Shown here piece after piece: positions 1 to 64,000 of a stretch of DNA of 64,000 nucleotides; position 1 is the first letter of the stretch, and each line of letters starts with the position of its first letter. Source of the stretch: Porphyra umbilicalis (Eukaryota; Rhodophyta; Bangiophyceae; Bangiales; Bangiaceae); contig KV918779.1 in assembly GCA_002049455.2 (NCBI GenBank), positions 310,001 to 374,000 of the forward strand, in the 5' to 3' direction. The notes beneath the pieces are model-generated. The model was not told the origin of the DNA. It saw nothing but the letters and a program-made list of their open reading frames with translations, and made no database searches. Position numbers and translations under genes: made by a program.

Positions 1-431
1 GGAGACGCAGGGAACTCCGCAAAGGCGTCAGCTGAGGTGGTGGGGATCTCAACTAGAACGGACCTGGTGGTACATTCTATGGACACCGATGTTAAGGAAA
101 AAAAAAACCCTGCCCAACGGCGAAAAAAATACCTTTGTGTAACCTTGCGTCTCTACACAACATACGGAGACACAAACTCGCCGCGGTCGTTCCATACGTG
201 CGTCGTCAGCTCAGCACGGAGCTGCTCGTGCTCAACGGGATTGCGAGTCTCACCCCATGCAACAAAGACAGCAACCATACCGCCCGCGGGGGGCTGCTAC
301 ACAGCGTTCAGTGCCGGAGGCGGGTCAGCGACAGCGTCAGCGGCGGCCGGGAGGCCGCCTTCGTTGCCGATGCCGCCGCCAGCTGCAGCTCCCCCGGCGG
401 CAGCAGCGCCGCCATCGCCTGTCCCACGATC
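1..431. other. no gene recognised
   Basis: Open frames on both strands overlap here, but none gives a recognisable protein. The sequence lies immediately downstream of the C-terminal end of the Harbinger transposase remnant and becomes GC-rich and proline/alanine-coding in all frames between about 290 and 430. It may be the 3' flank of that DNA transposon. No terminal inverted repeat could be seen. Confidence 0.4.
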
Positions 432-783
432 TTAAGCACCCTTACCCCCCGCTGCAGCGGCAGCCTCACTTGCAGGATCCTCACCCTCACTACCCGCACT
501 CCCACCCCCATTAGTCTCTGGTGCATATCTGCGGCGGCTCAAAAACGTGTCACGACGGGCCTCTACACACATGTTGTGTAGAATGCACACCGCCTTGTAG
601 GTCATAATCAGCTGCTTCACGGAACGGCACCGTCCTGGGTGCAAGGCAATGTGAAACCGCTTAATAAGGACGTTAAACAGCCGCTCAACATCCTTGCGAT
701 TCTCCTCCAGCAGAAGGTTGAAGGTCTTTTCCTCGTCAGTCAATGGCATGGGGTGGGGCGACACTAGGAAGGCACAACGAGAG
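432..783 (-). pseudogene. PIF/Harbinger-type transposase, C-terminal fragment
   Basis: The minus-strand reading frame encodes the last ~115 residues of a DDE_Tnp_4 (plant transposon protein/HARBI1-like) nuclease. The diagnostic part is a run ending NRKDVERLFNVLIKRF, followed by a basic linker and ILHNMCVEAR, which matches the conserved region around the final catalytic acidic residue in that family. An acidic, Gly/Ala-rich tail follows up to a stop at 432. The N-terminal three quarters are missing: homology stops at 783, exactly where the gypsy LTR begins, so the LTR element truncates it. The open frame runs on into the LTR, but that part is LTR sequence. No matching N-terminal half is seen to the right of the gypsy element. 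Family call from motif recognition; dead fragment. Confidence 0.7.
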
Positions 784-1279
784 TGTAGCGGTTCCAAGCA
801 CCACCACGTTGGTTCGTCGTCTGGCCGAAGTGACCTCTTGATCAGCTCGGTCCGTCGAAGGAACTGCTCCGGAAATCGAACCACAGCCCAGCCTTCCCCC
901 AACGGGAGGAGAGGATCACAACAAAGCCCAGGGGGGAATCGTTGTCCAAAGCACAGTTAGTTTTATCAAACGGCGACGGGGACGGCGTCCCCGCTGTCAA
1001 TAAACCCCTCCCAAACCCGAACGCCGGTGGCCAAAGTAAGTACCCCAAATGCGCCAAACCGATGAATCCCTCCAAAGCGAAAAGTTCAAACAAGTAGTAG
1101 GGGGGTTGGGAAAACCACTGGGGAAAAGCCCCGCCCCCGACCGAATCCAATCTTCCCGAGATCCGGACAGGTCATTCCCTTGCTGGCCCGGATCGGGATT
1201 TTTGGGGACGGCCCCCCGGGGGTGTGCTGTCCACAGCTGAGGGGCCACGCCCGTTCCAACTGGGGACCCCCGACCGCCA
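784..1279 (-). repeat. 3' LTR of gypsy-1
   Basis: About 496 bp. On the minus strand it starts TGGCGGTCGGGGG and ends GAACCGCTACA. It matches 15336-15830 closely with scattered substitutions and small indels, indicating an old insertion. A purine-rich stretch immediately precedes its 5' end on the sense strand (1280-1293, reading GACGAGGGGGCTGC on the minus strand) and is a plausible polypurine tract. Confidence 0.85.
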
Positions 1280-1549
1280 CGCAGCCCCCTCGTCGCGTGA
1301 CGTGGCGTCCCTGTCGGTCCCGCGACGACCCCTGAGGAGGGGGTTCCGGCCCTGCCCCCGGGCCGGGTGCCGGCCACAACCGCCACCCCCCCCCGATCCT
1401 CGCCCCAGGGGGGTTGTCGAGGTCGGCCCGCGGACGGGATCGGCCCCACGCAACACCGGCATGGCGTGGCGCGCGGCCCGCACGGGTGCCGCGCGGCCCC
1501 CACACCCCCCGAGACGCACGTGGGCCCCACCTCTCCCCGTGGGCCCACA

Positions 1550-1967
1550 TGTTGAAACGCAGTGGGGATAGGGGTTGGGGGACCACGGTGAAGTGGTTGA
1601 GTGGCTTGAGCTTGTGTGTGTGTGTGCGAACGTGCTTTGTTGGTTGTCGTCAGGATCGCCCGCCTCTCCCAACCGAGAGCACCTCTCAAATAGTCCCCGC
1701 CGGCCCAAGTGCTCCCCCCTCTCGCGCCCACACCGACGCCCACGCCCTCGCACCAAATCGAATCACTCACCAAATCAAAAGCCACTAGAGGAAAGCGAAG
1801 ATCAAATCCAAAACATGCCAAAAGTAACGCCCCAAGATGACCCAACACAAATGTGTGCAACTTGACCACGTCTTGCAAATGTACAATGTGGGGTACCATA
1901 AGGGTCACCGACCATCGTCCAACCGCGAACCGCCAGTGGAGTCGGCGACGAGCATCACAGTCCAACA
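1550..1967 (-). repeat. 3' LTR of copia-1
   Basis: 418 bp with TGTTG...CAACA termini, the usual short inverted ends of copia LTRs. Practically identical to 6091-6508. Confidence 0.95.
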
Positions 1968-1980
1968 CTTCTCCTTGCTT
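1968..1980 (-). promoter_or_regulatory. polypurine tract of copia-1
   Basis: Read on the minus strand, the 13 bases AAGCAAGGAGAAG lie directly upstream of the 3' LTR start TGTTGGACTG. This is the expected position and composition for the plus-strand DNA primer of an LTR retrotransposon. Confidence 0.7.
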
Positions 1981-2002
1981 GTTGCCGCGGCGGTTCTTGT
2001 TT

Positions 2003-5000
2003 TCAGCAAAGCCCCATGGCCTCGACATGCTTGTCGTGCTTGGTCTTGCCGAGCTCCTTCGTCATCGGGTCCGCCACCATGTCGTTCGTTGCACAATGCT
2101 CCAATGTCACCTTGTCCGTCGTGATGGCCTCGCGCACAGAGTGGTAGCGAATGTCGATGTGCTTAGTGCGCTTGTGCTGGACGGGGTTCCTGGAGAAGTC
2201 AATGCACCCGCTGTTGTCGACTTTGATGTTGATCGGCCCGCCCGAGATCGCTGTCCGCAGCCCTTGAGTTGCCACGCTTTGCACGAGCTTGTTGAGCCAA
2301 ACAGCTTCCTTGCTGGCCTCACATAGAGCCATGTACTCAGCTTCCATCGTCGACAGCGCCACCGTCTTCTGCAACTTAGAACCCCAGCTGACGGCTGCTC
2401 CGCCAAAGATGAAGGTAAAGCCCGTCGTCGAACGTCGCGTCTCGTGGTCACCCGCCCAGTCGGCATCACTGAAGCCTTGTAGAACACAGGAAGAGTTCTT
2501 GTCGAAGACCAGCCCCTTGTCCATCGAACCCTTGACGTACCGTAGAACGCGCTTGATCGCCGCCCAATGCTCCTTGCCGTAGCACGAGACAAACCGACTC
2601 AGCTTCCCGATGGCGAAGGCGAGGTCAGGACGTGTTCCGACCATCAGGTACATCAGACTGCCGACAGCTTTGCGGTAGGGCAGCGTGTCGTCGCTCTCGT
2701 CGGCCTTGACCAGCTGCAGGCCCACCTTCAGCGGCGTTCCGATCGGGTTGCACTCCGCCATCCCGAACTTCTCCAGCACTTGCGCCGCGTACTTGCCCTG
2801 CGACAGCTTGAGGGTGCCCAACGCCTTGTCACGCCTAATCTCTAACCCGAGGATGACCTTCGCCTCGCCCAGGTCCTTCATCTCAAAACGCTTGTGCAGA
2901 GCGTCCTTAATCTTGTAGATCGCCGCCAGGCTTGATGCCACCAACAGTAGATCGTCGACGTACACCAGGACGATGATGATTTCACCGTCATCCATAAGGA
3001 TGTAGAGGAATGCATCCAGGTCAATGTTATTGAACCCTTGTGACTTAAGGAAGTCGTTGAGCTTGGCGTACCACATCATGGGAGCTTGCTTCAGCCCATA
3101 CAGCGCTTGGAGGAGACGACACACCTTGTCAGGATACGTCGGATCGACATAGCCGTCTGGCTGCTCCATGTAAACCTCCTCGTCAAGGTCGCCGTTGAGG
3201 AATGCCGTCTTGACGTCCATCTGATGTAGCTCCCACCCGTTCGCCGCCGTCATCGCTAGGATGCATCGGATGGTAGTGAACTTGGCCACCGGCGCGAACG
3301 TCTCGTTGAAGTCGAGCCCCTTGATCTGCCGGTTCCCCATGAAGCACAGGCGCGCCTTGTGCCGCGTCGTGTTGTTCCCATTCTTGTCAACCTCGTTCTT
3401 GACCTTGTACACCCACTTGCCTTTCAGCACGCGTCGACTGGCCGGGCGATCCGTCAAGCGCCAAGTCTTGTTCTTGCGGATGGCCTCCATCTCCTCGTCC
3501 ATGGCAATCTGCCACTTAGCCGATTCCTGCCCTTGAACGGCTTGCACGTACGTCGTGGGCGCCTCGTGAGCAACCAGGCTCACCGCGCGCCAGTACTCGA
3601 CAGGTGGTCGCCGCGCTCTGCCGCTCCGACGCAGCGTGTCTTGAGAGACGCCACAACCTTGATTGTCGTCCGCGGACTTGTCAGATCCATCTCCTTGCTT
3701 GTCATCCTTGTCGTCATTGTCAGCATCTACGTCTTCGCCGTCGCTTGTAGAACGCAAGCCCGTCTCGACTTCGACGATTTCGTCTCCGGGGAGCTCCTCT
3801 GCAACTTCTGCCACCTCGCTTACGTTCGTCTCGGCGAACACCACGCTTCGTGCCTTGACGACCTTGCCGTCGTCGAGGATGACCTTGTACGCCTTGCTGC
3901 CGTCGGAATAGCCTAAGAAGACGCCCTTCGCCGCCTTGTCGCCAAACTTGCCGTCGATGTGACTCTTGTGCAGCACCACCCAGCATGTCGACCCAAACAC
4001 CCGCATGTGGCTGACGTCGGGCTTCTTCCCGGTCCACAGCTCAAAAGACGTCTTGCCGACGGGAAGCGCCCGACTGGTGACGCGGTTCTTGATGTACACC
4101 GCCGTCTTGATGGCATCCGCCCAAAGATCCTGATCGACGTCCTTGTGTTGCATCATGGTGCGAGCCATCTCCAAGAGAACTCGGATAAGCCGCTCAGCAG
4201 CCCCGTTCTGCTGCGGCGTGTCGGGCACCGTGGTCTGGTGCGTCGTGCCGTTCTCATCGTGAAGAGCCTTGAATGCGTTCGACACATACTCGCCGCCATT
4301 GTCGTAGCGTAGGATCTTGATCTTGGTACCCGTGTGCAGCTGGGCCTTCGTCAGCCACTTCTTGTACTCAGAGAGCAGATCGCTCTTCTTCTGCAGGAAG
4401 ACCACGTCTGTCCAGCGGGAAAAGTCGTCAGTGAAGGTGCCAAAGTAGAGCGCACCGCCACGCGACGGCTCTGACATTGGCCCGCCCAGGTCCGAGTGCA
4501 CGAGCTGCAGGCGCTTGCTGACTCGACCTCCTCCCGCACTAGGCATAGGCGTCATAGCCGCCTTCCCATACACGCACGGCTCGCAGACGTCCTTGACCGC
4601 CATGGAAGAGCACTTGAGTCCATCGATGTCCTTGTTCTTGATCATCCGCTTAACGCCAGCCACGTTGACGTGCCCAAGGCGCTCATGCCAGAGCTGAAGA
4701 GAGGCCACCGCAGCAATATCCGACAGTGGGGCCATGTCCAGGTGATAGAGCCCACTCTTCCGCGTGCCGCACGCAGCGACCTTGTCGCTAATCTTGATGA
4801 TCGTCTTACCGCCCTTGAATGACACTTCCGCACCACGCTCCTCCATCATGCCGACCGACATGAGGTTGAAGCCCATGGTAGGAACATGGAGCACCTTCTC
4901 CAACTTGATCTTGCGCGTCTTGCCGTGAACGATGACATTGAGCACGACCGTTCCGACGCCCGCCGTGGCTACGGACCCCTTGTCACCCATGGTGACGCTG

Positions 5001-5929
5001 CGTCCCGTAGTCGTCTGGTAGTCGTCGAAGCACCCGCGCATCCAGCACATGTGTGCAGACGCCGCAGAATCGACAAGCCACGACTTGGAGATGTCATCGG
5101 TGTCAGCCGCATTGCTTACCAGACAGATGGCGTCGTAGCTGTCGCTACCATCGTCAGCCGCAATCGCGGCCACCTTGTCCTGTCTCTGCTTCTTGGCCTT
5201 GAGCTCTGGGAAATCGTGAGAGATATGCCCAAACTTATGGCAGTAGTAACACTCGATCTTGGAGAGGTCACCACGGCGGCCTTGACCTCGATAGTTGGCG
5301 CCGACGAGTGCCATGTCGCCAATGCGCTTGGTCGACGGTGACTTGTCCGCCTGCCGCCGCTCCTCCTGAAGCAAGCGGCTCTTGACAAAGTCGAGGCTCA
5401 GCTCGTCCTCGCCCTTGGCGTCGAGAGCCACCGGCAGGTTCTCGTACTTGAACGTCAGCCCGTTGAGGACACTCATAGCAACGTCCATCTCCGTCACCTC
5501 GCCGCCCATGGCCTTGAGGTTCTCGCCGAGGTTGCGCACGCGGTTGATGTAGCCCAGCATGCCCTCACCGACGGTCATTTCGACGGTGTAGAACTCGCGG
5601 CGCGCCTTCATCTTGTTCATCAAACTCTTGCGCTGGAAGACACCTTGCAGCGTCGACCACATTTCTGCCGTCGTCTTGCAGCCCGACACGTGCTCGAGCT
5701 GCTCAGATACAAGGGTGAGCCCGATGATGGCGCTCGCCTTCGTGTCTCGACGCTTCCACACCGCCAACTCGCGGGCATCCGCGTCCGTCGGCTTGCCGTC
5801 TTCGTCAAGCATATCGTCCAGGTCGCGCAGCGCGAGGACCATTTTAATGCGCTGACGCCATTCGTGGAAATTCGTCTCCGTCAACTTGTCGATCTTGATG
5901 CCGCCCATGCCGGCAGCGCCTCCGTCCAT
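2003..5929 (-). CDS. copia gag-pol polyprotein (1308 aa)
   Basis: Single uninterrupted ORF in Ty1/copia order. A UBN2-type gag N-terminus comes first. The CCHC zinc knuckle lies near residues 227-240, but its last position is Phe instead of Cys (CYYC-x4-H-x4-F; one base, TTC for TGC). Then come an aspartic protease with DSA near residue 290, an integrase with H-H-C-C (LWHERLGH...CEPC), and a DDE core (HSDLGGP, YDNGGEYV, QQNGAAERL). Reverse transcriptase follows with YVDD near 990, then RNase H with DADWAGD and the C-terminal KHIDIRYH motif. The ATG at 5929 follows the 5' LTR, PBS and leader. All polymerase and integrase motifs look intact, so the zinc-knuckle change is the only visible defect; it could impair RNA packaging. 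Length is typical of copia polyproteins. Confidence 0.95.
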   Translation of the reverse strand: MDGGAAGMGGIKIDKLTETNFHEWRQRIKMVLALRDLDDMLDEDGKPTDADARELAVWKRRDTKASAIIGLTLVSEQLEHVSGCKTTAEMWSTLQGVFQRKSLMNKMKARREFYTVEMTVGEGMLGYINRVRNLGENLKAMGGEVTEMDVAMSVLNGLTFKYENLPVALDAKGEDELSLDFVKSRLLQEERRQADKSPSTKRIGDMALVGANYRGQGRRGDLSKIECYYCHKFGHISHDFPELKAKKQRQDKVAAIAADDGSDSYDAICLVSNAADTDDISKSWLVDSAASAHMCWMRGCFDDYQTTTGRSVTMGDKGSVATAGVGTVVLNVIVHGKTRKIKLEKVLHVPTMGFNLMSVGMMEERGAEVSFKGGKTIIKISDKVAACGTRKSGLYHLDMAPLSDIAAVASLQLWHERLGHVNVAGVKRMIKNKDIDGLKCSSMAVKDVCEPCVYGKAAMTPMPSAGGGRVSKRLQLVHSDLGGPMSEPSRGGALYFGTFTDDFSRWTDVVFLQKKSDLLSEYKKWLTKAQLHTGTKIKILRYDNGGEYVSNAFKALHDENGTTHQTTVPDTPQQNGAAERLIRVLLEMARTMMQHKDVDQDLWADAIKTAVYIKNRVTSRALPVGKTSFELWTGKKPDVSHMRVFGSTCWVVLHKSHIDGKFGDKAAKGVFLGYSDGSKAYKVILDDGKVVKARSVVFAETNVSEVAEVAEELPGDEIVEVETGLRSTSDGEDVDADNDDKDDKQGDGSDKSADDNQGCGVSQDTLRRSGRARRPPVEYWRAVSLVAHEAPTTYVQAVQGQESAKWQIAMDEEMEAIRKNKTWRLTDRPASRRVLKGKWVYKVKNEVDKNGNNTTRHKARLCFMGNRQIKGLDFNETFAPVAKFTTIRCILAMTAANGWELHQMDVKTAFLNGDLDEEVYMEQPDGYVDPTYPDKVCRLLQALYGLKQAPMMWYAKLNDFLKSQGFNNIDLDAFLYILMDDGEIIIVLVYVDDLLLVASSLAAIYKIKDALHKRFEMKDLGEAKVILGLEIRRDKALGTLKLSQGKYAAQVLEKFGMAECNPIGTPLKVGLQLVKADESDDTLPYRKAVGSLMYLMVGTRPDLAFAIGKLSRFVSCYGKEHWAAIKRVLRYVKGSMDKGLVFDKNSSCVLQGFSDADWAGDHETRRSTTGFTFIFGGAAVSWGSKLQKTVALSTMEAEYMALCEASKEAVWLNKLVQSVATQGLRTAISGGPINIKVDNSGCIDFSRNPVQHKRTKHIDIRYHSVREAITTDKVTLEHCATNDMVADPMTKELGKTKHDKHVEAMGLC

Positions 5930-6074
5930 GACGTCTCCTTGTCGTAGCGCCCGACCTTGCCGAGCCGTGCGCCTTGACCGTCACGTCCTTGAACCACCTT
6001 GACCTCGTCTTCTTCGCACTTGCCGCGACCGTCGCGACACCAGCTGGCACACCTTGCTCTTGTCACAGCCCCGG

Positions 6075-6090
6075 CTCTGGGCCCATAACC
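6075..6090 (-). promoter_or_regulatory. primer-binding site of copia-1, initiator tRNA-Met half-molecule type
   Basis: Directly downstream of the 5' LTR the sense strand reads GGTTATGGGCCCAGAG. Its complement CTGGGCCCATAACC is the anticodon-arm sequence of eukaryotic initiator tRNA-Met (CAU anticodon inside). Priming from this internal site, with a tRNA cleaved in the anticodon arm, is known from Drosophila copia. The same motif occurs at 37518 in another element. Confidence 0.85.
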
Positions 6091-6508
6091 TGTTGAAGCG
6101 CAGTGGGGATAGGGGTTGGGGGACCACGGTGAAGTGGTTGAGTGGCTTGAGCTTGTGTGTGTGTGTGCGAACGTGCTTTGTTGGTTGTCGTCAGGATCGC
6201 CCGCCTCTCCCAACCGAGAGCACCTCTCAAATAGTCCCCGCCGGCCCAAGTGCTCCCCCCTCTCGCGCCCACACCGACGCCCACGCCCTCGCACCAAATC
6301 GAATCACTCACCAAATCAAAAGCCACTAGAGGAAAGCGAAGATCAAATCCAAAACATGCCAAAAGTAACGCCCCAAGATGACCCAACACAAATGTGTGCA
6401 ACTTGACCACGTCTTGCAAATGTACCATGTGGGGTACCATAAGGGTCACCGACCATCGTCCAACCGCGAACCGCCAGTGGAGTCGGCGACGAGCATCACA
6501 GTCCAACA
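6091..6508 (-). repeat. 5' LTR of copia-1
   Basis: 418 bp, TGTTG...CAACA ends, followed on the sense strand by the PBS. Contains a (GT)n run. Two differences from the 3' LTR were noted by eye. Confidence 0.95.
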
Positions 6509-6795
6509 CCACACGCACACCCCGGCCTCACCTCCCCCGCCACACAGGCGACTCCACGAATCCTCCACGCCACCCCACGACGTAACCCTCCGCGCTCGCT
6601 AAGACGCGGTGTTCGCAGACTCGTTCCTCCGCCCACCCCACGTCGTGCCGTCCACCACCCACCCCGCGTGGCGCCGGCCGCTTCTTGCTTCTGTCGGCCC
6701 CCGAGGGTACCCCCCCCCTCGCATCCCTCCTTGTGGGACCGAGGACCCGGCGGCCGCCCGTCGACGGGACGCCCGTAGCCGCGTCGTCCTCCGCG

Positions 6796-8430
6796 ATGGC
6801 CGACGAGGAGATGCGCTACCAGACCGTCGTGGGCCCCCTGCCCGTGTTGTCCAACCCGGCGACGTGGGCGCCCGCGTGGGCCCGCGAGGATGCTCACATG
6901 GGGGTGGCGGGGTCGCTGGCCCACGCGAGGTTCCGGGGCATCGACCCGACGCGCCCCTCCAACCCGTTCGCCAAGTACATCGCGGCGATGCCGCACGCCC
7001 TCGCGCCTTCCCTTGACGACCGCGCCTCGTCGATCACAGTGGTGCGGCGCAGCCGCGAGGTGGGGTACCGCCGCTCCTACGTGGGCTTCATGGACGACCC
7101 CCCGGTGGACCCGCCGTTGGTGCCGACCTTCGAGTACATCCTCACGTGCCCGCCCTTCATCGGCGTGTCGGACGCGGAGGGCCCCACGACGGTCCAGCTG
7201 ACCACGGCTCGCAACCACCGGGGCGGCCTTACCGGACACCTCGTGCCGTGGCACCAGGTGGAGTACTCGAGCTGTGCCACGGCGACCCGCTCGCGCTTCT
7301 ACTTGCCGACTCCAGCGTGGTGGTCCGGGGTGGAGGTCCCGTACGGCTGCATGGTGGAACTCCCGTGGGTGCACGCGTAAGCCACGGACGACCTCTACGC
7401 GGGACGGCGTGCCTCGTGAGCCGTCCTCCGTAGCGAGTGGGCCCTCGCAGCGGCCATTGTTTTCCTCGAGACGTTCCGTAGCCGCCAGGTCTTGTGGCGT
7501 TACCCCCCGCGTCTCCTCGATTGGATCCGCTCCCTCGGGGCGTCCAATATCTGCATCAACTCCGCGGGTCCCGACGCAGAGGCGGCCGCTACCCTCGGGG
7601 CGTTGCTGGACTTCGCGGACCAGCTTCCCGACGCGGAGGCCTTCCGCCAGCGCCTCCGCGCGCGTAGCACCGACCGCCGGGACCGCGAGGGTTGGATTTG
7701 GGCGTCCCTCGAGGTGGACGACGACGGCACTCACGCCAAGGTCGCCGAGGACCTTCGCCCCTTCGACCTACCGTACACCGCGGAAATCCTCGAGGCGCGT
7801 GGCTACAACGCTGCTCGTGGGGGTTGGGCCGCCGCCGCCTCGGCTTCCCGCAGCCTGCGTTACCCCGGGGGTGGAACCGCACCGCCCGCTACCTCCGTGG
7901 TGACCGGTGCCGCGGGGTTGTCCCCTCCGGGTCCGTCGCCGCCGGCCGCATCCGCCGCCCCCTCTGGGGGTAACTCCGGCGGTAGCCTCATCGTCTCGTT
8001 CGACCCCGTGGAACACCGTGACATCCCCGACGTGGCCTTTGACTAACTCGATCACATCCCCTCGGACCGTGTCCCGCAGGGTTTGGCGCGCGTCGTGGCT
8101 TGTGACCCCGGGGAACTTCGCGGCTACACCACGGGCACCCTGGTAGCCGGCTTGAGCCACACCGTGGTCTCCCTTGGCGACTCGATCGCCCAGTGGGCCC
8201 GCGACCACCCCGGGGTTCCGGCCCGTCACTTGGAGGAGTTTCTTCAGTTGGTTGGTCGTCGTAGCATCCGCGCGGTTCTCATTCGCGAGGTCAGCGTGGC
8301 CGCCGGTGGGGCCAACCGCCGTCAGCAGCATCACCGCGACCGCGACGCCTACCACGAGGAGCCGGCGGCGCAGCGTCCCCGTGGTCCGCCCGGTCCCGAG
8401 TGGGGTGTGCCTTCGTCGGCTCGCCGCTAA
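6796..8430 (+). pseudogene. antisense accessory ORF of gypsy-1 (unknown protein, ~545 aa), three in-frame stops
   Basis: On the strand opposite gag-pol, between pol and the 3' LTR, one frame reads as coherent protein from ATG 6796 to 8430. It is broken only by TAA at 7378, TGA at 7417 and TAA at 8044. The product begins MADEEMRYQTVVGPLPVL. It has a globular region rich in Trp, Tyr and Pro, a helical middle part (LLDFADQLPDAEAFRQRL), a Pro/Ser/Gly linker, and a C-terminal helical domain ending in an Arg-rich tail. I do not recognise the family. There is no signal peptide or membrane segment, so it is not env-like. The reverse-strand frame over it looks low-complexity (Arg/Gly-rich), so plus is the likely coding strand. 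Antisense ORFs in this position are known in some plant gypsy elements (for example Grande). The copia insertion lies just upstream (ends 6508). Confidence 0.55.
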
Positions 8431-11400
8431 CCCGAGGGTGGGGGGGGGTAGTGATGTTGAAGGGGTGGTGAAACAGCCTGCTCGAGAGTTGTAGTCGTAG
8501 CGCGTAGTAGTGTAGGGGGGTATTGTAGTGTCGACGGTGCCGTACGGCGCGTCACCGACCAATAAACCCCACGCGGATCGTTTGCGTATCACCCCTGGAA
8601 GAGCCCCTGGTTCGTCAGGCCGAATCTTGGACCCCCGTCGTGGTCCATCATTGGATAGGCCCCCGTCGGTCAGCCATCACGTACCACACCCGCCCTCTGA
8701 TACCGTCCATGCCGCCTGATCGCCTTGGCTCCCCTCCCCCCAGGTCACGGAGAGAACGGCCAGCCCGACTCGCAGTCGGGACGGTCGCCACCACGGCCAC
8801 GTGGTTCCGACCGAGACACGTGTCGAACCCGAAAAGATGCCAGGATTCGAATCTTGAAAACCACGTGTCCCACGTGGGAGTTGCCTTAGCGAGGAAGTCG
8901 ACGACCAACCCGGCTTCTGAGACTCGTAGGCCCACACGCCACATATACTGGTGCACCTTAAGTTGGTCGAATCGACTGGCCAACTCGAGGGTGTCCTCCT
9001 CGGGGTGATACCCCCACCAGCGTGTCCAGAGGCGTAGCGTACCATCGTCAGCGACTTCGTTGCCCACGAGGGCCTCCCAGACGAACTCCTTGCCCGTGTG
9101 TTGATGCCCCTCGGGGACTACAATGTCTTGGGGCACCCCGAGGTTTTGCAGGAGCGTCTGCGGATCCCCCGGCGGGCCCGGCGCCGCCGTCACGTGGTCG
9201 CTGCTTACCGTCTCAGGGTACCCGCCGATGTCCAGCGAAAGCGTGCCCTCCCCGCGGGACAACATCTTTTACGGTCCGGCCGCGCGGGTCCCGAGCTTAT
9301 ACTTGGTCCGCGCGTGGCCATCGACGAACACCCAGTCCCCCGCGTGGACGTCCTTGTTGACCGGTCGTACGCGGGCGTCGTAGTTCCTCTTGTACCGCCG
9401 CTGTGCCAGCGTGAGGGACTTCCGCACCTTGTGGATAAGGTTTCGTAGCCGCGCTCGGATGCCCTCGCGGACGGCTCGTGGGCTGCCGTCCGTCTCCTCG
9501 GGTGCCGGGGAGCCGACGAGGCGTTCCACGGAGAGACTCCGTACACGCTCTGGGGTGACGAACTCGAGGGGCGCCACCCCGGTGCTCTGCTGCGGTCGGC
9601 TGTTGTAGGCCAACGTCAGCATCGACACCAACTCGTCCCATCGGTCTTGGTGGTCCTCTATGTACGTCTGCAACTGGCCCACGATGGTCCGGTTGTAACG
9701 TTCCACTTGGCCGTTCGTCTGCGGGTAGTACGTCGTGAAGTCCCGGTTGGAGATCCCGAGGAGCCAGCAAACCCCTTGGAAGAACGTGGAGCGGAACTGG
9801 GGGCCATTGTTCGACAACACCGTCGCCGGGGGTCCGTACGCCGCCACCCAGTGGTCCGAGAATGCTGCCGCGATGGTTTCCGCGTCGATCCGCTGAAGGG
9901 GGATGGCCCGCGTCATCTTGGAGAAGCGGTCCACGATGACCAACAGATGTTCGTTCCCCGCCGCCGTCCGGGGAAGGGGGCCAAGCAGGTCCATACATAG
10001 ATCCGTCAGCGGTTCCGTCGGGGGGGAGGTCTTGAGGTAGTTTGTCTTGCGTCGCTTGCCGACGCAGTTCCTCGCGCACTGCGTGCAGTTGGCCACGAAG
10101 GCGTAGACGTCCACCACCATTGATTCCCAATAAAACCACCATTGCGTCGACATGTACATCTTGTTCGCCCCCGGGTGCCCGGCTTGCGGAGGGTAGTGCT
10201 CCCGAATCATCACCCCTTGGCGCATGTGGGTCGGCACGTAGACTTGCGCGGCCCCGTCCAACAGCGCCGTGCGCACCAACAGGCTGTTCGAGTCCTCGCG
10301 GAACCGCGACTTGTCGTTGCTGTCCATCGCCGCGCGGACCTCCCTGCACCGTCCGTCCTCCGCCTGCCCCTCGAGGAGCTCGGCGAGCGTCAGGGGGCCT
10401 AGGAGTCCCCCCTTGGTCTCCGGCGGTAGCTGCCACGCGGCCGACGAGTTGGGCAACGCCAGACAAGGTACCGCGTCGAGTATCGCCCCCTCGTCTCCCG
10501 CGGGTGTTGAGATGCGTGACATCGTGTCCGCCGCGTGGTGTGACGCCCCGCGGCGCGTCTGTACCACGTTGTCGAACTCCGCCAGTCGCAACCGCCACCG
10601 CGCCAGCCTCCCGTGAGCCCCGTTCATGTGCAGCATCCACTTCAGCACCGCGTGGTCCGTGCGTACCGTGAAGCGGGTCCCCTCGACGTAGGGGCGGAGA
10701 AGGAGGGACGCCCACACAACCGCGAGGCACTCCCGCTCCGTCGTACTGTAGTTTCGCTCCGCCGCGTTGTGGGAGCGGCTCCAATAGCCAACGGGCCGCG
10801 TGGATTGGTCGGGGTTGTTCTTGTAAAAGGACCGCGCCGACCAGCCCCGTACTTTCGTCCGTGTCCAACGTGTAGGTCCCTTGTCGCCTCGGCAAAGAGA
10901 GGATGGGGGCCTCCGTGAGTCGCCTCTTGAGTTCCTAGAATGCCCCCAGGGCCTCGTCGGACAGCGTCCCCCACCGGTTGGGCCTCTTGGAACTTTTCAT
11001 GGCCGCCAACGGCCGCGCCACTTGGTCGTAGTCCTGGACGAACCTCCGATACACGTTACACATCCCGAGGAAGCTACGTAGGTCCTTCTTGCACCGCGGG
11101 GGAGACGCCTCCTTAAGTCCGCGGATGTTCTTGTCTTGTACCTTCAGCTCCCCCCGGCCCACGATATGGCCCAAATACTCCACCTCCTCCTGGAACAAGT
11201 GGCACTTCTTGGCCTTCAGGGAGACACCCGCGCCGCGCAGCGACGTGAAGACCTCCCGGAGGTGTTCCACGTGTTCCCCCGCAGACTGCGAGAAGACAAT
11301 GATGTCTTCGAGGTACACGAGGCAGCTCTTCCACTTGCGTCCCCCGAGGATCATGTCATTGGCCCGTTGGAAGGTCGCCGGGGCATTGGACAGACCGAAG

Positions 11401-12190
11401 GGAAGGCGGATGTAGCGATAGGCCCCCTCGTGGCAAACGAAGGTCGTCTTGTCCCGGTCCTCGTACGCCACGGGGATCTGCCAATACCACGAGTTGCAGT
11501 CGAGCGTCGAAAACACCTTGGCGTCCCCGAGAAAGTCAATACAATCTTCCATTCGTGGCAACGGGTACACATCCCGCACAGTGACCTCGTAAAGTCGGCG
11601 ATAATCCAGACAGAACCGCATCGTCCCGTCGGGTTTCGGAACCAGAACCACCAGGAAAGCCCACTCGGCACTCGAGAGCTCGATTAACCCGAGGTCCCTT
11701 TGGCGTTGCACCTACTTGGCGATGATGTCCCTCGAAGCGTGGCTCGCCCGATAGGGCTTGGCCCGCCGTGGCCGTGCCCCAGGGGTCACCTTTATCAGGT
11801 GCGGGGTGACGTCTACCTTGCGGAGTTGTCCCGCCCATAGCGCCTTGTATTCCTTGAGGAGGTCGTCCACGTCACCACGAAGCGTGTCAGGGACGCCCTC
11901 CCAGTGGACCTCCGGCTTGGGATATGTCTTGTCCGGTGGGTGAGGTGGAGGTTGTCCCTCGTCGATCCTCTCTTCGGCTTGCCGCCCCGTCTTGACCTCC
12001 TCGTCGGGCTTGTCACGGGGGTCCGCCCCCATCGTTAGGACCGCCCCCGGTTCCTCCTCCTCCTCGACGACGTGCAGCAGTCCATTGTAGGCCGTCGCGG
12101 TTCCGATGACATACCCCTTCGTGAGGTGCACCGGCACGTCCCCGATGTTCGTCAGGTAGAGGGACCGCGGGGTGTTGGGGGAGAACTCCG

Positions 12191-12736
12191 TGTTGAAACG
12201 CAGTGGGGATAGGGGATGGGGGACCACGGTGAAGTGGTTGAGTGGCTCGAGCTTGTGTGTATGTGTGCGAACGTGCTTTGTTGGTTGTCCCTCCAAAGCG
12301 CCCCTCTTCCCATCAAGGGCACTCCTCAAGTAGTCCAAGTCGGAGCACTCAAGCCCACCACGCAGCCCAAGCAGCTCGCCCGCGCACGCGCCCGCCCACA
12401 CTCTAAATCAAAACGCTCACCAAATCAAAGCATCAGGGATCAAAGCAAAAGCCCACGCAAATCAAAGCATAAGAAGCACAAGAACAAAAAATGTGAAATC
12501 GCAAGACTTTCACTCAAAATCGCACGGGTACAAATCTCGAATGCACCAGCGGTCACCAAACCGCGAGGAAGTCGCATGGGTAGCCTAGTGGGAAGTAAGG
12601 CACCCACTCTCATTGGGCGTGACCTTCGGGTCGCGTCCGGGAGTCGGGGGTTCGAACCCTGTCAATACCTGGTTTCTTGAATTTTGCTTTTTACAGCAGC
12701 AGGGCTTACAGCGGCGTTGAGCATGACGTTGCAACA
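12191..12736 (-). repeat. solo LTR of a copia element, nested in gypsy-1
   Basis: Begins TGTTGAAACGCAGTGG, like copia-1's LTR, shares about 100 bp with it, and ends GTTGCAACA. It is flanked on both sides by the 5-bp duplication CTCCG (12186-12190 and 12737-12741), which fixes its limits at 546 bp. The interior differs from copia-1 and contains a tRNA-like sequence. A solo LTR with an intact TSD indicates LTR-LTR recombination of a former full element. Confidence 0.85.
12575..12672 (+). ncRNA. tRNA-like / SINE-type sequence inside the solo LTR
   Basis: A good pol III box A (TAGCCTAGTGG, 12581-12591) and a perfect box B (GGTTCGAACCC, 12649-12659) lie 68 nt apart. A D-arm-like GCC...GGC, an anticodon-arm-like CCCA/TGGG and a 7-bp hairpin with TTCG loop (CGTGACC/GGTCGCG) resembling a long variable arm can be drawn. 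The acceptor stem does not pair and the T-stem has a mismatch, so this is not a functional tRNA. A tRNA-derived SINE head, or a fossil tRNA captured by the LTR, is more likely. Confidence 0.45.
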
Positions 12737-13423
12737 CTCCGCGACCGCGTTGTGCAACAGTACCTTCCGTCGGCTCATTTTCACGGGGCGTTCCCGTACC
12801 AGGTGGACCCCCTTGACGTTGCAGCACACGTGGACCGCCTGGATGCACCGCGGGCCCACGGTTACCCCTTGCCGAAGCCGGATAGCCCCAGCTTGGGCCT
12901 TCGGCTTGTTTCCTCGGCAAGGGGGGCGCGAACCGCGTGTTCCTCGTCCAGCTCCGCGTCGCAACCGTGGACGCGCCGTCGTCCCAATTGATCGTCTGCG
13001 TCTTGGGGGAGATGGTGTCCACGTAGTTGCGCTGGAAGTCCCACCCGAGGATGAGCGGTACCGACAGTGCCTTAACCACGAGGAACTCATACTCCATAGT
13101 GGCACCCCCGTCGTAGATCGTCAGCGACTCCTCCGCGTTCACCTTGAGCAGCTGCCCCGAGGCGTCACTCACTTGGGTCCGGGGCGGCGCCCGCGATGCA
13201 TACTCGGTCCTTCCTTCGGGCAACATATTCGCGCGGATCACGCTTGGCCCGGCGCCATTGTCAACCACCGCCCTCGTGGGGATTGGGGTCTGCCACGGCG
13301 CCAACTGGTACGACGCGCTAATCTCACAATTCTCTTTCCGTAGTAGCAACAGCGTCCCCTTGAGCCACGGGCGGTATCGCCCACGACGGCAGGGGCAGCG
13401 GGCCGGGACAGGCCACGTCGCGG

Positions 13424-15192
13424 TTACCCCAGGGGAGGCAAACATGACGTGGCGAGGGGCGAACGGGGAGTTTGGGCGGACAGGGGGGATGGAGGGGGAT
13501 GACGATGCCATTCCCACCAGGCGTTTCCCGCCCCGCGGCGCCCCTTGGCCGGGGTTGCCACGGGCGGGGCGTCCCCACCTTCCGTCCTCGTTGAATCCGC
13601 ACCGCCCAACAGGTCGTCCCACACCAGGGCCGCGACGGAGGTGCGATCCGAGGAGGCGCCCGCCCCCGCGTTCCTCTGTCGAAGGAAGGTGCTCCGCGCG
13701 GCTTTCACGAGGTCCCGCTGTTTGTCCGTCAGAATCTTGCAATCAGGGACTCGGTGGCCACGCGTCCAACACATGTAGCACAGCGGGGGACCCGTCGGGG
13801 CCTCCCGCCGAACATAGGGCGCTCCTCCAGCCGTGCGGAACCCCGGGGTACCCTACGGCAGCACCGCGACCGTGTCGTACGTCGCCGTGTCATCCTCCTC
13901 CCACGAGGAGTGGAGTTGGTTGACCGAGAGGCCTCGGGGCCCCGTCGACGTCTGTCCCTTCCGCGATGATCCCCCGGGTGACCCCCGGCTGGCCAACGCC
14001 GTGACGTCCTTGGCGGCCCGATACTTCCCCGCCCCATACGACGATAACTGCTGGTAGCTTCGTTGCGCCAAGTTGTACACGAAGGCATCCGTCCGTAGGT
14101 ACTCCGGTAGACCTTGGATCAGCTGCTGTTTCATCGTCCCCTCGGAGTGGATGTTGCCGCAAAGCTCAGCGAGGCTCCGTTGACGTGCCGCGAAGGCATC
14201 CACCCCCTCGTTGTCCACGAGCGCAGCCCGGCTAAACTTTTCCTGCGCCAGCCCCAAAGCGTGAGGCTCCGCGTAGGTCGACAACAGCCAATTGACCGCC
14301 GCGGAAAAGGATCCAAGCGAGCCCCGTCCGCCCGCGATATCCGACCCCGGTAGGTTCCGAGTGAACCGCGTCTCAGCATCGCCCGCGACGAAGTTGGGAA
14401 TGAGGTAAAAACCTATCCCCTCGCACACGGCGTTGTCATCGCAGGCCTTGACGAACTTTCGGAGCCACGAGAAGACCTTGAGGGGTTCCTTCCCGTTGAA
14501 CATCGGGTCCCCTCGAAGGAGAACTTCATATTCTTGGCCGTCCGTCCCATCTTGCGGGCCTGCGGCGCCCCGTAGGTCGAGTGACGGTTCCGTAGGCCGT
14601 ACGATCGGTAGTCCAGGACGCCCGCGAAGCGATCGTCCGGGTACTCGAGGACCGCCAACTTGCCGGACCCCACCTTGCGCCCCACGTGGGCGTCGTCGTT
14701 GTCGGTTGTCGCCGGCGACGGCGAGGAAGATAAAGACGACGATGACGACGAGAGACTACGGTGACGCCGTGACTTCCCTTTGCTGCGACTCTTCCGCGTG
14801 TCCACTGGAGAACCTCGGCGGGAGGCATCTTGAGCAGAGCCCGCGGGGCTCACCGCGATGACCCGAGAAACGTCGGCCAATAACGACTCGCGGAACGTCG
14901 ACAGCGCCGTGTCCAGATCGGCCATCGCTAAAGGCGTCGCCGGATCACGATCTTGATCCACCAATCCCGTCCGTTCGTCGTGACGTCGAGGGAGGAAGGC
15001 ACCGGCCCCCGGCGGGACCCGACGAACTGTTTCGCCCACGAGGTCCGCCAATGGCCGAGGCGGAGTGAAGGGAATCCCTGATCCGGCCGCGGATCCCCCT
15101 GTTGCAGCGACCGCTGGGGTCACCGCGGATGCACCCGCCGGCATACCGCTAGCGATCGCGTTCGACTTAGGGATGTCGAACGGCGACGCCAT
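13424..15192 (-). pseudogene. gypsy-1 gag, frameshifted
   Basis: The ATG at 15192 (MASPFDIPKS) starts a gag N-terminal part with a Ser/Arg-rich stretch. The frame shifts near 14510 into the retrotransposon gag core (about 14503-13853; FSWLRKFVKACDDNAV, QGLPEYLRTD), and shifts again into a CCHC knuckle (C-YM-C-WTRG-H-RVPD-C, about 13777-13736). The core aligns with gypsy-2 gag (LNRFVKAGNDNDVSEG and MQGL). At least two frameshifts, so it is not translatable as a single protein. Confidence 0.8.
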
Positions 15193-15314
15193 CGTAGTCT
15201 CCGGGCGGTAATCGACGACAGATCGACGCGGAGATCCACGTCGCCTTGAACTCACAAACCAACAGACGATCGGGAAACCGGCTACAAGGTACGGGCGTGA
15301 CAACGGCCGGAATT

Positions 15315-15330
15315 CCCTGCAGCTCCACCA
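15315..15330 (-). promoter_or_regulatory. candidate primer-binding site of gypsy-1
   Basis: Five bases downstream of the 5' LTR end (sense strand) lies TGGTGGAGCTGCAGGG. It begins TGG as required to pair with a tRNA CCA end. The gypsy-2 PBS candidate shares TGGTGGA. The tRNA was not identified. Confidence 0.45.
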
Positions 15331-15335
15331 GAAAT

Positions 15336-15830
15336 TGTAGCGGTTCTAAGCACCACCACGTTGGTTCGTCGTCTGGCCGAAGTGACCTCTTGATCAGCTC
15401 GGTCCGTCGAAGGAACTGCCCCGAAAATCGAACCACAGCCCAGCCTTCCCCCGACGGGAGGAGAGGATCAAGACAAAGCCCAGCGGAGAATCGTAGTCCA
15501 AAGCACAGTTGGTTTTATCAAATGGCGACGGGGACGGCGTCCCAGCTGTCAATAAACCCCTCCCAGACCGAACGCCGGTGGCCAAAGTAGCCACCCCAAA
15601 TGCGCCAAACAGATAAATCCCTCCAAAGCGAAAAGTTCAAACAAGTAGTAGGGGGGTTGGGAAATCCACTGGGGAAAAGCCCCGCCCCCGACCGAATCCG
15701 ATCTCCCCGAGATCTGGACAGATCATTCCCTTGCTGGCCCGGATCGGGATATTTTGGGACGGCTCGCGGGGGTGTGCTGTACACAGCTGAGGGGCCACGC
15801 CCCTGCCAACTGTCAGACCCCCGACCGCCA
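15336..15830 (-). repeat. 5' LTR of gypsy-1
   Basis: 495 bp, partner of 784-1279. Ends GAACCGCTACA on the sense strand. Confidence 0.85.
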
Positions 15831-18800
15831 CAATGGGGCAAAGTGTCATTCATTGCAACTTCGACAGGTGACTATCACGCGGCCCGATCAAATGCACAGA
15901 TACTAGAGCAGGCATGTGCTGAGAATTTGTGCACCAAGAAAAGAGCACCACCTTACCAATAAAAACGTGAAAAAGACCCCCATGTGACCCCCTGTGAGGA
16001 GAACACGATTTAGGACACCCCTCATCGAAGCTCAGTTAGCACATGAGCTTTGGCGTTGCAAACCTTTAACCCCAAGAACCTGAAAAAGACTGGCTCCAAG
16101 ATTGGGGCTATCTGAGAGGTCCACAGAACAGGGCCCACAGGCGGGTATTGAGGAGTTGTCAGCCAAGCACGCGTCGGGAGAGGCTCTTTCCATGGAGGCC
16201 AGTCGAGAATTTTCTCGTACCCCGCGCCGCCTGTCCCCGTGCAGTGATGTTTCAGTGCTCCAGAAAACGCGCATGTCTCATTTTTGGGACACGCACCATA
16301 GCAATGTTAAAGGACTATCCTTAAAATCTCAACTTCGCATGCGACGTAGCGCCCTTTCACAGGCCGCCTATCGTAGGCTCCTGAAATGGGCGATATGCGC
16401 ATTAGAGTTGCTCCTGACAGGTCTACTTTATCATCGATAGTTCTCTTTGTTGGTGGGCGCTTCGTGGCCCATCCCTTGAAATAAAGCATCCGTTGAATCT
16501 CGGAGCATCCAACGAGGCGTTATCCACGAGACCCGCTGCAGTTTGCGGTCGACAGGCCGACGAAAGGCATCGATCGACTGACGCGAAGCAGACACGAAGC
16601 ACAAGTGTGGCAAAAAGTAGAAGATCGTCGTCGTAAACGTCAACTGAGTGGTACATGGCAGCTTTACAGGCTGCGACCGTGCAGGGCCATGACGACCTGT
16701 CAGCCAATCACACATGGAAAGATCACAGACGGGATTGTGTGCACCCGAACGTGTTGCACGGGTGGTGAGGGCTGGCACAAGGCTGGGAACTTCATTGCTG
16801 GAAATTGCCGTGGAGGCGGTTTTTTCTTCCATGTTGGCCCGTCTACAGTTCTCGCGTACATCATGCGATCTACATACCTGCAACTTTGCACAAGACAAGC
16901 TGAGGGTCACCCTCTCTGGTCTTGAGAAGCACAGCGTCACTGCTACAGCGGTTTACGCTACCCAGTCCGTTTTGTAGGGCTCTCGGAGACGTCGTGGATG
17001 CAGATGCACCGGCCCCCCCTTCAAACAGGATAGATCGGCGATTTGGATGTCAGGCCTCGTCGGAGTGGCCCGCGATCGGTTTGCGGTCGTTGATCAACGT
17101 GTTCGGTCGTCGTGGGACACGTGTTCCATCCCTGTCATTTCGACACCTAGCCAATGAGCGGACGTCCATGATAGTCCTTGTCTAGAATAGGGAGGGCGTG
17201 CCGTATTTTGTCTTCGAATAGAACCGCCCTATATTGTGTCACCCGGACCATCGGACCGAGATGTTGTTGACTAAATTCATTGTGGTGAATCTCGTTCCTT
17301 CAGGCACCGTTACATTGACGAGAGCATGGATCGTGGACCATTAAGCAAATGTAGACACGTTGCACCAAGGAAAGAGACACGTTTTGCTAGTCCATCATTG
17401 CCAGGTTTGCTCTAAGACTCGCTGCGCGGTGGACGTCCACTGGCATTTTCCCTCGCTAAAAAACGGAGCGCAGAGGTGACCTCCGTACGCGAGAGGCGAT
17501 CCAAGTGTCGCACGGAGCTTGTATAAATACTCCCACAACGTGCACTGGAAGAAGAAAGTTAGCAGGGGGTGCCCCGTTGTATTCCAGGTACAGCACCCTT
17601 GACACACAGACGTTCTCTAAAATCTCCATCAGTCCCACATGTTAACATGTCCTTCAACAGTTACACTTCGACCGAAGTCGACGGTTTTCAAGTTGGTTTT
17701 AGTGCGAGGCAGCTCATTTTCATGATCAGGTTAACGTTAGCTGTGGACCACCACGCAGCATGAGCAGTGAGAGGCTGTCTTGGGACGCCCTCACGAGACA
17801 CACGGTCCTTTTCTCTGCCTCACTGCAGGTGCTCTGGCCCATTCAGACCCTGAATGCTGACGTGGCCCCTGCAGCCGCTGTTAGGATCAGCTTGAGTGCG
17901 TCTGGGGCAACAGGACGCAGGACTGTTGCAGTGGGTCAGAAACTCTGCCGCACATGTGCCAAGGTCAGTCAGCGGTCATTGGCCGCCTGGCTACGGCGCC
18001 CATGCTAGAATACTACGGACCAATGAGCTCCCAGAAATGAGTATCTTCGGCAAGAGCTGCCATCAGCAGTTCTCCACGAGTTACACTCCCAGACGCGTCT
18101 GTGAGACGGGCTGAGTGCTCTTACGAAAGGATGGAACACGGCAGCACATTTGTTGGACCAATGTGGCGCGCCTGTCCCATTTTTTACGAATGGCCTCAGG
18201 GAGCCGCGGTGCGCGCTCACGCCTGAGGAACCTCTCTGCGTGATCGTCCGGGATGCGGTGGATTTTTCCTGTGGCCACTTCGATATGCCCTTTCAGTGAG
18301 GACGGGTTGCGTCGTGCGCGACGGCCTCAGAAGCACTGCTCTCATTCCCAGTATGCAGAGTATCTAACGTGGTCACTGCTACTAGTTGGAATGGAATAAG
18401 AGGCGAAAGCGATGAAGCACTGAGAAGTCCGGTGTGATCGACGGACTAATTTCGTTTCGCAACCCAGCGATCAAAAGACCGGTCGATGCCCCACAATTGT
18501 GACAGATTGGCTCCAAACCTTTCTTTTCCGATATCGAAATTTAATTATGTGTTGCGCTGCTGCAAACTTGTGTGGCCCGCTTTGATTCATAGAAAAGCAG
18601 ATCAGTCAAGGGTGCCGTGTGTCCGATCGGAACCCCGCCACCCTGCTGGTAACGGTGGAGCCATCGACGATCTCCTTCCTCCCGACGGCTGTCCCCGTCG
18701 TGGACGTCGTTGTCGGGTCTTCCTCGCCTTGTCCCGCATTGCCCCTTATGCACGCAATGGTGACTCACGGCACGCCACCCGCGCTCTTGGTATGTGCTTC

Positions 18801-20754
18801 CGATCCGTAGCACCACTTGCACAGTTGCATGAGGGATGTGGGCGGGCACTGGGATCATCGGCATGATGAGCACGTGTCGTTGTGTATGTTTTTTAATGAC
18901 GAGATGCATGAGTACGGTTGCGTACGTGAATGTTCTGAGGCATTGTCCCCCCCCTGCTGTCGCGCATTGCTCGTTGAAGACTACATCACCCGACCTCTCC
19001 TCGCTCTCTTTAATTGCCGCACCTCTGCTGCCACCCCCCACTCCCTCGCCATGCTCGTTTTAATGTGACGTGTACCTGCACGGTCCCGCTGTGAGGTGTG
19101 CTTTGATATTGACACTGACATTGTGGACGTCACTATGATATCTGGGACATTGTCTGTTGCTTTCGTTCTCTTTGATATGATTGTAGGGACAGGTCGGGGA
19201 CGTTTGCTCTGTGCTTGGGCTTTCGTTCAGCCCATTCAGATGCCTCATTCGGAGGAGACCGCGGTGCGCTGGACGGTGGACGTGCTGAACGTCTAGACGT
19301 GCGGCTCGACGCTTCTCAACGTCCCTGCTGTTGATGCCCCGTTCGAGAGGAGCGCACAAGGGGAGGGCGCCATTCTGTCCTGTCTTTCCTTTTGTTTTTC
19401 TCATTGCTCCTCTTCCCTTTTGCGACACGCATAGCTTTGTCAATTAAACACGCTCTTTTTCACACGTCGAGCTATGATGGCAGGGCACACGCAAAGGCCA
19501 ATACCGGGCTGGCATCTTGAGTGCGTGAGTCATACATGCGCTGCTGCGAGAAACGGAGTGCCCGCGATGTATCGACTTGGTCGCTGGTGCCTGTCCGCAA
19601 CGACTCAACGGCTCCTGATAGCGCGGAACTAAGTTAACGACAGGCTTAGTCAATGTTTTGGTCCACAAAGCAAAAGAACGACAACGGGGGTCACTTTCAG
19701 AGTAATTTGTCAAGTAAAAGTCTACAACTCCGATGCTGTGTAGACAAGTCCTGGCTTGTGTGTTTTCACATTTAGCATACATATGACGTCTCAATTGAAA
19801 TTATGGCAGGTTTATTGTTGCCAGTTGCTTCCGCCCACTTGCGTTCACCTCACGGGCAACCATTCGTGCCGAAGCTTCCTGACTGCGCGCACATCATAGT
19901 TGCATACATGGCATTGTCCGGCACGTGCGTGTGCTCGTGGAGTACACACCCTCGCCTGAGCAGTAGCGACAGCGCAGCGTATGTCACTGCACTGGTCCTG
20001 CTCTGACGCGTGTTCTGGCGACCGAGCCGCAATTCACCGACACTGCCGGCGCCTTTCCCACCCCCACCTGCACTGTCCGTCTTGCAGACGCGCCGAACTC
20101 GATCCACCCCGCACCGTGGCGGCAACTGCTCATGGGTCAGCGGTTTGAGCGACGGGGCTCGTCGCTCGCGTCGTCAGCGACTACATGTGGTGCCGCCCCC
20201 AGTCGGCTGTCACGTGGATCGGGCGGGGCGGGGGCTTCCGAAGAGAACGCCTACGGTGTGCGCACCATCCGTCCAATAGCCGTGAAGGGGTGATGGCGGC
20301 GACCCCAACCAGACCCTAAGCTTTTCGCCTCTGCCGTGATGGACCATCGGTAATCTGGCGATGACGGCTCCAAGAGTGTAGGCCGCCCAAGCAATCCCGC
20401 GACAGACAATGACGAAGAGCAAAGCCCACTCGTTGGTGAATTCAATGCCTGCACCAGAGGTTCAGTGTTCGGGAGCACTGAAACCCGCTCTCCTCACATG
20501 TGAGCTGCAGGAATCGCACGTCGCGCAGACGCACCGGCCCGAGTTCCTAACCCAAGGCGACGCAGATTTCCACCATGGCCGATAATGTGTAACGTACGAC
20601 ATTAAAACGACGTGGACGTGGAATGAAGCCCGTGCATGGAAGCTCGCTGTGTGTGTGTGCATGAGCTTCTTATACTTTCGAAACTGCTTACCAAAGAAGA
20701 CACTAAGCGCAACTTTCAGCCTCGGGCGTACGCTTGTGGGAAGAAGAGCAACAA
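15831..20754. other. no gene recognised
   Basis: About 4.9 kb of lower-GC, apparently unique sequence. Open frames are all under about 170 codons, overlap each other on both strands and show no recognisable domain. No long repeats, tRNA or LTR ends were seen. It may contain short exons that cannot be told from noise by eye. Confidence 0.4.
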
Positions 20755-22954
20755 ATGACACATATCCCGCCGCACGCCAGCACGTTCGTCCCCCTCGCCA
20801 GCTACGCACTTCTTCAACCCTCCACTGCTCACGTCAGCCACAAAGACGGCACCGTGCGGGAGCACGTCGTCCGCCGCCCCTCACCAGCCGCCCCGTCTGC
20901 CAGCGAGGCCACCGTCGCCGCTGCCGCCGCCGCCGCCAACCGCGGCGCGCGCGCCATCCGCTGCGCCGCGGGTGTCCTTGCTTCGGAGGGCGCAGCCGCC
21001 TACACCGTTTTCTCTGGTGCCATGAACATTGTTGTCGGCGTCGGCGTCAGCAGCATCGACCGCCTCTGTGGCCTCCGCCGCCGTCGCGGCGGGCGCCGCC
21101 GCTGACGGTGCCCGTCTCCCCTGTCTGCGCACCTATTGCAGCTCGTCCACTACCGGCACCGCGTCGATCAAGTACAACATGCGGCACGCGGAGCGTCAGT
21201 GGTAGCACGGGCGGCGGTAGCAATGCGGGACGGGTCAGAGGCGGCGGTCGCCAGACCAGGGAGCGCCTCACACAGGACGGCTTGGTGAGCCGGGTCGAGG
21301 CCGAGCACCGACGCCTGGGGGAAGGAGAGGGAACGCGGCATGTGCGGCTGCGAGGAGAGTAGAATGGGGGGGGGGGGGGGGGCACAGCGGTGGCGGCGGC
21401 GGCTGCGGTGCCCGCGGCCGCCGGCCCACGCTCTCCGCCGGTTCAATTCCCCGCCATTCCGGCTGCGGCGGACCTGGGGAAGTTGACCCCCCTACTCTCA
21501 TTGGCGGGCAGAGCAAACAGCCAAACCGTGACCCACCCCCCCAACCACTCCCCCTTAACGCCGGCCGCAAGCCGTCCTCGACCCTCTTCGAGATCCCGGG
21601 GGCGAGCGGACCACGCTGCCCGGTCCGCGTGCCGCCTGGCCGACGCCCGAAATGTGGCGCTCGGCGACGAGCTTCCCTCCGTCGCGGCGTCGGCGGCGGC
21701 CGCGATGCCCGACGCGGAGCGGCCGGATCCCCCCTGCTACCGCCGCCCGGGGGAAGGAGAGACCGGCGGCCGACGCCGGTCAAGCCATGACGGCTGCTCC
21801 GACGTCGCCTGAGACGTGGTGCGGTCGGGCGGCTGGCCCGCCGCCGTGGCGTCGGTGTCCCCCCTTCACGGTCCGCCATTCGAGGTCTGACGCGACAGCA
21901 TCGACGATTGGCTCGGCAACAGCGTCCCCGACGCCTTCGCTGCGGACCAGTCGGTGGCAGGGGGGGCGACCGCGGCGAGGGGCGACGCGGCGGTGGCCGC
22001 CGCCGCCGCCGCCGCTCTCCGGCGGGCGGCCGCGACGGCGGGGGAGGTCCCTGCTGCCACCGCGGCAGCGGCGGTGGAGGCGCTCCGACGACCGCAGGCG
22101 GCGGGCGTCGTGACCGTCTCCGAACGCGCGTCGTCGGGGCACTCGGTGCCGCCCGGCTTCACCGCGCCGAGTGTGGCGGCCGACATCCGCGCTGTGGCTA
22201 GCTCGGCGGTCGTGAGGACTATGTCGATGGCCGCCGCCAGGTCGTCATCGTCCTTTTCGTTGTGGTCCCCCCCGCCTATCCCTCACGTGGTGCCGCCTAG
22301 AGTTGCGTCCACCGTGGCGGTCGCGGCCCCTTACCACGGCCCCAACAGCTCCGCCGCGCGGTCGACGTTAGTACACGTCCACGCGCGGCCCCCCGCCAAC
22401 CCCCTGCTCGCAAACAATGACGCCGCGCCAATCGCCGCCGCCCTCCGCACGGACGTGCGCACACTCGCGTCGACGCTGGGCGTCCGGGAAATGCTTAGAG
22501 CCCCAGCTGACGCCACTCGCCGGTACGCCGCCGCAGCGCCCGCCGCGTCGCCTGGCCAGCACACTACAGCCCAGCTGCTTCCTCGGCGGCGGCACAGGTG
22601 GTGGCAACCCCGGTCGGCGGGGTGCCTACCCCGCCGCCGATGACAGGCACCAATGGCGGGAGTTTGGGAGGTGCCATGACTTCCGCTTCCCCAACGCGGC
22701 GGTTAGACCCCAACCGCACCGCGACGGCCTCCGTCGCCACGCCGAGCAGCGTCCGCGAGGCGAGCCTACCCCCCCACGCCAGGGGGCGCATGCCCCCGCC
22801 CCTCGCAACCGCCCGTCTTGCATCGCCCGCAACTGCCTCCGTCGACCCTGTAAACGCCAACGAGACGACCAGAGCCCGCACGGTGGCGCCCCTCCCCACC
22901 GTGTGTGGCCACGCCTTTCCCGCAAAAGAGCCGCAGCGTTTTTCGTGTTTCTAA
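20755..22954 (+). pseudogene. possible Ala-rich coding remnant (uncertain)
   Basis: Several consecutive plus-strand open segments read like biased but real protein. The first starts at ATG 20755 (MTHIPPHASTFVPLASYALL). A second runs through about 21390-22590 with stops at 21810 and 21885. A third ends at 22952 in another frame (VVATPVGGVPTPPPM onward). Composition is Ala/Ser/Pro-rich with helical stretches (ALRTDVRTLASTLGVREML). The stops and frame changes could be introns or decay; good splice signals were not found for all of them. A G-homopolymer at about 21365-21382 interrupts the region. No family recognised. GC-driven open frames remain a serious alternative. Confidence 0.25.
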
Positions 22955-23721
22955 GCTCTTCTTTTCTGCTCGAAGACGAAGCACCAGCCCATACTGTGCG
23001 GCGTAGCCCTGACCGAACCTCGTCATGGAGCGTTCTGCGCGCAGGACGAGGACGCGCCTCTATGTCATTTGGTTGATGACAGCCGGAGCTCATAGGATGT
23101 GACGGCGAATGGTCGAGGTGTTTGAGCACCCTCTCGTCTTGTGTCTTCACTTCTTCATTCTCGGTACCCATTCTTCCAACTGCTTGTATGTACCTCTCAG
23201 TCCGAATCAAGGTCGTCACTTTAGTCGGCCAAGTGCTTACTGTCCTTCATTTACTATTCTTTCGACTTGACCATTTCTTCCTTGGCAGTTCATCGCGCTC
23301 AGATCATCTTGCCCTCATAGCAGAGCAAGGGTTGAAAACCGCATGAGTCAGGACAGCGGAATGCATGGCTGGTTCTCTCGACCATGACCGACGTACAGGG
23401 CTTCGGAGGCGATGAGGGAGATCATTCATTCCATCCGAACTCCATCGAACTGCTTTCGTCGCAGTACATGATCGCTCAGAAATTCCGGTCTGAATGGTCG
23501 AGGAGTACAAGCCAGTCTACTGCTTCTTTGTCATCTGACGCCGAGAGAGTCCAGAAAAACATATCCATAAAAAGATGTCATCTTGTTCTCCCATAAAACA
23601 AGAGGGGCTACTCTAGACGTAGGTCCCAAATTAGCAGGCACTCAGGTCCGGTGAAGAACCTCTTACGACGCCATGTGTCCCTCATTGGACGTTCGGCAAC
23701 CTGCTCACCCTCTTCTTCATC
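22955..23721. other. no gene recognised
   Basis: About 770 bp between the Ala-rich remnant and the transposase, with only short overlapping open frames and no recognisable protein or RNA. Confidence 0.4.
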
Positions 23722-26552
23722 ATGTTCGACGACACGGCGCGGATGTTGGTCATCTCGTGGGTCTTGTTCGAAGACGTGAGCACCTCGGAGGCGGCCAGGC
23801 GCTTGATGTGCGACCGAAGCGCAGCGGCTGCTTGGGTCAGGGAGTACAAGGACACCGACGAGTGGTGGCCGGACCCGGCCATCCGAAATCGTCATGCGGA
23901 TAACTTTCGGGTCGACGAGCACTTCGTCCGCGCCGTGAGTGCCGTCATCTTGTCGGACCAGGAGCAGCTGTTAGGTGAAATGAAGGACGTGTTTATTTTT
24001 TTATCAACTTTGCCTGGTTATCGCGACTCCTACAAGTGCTCAATTGCCACCCTCGACAGCGTGCTGCGGGCTGCGGGCTACTCATACAAGAAGCTCTACC
24101 GCATGTGTCAGGAACGTGATCAAGCAAGGCGGGAGGCATTCATCAGGCTATTTCTGTCAATCCCCCTTCGGTGCCTCGTGTCGGCCGACGAGACCCACAA
24201 GGACGGCGGGGACTTACGGCGACGACGCGGTCGGTGGCTGAGTGGTGCGCGTTACGAGTGCCAGTCGCGTGACCGGAGGGCGATGCTAAGGACTTCAACG
24301 ATGATGGCCGTGTCCTACTCGGATGGGGTGCTTCACTCGGTCGCCACCCCGAGCGTGGAAGAACACTACCAGATCCCGCAGGTGCAAATCGGCTTCTGTA
24401 CCTATCAAACTCATCCCGCATGTTGGACCGCACCGGCCCCTATTGCCCCTCTGAGACGGTGTGTGAACACGAGATCTCTAACCTTTGCAGAGCCTTGCAT
24501 CACGCTGGCAGCGTTCGAACCCTGGGCACAGGCATCAGATCAGGTAAGTTTAGGCAACATCATATTTCTGAGCAGAAGTGGCTGTTTATTATATTTCGAG
24601 GCCGAGGTGTCTGACGCCGTCTCATACCCCAATCTGACCGTGATCATGGCCTAGTACGACTACAGGACACGGCGGAGGGGGCGGGCTGTTCTTCTACACC
24701 ATACCGATGCAGAAAGGATAACATCGAAAGACGGGGGGGGGGGGAGGGGGGGACACAGGCGAGAGAAAAAGAAGAATGCATCGGCGAAAGGAGGAGGACA
24801 TAGGCCCACGAAGAGAGAGGAAAGAATCCCAACTGGACGCAAGCCGGCCGTCAGGGAGGGTGGGGAGGGGGGGGTGGGGGGTGAAGCTGAGGGGGGAGCA
24901 CAGCGGGGCAGGTGGGTGAAGGAGGCGGGGGGACCGCTGTGGGCAGCGAGAAACAGGTGGAGACAGCCCAGAAGACCAGCAGAAGGCAGGCCGGCAGGAG
25001 ACGGGGGAGGGGAAGGTGGGGAGGGAGGGAAGGCGACGTGGAGGCGGCAGGGCGGGGAGGGGGAGTGTACAGTACGAGAAAGGGGGTGGGGAGTGCACAG
25101 TACGAGGGGGGGGGGGGGGGTGCACAGTACAAGGGGGGGGGAGGGGAGTGCACCGTGCGGCAGGTCAGCAAAGGGGGCAGAGAGGGCCGTGTGGGGAACA
25201 TGCTGGGTGTCGTTTCAAGTCAGGCCGTCACTCGCAGGGCGGGCAATCTTGAATCCATGCGGATCGGGTCCAGCTGGCCAATGGTGGGAAAGCACGTCAC
25301 TTCTGTCGCATCCGATTTACGCAGCTATTGGCTCCTACGTCTCGAAGCAGCTTGATCGGATCCCGACGAGAAGCGCGCCCAAACCGGTCTTTCGCCGATG
25401 CCTCAGTCAGATGCCGCCCACCCTCTTCATGACACATGCTGCGGTGCAGACTCCCAGATCCCTTGCTACTCTTCCCCCCCGCGCCCCCTCCGCCCTCTTC
25501 GGCCACCTGCCCTCCAGTGCACTCCCCTCCCGCCCCCCCCCCCCCCCCCCCACCCCCGCCCCCCCCGCCCCCCCCCCCCCCCCCCCCGACGGCCGGCCTG
25601 CGTCCATCCGGGCTTCTTGTCTGTGCTTGTCGGCCGATGTCCTCCCTGCGCCGATGCTATTTTTTTCTTCTCTCTCGTCTGCGTCCCTCCCTTTCCCCCC
25701 CTCCCCCCCCCCTTTTGTTATCCTTTCTGCATCCGTATGCTCTTGAAGTACAGCCCCGCCCCCCCGCCGTGTCCCGCAGTCGTACTGTACCAGGCCATGA
25801 TCAGGGGCACTCGGGAACGAGGAGGAGGAAAGGCGCGTTGGACTCGAAGCATAGAATTTCGCTTCTCCAAACCCATAAATGAAGCCTGTCATTGTGAAAC
25901 CTTTCCCATACGGGAGGAACGGATCCATAGCCTTGCATGATGTCGGGGCTCTCACGTGTGGTCATGGTGACGGGGCTCTTACGCGTGGTCATTGTGTCGG
26001 TCGCGCGATAGCTCCCCACGACTGTTCTGGCCCACAATCTCTAAGTTTTGCTGAAGGCTGCCACAGGGGCCTTCAGGGGTGAGCGCGTGCAACATGCGGG
26101 ATGCGTTTGATTGGTGAAATGGCCGATTTGCACCCTAGAGACGGCGAGTGTTTTACCATGTACCCACCCCCACCACTCCGACCCAGAATTCGGACGATTG
26201 GCTGCTGTTCCTCAACGGGCTGCTCCCAACCATGAACCGGTTCTTGCCTGGTCTACCGTGGAGGCTGCAACCAGACCAGTATGTTCTACTATATGACAAT
26301 GCACCTATCCAATCGGCGGAGGCGGATGCCTTCATCCGCACAAACGGGATCTTTCGTCTTCGTCTTCCACCGTATAGTCAAGAGTTCCAGCCGATTGAGA
26401 ACATGTGTAGTGAGTACTCGCACCAGATCAAGACAGCGCACCACTCGTATCGCGGGGTTCCCGAAGCGCTTCTACACGCAGTTGCATTATCTAAGTTGGC
26501 TGCCCCAAACCTTGCGTCTCACTTTAAGCACAGCCTGTTGGCGGCTGTTTGA
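23722..26552 (+). pseudogene. IS630/Tc1-mariner-type DDE transposase, split by an insertion
   Basis: The N-terminal half (23722 to about 24370) carries a helix-turn-helix region (TSEAARRLMCDRSAAAAWV), a second basic DNA-binding part and the first catalytic Asp in SADETHKD, a motif typical of the eukaryotic IS630/Tc1-like DDE group. The C-terminal half resumes at about 26165-26552 in another frame with WLLFLNGLLP, the second Asp in LLYDNAPIQ and the final acidic residue in PIENMCSE. Between them lie a 1.15-kb TIR element (24647-25797) and unassigned sequence, so the gene cannot be read through. About 350 residues total would be normal for the family. Transposon ends were not found. Confidence 0.75.
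24647..25797. mobile_element. long-terminal-inverted-repeat element inserted in the transposase region
   Basis: The two ends are inverted copies of each other for about 200 bp. The left arm starts TGGCCTAGTACGACTACAGG and the right arm, reverse-complemented, starts TGGCCTGGTACAGTACGACT. Both share GGATGCAGAAAGGATAACA-type and GCATCGGC blocks in the same order. TGATCA directly flanks both ends (24641-24646 and 25798-25803), a possible 6-bp TSD, although the hexamer is itself palindromic. The arms hold poly-G (left) and poly-C (right) tracts and an AGTGCACAGTACGAGGGG-type minisatellite. No transposase inside; non-autonomous foldback/MITE-like. Confidence 0.65.
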
Positions 26553-26683
26553 AACGTTCCAGAGTTGTGTGCGCCTGGTGGGCCGTGGGAGGGTGTCTTT
26601 GCATCTCTGCCTGACGTGCGGGAGTAATGGGTCAAAAGGGACAATACTGTAAACGTCTATCAGATGGCCATGAAAGCAAGGCA

Positions 26684-28433
26684 CTAACGGCGATGGAACG
26701 TGACCCACGACAACACCAGGTCACGCAGTCCCAGTGGGAGGGACGACACATCCGGATGAGGCTCACCTTGCTCGCCCCACTTAGACAAAATCAAAACTAC
26801 GACATCCACCGCACTCACAGTCGAGCCGCACACAGTTTGAACACGTAGAAATCCGGAAAACATACCCCGGCGGACCGTCTCCACGAACGCAGCACGCTCG
26901 GAATCGTCCCCAGGTCCGATCGCAAATGATGCCAGGTTCTCGGCAAAGGCAGCCGCGCCCAGCTGCCGAAACTCGCTGTCGCGTTGGCCTGTGGCTGCCG
27001 ATTCGGTGCTGCCTGGCACATCAGGACCGACTGCGCCGGCGGCCTCTGGCATCGGAGGGGGGGGGGGCGGTGCCTCTCCGGCGTAGAGGGCCCGCCTGTA
27101 AATTGTTCAGCCAGATACAAGAAACAGAAGAAAGGGAGAACAAAAAGAACGCTGGCAACGGAAAGGAGGGTTAGAACGTCAGGTCACACCACAAGTAAAC
27201 GAGGACACACACTTGAGCTGAATACCGCACGTCCCGGCACAGTGCAAGCACGCTCGAGCACGCCCAGCAGAAATTGAACAACAACTCACACTCGGTTGGA
27301 CGTGCTGGCTCCGCCCACGCTGCCGAGCAGGCCATCGATCCGGGCAACCTGAGCGATCTGCTTCTCCGCCGCAGTCTCCGCCAAACGCTTGTGAACTGCT
27401 CGGCGCACGAATGTCGAGTTCGGGGCCTCCCCGCTCGACGGCGACCCAAAATCGACGCCTGCTTGGCTCGCTCCGGCGAAAAGCAGCGCCACGTCACGCG
27501 GCATCCCGGCCGCGAAGCCAGTAGCCAACGACAAGTGGTAGACAGCTCCAAGCGGGTTACGAACCATTGCGGCTCAAGCGTTAGGACCCGATAGCGCCGT
27601 CGTTGCTCGAGCCATTACCGCTCCACGAGCCACATCTGGCTGCTCGGCGACGTCAGATCGTAGAGCATCCCGACGCCAAGCCACATGGGCTTGCGCTTCA
27701 TCGGCGGCGACCGTCGCCGACCGAAAAGCAGCAGCCGCAACTTGCTTCAGGTGGGCGTCCGTAGTTTTCGCACAGACCATCGATGCCACGCTCCACTGAA
27801 AGCCCTTCTTCCGGCGCACCGAGAGCTCGCCTGTTGGGGTAAAGGAAAGATCAAACGCCTTTGACAGCGAAAGAGTGTGGGGAAGGTGGCCCTTTTGCAG
27901 ACACAAATGCCATCTACGAAGCCACGGAGACACAGAGGAACGAACAGAGATCAACCTGGTGGTCAGAATATTGCGAGGTTGAGCAGGCCGGCCAACAGAT
28001 CTCTCGACGATGACAACAGAAGAAGAACATCCCAAACGCATTGTTTACTCAGGGCGCAACGCTTTACCCTTGCAGCCGAGCACGTGCACGCCTGCGTCCG
28101 AAACGGAGCCGGCACGTTCGGGCTCGCCGTGCACTCACGCACGTTCGCCTCACATGTGCCGAAGTTGTGGGCATCGTCGGCAAATCGCCGGCGGTAGCCG
28201 CAAATAGAGCAAGCGTTAGTCGGCGCGGCGACACCCTCGGCCACATCACCGTCAGGTTGATTGGCGACATGCCCACCCTTGTCCGCCGTCTCGGGACAGG
28301 TCCCGGCAGCCAGATCAGGTGAACTGGTCCGGGTTTCCTCCTCTTCCGACGATGACGAACGCGTGCTGGCAGCGAGCCCGGCCGCCTCCCTAGCAGCCGA
28401 CAAAATTGGTTGGATGTCGCTGCTGGATGACAT
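26684..28433 (-). CDS. three-exon gene, unknown Cys/Ala-rich protein (445 codons, one in-frame TGA)
   Basis: Exons 28433-28049, 27830-27290 and 27095-26684 join in phase (385+541+412 nt). Intron 1 (218 bp) has donor GTAAAC and acceptor CTTTCCTTTACCCCAACAG. Intron 2 (194 bp) has donor GTGAGT and acceptor TTTACAG. The start ATG sits in GCCATGT after a CT-rich leader. Exon 1 has an acidic/Ser-rich start and a Cys cluster (CSICGYRRRF onward, eight Cys in about 55 residues), possibly a zinc-binding module. Exon 2 is Ala-rich and helical. Exon 3 starts with a poly-Pro run. A TGA interrupts exon 2 at 27574-27576 with coding-like sequence continuing in the same frame on both sides, so this is a decaying gene, a recoded stop or a mis-modelled splice. 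The exact 3' end is uncertain. No family recognised. Confidence 0.5.
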
Positions 28434-28832
28434 GGCGGGCGTGCGATTGGTCGTGGAGGGAGAGGGTCGGAGGAGAAAGGAGGATAGGTGGGGGGGGGGG
28501 GGGGGGGCTCAGCATTGGCAACGTGACGAGCGGATCTGTCGACAGAAATAGATTGACGAGAGGACGGCGAATCATGCGCCAATTGAGACGTGGAGCAAGA
28601 CCCTCTTGAGTGCGCCAATGACTGGACATGAATGATGCGCAGATGAAGCGTGCACAGCCGAGCTCAGTCGTCAGCCACCAGATGGTGTGGGGCGTGCCAG
28701 TGGCGTGCGACCGACGGACACGTGAAATCGGTCACATTTTCCCAGATCGTCGCCTGCAGCCTGCTCGCAACGCCAAGAGCGTCAAGCTGCTGACTTCCCG
28801 TCTCTGCTCGTCACTTCACCGGCCGTAGCGAT
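28434..28832. other. upstream flank of the three-exon gene
   Basis: No gene. Holds the CT-rich presumed leader of the minus-strand gene and an 18-base-plus G tract near 28490-28507. The rest is unremarkable. Confidence 0.4.
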
Positions 28833-28872
28833 GTAAGTGTCCTCTCTGACAACGGTCAAAGAGGACACTTAC
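28833..28872. repeat. perfect 13-bp hairpin
   Basis: GTAAGTGTCCTCT (28833-28845) and its exact complement AGAGGACACTTAC (28860-28872) are separated by 14 nt. It abuts the next inverted-repeat element and may be part of it or a small insertion at its edge. Confidence 0.75.
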
Positions 28873-29313
28873 TGCTGATCCCCCAATTCTGTCCTCATCG
28901 CCCCGGAACGGTAGTGGAACGGCAATGAATGCAGATCTCTCATTGGTCGAGCAGTCCGACAGCAGTGCATGTCCGGCCCGATCTTTACAGAATGTGCCCG
29001 TACGGCCCCCAATCGCACAATCCACGCCTTCGTTTTTCTGCACTTTTCTGCGAATCTCCCGGAAAATCTCGATATCCCAACGATAGCGGGCCGGTTGCTC
29101 GCTTGACACGGAAGGGATCGGAAGAAAATCTCAAGAAAAAGAAAGATCTCGGTTCTGCATGGAAGTGGCTGTGGGACAGCCAATAGGACGTCTCAAATTC
29201 GTGCTGAGCAGCTGTTTACGGCTGCGTTTAACCAATAGATGGCCAGTTCCACAAGAACCGTACCGCCAGGAACCGTTCTTGGTCGATGAGGACAAAATTG
29301 GGGGACCAGCAAT
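28871..29313. mobile_element. MITE-like inverted-repeat element
   Basis: 30-bp arms (28871-28900 and 29284-29313) are inverted copies with 27 of 30 matches (core CCCCCAATT.TGTCCTCATCG), and weaker similarity continues inward. Length 443 bp, no coding capacity recognised. No clear target-site duplication, so the class is not assigned. Confidence 0.55.
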
Positions 29314-29654
29314 ACATCGCATGCTAAGATGCAATAATGCTTCTCAGAAAGCGCCCTGTTGTCTTGCCAAATGGGACGACGAGGCGACGAATCATGCAAG
29401 GCTCCATGAAGAAACGGCAATCACGAGATTCATGGGTCGGTCTCTCATGACAGCCTCGCCTGCATTTAGCCGGAGACCACTGTGGGATACAAAATGGACC
29501 GCAGAGGCTTGCACGGACCGTGACCTTGAAACATGGGCCACGTTGTCTTTATGTCTCTGAAGAAACTTTAAATTCTATGAGTTTCAACTGTTGGATCCGA
29601 TGACTGTTGCATTCCGTGATTGAGGGATTTTTTGGAGAACGGCTGTATGTAAAG
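29314..29654. other. no gene recognised
   Basis: Short spacer between two inverted-repeat elements. Nothing recognisable; ends with the TSD copy ATGTAAAG (29647-29654). Confidence 0.4.
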
Positions 29655-30418
29655 TAGGGTTGTTGAGTGCGCCCAGGGCGCTCTTTTTCGGCGCATTTTA
29701 GGCGCTCAATGGGCGCTCAGAGGGCGCTCGAGCGCCCAGCGCCCACGGTTTCCTGGGCGCTTTGATGGGCGCTCTGAATAGTAATTGTCATAACATTTTA
29801 ACTACGTGGTCGACCGAGTGCCCGACGACTCTGTCTGCAGCCTCTATGGGCGCGCAGCCCTGGCTGCAGGTGCCCCAGCGGTAAGGCGGGAAGGGCCCGT
29901 CAGGAGGTGGCCATGGCAGCAGCGATGGCCCTTGTCTTGGCGCCAGAGTAGCAGCATCCTTCTCAACCATCTCCCACGACTGCAAGACATCTTTGGCAAG
30001 GATATCTACTTGGCCAAGGCTGCAGACGTGAATAGGTCGGCGTGAGTGTGTATGGTGTGCGTGTGTTTCTTGTCCTCATGGCCGGACGGTCTGGTTGTCT
30101 TCATCACCACCTGGAACATATTCAGCTGTTCTCTTGTTTGTCCTTGGGAGCTGCCGCTGTGGGCGGCACGCAGACACATTGGGGCTTGCGGATGACCGTC
30201 AACAGTCCTTCTTTCACATGCATAGAGAAATTCACAGATGGTCGCTAGTTTCCACGAAACACAGTCAAAACGTAAGAACAAGAGGGGGCTACCTGATCAT
30301 TTATGGGTGCTACAACGGGCGCTCGAGGGGCGCTCAGGGCGCACTGAGCGCTCAAAGGGCGCTCAGGGGCGCATTATGCACCAGCGCCCCGAAAATCGGG
30401 GCGCACTCAACAAGCCTA
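29655..30418. mobile_element. hAT-like non-autonomous element (MITE) with 8-bp TSD
   Basis: Ends are inverted copies: TAGGGTTGTTGAGTGCGCC at the left, and TAGGCTTGTTGAGTGCGCC reading inward from the right. Both sides carry the same 8-bp duplication ATGTAAAG (29647-29654 and 30419-30426). An 8-bp TSD and TAGGG-type ends are hallmarks of the hAT superfamily. Behind each end lies a ~100-bp array of GGGCGCTC-type units in inverted orientation, resembling the subterminal repeats that hAT transposases bind. The 764-bp element has no transposase. It ends about 130 bp beyond the stop codon of the membrane-protein gene. Confidence 0.8.
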
Positions 30419-30547
30419 ATGTAAAGGCCAGGGAACAGTTTTGTTGAGTGGCTGACCAACCACCTGATGAAATGATGTTCATACGGGCAATGCGCGCAGG
30501 ACACCCCGACGGCGCCGCTGGTCCCCCCAGCGGAACGGCCGCGCATC

Positions 30548-31615
30548 CTACACCGCCACCGTGTTCATCCCAGACGTGCGCACCTCGTGGCGCGCCAGCT
30601 GCGCGCGGTACGTGTAGTACGGCCCGATGAGGGCGGCGACGACGACGACGCCGCTTTGGTAGGCACCCACCTCGGGCGGCCCCGTCGGGCGGATGGCCCC
30701 CACCTGCGCGATCGTAAAGTTGAGGTACATGAGCAGGAAGTTGGCGACGGAGAGCGCGAGGAAGGGGTGGAGGAGCTTGCGCGCGGCGCAGGTGGCCACC
30801 CCCACGAGCCCCGTGACGACCATGAGGAGCCCCGTGGCGGTCGTCAAGACTGGAAACACGCCGACGTGGGGCGTCGCGGAAAACGCAGCGTCGAGGCGCC
30901 CCGCCCCCCCCCGCCCCGCCGCGTTGACCAACAGCAGCAGCCCCGCAACGGTGGTGGCGAGCCCCCCGCAGACCATGGTGACGTTCCAAAACACGCCCCG
31001 CGCCGCTGCCTTGGACGCCTGCCCCGACGACGCCCGCGCGGGGGGCGCCTGGTAGCCGAGCAGCCGCATGCCAAACGCAAACTGGCCGCTCTGCAGCGCG
31101 AGGTACAGCGCCACGGACGTGAGGATGGCCGCGAGCAGAAAGGCGCGGGATTGGCCGACCGTGTCAAACGGGAAGAGCGGGTCGGCCAAGTACCGCACCC
31201 GGTACGCCGGGACGAGCAGCACAAAGATGACAAAGGCAAACCAGCTGAGGATGGTTTGCGTGACGAGGAAAGCGACCGTGACGGGCCGGCTGTGCGAGTC
31301 AAAAAATGCGGCGGCGACGCCGACGAGCAAGCCCGTCAGGCCAAACACGCACTCGACGAGCGCCGCGAGGAAGGGGAGGGCGGGCGGCACCACGTCGACG
31401 GGGCGGTCGGCGGGGAAGAGCTCCCGCGACGGGCCCGCCTGGATGAACCGCACGGTGCCTTCGGTGAGCAGCAGCGCCGACCACAGGGCGAGCAGCGCCG
31501 CCGCCTCTTGCCGCTTGTACAGGTGGTCCGACTGGTAGCCGCACGCGCGGCGCTTGCCGTCGGGGTGCCCGCCCCCGCCGTCGGCGCGCGCGCCGTCGCT
31601 CTCCATGGAGCTCAT
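30548..31615 (-). CDS. polytopic membrane protein of unknown function (355 aa)
   Basis: The ATG at 31615 (GCCATGAGC) begins a 355-residue ORF; the frame is open further upstream but only with a GTG. A polar, Gly/Asp-rich N-terminus (about 37 residues, presumably cytosolic) is followed by about eight hydrophobic segments near residues 38-58, 81-104, 112-136, 157-178, 207-231, 251-276, 282-305 and 320-338, with a short hydrophilic loop rich in Ala/Ser/Arg at 188-206. The spacing suggests two four-helix halves. No signal peptide, and no transporter motif that I recognise. Codon use is strongly GC-biased like its surroundings, and there are no stops or frameshifts, so this is one of the best single-copy host-gene candidates. 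No intron visible. Confidence 0.75.
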   Translation of the reverse strand: MSSMESDGARADGGGGHPDGKRRACGYQSDHLYKRQEAAALLALWSALLLTEGTVRFIQAGPSRELFPADRPVDVVPPALPFLAALVECVFGLTGLLVGVAAAFFDSHSRPVTVAFLVTQTILSWFAFVIFVLLVPAYRVRYLADPLFPFDTVGQSRAFLLAAILTSVALYLALQSGQFAFGMRLLGYQAPPARASSGQASKAAARGVFWNVTMVCGGLATTVAGLLLLVNAAGRGGAGRLDAAFSATPHVGVFPVLTTATGLLMVVTGLVGVATCAARKLLHPFLALSVANFLLMYLNFTIAQVGAIRPTGPPEVGAYQSGVVVVAALIGPYYTYRAQLARHEVRTSGMNTVAV

Positions 31616-33780
31616 GGCGGCGCCCCGCGGAGCGGTCTGGGGACACACGCGGTACAGGGTGGGGGGAAGGGGGGGAGCGGCGCAGGAGGGGGGCCGCCCC
31701 GTGGGCAAACCAGGAGACCCGGGGCCAGCGCAGGAGAGGTGCACGTTGCGACGGCAGCGGCGGGGCGTGAGTGGCCGACCACGGCGGCGACGCGGGCGCC
31801 AGCCGCCCCGCCGCGTGCGCCGTGAGCGGCCAACGTCTTTTTAAGTGTACCCCCCCCCCCCCCCCCCGCACCCCGCCCTCGCGTGACCCCACTGCTTGCG
31901 CCACCCCCCCCCCCCCGCCCCCACCAACGTGCGCGGCGGGCGCGGCCGCCGCGGCCGCGCGCGCCACCGCTCCGTTGCGCCCGCGCCCGTACCGCGCGCG
32001 GTCGCGGGAGGCCAGTGGCCCCATGCCGACGGGCGGCGGGGCGCCCCCCCCCCCCCCCCGCCCCTCTCCCCTCCACGCACCCCGTGGAGGGGCGCCCCGG
32101 CGGGCACGCGCGACGGCCGCCGCCGGCGCCACCCCGCGCCGGCGTGCCGCTTTGGCGCCCCCGACGCCGCCGCCGGCACGCGAGGGGTGGGCGGGCGGGG
32201 GCGGGTCCACCCTCCCCCCCCCCCCCCCCCCCCCCCCCCCCACCCTCCCCCCCCGCCCCGACGGCGCCGCCTCGACGGCCGCCCGCGCGCCCGCGGCGCG
32301 GCAGCGTGCGGGGCGGCCGGCCGCCACGTCACGCCGGCGGCCACGCGGTTGTCCACGGGCGGGCACGCGGGTGTGGGTGGAGGCGCCCGCCGCGGCCGCC
32401 CGTCCGAGGCACCACCGCGTCGGCCGCGCTGCCGTCTGTTTCGGTACAGACTGCGTTCACTGCCAGCGGTTATGCAAAACAGCCCCCGCTCTCAACTTGC
32501 ACGGCGGCCGGCGCCGCGCCGCAGCCCCCGCGGTTGGGCGCACGGCCGTCGGGGGCCGCTGTGGGGGCGCTGCCGCCGCCGCGGTCGCGGCGGCGCGGTG
32601 CGCTCCCCCCCGCCGCCGCCGCCGCGTGTGGCGGCAAGCCGACGTGCCGCGTCGCCTGTGCATGCAGAGGCGCACCCGCTGGCGCCAATGGCGGCGGCGT
32701 GCGCGGCGGCGGGTCGTCTGGGCGGGAGCAGCGCCCGTCTGCGCACCGGTCTGGGCGTCGGCCACGCAGCCCCGCCGCCGACCAGCGGGTGTGCCTACGG
32801 CGTGGGCGGCGCCCCCGCCGGCGGGGAGCGCCGCCCACGGGCAGACGGAGCGGCGTGCAGGGGCGCTCCCCCGCCGCGCCCCGTCATCCACCCGCTGCCC
32901 CCTGTGGCCGACCCTTTGCCCGCCGCGCGGCGCTCTGGGCGCCGCCGTCGGCACGACCGCCGCGCCCGCCCTCTGCCCGCAGGCGCTGCCGACGCGCCGT
33001 CGGGCGGCCGCGCGTCACCCCACCGCCGGCGGCGTCGGTGTGTGCGTGCGACGGTTGCGGCAGAGGGGGGGGGGGGCGACCCAACGGGGAGCGGGGTGGC
33101 TGACGAGGGCGGGGGAGGGGGGGGGGGGGGGGACGGCGGAGCGGGGACATCTAGGACGGGGGGGGGGGGGGTGGCTCGGTCTGCGGCACGCGCGGACGGG
33201 GCGGCGACGGGACGACCGCACCGCACGACGGACAGCCCCGCCGCCGCCGCACGACCGTGACCGCGGTCGCCGCGGGAGACGGCGCGCACCGTTGGGGGGG
33301 GGGGGGGGCAGCGCGCGCGCGCCGCCCCGCGCGTGGGGGGAGCGGCGGCGTCCCCGCCGACGGGGTGATACGCGGCGCCGCCGTCGACGGCCGCGGGCGG
33401 CGGGCCGCCCGCGTCGGTGCGGGTGCGGCGACCCCTGGGTGTTTGCGGCCGCGGGCGCCGCGCCCGACGCGGGGGAAGGCCGCGAGCGCAAAGCGGGACC
33501 CGGTCCGCAAACGCCCCGGCCTGGACCAGGCGGGGGCGACGACGCCCCTGCCCAGTGCCCGCCCCCGACCGGGCGGCCGGCGGGGGCGCCCCCGCGGCGC
33601 CGCGCCGACCCGGGGCTGTCCCCCGCGGCGGCGGTACGGCGGCGCGTCGCTCCGCAACGGCGCCGTGCTGCGCGGTCGCGGGGGCCGCGCCCGCGCGCAG
33701 GGCGGCGCCGACTGAGCGCCGGCGCAGTGCCCGCAAACGCCTGTTGTCGTCGGCTGCTTGATTCGCGACCTGTGGCGCGT
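31616..33780. other. extreme GC-rich, homopolymer-rich stretch without a convincing gene
   Basis: More than 2 kb of very high GC with poly-C runs at about 31851-31867, 31907-31916, 32049-32060 and 32214-32240, and poly-G runs at about 33065-33074, 33118-33132, 33159-33170 and 33294-33308. Long frames are open in several phases on both strands (Arg/Pro/Gly/Ala only), which is what such composition produces by chance. No domain seen in any frame. Confidence 0.5.
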
Positions 33781-34000
33781 CGCCAAAGAGTGATCGGATC
33801 TGAGAAACGCTCACAGGAAGTCACAGCAGTTCACAGCAGCTCACAGCACAGAATTCAAAATTGCTGTGATCGTCCTTGCCTCCCACAGAGCCATCCAGGA
33901 GCCCTCAGCATGCAATTTTATTTCAAAGCACAGTCACAGCACGGTCACAGCATGCTGTAACTTTCTGTGGAACTTTCTCGGATCCGATCATTCTTTGGCG
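33781..34000. mobile_element. short inverted-repeat element (MITE-like), 220 bp
   Basis: The arms CGCCAAAGAGTGATCGGATC... (33781-33808) and the inverted copy at 33973-34000 match at nearly every base. Inside, both arms carry TCACAG-type direct repeats (CACAGCA/TGCTGTG) in inverted orientation. No coding capacity. No clear TSD. Confidence 0.6.
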
Positions 34001-34499
34001 CCATAATTTCGTGACAGTGACGCGCGCGATTTGTGAATACCCCCCCGCTGGCCAGGACGGCTACAACTGTCGTCGTCAGTACCAACCTTCGCTGCCCTCC
34101 CCCACCGCTGTTGTCTCCCCTCACCGCTGCTGCCTCCCCCCACCGCTGCTGCCTCCCCTCCCCGGTGCTGCCTCCCCCTCAGCTGCTCCTTCCTTCCCCG
34201 CTGCTGAATCCCTCACCGCTGCTGCCCCCACCCACCGCTGTTCCTGTCCCCCCACCGGGGCCGATCCCCCTCACCGCCAAAAGATCCCCCTACTGCCGAT
34301 GGCGTCCACCACTGGCGCCAGCATCTACCGCCGCCGGCTGCTCCCACCGCCAGCCACCACCACCAGCCGCCCCACCCACACCAGACGGCCGCCGACCGTC
34401 CACCACAGCACCCGCCACCCGCCAACCGCCACCGACGGCCCGCCCTCCTGCCGGCCGCACACGCGCCGGGATCGTCGCCGCCACCGACCGCCGGCGGGG

Positions 34500-34860
34500 G
34501 CGGCGCCAGTGGCAGGGGGGGAGGCAAGCGGCGGAGGAGGCCGCCAGGGGCGGGAGCGGCGGCCGGTAGCGGGGACAGAGGCCGGCACCGTGGGCGGCAG
34601 GCGGCAGCGGGGCGGTGGCCAGCGGCGGGGGCGGCGGCCAGCGGCGGGGGCAGCGGCAGGCGGCAGGGGCGGCGGCAGGCGGCAGGGGCGGCGGCGGTGG
34701 CAGGGGGGCCGGCCGGCGGCGGGGGCGGCGGCCAGCGGCGGGGGCGGCGGCCAGCGGCGGGGGCAGCGGCAGGCGGCAGGGGCGGCGGCAGGCGACAGGG
34801 GCAGCGGCAGGCGGCAGGGGCGGCGGCGGTGGCGGGGGCGCTGGTGCCGGGCAGCTGGCC
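34500..34860. repeat. GGCGGC(AGG)-type minisatellite
   Basis: Irregular tandem array of 12- to 24-bp units such as GGGGGCGGCGGCCAGCGGC and GGCGGCAGGCGGCAGG. It is preceded (34080-34500) by C-rich, CT-rich low-complexity DNA. The same motif in the complementary orientation makes up 54405-55795. Long open frames across it are composition artefacts. Confidence 0.7.
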
Positions 34861-35405
34861 TGGGGGATGGGCATTCCCAACGCGAGGGGTAGATATCCTG
34901 ACCTTACGGCCATGGAGTGATCTTCACTACTTTCGCCGGAATGAAAAGCAGCAGCGGTGCTATTGAGCCAGCCTTGCTTTCGGCTCTCGGGGCTCTGCGC
35001 CTCCCACTCCCCTCACTCGCCATATGTACACTCCGTCCGCCTTCCCTTTGAAACCCAGACGCTCCTGCCACCCTGCTTGTTTCTTACGGCGTCGGTCTCT
35101 CCGACCACCGACGCCACCACCCTCCCCGAGGTTGCCACCCGCCCGGTCCGCGTCGCTGCTCGCCGGCGGCGTGGCGCCCCAGCGTGCGGCCGCCCCGCCG
35201 GCCGGCCGCCCAGTGTCCGCGTCCGGCACTCGCCTGGCCGACACCGCCGCTGCCGCTGTCGAGCTGCCCACCTCGTGTGCGTCGTTGGGGGAAACCCCCC
35301 GAGCGGGACGCCGCTCCTTGCTGCCGCGCGTGGCGCGCACGGGCCGCGCCGGTCGGAGTCGGCTCGGAGGCGGGTCCGCTCGAGCGCCGCCGCGGTGGGT
35401 ACGCC
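34861..35405. other. no gene recognised
   Basis: Mixed-composition DNA between the minisatellite and the ankyrin pseudogene. A frame is open upstream of the ankyrin ATG, but its translation is low-complexity. Confidence 0.35.
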
Positions 35406-36586
35406 ATGGGAGGCACCGCGGTGGAGGGCGGCCGCGTGCCCGACGAGGCGGTGCGGCCAGTTTTGGGACGCTGTGGACGGGGGGTGGTGGGGGAGGTGGC
35501 CGCAGTGGTCGCCCGCCACCCCGGCCTGCTCGACGGCACGAGGGAGGAGGGGGGGTCGTCACGGCACTCGGCGGTCGCCAGCTGACACATGGACACTGTG
35601 GCGGCGCTGGTGGCGGCCGGCGCTGTGGTTGATGCGGCGGAGAAAGACAGCGACACGCCGCTGCACTGGGCGGCTGCCGGCGGTAAAAAAAAAGAGACCG
35701 TCGCGGCGCTGGTGGCCGCCGGCGCGGCCGCGGGGGCGATGGCCAATGGCGGCGAGACACCGCTGTACACATTGGCGAGCACAGGCAACTCGGAGGCCGT
35801 GGCGGTACGAGTGGCTGCTGTTGTGCCGTTGGAGGCAACCAACAACCCCGGCTGGACGCTGCTGCACTGGCGGCGCGAGTGACGAAGAAGAGGCTGTGGC
35901 GGGATTGGTGGCGGCCGGCGCGGTGGTGGAGGCGATGGACATTGGCGGCGAGACACCGCTGCCTGCAGCGGCGCGCAACGGCAACACACAGAAATTGGCG
36001 GTACTGGGGGCCGCCGGTGCGGCGGTGGAGCCGACGCACAATAACGGCAGGACGCCGCTGCGCAAGGCGGCTCTCCGCTGCCAGTCTGCGGCGGTGGCGG
36101 CGGTGGTGGTTGCCGACCCGTCGGTAGAGACGATGGACAACGACGGCATGAGGGCGCTGCCATTGGCGGCTGTGAGCGGCGAGAAAGAGGCCGTGGCAGT
36201 GCTGATGGCGCCCGGCGCGGTGGTTGTGGCAGCGGCCAAGCACTGCGGGACGCCGCTGCACGTGGCGGCGTGCAATAGCAACACAAGGACGGTGGCGGCG
36301 CTGTTCACTGCCGATGCGGCGGTGGACGTGACGGGCGGAGACGGGCGGACTTTGCAGACGGCTCGCCACCGTTGCTCGGGGATCATGATCGCCCTTGTTG
36401 CTGCCGGCTCGGCGGTGGAGGCGATGGGCACAGACGGCCGGATGCCGCTGCTGTTGGCGGCACGCGGTGGCGACGAGGAGACCGTCGCGGCACTGGTGGC
36501 TGCCGATGCGGCGTTCAAGGCAACGGCCAAGGACGGCTGGGCGCCGCTGCACCCGGCGCCTTTCCACGGCCGTGGTGGCGGGCGTC
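35406..36586 (+). pseudogene. ankyrin-repeat protein, disrupted
   Basis: From ATG 35406 (MGGTAVEGGRVPDEAVR) the sequence encodes a string of about ten ankyrin repeats of ~33 residues with the usual TPLHxAA and VAALVAAGA signatures. Two lesions break it. A TGA at 35583 sits where the repeat consensus wants Gly (AVAS-stop-HMDTVAALV). A frame change near 35872 lies between TLLHW and SDEEEAVAGLV, so the C-terminal repeats continue in the next frame to about 36586 (DGWAPLHPAP). An A9 run at about 35686 is a further risk point. Ankyrin arrays mediate protein-protein contacts; no other domain was seen. Downstream coding quality fades into low complexity. Confidence 0.7.
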
Positions 36587-36973
36587 CGTCGGCGCGACCG
36601 CGATTACGCGTCCCGCACGGGACGGTCGCTTGGCGGCGGCGGCGGCGGGCCCGACGGGCCGATGGTGGACGCCGCCCCGGCGTGGCGCCGAGCCGGGTCG
36701 CCCGCCCGACGGCCAGGAGGGGAGCCGCGCTCGTCCGCGACCGTGGGGGTGGGGTGCAAGTCGACCGGGAGGGAGCGCCGCAACGCGTACCGCCTCTCGC
36801 TCCGCCGTCGGGGATGGCGTTGAGGGGCAGGGGGCGTCGGTCTGGGTGCCCCCCGGCCGCCCCGTCCAACGACCCGAGGCGCAGACGCCAGGCCGTCGCA
36901 CCGCCAGGCGGCGGCTGCGTGGGCGGCGGGGGGTGTCGTCTTCAACCCGTTGCGTCGGCGGTGGGTGCCGACG
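36587..36973. other. no gene recognised
   Basis: GC-rich sequence following the ankyrin repeats, before the copia LTR. It may be the decayed 3' part of the ankyrin gene. Confidence 0.3.
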
Positions 36974-37517
36974 TGTTGTGGACACGGGGGGGGAGCAACT
37001 ACTAAGTACGCCCCCCCCGTGCCCGCGGCACCCGCCAAGTCCCGGCGGGTGGGTGTCGCCATCGGGAAGGGGGGGTGCGCCCACCCAACGCGGGGTGACC
37101 CACCCGGTGCGCCGCCGCACGGCCGGCGGGGGCCGTCAGGGGAGGCTCCACCGGGACGGTGGGCGTCACCCACGACGGGAGCCGCCGGGGGGGTGGGGCG
37201 GCGAGGCGGAGCAACTCAACCACAGACGGCGCCAATGCGTGGAGGGTGCTAGGCGTGGGGGGAGCCCAGCCTGAACGAGGCCCCTGGGCAGGAGAGGACA
37301 GCAGCCGGGCGGTGCTGCGGGCGGGGGAGCCCTGAGGGCGGGTGCCTGAGGGAGCGGGCAAGACCGAGAGGGTATAAGAGGGCGGGCGCTGGGGGCTAGC
37401 CCCGGCGCCCGGATGGACAAGAAGCGTTGGACCTCTATACTGCACTTTGCCACGGTGTGATAGACGGCACGCTCGCGCACCCTGACTGCGCGCGCGTGGG
37501 ACTTTGCTCTCACAACA
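36974..37517 (+). repeat. 5' LTR of a truncated copia element (copia-2)
   Basis: Starts TGTTGTGGACACGG and ends CTCTCACAACA, the TGTTG...CAACA ends of copia LTRs. It is followed immediately by the same internal initiator-tRNA-Met PBS as copia-1. A TATAAG box at about 37374 is a plausible LTR promoter. The 5' limit is inferred from the terminal motif and size (544 bp) only; there is no second LTR to compare. Confidence 0.55.
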
Positions 37518-37531
37518 GGTTATGGGCCCAG
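37518..37531 (+). promoter_or_regulatory. primer-binding site of copia-2 (initiator tRNA-Met half-molecule type)
   Basis: GGTTATGGGCCCAG directly after the LTR end. Identical to the copia-1 PBS and complementary to the anticodon arm of initiator tRNA-Met. Confidence 0.8.
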
Positions 37532-37843
37532 GCCTACCATACGGGCTGGGTGTTGCTCCGCGGTCGTGGGCCGAGACGGCGGGTGCGCAAGCGGGAGACC
37601 CGGGGAGCACCGGGGAGACGCGGATTGTGTACGTGGACGACGTGCTCTGGGTGCGACTCGTGGCGCGGAACGCGCGCGTGTCGGCAGGAGAGCGGGACGC
37701 GGAGGACGAGCCGGAGGCGGACGACGCCACCGGCAGCACAAGGAGCACGGGCCGCCAGTGACGCGGACCAAGGAGAGCGGCCAAGGGGCGTGACCGGCAG
37801 ACGGACACGTACAGGGGCGGCTGACAAGATCCGGGCAGGCAAG

Positions 37844-37941
37844 ATGACGGGTGACGGCGTGCCTCGGATTACCAAGCTTGACGACACCAACTACTTGCAA
37901 TGGAGCACAGAAATTGAGCACCTGATGCGATTCAGGCGTAC
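37844..37941 (+). pseudogene. copia-2 gag N-terminal fragment
   Basis: ATG 37844 starts MTGDGVPRITKLDDTNYLQW, the conserved copia gag (UBN2-type) opening; compare DKLTETNFHEW in copia-1. Coding similarity stops at 37941, where a 55-bp inverted-repeat sequence shared with 46386-46440 begins. The rest of the element is missing. Confidence 0.7.
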
Positions 37942-37996
37942 GAATACCTCCGATCCGCCGGCACGGCGCCGTCACCTGGGCATACGGGCTCCATTG
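37942..37996 (-). repeat. half of an inverted-repeat element also present at 46386
   Basis: These 55 bases are the exact reverse complement of 46386-46440. At 46386 they form one arm of a small palindromic element; here only one arm is present, abutting the truncated copia gag. Confidence 0.75.
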
Positions 37997-38726
37997 GCTG
38001 CGTCTCCGGGCCCTGAGAGCCTACCGGCACACCGCGTCCGCTGCCGATGAACGCCCGTGCCACCGCGATGGCCAATCATGTGCCTCTATGACCCCTCTCC
38101 CCAGGCCCCTGGGGCTCACCCTGCACGCTGGCGAAAATTGGCCGGGTCGTTACAATTATACTTGCCCCTCACGACTGTCGTCATCACAGGCTTCTGACAT
38201 TTGTGACCGCCCCTCCTTACATTGGAGAGGTGGACCGCGGACCGCCTGCGCTCCAGCATGCGTGCCCGCTCCCCAGATGCGCGCGCGCTCCGGGCTGCGT
38301 GCCCGCCCTGCACACATGCCTGTGCTCCCGCTCTCTGGCAACCGACCACATGCCCACCCGTCTTTCCCGTCTCTCTCCGGCGGCCCGACACCGAATGGTC
38401 ACACGCCGCACCCCCCCCCCTCCACCACCCCCAACGTCGGGGGGTGACGACTCACTCTCTGCCCACGCGGTTTCCTGCCCCTCACCCTTCCGGGCACCAC
38501 ACCGCTCTACGGCGTTCTATGCGGCTCTGCCTCTACGTCCACCTTTGGCCCTCCGTCGGTTTCCCCCATCCGTACAATCCCCACCCCGCCCGGCTCATCC
38601 CCATCTCCTTCGTCTGCCCTCCTCTACGGGCCGTCAACCTGCCCCCGCACGCGCGCCCCTCGGCTCGTCGCCGCCCTGCGGTCCACGCCCCGAGGGCTGG
38701 TGCTGGTGCCCATCCCGGTCGATGCC
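37997..38726. other. presumed upstream region of the large Ala/Pro/Lys-rich gene
   Basis: No gene. From about 38390 the sequence is pyrimidine-rich (C/CT-rich), like the leader before the small gene at 43552, and could be promoter and 5' UTR. Confidence 0.4.
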
Positions 38727-41700
38727 ATGGTCTCCAAGGCGGTGCGTGAGACACACGCCAAGCTGACCAAGCACATCAACCGTTTGGTTGGCCGCCGCAT
38801 GTCGCTAGCGTCGATGGCCAAGGTCGAGGTCTTGCTCGACTTGGTCGAGCATTTCGCCATCGACAACCCGACGATCAATTTCCACTTGCACATGTCTGGC
38901 TACGACCTTGGCGGAAAGGTGTTTTGGGTTCCTATTTTCGAGGACCAAGTCGTCTTGGACAGCCCTGCCAAGCGCGTGCTGAACATGGTCTACCGCTACA
39001 TTGAGAGCACCGACAGCATGCTCGCTGGTTCCACCTCTTTGCTGGAGAATAAGACCCAACGTGCCGCGGCCAAGAACCGGTCTTGCAAGCAGTCCGACTC
39101 GCGTGGGCTTCCTCCTGCGGCTTCGAAGCTGACGGCTTCCAGCACCCCGCCCACGACAGGAGCTCCCTCGACTGGGGGAGCTCCCCCCCCGCCTACGTTG
39201 TCGGACCCAGACGGCGCGCACGTCAACGATACGGGCCCCGACGACGCGCGCACCGACGATGACGCGGGCACCGACAACACGGATAACGACGCGGATAATG
39301 ACATCCTTTCGAAGGCGGCTCCCACGGGCGGCCGCAACCGCCAGTCGGCTAAAACCTGCCCCGAGACTGCCACCCCGCCGCTGCCGGTGATCCCAAGCCA
39401 GTCGTCCAAGCAGGTGGTGATGGCGTTTTTGTCGGCGTCAACCAAGCCGCTGACTCTGATGAGGACGCTGGTGCCTGCCATGGCCAAGAGTGTGTGCAGC
39501 GGGGCATCCGTCGCCAAGATCCGTGTCAGCCGCCCCTGGTGGCCCAAGACGGACAAGGGCAAGCTTTGGCAGCAAACCGTTGAGGTGGACCATGTGCTGC
39601 TGCGCGCGGCGGACAAGACCAAAGGCCCAACCGAGGGCGAGACGATGGTGTCCCTGCGGAGATTGCTGGCGACACGCTCGGCGCCTGCACTCGAGAGGGT
39701 GGCCGACATGCTGCTGATGGTCGAGAAGGAGCCGAAGGCGAAGGCGACGCTCATCAGGTTCAACCTGCGGCTGCAGCGGACACAGCTACGTCGCACCGTG
39801 TCGATCGCTCCCATGACCGGCATCACCATCGCCGGTGAAGAACCTGCTGGCCAAGGCCAGCCGTTGGCGCCCAGTGGCGTTGGCGAGCCGTCAGCGCCCG
39901 CTTTCCAAGGCCAGCCCTCGGCGTCCACACTTGCGACCGCTCAAGTTTCCCATGCCGCCCGCCCATCGCTCGCCGCGGCTGCGGCGGCGGGTGGGACGGC
40001 ACACGGAAGTTCACCTCTGGTCGGGCTCGGGCTGCACGCTGGTAGCGTCCCACAAAGAGCACGGCCAACGACGTCATCATTCGACCAGACCCGTGTGCGT
40101 GAGGCCCTGGCGGCAGCCGCGGCAGCGCTTCAAGACAGCTCCGCGGCAGGGACAGCGGCGACAAGAACGGCGGCGGCAAGCAAGGGGGCGGCAAACGCGA
40201 GGGTGGCAAGCACGAGGTTGGCAAGCACGCGGGCGGCACGCACGGTGGCGGCGAGCACGGGGGTGGGAAGCACGGGGGGCGCGAGCACGGGGGGGGCAAG
40301 CACGGTGGCCGTAAGCACGGCGGCGGCAAGCACGGCGGCGGCAAGCACGGCCGCTGCACGCACGGCGGCGGCAAACACTGCAGCGGCAAGCACAGCGGCG
40401 GCAAGGAAGATGCCAGCAAGCGCTGTGGCGGCAATGACAGCGGGGGTAAAGAGGGCCGCGGCAAAGGTCTCGGCGTCACCGACGGCGGCGGGAAGCACGG
40501 CGGCGGCAAAAACAGCAGTCGCACCGACGGTGCCAGCAAGCACGGCGGCGGCAAGCACGGCCGCTGCAAGCACGGCGGCGGCAAACACTGCAGCAACAAG
40601 CACAGCGGCGGCAAGGAAGATGCCAGCAAGCGCTGTGGCGGCAATGACAGCGGGGATAAAGAGGGCCGCGGCAAAGGTCTCGGCGTCACCGACGGCGGTG
40701 GGAAGCACGGCGGCGGCAAAAACAGCAGTCGCACCGACGGTGCCAGCAAGGATGGCGGCGGAAAGCCGTGGGGCGGCAAGCACTAGAGCGACAAGTACGG
40801 GAGCGCCAAGCACGGCGGCGGCACGCACGGCAGCGGAAAGCGCGACGGCGGCTAGGACAGTGGCGGTAAGCACGGTGGGGGCAATGATGGCGGCAGCAAA
40901 GGCGGAGGCAAATGCCGCGGCGGCAACGGCCGCTCCGGCGAAGGCGGCGGCGGCCAAGAAGACGGCTGCAAGGACGGCGGTAGCAGTGGTGACGGCAGCA
41001 AGGACGGCGGTAGGAGGGGTGACGGCGGCACAGTCGGAAAGGACAAGTACGCCAACGACGGGCAGGGCTGCGGCTTCGACCGCAGCGGTTGCCCCTACTG
41101 ATGCGGCGGCGCCCGCCAAGCAACCATCGCCGGCTGCAACGATGCCTGCACAGCCGTTGCCGTTGTCTGTACCACCGGCGTTAACACCGCGTCCTCCGCC
41201 ACCACCGCTGCCGACGGCGGTGCGGCCCAAATCGACATGGGCGCAGCTGCCCCCCACGGCGAAGCACATTGAGACAGCCAAGTTGCCGTGGCTGCAGGCG
41301 CTGCTGCCGCCCACGGCTCGTGCGGTCCCATCGGCGGGTGCGGCGAGTATGGCGCTATCGTCGACGTCAATTGGGAGCAGGAATGCGCAGTCGAGCGCAT
41401 CTACAGAAGCGGCGTCGGCGACAACGGCAACGTCGTCTCATCGACCACCTCCGCCTTTCTCCGTGTCGTCGCCGCTGGTTCCCACGCCTATTGGCGTTCA
41501 ATCGCGGCCGCTCACCGCACTCTTGTCTCCGACATCGCAAGATGCATGCACACCAGCCTCTGATTCCAAGCCTACTTCTGGTGCTCCTCTGCGTCCACAG
41601 CCGCAAGCGCGCCCCCCCGATACTCCGTCTACCGTCTCCCCGACTCTGGGCGACCCTGCTCCCGGCAGTCCCTCCGCCGATCCACCGGCCCCCGACGGGC

Positions 41701-42863
41701 TGTCGCCCAACCAGCTGCCGCGCAACAAGCTGCCGTCCAACGCGCTGCCCCTCAACCAGCTGCCGCCCGACGCGCTACCTCCCGACAAGATGCGGCCCGA
41801 TACGCGGCCGCCCGACGAGCAGCCGGCCAAGGCCGCCGAGGAGGGTGGCGCGGCGCCGCTCTTGGGTGAGCGCGCCCCGTCTCCTAAGAGATCTGTGGCC
41901 AAAGCACCCCCACGGCGGCCAAGGGCGGCGGCCAGGCCACTGGCGGGAACTGTCGCGATGTCTGTGAGGTCGGTCGCGGCGAGACAGCTTGCAGCCGCGG
42001 CAGCAGCTGGCGCGCCCAAGCCGCCTCAAGCCCCCCCACGGTCGGCAGCGGCCAAGATACCGCCGCCGACCAAGCCGCCGTCGGCCCCCAAACCGCCGCC
42101 GGCCAAGACACGAGGTTCTCCTAAGGCGGTGGCGGCATCCAAGCCGCCGTTGCCGCCGAAGCCGCCGCTGGGCAAGATGCCTAAAAAGGCCCCAACGTCA
42201 ACACCATCGGCGGCATCGAGACGAGGAGCGAGCACACGCAGTGCTGCACGTGCACTTGTCGCGCCATCGACAAGGCGTGCGCCCGCGAAGGCGACGCGGG
42301 CGACCACCGCGTCATTGGCGTCGACCGCGTCAAGACGCGCGACTCCATCGGCAGCGCCGTCAACCAGAGCTTCAATGAAGGCGACGCTACGCAAAGGGAC
42401 GCCCGCAACGGCGACGCGGGTCACCGCAAAGGTCGCTGCCGCGGTCCCCCAAGAGCAAACCCCCACTACTACACCGACGACAGCAACGGGTGGAAGCCGC
42501 TCATCCACCGCCCCGGCAAGGTCCCCGCCAAGTCCCTCTCTCGTTGGCATTGCAGCGGCAGTAGCTGCAATGAATACGGCAATGACACAATCGCCACAGG
42601 CGGCGCCTGGCGGCACGTCGGTCGGGCCGGACGGCGGGGCTTCTGCACGCCCGTTATCTGGAGGGGATGGGGACCCGCCAGTCCGTTCTCGCGGGACGAA
42701 GCGGCCTCGAGCGAGTCCTGGTGTCCCTGCTTCCGACGCAGAAGAACCAGCCGCCAAGTCGGTGTGCCGAGAGCCAGCCGCCAAGTCGGCGCCCGCAGAG
42801 CCAGCCACTAAGCCTGTTCGTCGGTCGCCACGCAAGAAGGGGCGCGGCGGTCAAGCGCGTTGA
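38727..42863 (+). CDS. very large Ala/Pro/Lys/Arg-rich protein (1378 aa), unknown, possibly nuclear
   Basis: An uninterrupted 4.1-kb ORF; ATG 38727 in GCCATGG is the first good start. Residues 1-110 form a mixed helical domain (AVRETHAKLTKHINRLVG, AKVEVLLDLVEHF). An acidic Asp/Thr/Asn stretch lies near 175-205. A second globular region lies at about 225-370 (KQVVMAFLSASTKPLTLMRT, rich in basic helices). Thereafter about 1000 residues are low complexity: Ala/Ser/Thr with Lys/Arg, then Pro-rich, then K/R-P-S/T repeats ending RRSPRKKGRGG. The tail resembles linker-histone or chromatin-protein tails, suggesting a nuclear, nucleic-acid-associated role (inference). Residues ~539-678 are two 70-residue in-frame copies. 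The small gene at 43552 may share the N-terminal domain. No stop over 4 kb, distinct N-terminal domains and biased but varied composition argue for a real gene. Confidence 0.7.
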   Translation: MVSKAVRETHAKLTKHINRLVGRRMSLASMAKVEVLLDLVEHFAIDNPTINFHLHMSGYDLGGKVFWVPIFEDQVVLDSPAKRVLNMVYRYIESTDSMLAGSTSLLENKTQRAAAKNRSCKQSDSRGLPPAASKLTASSTPPTTGAPSTGGAPPPPTLSDPDGAHVNDTGPDDARTDDDAGTDNTDNDADNDILSKAAPTGGRNRQSAKTCPETATPPLPVIPSQSSKQVVMAFLSASTKPLTLMRTLVPAMAKSVCSGASVAKIRVSRPWWPKTDKGKLWQQTVEVDHVLLRAADKTKGPTEGETMVSLRRLLATRSAPALERVADMLLMVEKEPKAKATLIRFNLRLQRTQLRRTVSIAPMTGITIAGEEPAGQGQPLAPSGVGEPSAPAFQGQPSASTLATAQVSHAARPSLAAAAAAGGTAHGSSPLVGLGLHAGSVPQRARPTTSSFDQTRVREALAAAAAALQDSSAAGTAATRTAAASKGAANARVASTRLASTRAARTVAASTGVGSTGGASTGGASTVAVSTAAASTAAASTAAARTAAANTAAASTAAARKMPASAVAAMTAGVKRAAAKVSASPTAAGSTAAAKTAVAPTVPASTAAASTAAASTAAANTAATSTAAARKMPASAVAAMTAGIKRAAAKVSASPTAVGSTAAAKTAVAPTVPARMAAESRGAASTRATSTGAPSTAAARTAAESATAARTVAVSTVGAMMAAAKAEANAAAATAAPAKAAAAKKTAARTAVAVVTAARTAVGGVTAAQSERTSTPTTGRAAASTAAVAPTDAAAPAKQPSPAATMPAQPLPLSVPPALTPRPPPPPLPTAVRPKSTWAQLPPTAKHIETAKLPWLQALLPPTARAVPSAGAASMALSSTSIGSRNAQSSASTEAASATTATSSHRPPPPFSVSSPLVPTPIGVQSRPLTALLSPTSQDACTPASDSKPTSGAPLRPQPQARPPDTPSTVSPTLGDPAPGSPSADPPAPDGLSPNQLPRNKLPSNALPLNQLPPDALPPDKMRPDTRPPDEQPAKAAEEGGAAPLLGERAPSPKRSVAKAPPRRPRAAARPLAGTVAMSVRSVAARQLAAAAAAGAPKPPQAPPRSAAAKIPPPTKPPSAPKPPPAKTRGSPKAVAASKPPLPPKPPLGKMPKKAPTSTPSAASRRGASTRSAARALVAPSTRRAPAKATRATTASLASTASRRATPSAAPSTRASMKATLRKGTPATATRVTAKVAAAVPQEQTPTTTPTTATGGSRSSTAPARSPPSPSLVGIAAAVAAMNTAMTQSPQAAPGGTSVGPDGGASARPLSGGDGDPPVRSRGTKRPRASPGVPASDAEEPAAKSVCREPAAKSAPAEPATKPVRRSPRKKGRGGQAR
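40341..40760 (+). repeat. 210-bp in-frame tandem duplication
   Basis: 40341-40550 and 40551-40760 are near-identical 210-bp units (70 codons), each containing AAGATGCCAGCAAGCGCTG at offset 68-70. They are part of a longer GGCGGCAAGCACGG-type triplet-rich array inside the large ORF. Confidence 0.85.
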
Positions 42864-43551
42864 GTATGAGGACCGGCAATATCTTCGTCTTTGTGATAAC
42901 GGGTATCATGTGCTTGCGTGCGTCACCTGTTTGGCTGTTTTGTAGAGGTATGCAATGGCAAGCTCTTCATAATTCTATGGTCAGCTCAGCAACAGAACAA
43001 CAGGCCTGCTGCGCTTGGGTGCCAAACATACGGTTCACAAATGGGGCTCGAGGAAAGTCTAGTCACCTCTGGGAAGAAGACGAGTGCCGGACGAAAGCGG
43101 TTTGCATTTGGCCTTGGATTTGATGTCTACTGCAGTAGCGTCGCAACATTGCCTATAAGTATAGCTGGACCAAATTGAACGAATGAACATAAATATCATA
43201 CCTGATCACCCAAGTACGATTGACGAGTGAGGCGGTTGACCGCCTTTTTCGGAGCCACGCCAGAGCCGGATTGGGAGGGGGGGGGGTGGGCGAGCGCGCG
43301 CGCCCGTGGCGAGCGTGCTCGTTGCGCTCGCGGTAGTCGCAGGCGCCCCACTCCGCAGGGCCCATGAGTGGTCACGCCGGCAGTTTATCACGCCACGGGC
43401 TGGCTTCCTATTCCTCCTTCATCACCCTCACCTTCTCCCCCGCCATATGCCCCCTCCTTGAGTGCACGTCTTCTCCCGCTTCCCCCCCTCACCCCCTTAC
43501 TCTCCACTTGAACTCCCGTCCTGGTTCTGCACCCTCCCTCTCCCCCTGACC
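42864..43551. other. intergenic region between the two linked genes
   Basis: No gene recognised. A G10 tract lies near 43277. A CT-rich leader runs from about 43410 to the ATG at 43552. Confidence 0.4.
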
Positions 43552-44013
43552 ATGAACGTCTCCTGCGTTCCGGTGTGCGTCGACACGGACCGCACGGCGC
43601 CCTTGAAGCACCCCAAGTACCTGGCGGCGGTCAAGCGCGGGGATGCGCACCCACCCGTCTCCACCTACATCTCCGAGGCGGTGTTGCGCATGGTGACCGG
43701 GCACGTGCTCAAGCTGTTGCCCCGACCCAATCAAGCGAACATGTTCGAGGCGCAGCGTTTGATGCGGACTGTGGGGAAGGGGTGCTTTGTGCGTCCTATG
43801 TTTTGCATCATGATATGTCAACTGCTCTTTGTTCCGGAGGGCCAGACAGACAATGAGAGTCGCCGGTACTACCGCAAGATTGCTGCCGAGTTTGCTGGTA
43901 GCATGTGGGACTTGCTCTATTGCACTGACCCTGGCTACACATGCAAGGAACATGTCGGTGCGGCGGACGCGAACGACGACGTGCATCCGCAGTCGCACGC
44001 CTTCTTTGAGTAG
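43552..44013 (+). CDS. small protein of unknown function (153 aa)
   Basis: ATG 43552 (GACCATGAAC) after a pyrimidine-rich leader. The product begins MNVSCVPVCVDTDRTAPLKH and is a well-mixed globular sequence with Cys, Trp and Tyr and no low complexity. Helices (VSTYISEAVLRMVTGHVLKLL, split here by ~2 turns) lead into a conserved-looking FEAQRLMRTV and an end acidic tail (ADANDDVH). Spacing of hydrophobic and basic residues in H-x-x-K-L-L-x-R...M...L-M-x-x-V resembles H-x-x-R-L-V-x-R...M...L-L-x-x-V near the N-terminus of the large neighbour, so the two may be distant paralogues. No recognised family. Confidence 0.55.
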   Translation: MNVSCVPVCVDTDRTAPLKHPKYLAAVKRGDAHPPVSTYISEAVLRMVTGHVLKLLPRPNQANMFEAQRLMRTVGKGCFVRPMFCIMICQLLFVPEGQTDNESRRYYRKIAAEFAGSMWDLLYCTDPGYTCKEHVGAADANDDVHPQSHAFFE

Positions 44014-44014
44014 C

Positions 44015-45000
44015 TCAAGTGTCGTTGTAAACCTCTAGTTTACTGTGTTGGCCCTCTGAATGACAATGGCTTCGTTTAAGAACCGCCGCGTTGGTCGGCA
44101 GTACGTCTGTGGCTGCCGCACGTCCAATCAGCAGCATGTAGTTGGGCGCTTCCCCCGCCTTGAAGACCACCTCCTCGGCTGCGGCCTTCGGCTTGGCGCC
44201 GGCGACTGTGGTAGCCACCACGTTCGTGGCCACAGCCGTAGCGGCAGAGACCAACTGCAGGGGTTGAGCGCAGTGGACGGGTCAGCAAGACGCTGTCGGC
44301 CGCATCCGACTGGGTGGCCACCGCCCTGTCAGTGGCGGTCGACTTAGCCTCGTCTATCGAGGTGGTGGTCGCGGCCACGACCGTTGACCCCCCCACCACC
44401 GCGTCGCCGCCACATTGCTGCCGAAACACCCGGCTCGTCCGTTCGCTGCGTGTCCGTGGGGGCGGGAGGCATGGCCAGCAGTGTTCCGTCGGCCGCCAGC
44501 GCCTCGCTTGCCGGAGTCAACTCGTCGGCGACGATCAGTTTGGCGCCAACGGCGGCGGCGGCCGCTTATGCCACGACCGACAACGCCACCGCCGCCGTGT
44601 CGACTTGTTGCGTGTGGGCGGGCGCAGTGCAGAGAACCGGCGGCTTGCCTTCGCACCCTCCTTATGGATGAACTTCGCGCCGTCGGCAGCCGTCGGCTTG
44701 GCGGCAACAGGGACGGCAGCGGTCTCCAACACGTCATTCACCGTCGCCGCCTTCACGTCGGCTGGCATCATCTCAGAGCATGCGGCCGATGGGAACGTCT
44801 CGGCTTGTTGGATGGCAACGGGCCGTTGGCCGCCTTGACCTTGTCGACGGCCGCCGCTTCTTCGGCGGAGGTCAGCTTGGCGCAGACTGCGGCTGCGTCG
44901 GTCGCCGTCTCATCCAACCCCACCGCCGCCTCTTCGGCGGCCGTCAGCGCGTCTGTGGCTTCGCCGACAGCAACTGCAACGAGGCGCCTTCGCCAGTGAA
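44015..45000 (-). pseudogene. decayed Ala-rich coding sequence (uncertain)
   Basis: Successive minus-strand segments read as Ala/Val/Thr-rich helical protein. They include EATDALTAAEEAAVGLDETA (about 44950), ADVKAATVNDVLETAAVPVA (about 44760), SSIDEAKSTATDRAVA-like text (about 44340) and KAGEAPNYMLLIGRAAATDV (about 44150), but in different frames. They point to one frameshifted gene or an array of helical repeats. No family recognised. The end at 44015 converges on the small gene (stop at 44013). Confidence 0.3.
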
Positions 45001-45014
45001 GCGTGGGGGGGGGG

Positions 45015-45152
45015 GAGTAAAGAACAGGAAGACGCCGGGGGTAGCATGACGCGGGGCGGGGGTAGCATGGTTGGGGGGCGGGGGTAGCACGCAGGGGGGG
45101 CGGAGGTAGCATGCAGGGGGGGGTGGGACAGAAAAGCAGGGGGGTGGGTAGC
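45015..45152. repeat. G-rich minisatellite (GGGGGTAGCATG units)
   Basis: Four to five irregular ~30-bp units each containing GGGGGTAGCA(T/C)G followed by another G run. G-quadruplex-prone. Confidence 0.7.
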
Positions 45153-46385
45153 ATGGAGAGTGCATCGCAGCGATGTCGATCGTCTCAGTGGGAATTCTCA
45201 AGTCGAAGCGGCTACGCAATCTGGGGCCGCGGCCAAGGCCGGAAGCTCTGGTGGGAAGCAGGACCGGCCCGAAAAAAGAGCTGCCACAACAAAGGTAGGA
45301 AGCCGGCCTGCCGCCGCCGAAGCGGCGGCACGGCGCGCGGGGCTCCGGACCGGCTGTCACAATCCAGTGTCACGGAGGACCAGGCTCGTCGCTGCCGTGG
45401 CCGCGAGAGTGACGCTGCGGAGCACCAGGGCGTGGCCCAGCACAGGGTCCTGGAGGGGCCCTCTAAACGGAGCCTCTGGGTGACTGCAAACCGCCACTGT
45501 GAGCCCCCCGGTGTGGTGTGAGGCCATCACCTGGAAAGGGCGCACTCTCGGAAAAGATCTTGAGGCAACTGCTCTGTAAACCGAGCTATGGGGGCAGGTA
45601 CACAGTGAAAACGGTGCGACAGTGGTCCTCCGGGAGGCCAATTGATGAGATAGACTCGTGGCAAAACAGGGCGCGTGCATGGCACGGGTCCACACAGTGC
45701 ACGAACCGGTATCGTGCCCTCTCAGTCTCACTGAGGCGCCTCAGATGTCCTGGATGGATATGTCTGAAGACTGGCGAGAACATACCCCAGAGCGGCAGCC
45801 AACGGCCCGTGGATGCCTCGCGGACCTGCAATTGAACTTCGACTGGATGTGTCCTTCAGCGGGCAATCCACCGTTAGAGCCCGACTTCGACAATGGTGTC
45901 AGATGCAGATTCCGGCTCGGGCCTCGTCTGCCAATGAAGACCTGCACTCAAGACGTATTCAAGACCTGGTTGTGCGAGATGCACAATCTGCTCAATGAGA
46001 TGTAGAGTTACTGACAGAAATTGATTGCTTGTGAGATCAGTTATCGTAGTCATTGCTGTGCTCGTCGGCGAACCTTGCAACCCGCTGATCCAGCCAGCTG
46101 AGGAGGGGTCATGTGGCCAGGAAGGACAACCCTGCTGGAGATACCTTGCAGCGTCCCTCACTTGTATCGCTCCTCCAATGTAGGAGCGTGCCCGCTTCCT
46201 ACAAGAATAAGGCTGTAGTTCTCCCGAGCATGCTCACTTGCCAGTAGTGTGAAGCTCTCCGGGCTGTTCGAGCGTGGTCCATTGTTAGTGGCGTGGAGCT
46301 CTCCGTGCTGTTCGGGTCTCTCTGCGACAGGACCCGAGTCTAAACGGTTTCACAGTACCACGAGTCCTGTATTCGCATTCTCAGG
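45153..46385. other. no gene recognised
   Basis: Only short overlapping frames. A pair of ~26-bp imperfect direct repeats (GAAGCTCTCCGGGCTGTTCG near 46250 and GGAGCTCTCCGTGCTGTTCG near 46301) is the only structure noticed. Confidence 0.4.
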
Positions 46386-46509
46386 CAATGGAGCCCGTAT
46401 GCCCAGGTGACGGCGCCGTGCCGGCGGATCGGAGGTATTCCTACGCCCACAAAGGAACCCAACCGATTCGCCGGCACGGCAGCGTCATCGGCTCATACGG
46501 GCTCCATTG
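46386..46509. mobile_element. 124-bp palindromic MITE-like element
   Basis: Ends CAATGGAGCCCGTATG and CATACGGGCTCCATTG. The arms stay complementary for about 47 bp with a few mismatches (GGTGACGGCGCCGTGCCGGC opposite its diverged complement), leaving a ~30-nt centre. Its left arm occurs once more, exactly, at 37942-37996. No TSD seen. Confidence 0.65.
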
Positions 46510-48778
46510 GCCGCCGCTCCAGGCCATATGCGCGTGTTGGCACGGCACGTCCCCTATGCGGTCACAATCAGGCTACCATTTTGGCTATCTCCACAGAACG
46601 TACACAAGAGTAGAACACTGGCTCACTATCCAAAAGCTTTTTGAGCAGGCGATGGGGGGGGGCGCGTTTGACACCTCGGCCGACCAGATGTTGGTTTCGG
46701 CCGCCTCGTGGACACACAGCCCTGCTGGTCACGCCTGCGGTCGACTCCCACGGTGTGCAGTCCTGGACGCCTGCCGCCACAGGATTCGGGGTGTGAACCA
46801 TTTGGTGCCAGCGTCCCGGCCGATTCACAGCGTCACGGGGGGGAAGGCGCCCGCCACAACTAAGGCGGTACGCGCGGGCACGCGATGACGCGGACGGACG
46901 GGCGCGACTTCTCCCTGGAAATACGGGGGAGGCGCGAACGCCACTCGTACGCGCCGGCGCGTGCTGGTGCAGCCGAGCCGTCGAGACCTGTCGCCACGAA
47001 GCCAACAGGACCGGGAGGGCACGGCGCGCAAGGACGCACTGGTCAGTTCTAGCGTCGGGGAAAGGCGGCGGCGCGAGCCATGCGCACAGCAACACAGGGC
47101 TGGTGGCAGCAGCATGGTGCTGCCTGGAGGTACGTATTTCACCGGCACCCGATATGTTCCCGCAAGGCACAAGAGCGAGTGGTCGCCAGTCGAAACAGCA
47201 CACACGATGGGGACACTCGTCAATTGTGAGTGGCAGGCGCGATGCCCATATGCCCCTGACTCGCGACAAGAAGGACGCCTCCCTCGCCATGTGAGATCCC
47301 ACCAAGACGCAAGTCGGGCAGAAACTGACCCTGTACCTGTCACAGATCAACAAACAGCGGAGCCAGCTGTGCCGCTGTCATCAACCCAGACGTACCAACT
47401 ACCCCATTGGCGCGGCAAACGACCAGAATCGCCGCCGTCCCCAACGAAGAGGGTCAGCAACCATCGTCGTCGCCCCTCCTCCGCGAACCCGCGAACACTG
47501 ACCGCTGCAGAACGCATTGGGGCCGGAGGCTCACAGGATGCACGGAGGAGCTGAAGCCCCTCGGTTAGTGTGGCCAGGTGGGCTGCCACCCGTCATCGTT
47601 GTCCTCTCGGCGACAGGTGCATCAACGTTGACGCGCTCCATGCTCGACAGCCGGGCACGCGGCTCGTGCCCACTTCTGCAGAGCAGGCAACCAGTCCTCA
47701 TTGAAAACAAATGTGTGTTAATGAAGTACACAATTTGTACAGTAGCCCCTCTGGATCGTGGGGAGGATCATGGACCAAGCAAGTGCAGCTTGCTTCCCAG
47801 AAAACTGACGACGCTGACATGTCAGTCTTGTCCTGTCGACGGCTACTCTCTGCGTTACGCGAAGCTCCCAACGCAAAGGGCCTAGAATAGATCAGAGCCA
47901 ACGACGAAGAAGGGGGGAGGTCGCGATGCAAAAAAGAACGAGTGCGACCTTGCTCTGTGAAAAAGAAACAATGACCTTCGGCAGGGACGACTTTCTGTTG
48001 CTGGTGCTGTCTCTGAGCAAGAACAAACAGGGCGTACTCAGGCAAAGCATGCGGAAATAGATTAGCCAGGGGGGGCTGAGGGGAAGAGCTGGTCGAGGGG
48101 TATGAGCCGCGGCTAAATGGTGCGTGGGAGGTGTGGTTTCAGAAGTCACTGGCGACGTTGCGATTGTCTTCATCGCGGGGCAGGGGATACCGACTGGATG
48201 GTTGAGGACATCAAGGGAGGTCGCGGGGGGGGGAGGTGGGTCGACGCTGAGGTCTTTGCTCAGCATTCTTCAGAATAGGCGGATTCCGCAATCGAGAAGG
48301 CAGGAAGCAGGGATGTCCCATTTGAAAAGAATGAAAATAAATCGAAAAAGAGTCGGCACCAGCGATTCCGGGCAGCAGAGAGGGGGGGCAACCGGATGTG
48401 GACTCATGAAAATATGAAAAGAGATGTGCCACTTTTGAGCCCAATGTTGGGCGGATATTGGGTGGCTCACATCGTTTGCACGTGGCGCGTGCATATCCTA
48501 TCGTTATCTCGGATGGCTGAGAGGCGTTCTCAGGAGCGACGACAGCCTATCGTTATTTCTCAGGGAGATAACGACACGCTGAGAATCGCTCTCATATCCG
48601 GCAATATGTGTGTGCATGGTCCGAGGGCCTGCTCAGACACGTTCTAGCCAATGGGAGCGCTTCGTTCCAATCACACCCCAATCTCGCTAATACTTTTAGA
48701 CCCAAGCCGGCCGACCGTGCGATCCCGCACACAAAGGACTTACGAGCCGAAACAGGCTCATTCGACGCATTCAAGCAG

Positions 48779-48832
48779 AACACGTGCACGTGCGCGAGTT
48801 TTTTTTTTATATCTCGCGCACGTGAACGTGTT
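48779..48832. repeat. 20-bp-stem hairpin with T10 loop
   Basis: AACACGTGCACGTGCGCGAG (48779-48798) pairs with the sequence at 48813-48832 at 19 of 20 positions around a 14-nt loop of ten T and ATAT. Cruciform-prone. Could be a hairpin RNA or a tiny palindromic insertion. Confidence 0.7.
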
Positions 48833-49632
48833 TGAAATGGAATATGCCAATTGCGTCTCTTGGCATTCGCAGGAATGATTGGACGAGAAGGCTCCTCACG
48901 ACTGCACCAGTCGGATCAAGAGATGGGAGACCCGTCAGTTCTCGAGAGACGCCTGCTCGGTGCAGACGCGTAGCTCTCGCTGCGTCGGTGTAACCCACGA
49001 TACGATCTGCCAGATCTGACCATAAACTTCTGGCACAGTGTGTTCGTGCGTGCCGTGAAGAAAGACGGCGCCACATCGCGTGTCTTTTGGCGGACTTATG
49101 TTCATATTGGTGCCGAATCACGTTCACGTCGCTCGCCGTGTAGACTGGGCCTTATGTCGCCTTTCGAGGTCAATCACGTTCACATGCGTGCGCCGTCTAG
49201 AATGGGCCTTACTATTAATAAAGGTGCATCTTACTCATTAATGCCTGTGGCTTCCACGCGTGTTCAACCCCACGGAACGGTGGGTGCCTCAGAAAGGCCG
49301 AATGACACATATATTGATACAGGAAGGTCGCTCAACTCATCAGCTTCAAGACTATGTGCTTATTTCCTAGCTACGGGCACCAGGTTTGCGCATTGTGGTC
49401 CGTACAAAACATATAGTATGTCGATTTAGGGGCATTCTGGGCATACTTGACGCTGTACTGATCAGGGTGTGGAGTTTCGTGACGTGGCGTCCCCTGCGCC
49501 ACTGCTCAATGGACCTTGGCGAGCCCTGTAGCCAAGTTTTGGTCGAAATAGAGCGCTTTTGAAGCGCTGGTGGACAGCACAACACGTGAAGCGCCGGTGT
49601 CGTACGGACACGATTTCGACGAACAGGTCAAA

Positions 49633-49693
49633 TTTGGTCTGGGGGGCTTGCAGCCACTGGGCCAGTCTCTGCATGCAGGCCCCCCAGATCAAA
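49633..49693. repeat. inverted repeat, 20-bp arms
   Basis: TTTGGTCTGGGGGGCTTGCA (49633-49652) pairs with 49674-49693 at 18 of 20 positions around a 21-nt loop, with weak further similarity outward. Probably a decayed MITE. Confidence 0.55.
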
Positions 49694-50552
49694 GTTTGGC
49701 TTACAGCCAGTGTTCCAGAGATCGATTTTGGACGAAACGCTTCACGACGGGCACGCGAGGAAGCGCAATTCCCGCTCTTCTCATACGAAAGATACCGTTT
49801 TTTCTGATCATAATCGGAAGCCCCATACCCTCTTTCTGAGAGAGTTTGAAGCCCTGTGCTGTACTTCCGACTCTTTGACGACGTTTTTCCCGGAGGCTTT
49901 AATGCATGAGATATACCTTTAGACGGTGGCAACTACAGCATCGTACTTTGAAGGTCCCCCAACTCACCTTATCCACATCTGAACCCCACCTCAGATCTGG
50001 ACATGAACCCCACCGTCAACCCTAGGTCCGAGCCAGCGGCAGCGGACCCACCACGAGGATCACTTCACTCGTGCCCGCGGTGCGGCGCGCCCGCCGCTCG
50101 GCTGGTGCGGCGGCGTCGGCAATCCCCCTATCCCTTTAGGCGCACCAGCTGCCCCCTGGCGGCCATCTAAAGCGGCCGAGTCCTTCCTGTACAGGGAGAT
50201 AACAAGGGGGGTTGGGGGGGTCGCCAACCCCCCCCCCACACCCCCCCACACCTCCCCCACACCCCCCCACACCCCCCCACGACCTCCCCCTAGGAACTAA
50301 AACAGAACCGCTCGTGCCAGTTGGCGCGGATGGCCTCAGACACCGCCCCAATCTGCACCGCCGACACGACGCTGACGCCAATGTTCAGCCGCCGGTACCG
50401 ATCGGCGGGCTCCTCCACCACCGCCTCGGGCAGCACCTCCATGCCCGTGACGGCCTCATATCGGCTAGGACGGAGCGAAGGAAGTCTTCCCCGTCGCCCA
50501 CCGCCTTGAAGCGGTACTCGCAGGGGAAGGTCATGGTACGCGACAGCGCGTG

Positions 50553-51709
50553 CTAGTCGGCGGCGGAGGCGCCCGCCCGGGGGGTGCGCTTGCCCACCGT
50601 GGCCCCCGCGTCTGCCAGGCGCTGTTGTGTGGCCGCTTCCAGCGCCTCCAGCTGCGCCTCCTCCTCGGCCACGTCCAGGGGCGCTCCGCTGCCGCCAACG
50701 CCGCTGTCCACCGACCCAATCGCTGCGTACGCCGCCGCCATCGCCGCCCGCTCGCCGTCCGTGCCGACCGCACCGACGCTGCCAGCCTCCTCCTCTTCCT
50801 CGTCGCCCTCGTACTTGTAGATCTCCTGGTAGTAGGACAGGTACTCAGACTGGTCGTCGGCGGCCTGCGGGTCAGAGATGCGCGTCGTCGCCCCCTCCCC
50901 CGCCACATCGTCGAGCGGCAGGTCCTGGACGTCCAGCGTCAGGCGGGCCAGCTTGGGCAGCTCTGCCGGCGCATAGTCGGGGAAGAGGTCGTCCAGCCCG
51001 GTCGGGGGGTCCCCGTGCTGGTGCGACCACCGGTGCATGTCCACGGCGTTTGCTTGGGTGCTCCGCTCATACGCCGCACGGGCGGCCCACTCCTTGGAGC
51101 CCGCCTCCAGCGCGTCGCTGCCGCCCATTGCCGCGGGCCACGCCGAAGCGGCCGAGGCACCCCACGACGGCTGCGCCCCACGGCCGGTGGCCATGTGCGC
51201 GCGCAGGCTCTCGCGGCGGCCGCCGCCGCCCTCGTCCTCGTCGTTCGCCACCACGTCCTCGTCGACAAAAGCATACGCCTCGCCCGGCTCGGTGATGGTC
51301 ACGTAGTTGTCATCGTTGAGCGCCCACACCCGCCCAAACGAGGTGTCCTGCGTGACCCCAAACTCGTGCATGTCGCCCTAGTCCTCCTCCCCGTCGTTGG
51401 TATAAAAGCCCAGCCCCTCCGGGCCGTCTGCCTCGTAATCGTCGTCCGCCTCCAGCGCCGACTGTTCCGCCGCACGGGCGGCCACGTTGGCCTCGGGCAA
51501 GTCCGCCACGTCGGCAAAGCGGCTCGCGGTGGAACCCTGTCGCCGGCAGCGGGGCGGCCGGCGCCAGGCGTGGCGGGGGGCGTCGACCCGTCCAGGTGCG
51601 CGTCTTCAAAGAGGCTCGCCAGGTCCCCGCCGGCGCCAACGGTGGACGCCGCCAGCTCCTCGGCAGGGCGGCTGCGGCTCGGCCACGGATGCACCCCGCC
51701 TCCATTCAT
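50553..51709 (-). pseudogene. acidic unknown protein, frameshifted, start overlapping the kinase stop
   Basis: ATG 51709 begins MNGGGVHPWPSRSRPAEELA and the frame shifts near 51535. It then reads on as FADVADLPEANVAARAAEQS and GLGFYTNDGEED, a TAG at 51378-51380, and DMHEFGVTQDTSFGRVWALN. It continues through an Asp/Glu-rich part (YKYEGDEEEEE) to a stop at 50553. The text on both sides of each lesion is coherent acidic protein, so one gene of about 385 residues is implied. No family recognised. Its ATG overlaps the TGA of the upstream kinase-like gene (AATGA), on the same strand. Sequencing error is an alternative for the single-base lesions. Confidence 0.55.
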
Positions 51710-53559
51710 TGCGACTGGAAGGCCTCGTCGATCAACTGCACCAGCTTCGGGAAGCGCTTGAACGCCGCTACGACACCCGTCAGTCGCTGGCGTTGCTGCT
51801 CTGTCTCCAACACCTTCTCCATATCTGCGACGGTGTTGACAGAGCCGGGATCGACGACCACCATGTCGTCGTAGTCAATCAAACGCCAGCAGCCGTCCGA
51901 ATCAACCAAGATGTTTGGCTCGCGCAAGTCGTAGTAGATGAGACCGCGGCGAGCCAGCCAGACCACGGCCGTGGCAATGGCACGAGCACCCTTTTCGTCG
52001 TTGGAGGTCGACGCCTGCAACTGCTTCTCCGTAGCTTCGACGCCATCGATGAAGTCCATCGTTACTGCTACTGCGAACACGCCGCACCAAAGGCGGGCCC
52101 TTAGCAGCGCCCGAGGAACCTCGCCCACCGCCTCCGCGTCCCACACAGTGCCGTACATCTTGTAGGTCTTGTACAGCCGACGGAGGAAGCCGGCGGGCTC
52201 GAACAAGTGGTCGAACGACTCACAGGTCATCAGCTTCACAAACTGGTTCGCAACGTGCTTGTCGTTCTCCGCCATCAGCACCGTCGACGCTCCAGTCCAG
52301 CACACCGAGCGATTGGACAAACGATGCCATTCGATGTTCTCCATGTGGACGTCGATAAACTCATTGAAGTCGACGTCCGGTAGACCAGCGACAGCCGCCT
52401 TGTGCTCATTTGACCCGATGAAAAAGGGCTGGCTGTACGGGGTCACAAACAGCTTGCCGATCCACTCCACAGCCATAATGTAGCCACAATGCGGGAAGGA
52501 CACCACTCCGTAGCCGACAGGGGGGTTGGCGTAGTACCGGGCGTCCGAAGAGCAGCGGAAGAGAGCGTCGACCGTTGACAAGGTGACGTACGTCACCAAC
52601 TCATTCCACACATGTGCGCTCGAGACCGACTTGACCTCTGCATTAAACCCGGCATGACGCCGGGCAGAGCGTGTGAGCAGCTCGGGAATGCAATTCCCGG
52701 GCCACGCGACCGGTCGAAACGATGGGATCGACGTGCTCGCCCCGAACAAGATGTCCGCCGGCATGCCATCGGACAACCTGGTTCTCTTGCCCAGCAGCGT
52801 CACCCACGCAGGTCTGGTGTCCCCAACCAGCTCGTAGAAGGTGGACTCCTTCAGTAAATCACCATGGGAAATGTTGCGCGACCTCATTGTGTCCAGGGAG
52901 CCACCGTCGAGCACAGGGTGGAGGAAGACGGGTCCTTCGAGAGAGAAGGTCGCCAGGGCAGACCGAAGAAGAGCGCCGCCTCCTCCGGGTCGAGTGGGGG
53001 ACGCAACTCTGATGGGAGACGAAGGGAGAACTTTGGCAATCAACTCGGCGTAGGTGCACGTCGTCCCGGCCGCTGCACCACCGCCCTCGGTAGGAACCAC
53101 AGGCGCCAAGTTCACCTGCTTTGCAATCTGCACCTTGCGGAGCGACAAGATCTCCTCCACTTGCGCGGCGCACTTGGCTGCCGTGGATCGCCCGCGTCGC
53201 TGCTGCTGTGCAGAGAGAGTCGGGATCAGGTCTAGCTCGTCACGGGAGTCCTCCTCCACCTTCAGCGCGTCCTTCAAGCTTTGAATATCCCGCTCGACCG
53301 AGTCGTCCGAGTCCCGCACCAGCCCCTTACCGCTGGCCACGAGCGCAGCACGCAACTCGTTCAGTAGAGTGATCTCGCTGGAGTAAGCCTCATACCTGAA
53401 CGTGGCAGTGCCCTCTCGGCGCTGCTCGTGTTCAGTCAGCTCGCGATCAAGCGCGTTCAGCTCGTCCTGCACGTCGCTCGCCTTCTGCCGCTGCTCCTTC
53501 AAGACCGCGATGGTCTGCTTGATGGTGCCCTCGTCCTCCTTCACATTGTAGTTCTCCAT
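51706..53559 (-). CDS. kinase-like protein with coiled-coil N-terminus, crinkler-like (617 aa)
   Basis: ATG 53559 (MENYNVKEDEGTIKQ) is chosen because upstream codons are repeat-encoded Ala/Arg. Residues ~10-60 form a heptad-like coiled coil (LKEQRQKASDVQDELNALD). A basic/Ala middle part follows. From about residue 240 a long globular region (WVTLLGKRTRLSDGMPADIL; PHCGYIMAVEWIGKLFV) leads into a protein-kinase-type C-lobe: YYDLREPNIL near 544 (catalytic Asp and Asn kept, His-Arg replaced by Tyr-Tyr), and LIDYDD near 561 in place of DFG with the metal-binding Asp kept. Such divergent kinase domains are common in crinkler-type and related expanded families of oomycetes and other protists; that link is inference from motif style. 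No signal peptide. Intact ORF. The stop TGA overlaps the ATG of the acidic ORF. Confidence 0.7.
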   Translation of the reverse strand: MENYNVKEDEGTIKQTIAVLKEQRQKASDVQDELNALDRELTEHEQRREGTATFRYEAYSSEITLLNELRAALVASGKGLVRDSDDSVERDIQSLKDALKVEEDSRDELDLIPTLSAQQQRRGRSTAAKCAAQVEEILSLRKVQIAKQVNLAPVVPTEGGGAAAGTTCTYAELIAKVLPSSPIRVASPTRPGGGGALLRSALATFSLEGPVFLHPVLDGGSLDTMRSRNISHGDLLKESTFYELVGDTRPAWVTLLGKRTRLSDGMPADILFGASTSIPSFRPVAWPGNCIPELLTRSARRHAGFNAEVKSVSSAHVWNELVTYVTLSTVDALFRCSSDARYYANPPVGYGVVSFPHCGYIMAVEWIGKLFVTPYSQPFFIGSNEHKAAVAGLPDVDFNEFIDVHMENIEWHRLSNRSVCWTGASTVLMAENDKHVANQFVKLMTCESFDHLFEPAGFLRRLYKTYKMYGTVWDAEAVGEVPRALLRARLWCGVFAVAVTMDFIDGVEATEKQLQASTSNDEKGARAIATAVVWLARRGLIYYDLREPNILVDSDGCWRLIDYDDMVVVDPGSVNTVADMEKVLETEQQRQRLTGVVAAFKRFPKLVQLIDEAFQSQ

Positions 53560-53639
53560 GGAGGTCGATGTAAAAGCGCCCGCCTCCAGCGCAGACCGCG
53601 ACCACACGTGAAAGACGCGGCGGCAGCAGCCCGTAGCGG

Positions 53640-53930
53640 CGGTGACGGCACGCGGAGACGCGGCCGCGGCACCCGGAGCCTGCGGTCCCAGGCCCAAACG
53701 ACGACGGCAGTGCGGCGACGGCAGCCGGCGGCTGCGGTTGCAGCCACGAACAACGACAGCGGCGCGGCGGCGGCAGCCAGCGGCGGCAGCGGCGCGGCGG
53801 CGGCAGCCAGCGGCGGCGGAGGCGACGGCAGACACAGGCGAGGCGGCGGCAGCTGGGAGCGGCGACCGCAGCCACAACCAACGGCGGCGGCGCGGCGGCG
53901 GTAGGGGCGGCGACAGCAGCCACCATGTAG
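53640..53930. repeat. GGCGGCAGCCAGCGGCGG-type short tandem repeats upstream of the kinase gene
   Basis: Triplet-rich imperfect repeats (GGCGGCGGCAGCCAGCGGCG and similar) directly upstream of the kinase start. They extend its open frame without adding a credible N-terminus. Confidence 0.6.
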
Positions 53931-54404
53931 TAATCGACTATCATCCCCACCTATTGTCGTTCCGCCAAAAAGTGGAGAGTCCAGGCCTGTCAAAGAGGCG
54001 CTTTTGTGCGTTTGATTGGCCCAAACGTCGATCCGCCTGTCTGGGACTGTCCAGCTTTTGGCGCAACGACCATAAATAGCCGAATTCGGCTAGGTGGGGT
54101 CCAATGCTGGCTTCTCAGAGCTGCTCGCGGATCGGGAGACGCCCTCTCCGCAACACACGTGGCGGCACACATGCGACACCTTTTCTTCCAGGCCTGGGGC
54201 CCGGGCCCCACTCCCAGATTGAAATGGAGATCGACATGTCCACAACACCGGCCCTACGGGTGTTCTGAGCCAGTGGTAGAGGGGCTGGGCACCGCATGTG
54301 CTGCCACCTCGGGATGGAGTTGCTGGGCCGCCATAAACTTAACGGCTCGCCGGCCTCTTGTCCTTAACCCCAGTGCTCGTGTTCCTAACCCGCTTTTAAG
54401 AACA
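53931..54404. other. no gene recognised
   Basis: Unique-looking lower-GC spacer between two repeat blocks; nothing recognised. Confidence 0.4.
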
Positions 54405-55795
54405 GGCAGCCACCGCCCCAGCCGGCAGGCTGCCACCGCCGCCGCTGGCCGCCACCGCCACCCCCACCCGCCGCCCCCGCTGCCGCCCCCGGCACCTGCT
54501 GCCCTCCCCCGCCCCCGCCCACGCCCGCCGCCCCCGCTGCCGCCCCCTGCACCCGCTGCCGCCCCCTGCACCCGCTGCCGCCCCCCGCACCCGCTACCGC
54601 CCCCCGCACCCGCTGCCGCCCCCCGCGTCCGCTGCCGCCCTCCGCCCCCGCCCACGCCCGCCTCCCCCGCCGCTGGCCACCGCCGCCGCCGCTGGCCACC
54701 GCCACCGCCGCTGGCCACCGCCGCCGCCGCTTGCCACCGCCCCCGCCCACGGCCGCCACCCCCGCTGCTGGCCACTGCCCCCGCCCCGGCACGCAGTCCC
54801 CGCTGCTGGCCGCAGCCCCCGCCCCCGCGCGCTGCCCCAGCCGCTGGCCGCTGCCCCCGCCGCTGGCCGCCGCCCCCGCCCCCGCCCCCGCCCACCGCCC
54901 CCGCCGCTGACCGCCGCCCACGCAGCCGGCCGCCACCCCCACCGCCGCAGGCCGCCGCCACCGCCCGCCGCCCCAGCCGCCGCCCGCCGCGGCCGCCTCC
55001 GTCCGCCGCCTCCGCCCCCGCCCGCCACCTTCGTCCCTGCCCCCCACCCTCGACGCTAGCCGCCGCCCCCGCCGCCGGTCGCCACGCCCACCCCCGCCGA
55101 CCGCCCCCGCCCCGGCCAGCTTCCACCGCCGCAGGCCGCCGGCCCCACCCCCGCCCCCGCCCGCTGCTCCCACCGCTGAACGATACCCCCGCCGCTGGCC
55201 GCTGCCGCAGCCGCCGCGCGCTCAAACCCGCCCCTGGCCGCCACCCCGCCACCAGCCGCTACCCCGACCTCCGAGGCCCGCCGCCGCTGCCGGCCACCCC
55301 CGCCGCCGGCCGTCGCCCCCGCCGCCGGCAGCCGCTCCCGCCCCAGCCCGCTACCCGCGCCGCTGGCCGCCGCCCCTACCGCCTGCCGCCACCCCGTCCG
55401 CCGGCTTCCGCCGCCCCCCGCCGCCGCCATCGCCGCACGCCGCCCCTGCCGCTGGTCCCCGCCCCCGCCGCTGGCCTGCGCCCCCGCCACCAGCCGACAC
55501 CCCCCTCCAGCCGGGCGCCGCCATCGCCCGCTGTCCCCGCCGCTGGGCACTGCCCCTGCCGCTGGCCGTTGCCCCCGCAGCCGCCCGCCATCCCCGCCGC
55601 CGCCTGCCGAGGCCGACCGCCGCCGCCGCCCCGGCCCGCCGCCCCCAACCCTGTCTGCCACCCCCACCCCCTTCCGCCACCCCCACCCTCGCTCGCTGCC
55701 CCCGCTGCCGTCCGCCGCCCCCGCCCCCGCCCGCTGCCCCCGCCGCCGCCCGCAGCCGCCGCCGCTGGCCGCCGCCCCCTCCGCCGGCTGCTGCC
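54405..55795. repeat. 1.4-kb CCGCC-rich minisatellite
   Basis: Irregular tandem units of 9-24 bp built from CCGCCCCCGCCGCTGGCCG and CTGCCGCCCCC(T/C)GCACC, with four near-perfect copies of a CCCGCTGCCGCCCCC-type unit near 54535-54630. It is the same motif as 34500-34860 in complementary orientation. The 600-codon plus frame and the minus frames across it are composition artefacts. Confidence 0.8.
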
Positions 55796-56339
55796 CCGTT
55801 TTGTTTTCTCAAAACAGTGGTTCCTGATTCGAGATGGCAGTGCGTGTTATAGGTAGTCAAAATGTATGTTGGTCGGGGAGGAGTGGACCCCGCAGCCTCG
55901 GACTGTTGGCATCTTGCCTGACCGAAAAAAGCATGACGGGTGGTTTTTTTACGCCAAACGACGCATACCATCGTGACCAGCGCACCAGAAAGCACCATAT
56001 GGGTTCCTTTGCAGAGGATGTGTGTTTTAGTCGTTTTGCTCATCTTTCACCGGGAAGTGCCCAATGCACCCCCGAGAGGGACACGACTGCGGGCTGGTAC
56101 AAACGAGAAGAGAGGTCCAACTGGACAGTTCTTTCTCTGGCTGGAGGTACTCAGGAGGGATGGAGTACCCTACAAGAGACAAGTGCATTTGCTTTTACCT
56201 GGAAAAGACCATGGGAATTGCCGTACACGCGAAGGGAAGCGCAACAGAGTGAGGCACTGGATTGTACAGTGTCAGCTGTGGGCCACACGCGCTGCGCATT
56301 GGCCAGCGTGTTCCGCAGATCGGTTCTGATCCGCAGATC
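55796..56339. other. no gene recognised
   Basis: Lower-GC spacer (starts TTTTGTTTTCTC after the minisatellite). Short open frames only. Confidence 0.4.
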
Positions 56340-56830
56340 GGTTCTGACACTGCCGCGGTCGCCACCCTGGTGTTGGCCGTCGTCGGGGCCAACCTGTTCA
56401 ACTCGAACTTGGTCGCCACGAGCGCCAACTCCGCCAGGTCCAACATCCGGTTCCGCAGCACCGTCACCGCAAGCACCGGCGTGCGCTCCGCCTCGGTGCC
56501 CGCCCTCGCCACCGCCATCACGCGCGTCTTGCACACTGCCGTCTCGATAGCGGCGCGGACCGCGACCACCTTCTACGGCGCCGTCTTGACCGTGCGTTAT
56601 GCCGCGGTCGCCACCTTGGCGTTGACCGTTGGCTGCACCATCGCTTGCAACTCCAACATTGTCACGGATGGCGCCAACTCCGGCAGCACGAACATCAGGT
56701 CCGGCGCCAGCACCACCACGAGCACCGGCGCGCGCATCACCTTGGTGCCCGCCTTCGCGACCGCCATCACGCCCATCTTGCGCACCGCCGTCACTTTTGC
56801 GGCGCGCACGATGAGCGTACGCAGCGAGAA
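56340..56830. repeat. two diverged ~245-bp tandem units, coding strand ambiguous
   Basis: About 56345-56590 and 56590-56830 are diverged copies of one unit (shared CGGTCGCCACC, GCCAACTCC, GTGCCCGCC..CGCGACCGCCATCAC blocks). Both strands are open. The minus strand reads as helical, heptad-like protein (VMAVARAGTEAERTPVLAV; DLAELALVATKFEL), which looks more natural than the Ala/Thr/Ser plus-strand reading. It could be a remnant of a helical-repeat gene. It abuts the copia integrase fragment. Confidence 0.45.
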
Positions 56831-56839
56831 CATCGCTAT

Positions 56840-57178
56840 TCTTTTGCAAGAAGACCCCGTCCGTCCAGCGGGAGAAGCCTTCGGTGAAGGTGTCGATATA
56901 GAGCGCACCGCCACGCGACGGCTTTGAAATTGGCCCGCCCAGGTCCGAGTGCACGAGCTGCAGGCACTTGGTCACTCGACCTCCTCCTGCGCCAGGCATA
57001 GGCGTGATAGCCGCCTTCCCATACACGCACGGCTCGCAGACATCCTTAACCGCCATGGAAGAGCACTTGAGTCCGTCAATGTCCTTCTTCTTGATCATCC
57101 GCTTGACGCCAGCCATGTTCACGTGCCCTAGGCGCTCATGCCACAGCTGCAGCGAGGCCACCGCAGCAACATCCGACG
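56840..57178 (-). pseudogene. copia integrase fragment
   Basis: About 113 codons nearly identical to copia-1 integrase, from SDVAAVASLQLWHERLGHV through the zinc domain (CEPCVYGKAA) and the first catalytic Asp (HSDLGGP) to FLQKNSDVLA. Truncated on the left by the tandem-repeat sequence and on the right by insertion of gypsy-2 at 57178/57179. Confidence 0.9.
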
Positions 57179-57987
57179 TGTGGGGGAAACCCCCTGACAG
57201 GGGAGACACGACCCCCCGGCATGAGCCGGGGACGGGTCGTGAACAGTCACGCAACACCCCCCTAGGGGGGTAGCGTGGGACAACCCCCTTGGGGGGTGTC
57301 CAGGGAGCCCCAGGGCCACACATGAAACGACCCCTCTAGAGGGGCGTGAGGCGTGGAGCACCCGATCGGGCCCCCCTGGGGGGGTCTGGCACACGCAAGG
57401 GAGGCACACGTCATCCCGAATCCGGGCCCTCTGGGGGAACCGGGAAGCTTGAGGAAGCTTCCGCAATCCGAGCGTAAGCCGGACCGAGATATGATCTCGA
57501 CCAGGGATAAAATCCCACCGGAATTCTATCCGGGAAAATTGAAAAATCTTGGGATAAGTCCCGAGGTATTGGTTTTGGGTAAATCCTGAAATCTAGGAAG
57601 TCTTAGTGACTTTCCTGCTTCCGCCCGAGACGGGCGGGGGTCCCCTTCCAGTGGAAGGGCTGTCAGGGATGCTGGGCAGGGGTCACTAGAGGCCCGGGCC
57701 TGAGACCGTGGCCCGTTGGGTACCGGTCCCCCCATGGTAGCGCCAGGGGGTCGGGATTGTGCACGTCCTGCGTCTTGCTTCTGAGGGTATATGAGAGTAT
57801 GCTTTGGGGTCATCGTGCGTGCTCGAATAAATCATCGTTGCGTTTGCGTTGCTTCCGTCGTTTTTGTGCGCTTCGCGCCCAGTGATCCCGGCGTTCGCGT
57901 TGTGATTCTGGCGTAGCGATCCGCACCCTGTGCTGGGTTTTCTGACGGGGTTATACCCCGTTGGCTTTGAGGGCAGGATCCACTACA
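57179..57987 (+). repeat. 5' LTR of gypsy-2
   Basis: Begins TGTGGGGGAAACCCCC at the break in the copia fragment and ends GATCCACTACA (TG...CA; CTACA as in gypsy-1). 809 bp, inferred from ends because the 3' LTR is not in the window. Rich in hairpins such as GAAGCTT/AAGCTTC at 57444-57461 and CGAGAT/ATCTCG at 57485-57499. A candidate TATA-like GGGTATATGAGAG lies near 57785. Confidence 0.7.
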
Positions 57988-57989
57988 TT

Positions 57990-58002
57990 TGGTGGATCAG
58001 CC
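57990..58002 (+). promoter_or_regulatory. candidate primer-binding site of gypsy-2
   Basis: TGGTGGATCAGCC starts 2 nt after the LTR. Together with the LTR end it forms an inverted repeat (GGATCCAC/GTGGATC), so it could also fold back on the LTR end. tRNA not identified. Confidence 0.4.
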
Positions 58003-58148
58003 GGGGACAGGTTCAAGCCCTTCCTGATCAGTCGGGCCGTCCGTGTTCGTTTCTTACGGTGGACTTGCTCTCTTTTGTCTTACCCTTGGGTGTGACTGGT
58101 TGCCTGGTTGATTGGATTCTCCCAAGGGGGAGTAGGGCTTCCATATTT

Positions 58149-59894
58149 ATGGATAGCATGAGGGGGATGTTGTCCCGCGCAGAAGGCGCGGGCTCCTCTT
58201 CACGGGGCGTCCATAATGGAGCTAGTGAGAGCTCAGGGCCGGGAGGCTTTTTGGGGGACCCTCCTCATGTGGAGGGTCGCGCGCGCGTGTTCACGAGAGT
58301 GCGTGGCACCGCGAGCGACGGAGGCGGGGTCGGTGACGGACTCCCGTCCCCCCCTTCTGTTGAGACCGCCACAAGGGGTCGAGAGAGAGTCTCCCCCAGA
58401 GTGCCGGGACCCCTGGGGGGTGGAGGACAAGAGGTCCCACACCAAGAACAGGGGCAGTATGACGGTCGGGCTCGGCGGGCTAGGCCCGCCGGCTTACCCC
58501 ATACACCCCCACAAGTCAGTGGGGTTGGGGTCCCGCAAGGGGCCCTGGAAGGGGACGCCTTTTCGGCGGCCCTACGGGAATCACTGGATGCGTTTATTAG
58601 CCCGCTCCACGAGCGGTTGTCTTTCTTGGAGACAACCCTTGGGGCCTCCCGACGGTCGAGACGCCGTCGTCGCCGGTTGAGTTCCTCCTCCTCGGATGGG
58701 GAGTACTCCGGTGGGGATGGGGGACGTCATGTCCCCCGACGTGCGGTAGCACGCGCCCTAGGGCGCGAGCTAGAGGGAGACCCTCGTCGCCGACTTCCCG
58801 AGAAGATCATCCCGGCGGATGATCGATATTCAGTGATTCTGGATTGTGCCGCGTACGCCTTGGCGAACACGGACGTCCGGTATGACCGGACGATGGCACA
58901 CGGCCTAGGCCGTCTGCGCAAGGATGTCTCGGCCACCTTTGGTCGAGACGCAGAATGGGATGGGACGCCAGCCTTAGGCGTCTTTGAGTTCTTGAACCGC
59001 TTTGTAAAAGCGGGGAATGACAATGATGTGTCAGAGGGCAGAGCCCTCTACCTACTCCCGGAGTTCACCAAAGGTGATCTCAAGCGGGAATTGTACACCA
59101 TCATGCCGTCCCTCCAAGGAGGACGGAGTGGAGAGGTCAGTTCCTATATGGAACTGGTCAACTGGCTCCTCCGCAAATATGCGGACGAGCAGTCGCTAAG
59201 CGACCAGGACGCTCTGTTCCACGGAGCATCCCAAGAGGATGGGGAAACCGAGAACGATTTCTACGTACGCCTCAGGGGGCTACGTCGCCTCTGTGGGTAT
59301 ATCCACACAGAGGGCCAGATGAAGAGCCGCTATATGCAGGGGCTCTGATGGGAGATTCGCGCAGATGTGCGCGAACACAACACCGGCAATATGCCGATGG
59401 ACCTCTTGGTGCAATATGCCCAGAGGAAGGGTGACGTCTGTCGCAGACGTCACGAAGAGCAACTGGCCGGAGAGGCCCGACGGGCCGAGGCCCGTCGAGA
59501 GCGCCGAGCCGCCCGGCCGACACCACGCAAGTATGTCACCGCGGCGGTGACAGCCCCAACTAAGGTGGGGGAAGTCCCGGCAGGTCCTTCTTCAAGGGGT
59601 AAAGGGCGCTTTGGGCAGCCCCGGAACTACAACTGCCTCGCATGTAACATGCGAGGACATTTCTTCCGTGAGTGTCCCCGCCTTGACGCGGCGACCAAGG
59701 CCCTGTTGAACAAGGCCTATGAGGAACGTATGGCGGAGCGTCCTCAAGAGGACCAGCGCCGTCCTAAGCAGACGGTGGCAGCGGTGGGCACCAGCCTAGG
59801 GCCACCGTGGTCGTCATCGGATGACACTCCACCCCCAGGGGTGGAGGCCGAAGAGTTGGTTCAGGAGGACAAGTCCTCCTCGGAAAACGAGTAA
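58149..59894 (+). pseudogene. gypsy-2 gag, one in-frame TGA
   Basis: ATG 58149 (MDSMRGMLSRAEGAGS) begins a Gly/Ser/Arg-rich N-terminus. It is followed by the retrotransposon gag core (GVFEFLNRFVKAGNDND; ELVNWLLRKYADEQ; LRGLRRLCGYIHTEGQMK), TGA at 59346 after YMQGL, then WEIRADVREHN in the same frame. The CCHC knuckle (C-LA-C-NMRG-H-FFRE-C, about 59635-59676) precedes an acidic end at TAA 59892. About 580 residues, normal for gypsy gag. The frame would also open upstream from a GTG in the LTR, but ATG 58149 is preferred. The TGA may be a single inactivating mutation (gypsy-1 has PEYLRTD at this place) or a read-through stop. The last codons GGAAAAC and a following hairpin suggest a frameshift into pol. 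Confidence 0.75.
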
Positions 59895-59920
59895 CGGGGG
59901 CGGTGGTCCCGCCTCCCCCG
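59882..59920 (+). promoter_or_regulatory. candidate -1 frameshift site between gag and pol of gypsy-2
   Basis: GGAAAAC (59882-59888) ends the gag frame just before TAA 59892. Seven nt later a GC-rich hairpin begins (GGGGGCGG pairing with CCGCC.CCCCC, 59896-59919). Pol is open in the -1 frame across this point. The heptamer is not a canonical X-XXY-YYZ, so this is a suggestion only. Confidence 0.35.
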
Positions 59921-62900
59921 ACAACTCTAAGGGCAACAAGGAGGTACAAGTCTTCCCGGCGAGCCGGGAAGAACTGGCCGAAACGGCCACCGGGGGTATC
60001 CCAAGGGAAACCCCCTGAGGGCACGGCATGTGTATTCATGCCCTCTTCTAGCTATAAGCTAGTGGTCAGGTTATTCCTGACGAAAGGTTTCGACCTTACC
60101 ACTCGGGCCATCCTGGATACCGGGAGTGGCCCAACGCTGATAAGCCGGCAGTTACTGCCGGACGACACCCCGCTATAACTCCTAGGGGAGTGGGCGTCAA
60201 TGTTCCACGATGTCAATGGGGGATGGCTCCCCATTGTGGGTTCAGTATGTCTTGGTGTGGCCCTTGGGGGCCAGACCTCCTACATCTCCTTTGGAGTTGT
60301 TGACAATATGAGCGTCCCAGCAATACTGGGCGCATCCTTTATGGATATCGCAACAAAGAATATTGCGACTCAGGAGCAACATGTGGAGCTGCTTAATGGT
60401 ACCAAGGTACCTATCCGACGAGACGGTGCCCGCAAGGGGCACCCGATCGCGTCCGTCAGCGCGGTATGTGCGTGCCCCCAAGGGGGAACGGCTAAGCTAA
60501 GGCCAGCCAGAAAGACTTGGGTAAATCCCGGGACTATTGCACATATCCCCGTGAAGGGTACCTACACGGGGCATGGCTTCGTTACGGGGCGACCCCGGTT
60601 ATACCACAACCATGGTATACAGGTTGCCCAGGGACCCGCCATCATGGTGGCGGGCGAGCCGACAACCGTCCAAGTTATGCACTTGGGCGCCACGCCCCTT
60701 CGGCTGACAACCGACATGACCGTGGGGTTTATCGACCCCTATGAGGGGCCGACCTATGAGGTACCCCGGGACAAGACCCCGAGGCGCGACGAGACCTCCA
60801 AGGAGGAGAAGGATTCTCCACTCCCAGGAGTGGACGTGTCGTCGGTACCCGACGAATGGTCAGAGGACCTTAGGGCCCTCTTGAAGAAGCATGCACCCCT
60901 CTGGGGGGGTAACCTGGGGTTGATACGCGGTGTAGAACACCGCATCCGCCTCAAGCCCGGGGCTGTTCCCGTGAGGCAACACCTTTACAAGGCCGGGCCT
61001 TTGGCCCGGGAGAGAGAGAAAGCTGAAGTCGAGCGCATGTGCTCGATGGGGGTTATAGAACCCTCCACTGGAAAATGGGCTAGCCCAGTCGTTATGGTGC
61101 CGAAGCCAGATGGCTCGGTACGCTTCTGTATTGATTACAGGACGCTGAACTTGATGACAGTCAAGGATGCGTACCCCATTCCTAGGATGGATGAATGCAT
61201 CGATGTCCTAGGGGATGCCAGGGTGTTTTCCACCCTGGACTGCAACGCCGGCTACTTGCAGATACCAGTGGCCGAGGAGGATAAACACCTTACGGCGTTC
61301 ACGTGCCATTCAGGCGCGTGGCAGTGCGTGCGCCTCCCCTTTGGGTTGTGCAATGCCCCTGCCACCTTTCAAAGGGCTATGGATATGATCCTGGCAGGGG
61401 TCAAGTGGCAGATATGCTTAGTATATCTGGATGACGTAATCGTCTTCTCCCGTTCCCCAGAGGAACACTTACAACACCTTGATGAGGTGTTGAAACGCCT
61501 AAGAAAGGCAGGGGTCACCTTAAAGGCGGCCAAATGCCACTTCTTTCTAGAAGAAGTGGAGTACCTCGGCCATGTTATCAGGCCGGGACGAGTGCATGTC
61601 CTGGAGAAGAATCTCCGGGCACTGAGGGGTCTCCGGTATCCGGAGACCCAAACCCAGATGAGGAGTTTCCTGGGCATGTGCGGCGTATATCGCCGCTTCG
61701 TGGCAGACTTCGCCAAGATAGCGAAGCCCCTGACAGCCTTGACGAGCACTAAGCTCCCCAAGAGGTTACCTCCCCCTAGGGAGGAGGAGTCTAAGGCTTT
61801 TGAGGAACTAAGAGGACGGCTTTCAGCCGCCCCCATTCTCGCTCTCCCAAGGAGAGAAGGGCACTACATCGTAGATGTAGACGCCAGCTATGAACAGCTG
61901 GGTTGTTGCTTACAGCAACAACAACCCGATGGGGAGTATCACCCCATCGGCTACTACAGCCGCGCTCTTCTCCCTGCGGAGAAGAACTACTTTGCCACCG
62001 AAATAGAGGCGCTCGGCGTCGTCTGGGCAGTGACCTACTTGAGGTCATACCTCGAAGGGGCAGAGTTTTTGGTCCGGTGTGATCACCGGGCCCTACTATC
62101 GGTACTCACAAACATGAGTCCGAACGCGCGGATAAACCGCTGGCGACTCCGATTATCGGAGTACACCTATGAGATCCGGCATAAGCCGGGTAAAGACCAT
62201 AAGGTCGCAGACGCGCTATCGCGTCTGCCCACGGAGGGTCTCGACTCGACTCCCTTGGACGAGGATATCCCCGTCCTGGCCGTCGAAACCCGGGCGAGCG
62301 ACGCCCTAGAGGCCGCATCGCCAGCCGAAGCACCCCTGGGGGCGCTAACGGCTCAAGAGATTATCCTCGGCCAAGCCGAGGATGCGTTCTGCAAAGAACG
62401 ACTGAAAGAACTAGACGTTCTTTCTCCACCCAACCCCAAGTGGAGTCGGCAAGCCTTCTTCTTCAGGGAGAAGAATGGGCTCCTATGCCGACATTCGGTG
62501 TATGGGAGGGAGACCCAAGTGGTCATCCCCGAGGCGCTGAAACAGCGCCTCCTACGTTACCAACACCAATCGGTGTGGGCCGGTCACCCCGGCTCGCGGA
62601 GGATGTATGACACCCTCCGCCGGTACGTCTACTGGCCTACCATGGTGGTAGACGTCTACAAGCACGTGGAGCAATGCCCCGCGTGCGCCAAGAATCGCCT
62701 CTCCGAGAGGAGGCATACTTCCACTATGAAGCTGTTTCCAGCTCTCGAGCCCTTCTCGGGGCTCGCAATGGACCTTCTAGGCCCATTGACCACCTCTAGG
62801 GGTGGTCACAAACATGTACTGGTCATATGTGACTGGTTTACCAAGTTGACGCAAGCCATCCCTTTAAGGGATGCGACGGCGCTGACGGTATCGTCAGCGT

Positions 62901-63952
62901 TCATTGACACTTGGGTGGCTGCCTATGGCATCCCCGACTCTGTCCTTACGGACAACGGACCTCAGTTAGCCTCGGTATATTACCAGGGCATCCTCGGGTT
63001 GTTGGGTATAGCCTCGAACTATACCTCTCCTTACCACCCCCAGACCAATGGGCAGGTGGAGCGATATAACCGCACCTTGGTGCGGCAGCTCCGATGCTAT
63101 ATTGCTGAGCATCAGAAGGAGTGGGACAGTCATCTGTCCCTTCTTACGACTTCGTATAATACGCAGGTGCACGCGAGCACTGGGGAGATCCCCTTTGCCT
63201 TCGTGAGCCCCAGGCGGCTCCAGCTTATTGGCATGGAGCGCATGCCTCGGCTTAGACAAGCCGAGGAGAGAACTGAGGACGCCTCCACGGCGGCGGAACA
63301 GTATGTCGAGGACCTTAAGTCCCTCATCCCGGCGGTTCGCCGGCAGCTGGGCAAAGCTCAGGCCACGTACAAGCGGGCGTTTGACGCCCGCACCAAGGAG
63401 AAGAACAACTCGGTCAAGGCCGGGGACTGGGTATACCTAGATGCCCACTCCCGTTCTCCGAAGAAGCTTGGGTTTAAGACCCAAGGGCCCTACATGGTGT
63501 TACAGACCGATGGACATCGGTTTCTGGTGGAGAGCCCCAAGGGGCTCCGTACGGTGAGCAGTGACCATGTCACTGGTGCCCCCGCACCACCGGCGCGGGA
63601 TGGCAAGTGGACGAGGGCCCTTAGGGCCCAAGCCCTCTTTAAGATGGGTGACCAAGTTAAAGAGGGCCCTGAGTTCGTCTTCGAACGATTTCTCAACCAT
63701 GGTTGGGATGATGACGGCCAATTGAAGGTCTTAGTCAAATGGTTTGGGTTTCCTGAACAGGAAGCCACGTGGCAATTGGCTTCTTCCCTCCCTAGGGAGG
63801 CAATTCGCAAGTATTGCTTGCGAAAACGTGTCAAGCTCCCCGCCTTGACGCGGGAAGGTGTTTTCTTTTCCGACCAAGTCGGAAGACGGCCCATAGGGGC
63901 TCCTGTGACTTCAAGTCACAGGGAGAGAGGAGGATACAAGAAGAGAGGCTAA
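59897..63952 (+). pseudogene. gypsy-2 pro-pol polyprotein, one in-frame TAA
   Basis: Open in the -1 frame relative to gag. Retropepsin with an intact active site (ILDTGSGPTLI, about 60110-60145) is followed by TAA at 60176, and the frame continues as LLGEWASMFHDV to 63950. Numbered from ATG 60200: RT with VFSTLDCNAGY and YLDD near 409; RNase H (VDVDASYEQLG; DHRALLSVL; VADALSRLP); integrase zinc domain (HPGSRRMYD..CPACAKN) and DDE at about 858, 918 and 954 (MDLLGPL, LTDNGPQ, NGQVERYN; 35 residues between the last two, as in the family); a C-terminal chromodomain (FERFLNHGWDDDGQLKVLVK, then WFGFPEQEATW) near 1155-1215. All catalytic residues are kept, so apart from the stop it looks competent and recently active. 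Chromodomains steer integration to marked chromatin. Confidence 0.85.
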
Positions 63953-64000
63953 GCCTTTTATTCCCTACGGGGCCCGAGACCAGTCTATCGTAAGATAGAT

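What the first reader, a model, noticed from the sequence alone, without database searches (positions are those of the whole stretch)
57179..64000. A gypsy element saturated with short perfect inverted repeats across LTR, gag and pol
Seen directly: from the first LTR base to the window end, 6-10 bp stems with short loops follow each other every ~30-50 bp. Examples: GAAGCTT/AAGCTTC (57444-57461), CGTCCGGT/ACCGGACG (58874-58892), CCTCTGTG/CACAGAGG (59288-59313), GTGACGTCTG/CAGACGTCAC (59431-59453), CTTCCCGGC/GCCGGGAAG (59952-59971), CCACTTCTT/AAGAAGTGG (61537-61559), CTACATC/GATGTAG (61864-61880), GTTGTTGC/GCAACAAC (61902-61922), GATGGGG/CCCCATC (61928-61948), ACTCCGA/TCGGAGT (62146-62162), GCAGACGCG/CGCGTCTGC (62207-62228), ATCCTCGGC/GCCGAGGAT (62363-62383), GGGACAG/CTGTCCC (63123-63140), CCTGTGACT/AGTCACAGG (63902-63922). 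Protein motifs are intact, so synonymous sites seem to be used to build stems. The pattern starts at the element boundary and is not obvious in copia-1 or gypsy-1. Inference: selection for genome-wide RNA/ssDNA structure (RNA stability, packaging, evasion or use of RNA silencing), or a mutational process at reverse transcription that copies short palindromes. I know of no described LTR element with this property.
Basis: partly seen in the sequence, partly recalled or inferred. Interest (0 to 1): 0.92.

Follow-up and report, generated by a model that had tools for sequence, protein, structure and literature searches.

The report
Retrotransposons written in family-specific mini-hairpins
In a red alga, a jumping gene of the Gypsy type is packed from end to end with tiny perfect hairpins that its protein code does not require, and related families in the same genome carry hairpins of other shapes, which points to an unrecognised structural code kept by natural selection.

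Summary
All 14 listed stems are exact; 57179-64000 has 100 perfect stems of 6 bp or more with loops 3-10. pol has 58 against 10.2 +/- 2.8 in codon shuffles; copia-1 and gypsy-1 are near chance. Just outside the element the density is background. In pol pieces of 70 of 150 scored relatives in this red-algal genome, stems per 3.6 kb are: A (window's family) 28-57, B 19-28, C 19-20, D 3-6, E 15-21. Geometry differs: E carries 13-nt hairpins (5-bp arms, 3-nt loop), 48 against 11 in pol, 26 against 3.7 in gag; B has longer loops. Changes shared between copies avoid arms in E (1/486 against 78/3162), weakly in A2, not in B1; private changes do not. A1 and A2 stems covary. Positions mostly turn over between families. 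G-U is not preferred to A-C and loops lack strand bias, so plus-strand RNA folding is not shown. Best reading: selected Watson-Crick hairpins, probably read by an element protein; mechanism unproven. No literature could be searched.

The parts
57179..57987 (+). 5' LTR (TG...CA, 809 bp); the 3' LTR lies outside the window at contig C19:376471-377280; CGACG on both sides as target duplication; whole element about 10.1 kb
   Evidence: LTR alignments 99.2-99.3% identical over 530 and 280 nt; flanks read
57977..57998 (+). perfect hairpin GATCCAC/GTGGATC whose 8-nt loop spans the LTR end and the start of the presumed primer-binding site
   Evidence: sequence, loop list, LTR end; the primer-binding site is inferred, not tested
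57930..59348 (+). gag open frame, first part (as listed mechanically it begins inside the LTR); ends at an in-frame TGA; 19 stems vs 4.5 expected
59367..59894 (+). gag open frame, second part in the same frame, with a zinc-knuckle-like stretch (zf-CCHC_2 26.6 bits, cut-off 27); 7 stems vs 2.0
60200..63952 (+). pol: RVT_1, RNase H, integrase H2C2 and rve, C-terminal Chromo at the cut-off; 58 stems vs 10.2
57179..64000 (.). hairpin array: 100 perfect stems of 6 bp or more with loops 3-10; family-A geometry (loops peak at 3-6, arms 5-10)
59431..59453 (.). example: GTGACGTCTG/CAGACGTCAC, loop TCG (gag)
62207..62228 (.). example: GCAGACGCG/CGCGTCTGC, loop CTAT (pol)
63902..63922 (.). example: CCTGTGACT/AGTCACAGG, loop TCA (end of pol)
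63953..64000 (-). start of the region after pol; beyond the window (L076 95-2264) it holds two overlapping antisense open frames (348 and 462 aa, no Pfam match at E 0.01) that also lie in the hairpin array

Best explanation
Shown (about 0.9 sure): this Ty3/Gypsy element and several related families in the same red-algal genome carry element-wide arrays of short perfect inverted repeats in excess of what protein, codon usage and composition give; geometry differs by family; in A and E the stems show signs of selection during transposition and decay near-neutrally once a copy is inserted; positions mostly turn over between families. Inferred (about 0.4): the arrays are many weak, shape-defined binding sites for an element-encoded nucleic-acid-binding protein, most simply Gag/nucleocapsid, which uses them to recognise, condense and package its own transcript or its single-stranded cDNA. 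Selection would then act on the number and shape of sites, not on their sequence or place, and each family would keep its own shape so that its proteins favour its own nucleic acid.
For: Excess beyond codon, context-preserving and dinucleotide controls in gag and pol, and beyond dinucleotide controls in LTR and 3' region. Geometry: loop and arm spectra of representatives of A, B, C, D, E differ; E has 48 hairpins of 5-3-5 vs 11.3 +/- 2.2 in L070 pol, 43 of 48 with arms of exactly 5 bp (by my rough estimate chance would give about three quarters); nine of nine E copies 29-49 vs 5.2-10.9; an E gag piece fetched later has 26 vs 3.7, maximum of 200 shuffles 10. Selection: E, variants shared by two or more copies 1/486 in arms vs 78/3162 elsewhere, p 0.0003, private ones 32/486 vs 282/3162, p 0.1; A2, shared ratio 0.63-0.67 (p 0.08), private 0.96-0.98; 4-fold sites A1 vs A2 40/112 in A1 stems vs 157/307 elsewhere, p 0.006. 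Covariation A1-A2: double changes that restore pairs 10 of 18 and 12 of 19 vs 2.7 of 9.4 and 1.6 of 10.1 with slid partners (maxima 7 and 6 over 24 offsets). Turnover: A1 and A2 share 25 of 62 stem axes (null 1.0), A and B 1-4 (null 0.2-0.6).
Against: No binding, packaging or structure-probing data exist here. Plus-strand RNA recognition should tolerate G-U and give strand-biased loops; neither is seen. B's loop triplets are enriched in both senses (ACT 41 vs 13.7, AGT 26 vs 11.2, my sums). B1 shows no depletion of shared changes in stems (21/380 vs 194/3268); the A2 result is p 0.08 alone; C has too few shared changes (0/228 vs 31/3420). E and E2 show no conservation of arms at 4-fold sites (33/53 vs 191/324), as turnover predicts but as absence of selection would too. 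Covariation between other family pairs is mixed. Private changes were in excess in stems of D (30/272 vs 208/3375, p 0.003) and in C 5-3-5 arms (29/200 vs 324/3448, p 0.03), so the neutral yardstick is not perfectly flat.
Confidence: 0.4

Rival explanations
1. Defence against silencing. Dense hairpins on both the sense and the antisense transcript keep them from annealing into long double-stranded RNA, or hide target sites and spoil small-RNA guides. Because both strands must fold, only true Watson-Crick pairs help.
For: Strand symmetry and lack of G-U preference fit; the element has antisense open frames that also carry stems; the genome encodes Argonaute and an open frame with two RNase III domains; hairpins with stems of 6 bp or more cover 27% of the element and 51% of 21-nt windows touch one.
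Against: Does not explain family geometry, nor why E arms are 5 bp (43 of 48 exactly), nor why family D has fewer stems than chance. About half of the 21-nt windows stay free. No small-RNA data.
Confidence: 0.25
2. DNA-level role: the inverted repeats act in double-stranded or single-stranded cDNA (cruciform or DNA hairpin) for integrase, condensation or replication.
For: Strand symmetry of loops and mismatches; odd palindromes with 1-nt spacer in E.
Against: In A, loops below 3 nt are less enriched than 3-6 nt loops, as for a folded single strand; E's odd palindromes are the 5-3-5 site with a sixth inner pair. Inserted A2 copies lose stems at the background rate.
Confidence: 0.2
3. Mutational origin: template switching on quasi-palindromes during reverse transcription writes and maintains the stems without function.
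For: Would explain family geometry, lack of arm consensus, strand symmetry and restriction to the transposing lineage.
Against: Differences lie in both arms as chance predicts (one-armed 5 of 29 vs 6.8 expected in A; 5 of 31 vs 6.8 and 1 of 12 vs 1.4 in E/E2). Symmetric correction should not lower the number of arm variants (my reasoning), yet E has 1/486 vs 78/3162. Of 20 shared stem changes in A2 none is a compensated pair, of 149 private ones 2 are. Stem codons change their amino acid no more often than others (30/276 vs 111/724, p 0.08).
Confidence: 0.1
4. Codon usage, base composition or low-complexity artefact.
For: Some C- and G-run stems in the LTR; complement repeats are also up in A1 (34 vs 10.9), and direct or mirror repeats slightly in others (A2 direct 18 vs 11.0, B1 mirror 16 vs 8.8).
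Against: Codon, context and dinucleotide controls are exceeded by far, inverted repeats are 7-9 times expectation in A1 and A2, and related family D and other elements of the window show no excess.
Confidence: 0.01

Closest known systems
Genome-scale ordered RNA structure (GORS) of plus-strand RNA viruses (recalled)
   Same: Local structure beyond shuffled controls, spread over coding sequence (pol pieces), positions not kept between distant relatives
   Different: Short perfect stems with no G-U preference or strand bias, geometry that differs by family, in an LTR retrotransposon
Dispersed packaging signals of small RNA viruses, e.g. MS2 and STNV coat-protein stem-loops (recalled)
   Same: Many stem-loops of shared shape and degenerate sequence throughout the genome
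   Different: No binding data here; B's favoured loop triplets occur in both senses
Template-switch mutations that create and maintain hairpins (recalled; the paper could not be opened)
   Same: Perfect inverted repeats, apparent covariation
   Different: No excess of one-armed differences; shared arm variants depleted in E
Ty3/Gypsy chromovirus-like LTR retrotransposons
   Same: LTRs, target duplication, RT-RNase H-integrase order, chromodomain-like end
   Different: The hairpin array, and antisense open frames between pol and the 3' LTR (antisense frames in other Gypsy elements are known to me from recall)

Membership tests
Ty3/Gypsy LTR retrotransposon | two LTRs (TG..CA) and short target-site duplication | tested here: met
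   LTRs about 99.3% identical, CGACG on both sides
Ty3/Gypsy LTR retrotransposon | RT - RNase H - integrase order in pol | tested here: met
   RVT_1 300-460, RNase H 528-655, H2C2 776-833, rve 851-947
Ty3/Gypsy LTR retrotransposon | Gag with zinc knuckle | tested here: inconclusive
   zf-CCHC_2 26.6 bits vs cut-off 27; first gag part no match
Chromovirus | C-terminal chromodomain | tested here: inconclusive
   Chromo 25.1 bits, equal to the cut-off
GORS | folding energy below shuffled controls over most of the genome | tested here: inconclusive
   3-kb pol pieces only: A (3 pieces) z -10 to -15 on + and -13 to -20 on -; B (4) -8 to -11; C (2) -3 to -8; E (2) -3 to -5; D (2) about 0; other parts of the element not folded
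GORS | structure of the plus-strand RNA, with G-U pairs tolerated | tested here: not met
   GU 90, AC 123 in one-mismatch stems; no loop strand bias
Dispersed packaging signals | many stem-loops sharing a recognition feature | tested here: inconclusive
   shared geometry in E; enriched loop triplets in B
Dispersed packaging signals | coat/Gag protein binds them | not testable with these tools
   needs binding or CLIP data
Template-switch hairpins | one arm rewritten in a single event | tested here: not met
   one-armed differences 5 of 29 and 6 of 43, as expected by chance

The most novel reading that the evidence does not exclude
Co-resident Gypsy families of one genome each write a sequence-independent structural code, a hairpin geometry (for instance 5-bp/3-nt/5-bp hairpins about every 60-76 nt in family E), across their length through synonymous sites, and use it as a self/non-self barcode in replication. 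That would be a new kind of genomic code overlaid on protein coding.
Probability: 0.35. Interest if true: 0.97.

Novelty: new variant of a known kind. Interest (0 to 1): 0.9.

Why it matters
It indicates, with strong controls, that a mobile element can be under dense structural constraint at synonymous sites over its length, with a geometry that differs between families. If a protein reads it, it would help explain how an LTR retrotransposon picks its own nucleic acid among many relatives. If it is defence against silencing, it is a natural example of evasion by structure. It also gives a sequence-only test (hairpin geometry spectra) that can be run on any genome's retroelements, and warns that synonymous-site dating of such elements may be biased.

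Tried and rejected
Plus-strand RNA folding as the sole cause: G-U versus A-C and loop composition gave no strand signal; family B1 even has A-C over G-U (GU 0-1, AC 6-13 in the five copies counted; 4 vs 15), left unexplained. Regular spacing: none in A1, A2 or B1; in E suggestive only (fraction of simulations at or below the observed value 0.000-0.148 in eight of nine related copies, 0.858 in the ninth). Special tetraloops: none stood out in the loop lists, by eye. Conservation of single hairpins between families: A-B 1-4 axes, a little above the null. Relatives in viral contigs: 51 pattern matches, none encoding a relative. Species: red alga by phycobilisome genes; Bangiales is only my inference from genome size and G+C; the allophycocyanin comparison did not settle it.
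Full report
Observation. In 57179-64000 there are 100 non-overlapping perfect stems of at least 6 bp with loops of 3-10 nt; the seven 1-kb bins from 57001 on have 10-18, the other 57 bins 0-10, the higher ones in the G+C-rich parts. In pol, 58 stems stand against 10.2 +/- 2.8 in 100 synonymous-codon shuffles, 12.0 +/- 3.0 when neighbouring bases are kept too, and 6.4 +/- 2.4 in dinucleotide shuffles; gag and LTR are likewise in excess; copia-1 (5 vs 7.3), gypsy-1 pieces (5 vs 3.5, 1 vs 1.7) and the copia remnant beside the element (1 vs 2.1) are near chance. In the window's pol, direct and mirror repeats of the same size are not in excess (13 vs 10.0, 9 vs 10.0); complement repeats are, less strongly (34 vs 10.9; inverted 123 vs 14.0).

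What the element is. The 5' LTR is 57179-57987; the 3' LTR is outside the window at C19:376471-377280; the LTRs are about 99.3% identical and are flanked by CGACG, so this is a young insertion, complete from LTR to LTR, of about 10.1 kb. It seems to lie in a remnant of a copia relative (the antisense frame at 56151-57323 resembles the copia-1 protein, by eye). pol has RT, RNase H, integrase and a borderline chromodomain; gag has a borderline zinc knuckle and an in-frame TGA at 59346-59348 in this copy. Between pol and the 3' LTR are two overlapping antisense open frames without Pfam match. Stems continue there: 13 vs 2.4 in L076 1-900 and 21 vs 4.3 in L076 1501-3000, the latter including 530 nt of 3' LTR; from the 5' LTR start to the 3' LTR start, 9292 nt, 134 vs 17.4. 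The next stretch, 280 nt of LTR plus 720 nt of flank, has 3 vs 1.9. The host is a red alga with Argonaute and Dicer-like genes.

Relatives. A search of the own genome (83.8 Mb, 665 contigs) with the RT piece scored 150 of 912 candidates. I read 3.6-kb pol pieces of 70 of these 150. By RT identity and alignment I call them A (27 copies, 84-100% amino-acid identity; A1 is the window's copy, 69-78% nt identical to the other 26; A2 the main group), B (20), C (6), D (7) and E (10, one of them, L067, called E2). The letters are mine; B1-B4 are subgroups of B. Stems per piece, dinucleotide expectation in brackets (20 shuffles each): A 28-57 (5-7), B 19-28 (6-8), C 19-20 (7-9), D 3-6 (9-10), E 15-21 (10-12). 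The lowest A values belong to copies with stops or short open frames. A truncated further A relative (L083) has 14 vs 5.9. 5' pieces: A2 37 vs 7.7, B1 30 vs 10, B2 21 vs 7.2. Folding-energy z-scores of 3-kb pol pieces against 24 codon shuffles are strongest in A, then B, then C and E, and about zero in D, similar on both strands.

Geometry. Spectra of loop and arm length on representatives: A has loops 3-6 and arms 5-10. B1 and B2 have loops mostly from 6 to 12. Pooled over six pieces of B1-B4, 66 of 124 loops of 5-12 nt contain ACT or AGT against 24.5 expected; A/T-rich triplets such as CTA/TAG (30 vs 10.8) and TAA/TTA (20 vs 7.4) are enriched by a similar factor; B3 alone is not significant, and the A1 3' piece also shows ACT/AGT (5 of 13 vs 1.2). 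E has one sharp class: 5-bp arms and 3-nt loop (L070: 26 with exactly 5 bp vs 5.6, and 17 vs 1.8 in which the loop ends pair too). L070 has 48 such sites vs 11.3 +/- 2.2, 43 with arms of exactly 5 bp, with no shared arm sequence by eye and by base counts; the context-preserving control gives 12.2, maximum 18 of 60. Nine of nine E copies show it (29-49 vs 5.2-10.9), E2 weakly (21 vs 8.3), A2 (15 vs 5.7) and C (16 vs 6.2) too, B1 (4 vs 4.2) and three D copies (2, 4, 6 vs 4.5, 5.8, 7.5) not. A gag piece of an E element fetched afterwards has 26 vs 3.7, an independent confirmation. In C, 14 of 16 such sites have a C-G closing pair.

Selection. Between A1 and A2 (80% nt identity over pol in the codon alignment) 25 of 62 stems share their axis, null 1.0. 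Doubly changed pairs that restore pairing are 10 of 18 and 12 of 19, against 2.7 of 9.4 and 1.6 of 10.1 for slid partners; (another alignment) 10 and 12 of them are double transitions against 0-2 with slid partners. Other family pairs are mixed: B1-B3 11 of 16 vs 3.2, B1-B2 2 of 9 vs 2.5, A1-B1 26 of 64 vs 16.7 with slid maximum 28. Four-fold sites differ at 40/112 in A1 stems and 157/307 outside stems and loops, p 0.006; the stems were defined on A1 alone. Within families I separated changes seen in one copy (mostly after insertion, I infer) from changes shared by two or more; family stems are those found in at least half of the copies. Private changes, ratio stem to rest: A2 0.96-0.98, E 0.74 (p 0.1), B1 1.11, C 0.95, C 5-3-5 1.54 (p 0.03), D 1.79 (p 0.003). 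Shared changes: E 1/486 vs 78/3162 (p 0.0003), A2 16/678 vs 111/2970 (p 0.08), B1 21/380 vs 194/3268 (no effect), C 0/228 vs 31/3420 and D 8/272 vs 72/3375 (not significant). So in A and E stems are not kept by the host genome acting on inserted copies; the data fit constraint while the lineage transposes, strongly in E, moderately in A, not detectably in B1.

Turnover. A and B share only 1-4 axes (null 0.2-0.6), E and E2 3 (null 0.2), and arms of E are not conserved in E2 at 4-fold sites (33/53 vs 191/324). What is kept between families is density and, within a family, shape, not place.

Strand. If plus-strand RNA were folded, G-U should be commoner than A-C among single mismatches. Over nine groups the counts are 90 and 123; in E's 5-3-5 class neither is in clear excess (19 vs 16.6, 22 vs 16.9). 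Loops show no A/T or C/G strand bias in any of the nine groups (p 0.08 or more). B1 has A-C over G-U, which on the minus strand would be G-U; I cannot explain it.

Mechanism. A mutational origin is disfavoured by both-arm differences, by the depletion of shared arm variants in E and by the rarity of recent compensated pairs. Among selective explanations, recognition by an element protein accounts best for a shape that differs by family; silencing evasion accounts best for strand symmetry and the antisense frames; a DNA or cDNA role accounts for symmetry. I commit to protein recognition at 0.4 and say plainly that it is inferred.

Comparison with what is known. Literature tools did not complete, so the comparison with GORS, dispersed packaging signals and template-switch hairpins is from recall, and I make no claim that nothing is in print.

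Noticed in passing
L070 (C185:125609-129256) and L085 (C185:124000-125608): Family E: array of 13-nt hairpins (5-3-5), 48 and 26 sites, no arm consensus; third loop base C in 56% of the L070 sites.
   Followed up: yes
L030, L029, L040, L028, L078, L079 (family B): Hairpin loops of 5-12 nt enriched for ACT/AGT (66 of 124 vs 24.5), both senses, along with other A/T-rich triplets; B1 one-mismatch stems are A-C far more than G-U.
   Followed up: partly
L044, L047, L052, L053, L054, L056, L060 (family D): Related Gypsy family with fewer stems than expected (3-6 vs 9-10 per 3.6 kb), as if structure were avoided; one lineage, so weak.
   Followed up: partly
L076 95-2264: Two overlapping antisense open frames (348 and 462 aa) between pol and the 3' LTR, no Pfam match, inside the hairpin array.
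   Followed up: partly
59346-59348: In-frame TGA splits the gag frame of the window copy; among the 150 scored RT matches no other is above 94% amino-acid identity to it.
   Followed up: no
57977-57998: Hairpin whose loop spans the LTR end and presumed primer-binding site.
   Followed up: no
56151-57178: Element seems inserted into a copia relative of copia-1 (2003-5929, minus), by eye from the translations.
   Followed up: no
C574:12904-13800 and C98:72899-73795: Two near-equal Argonaute matches, possibly alleles or haplotigs.
   Followed up: no
L051 (family C): 5-3-5 hairpins with C-G closing pair in 14 of 16 and loop equal to an in-frame codon in 12 of 16.
   Followed up: no
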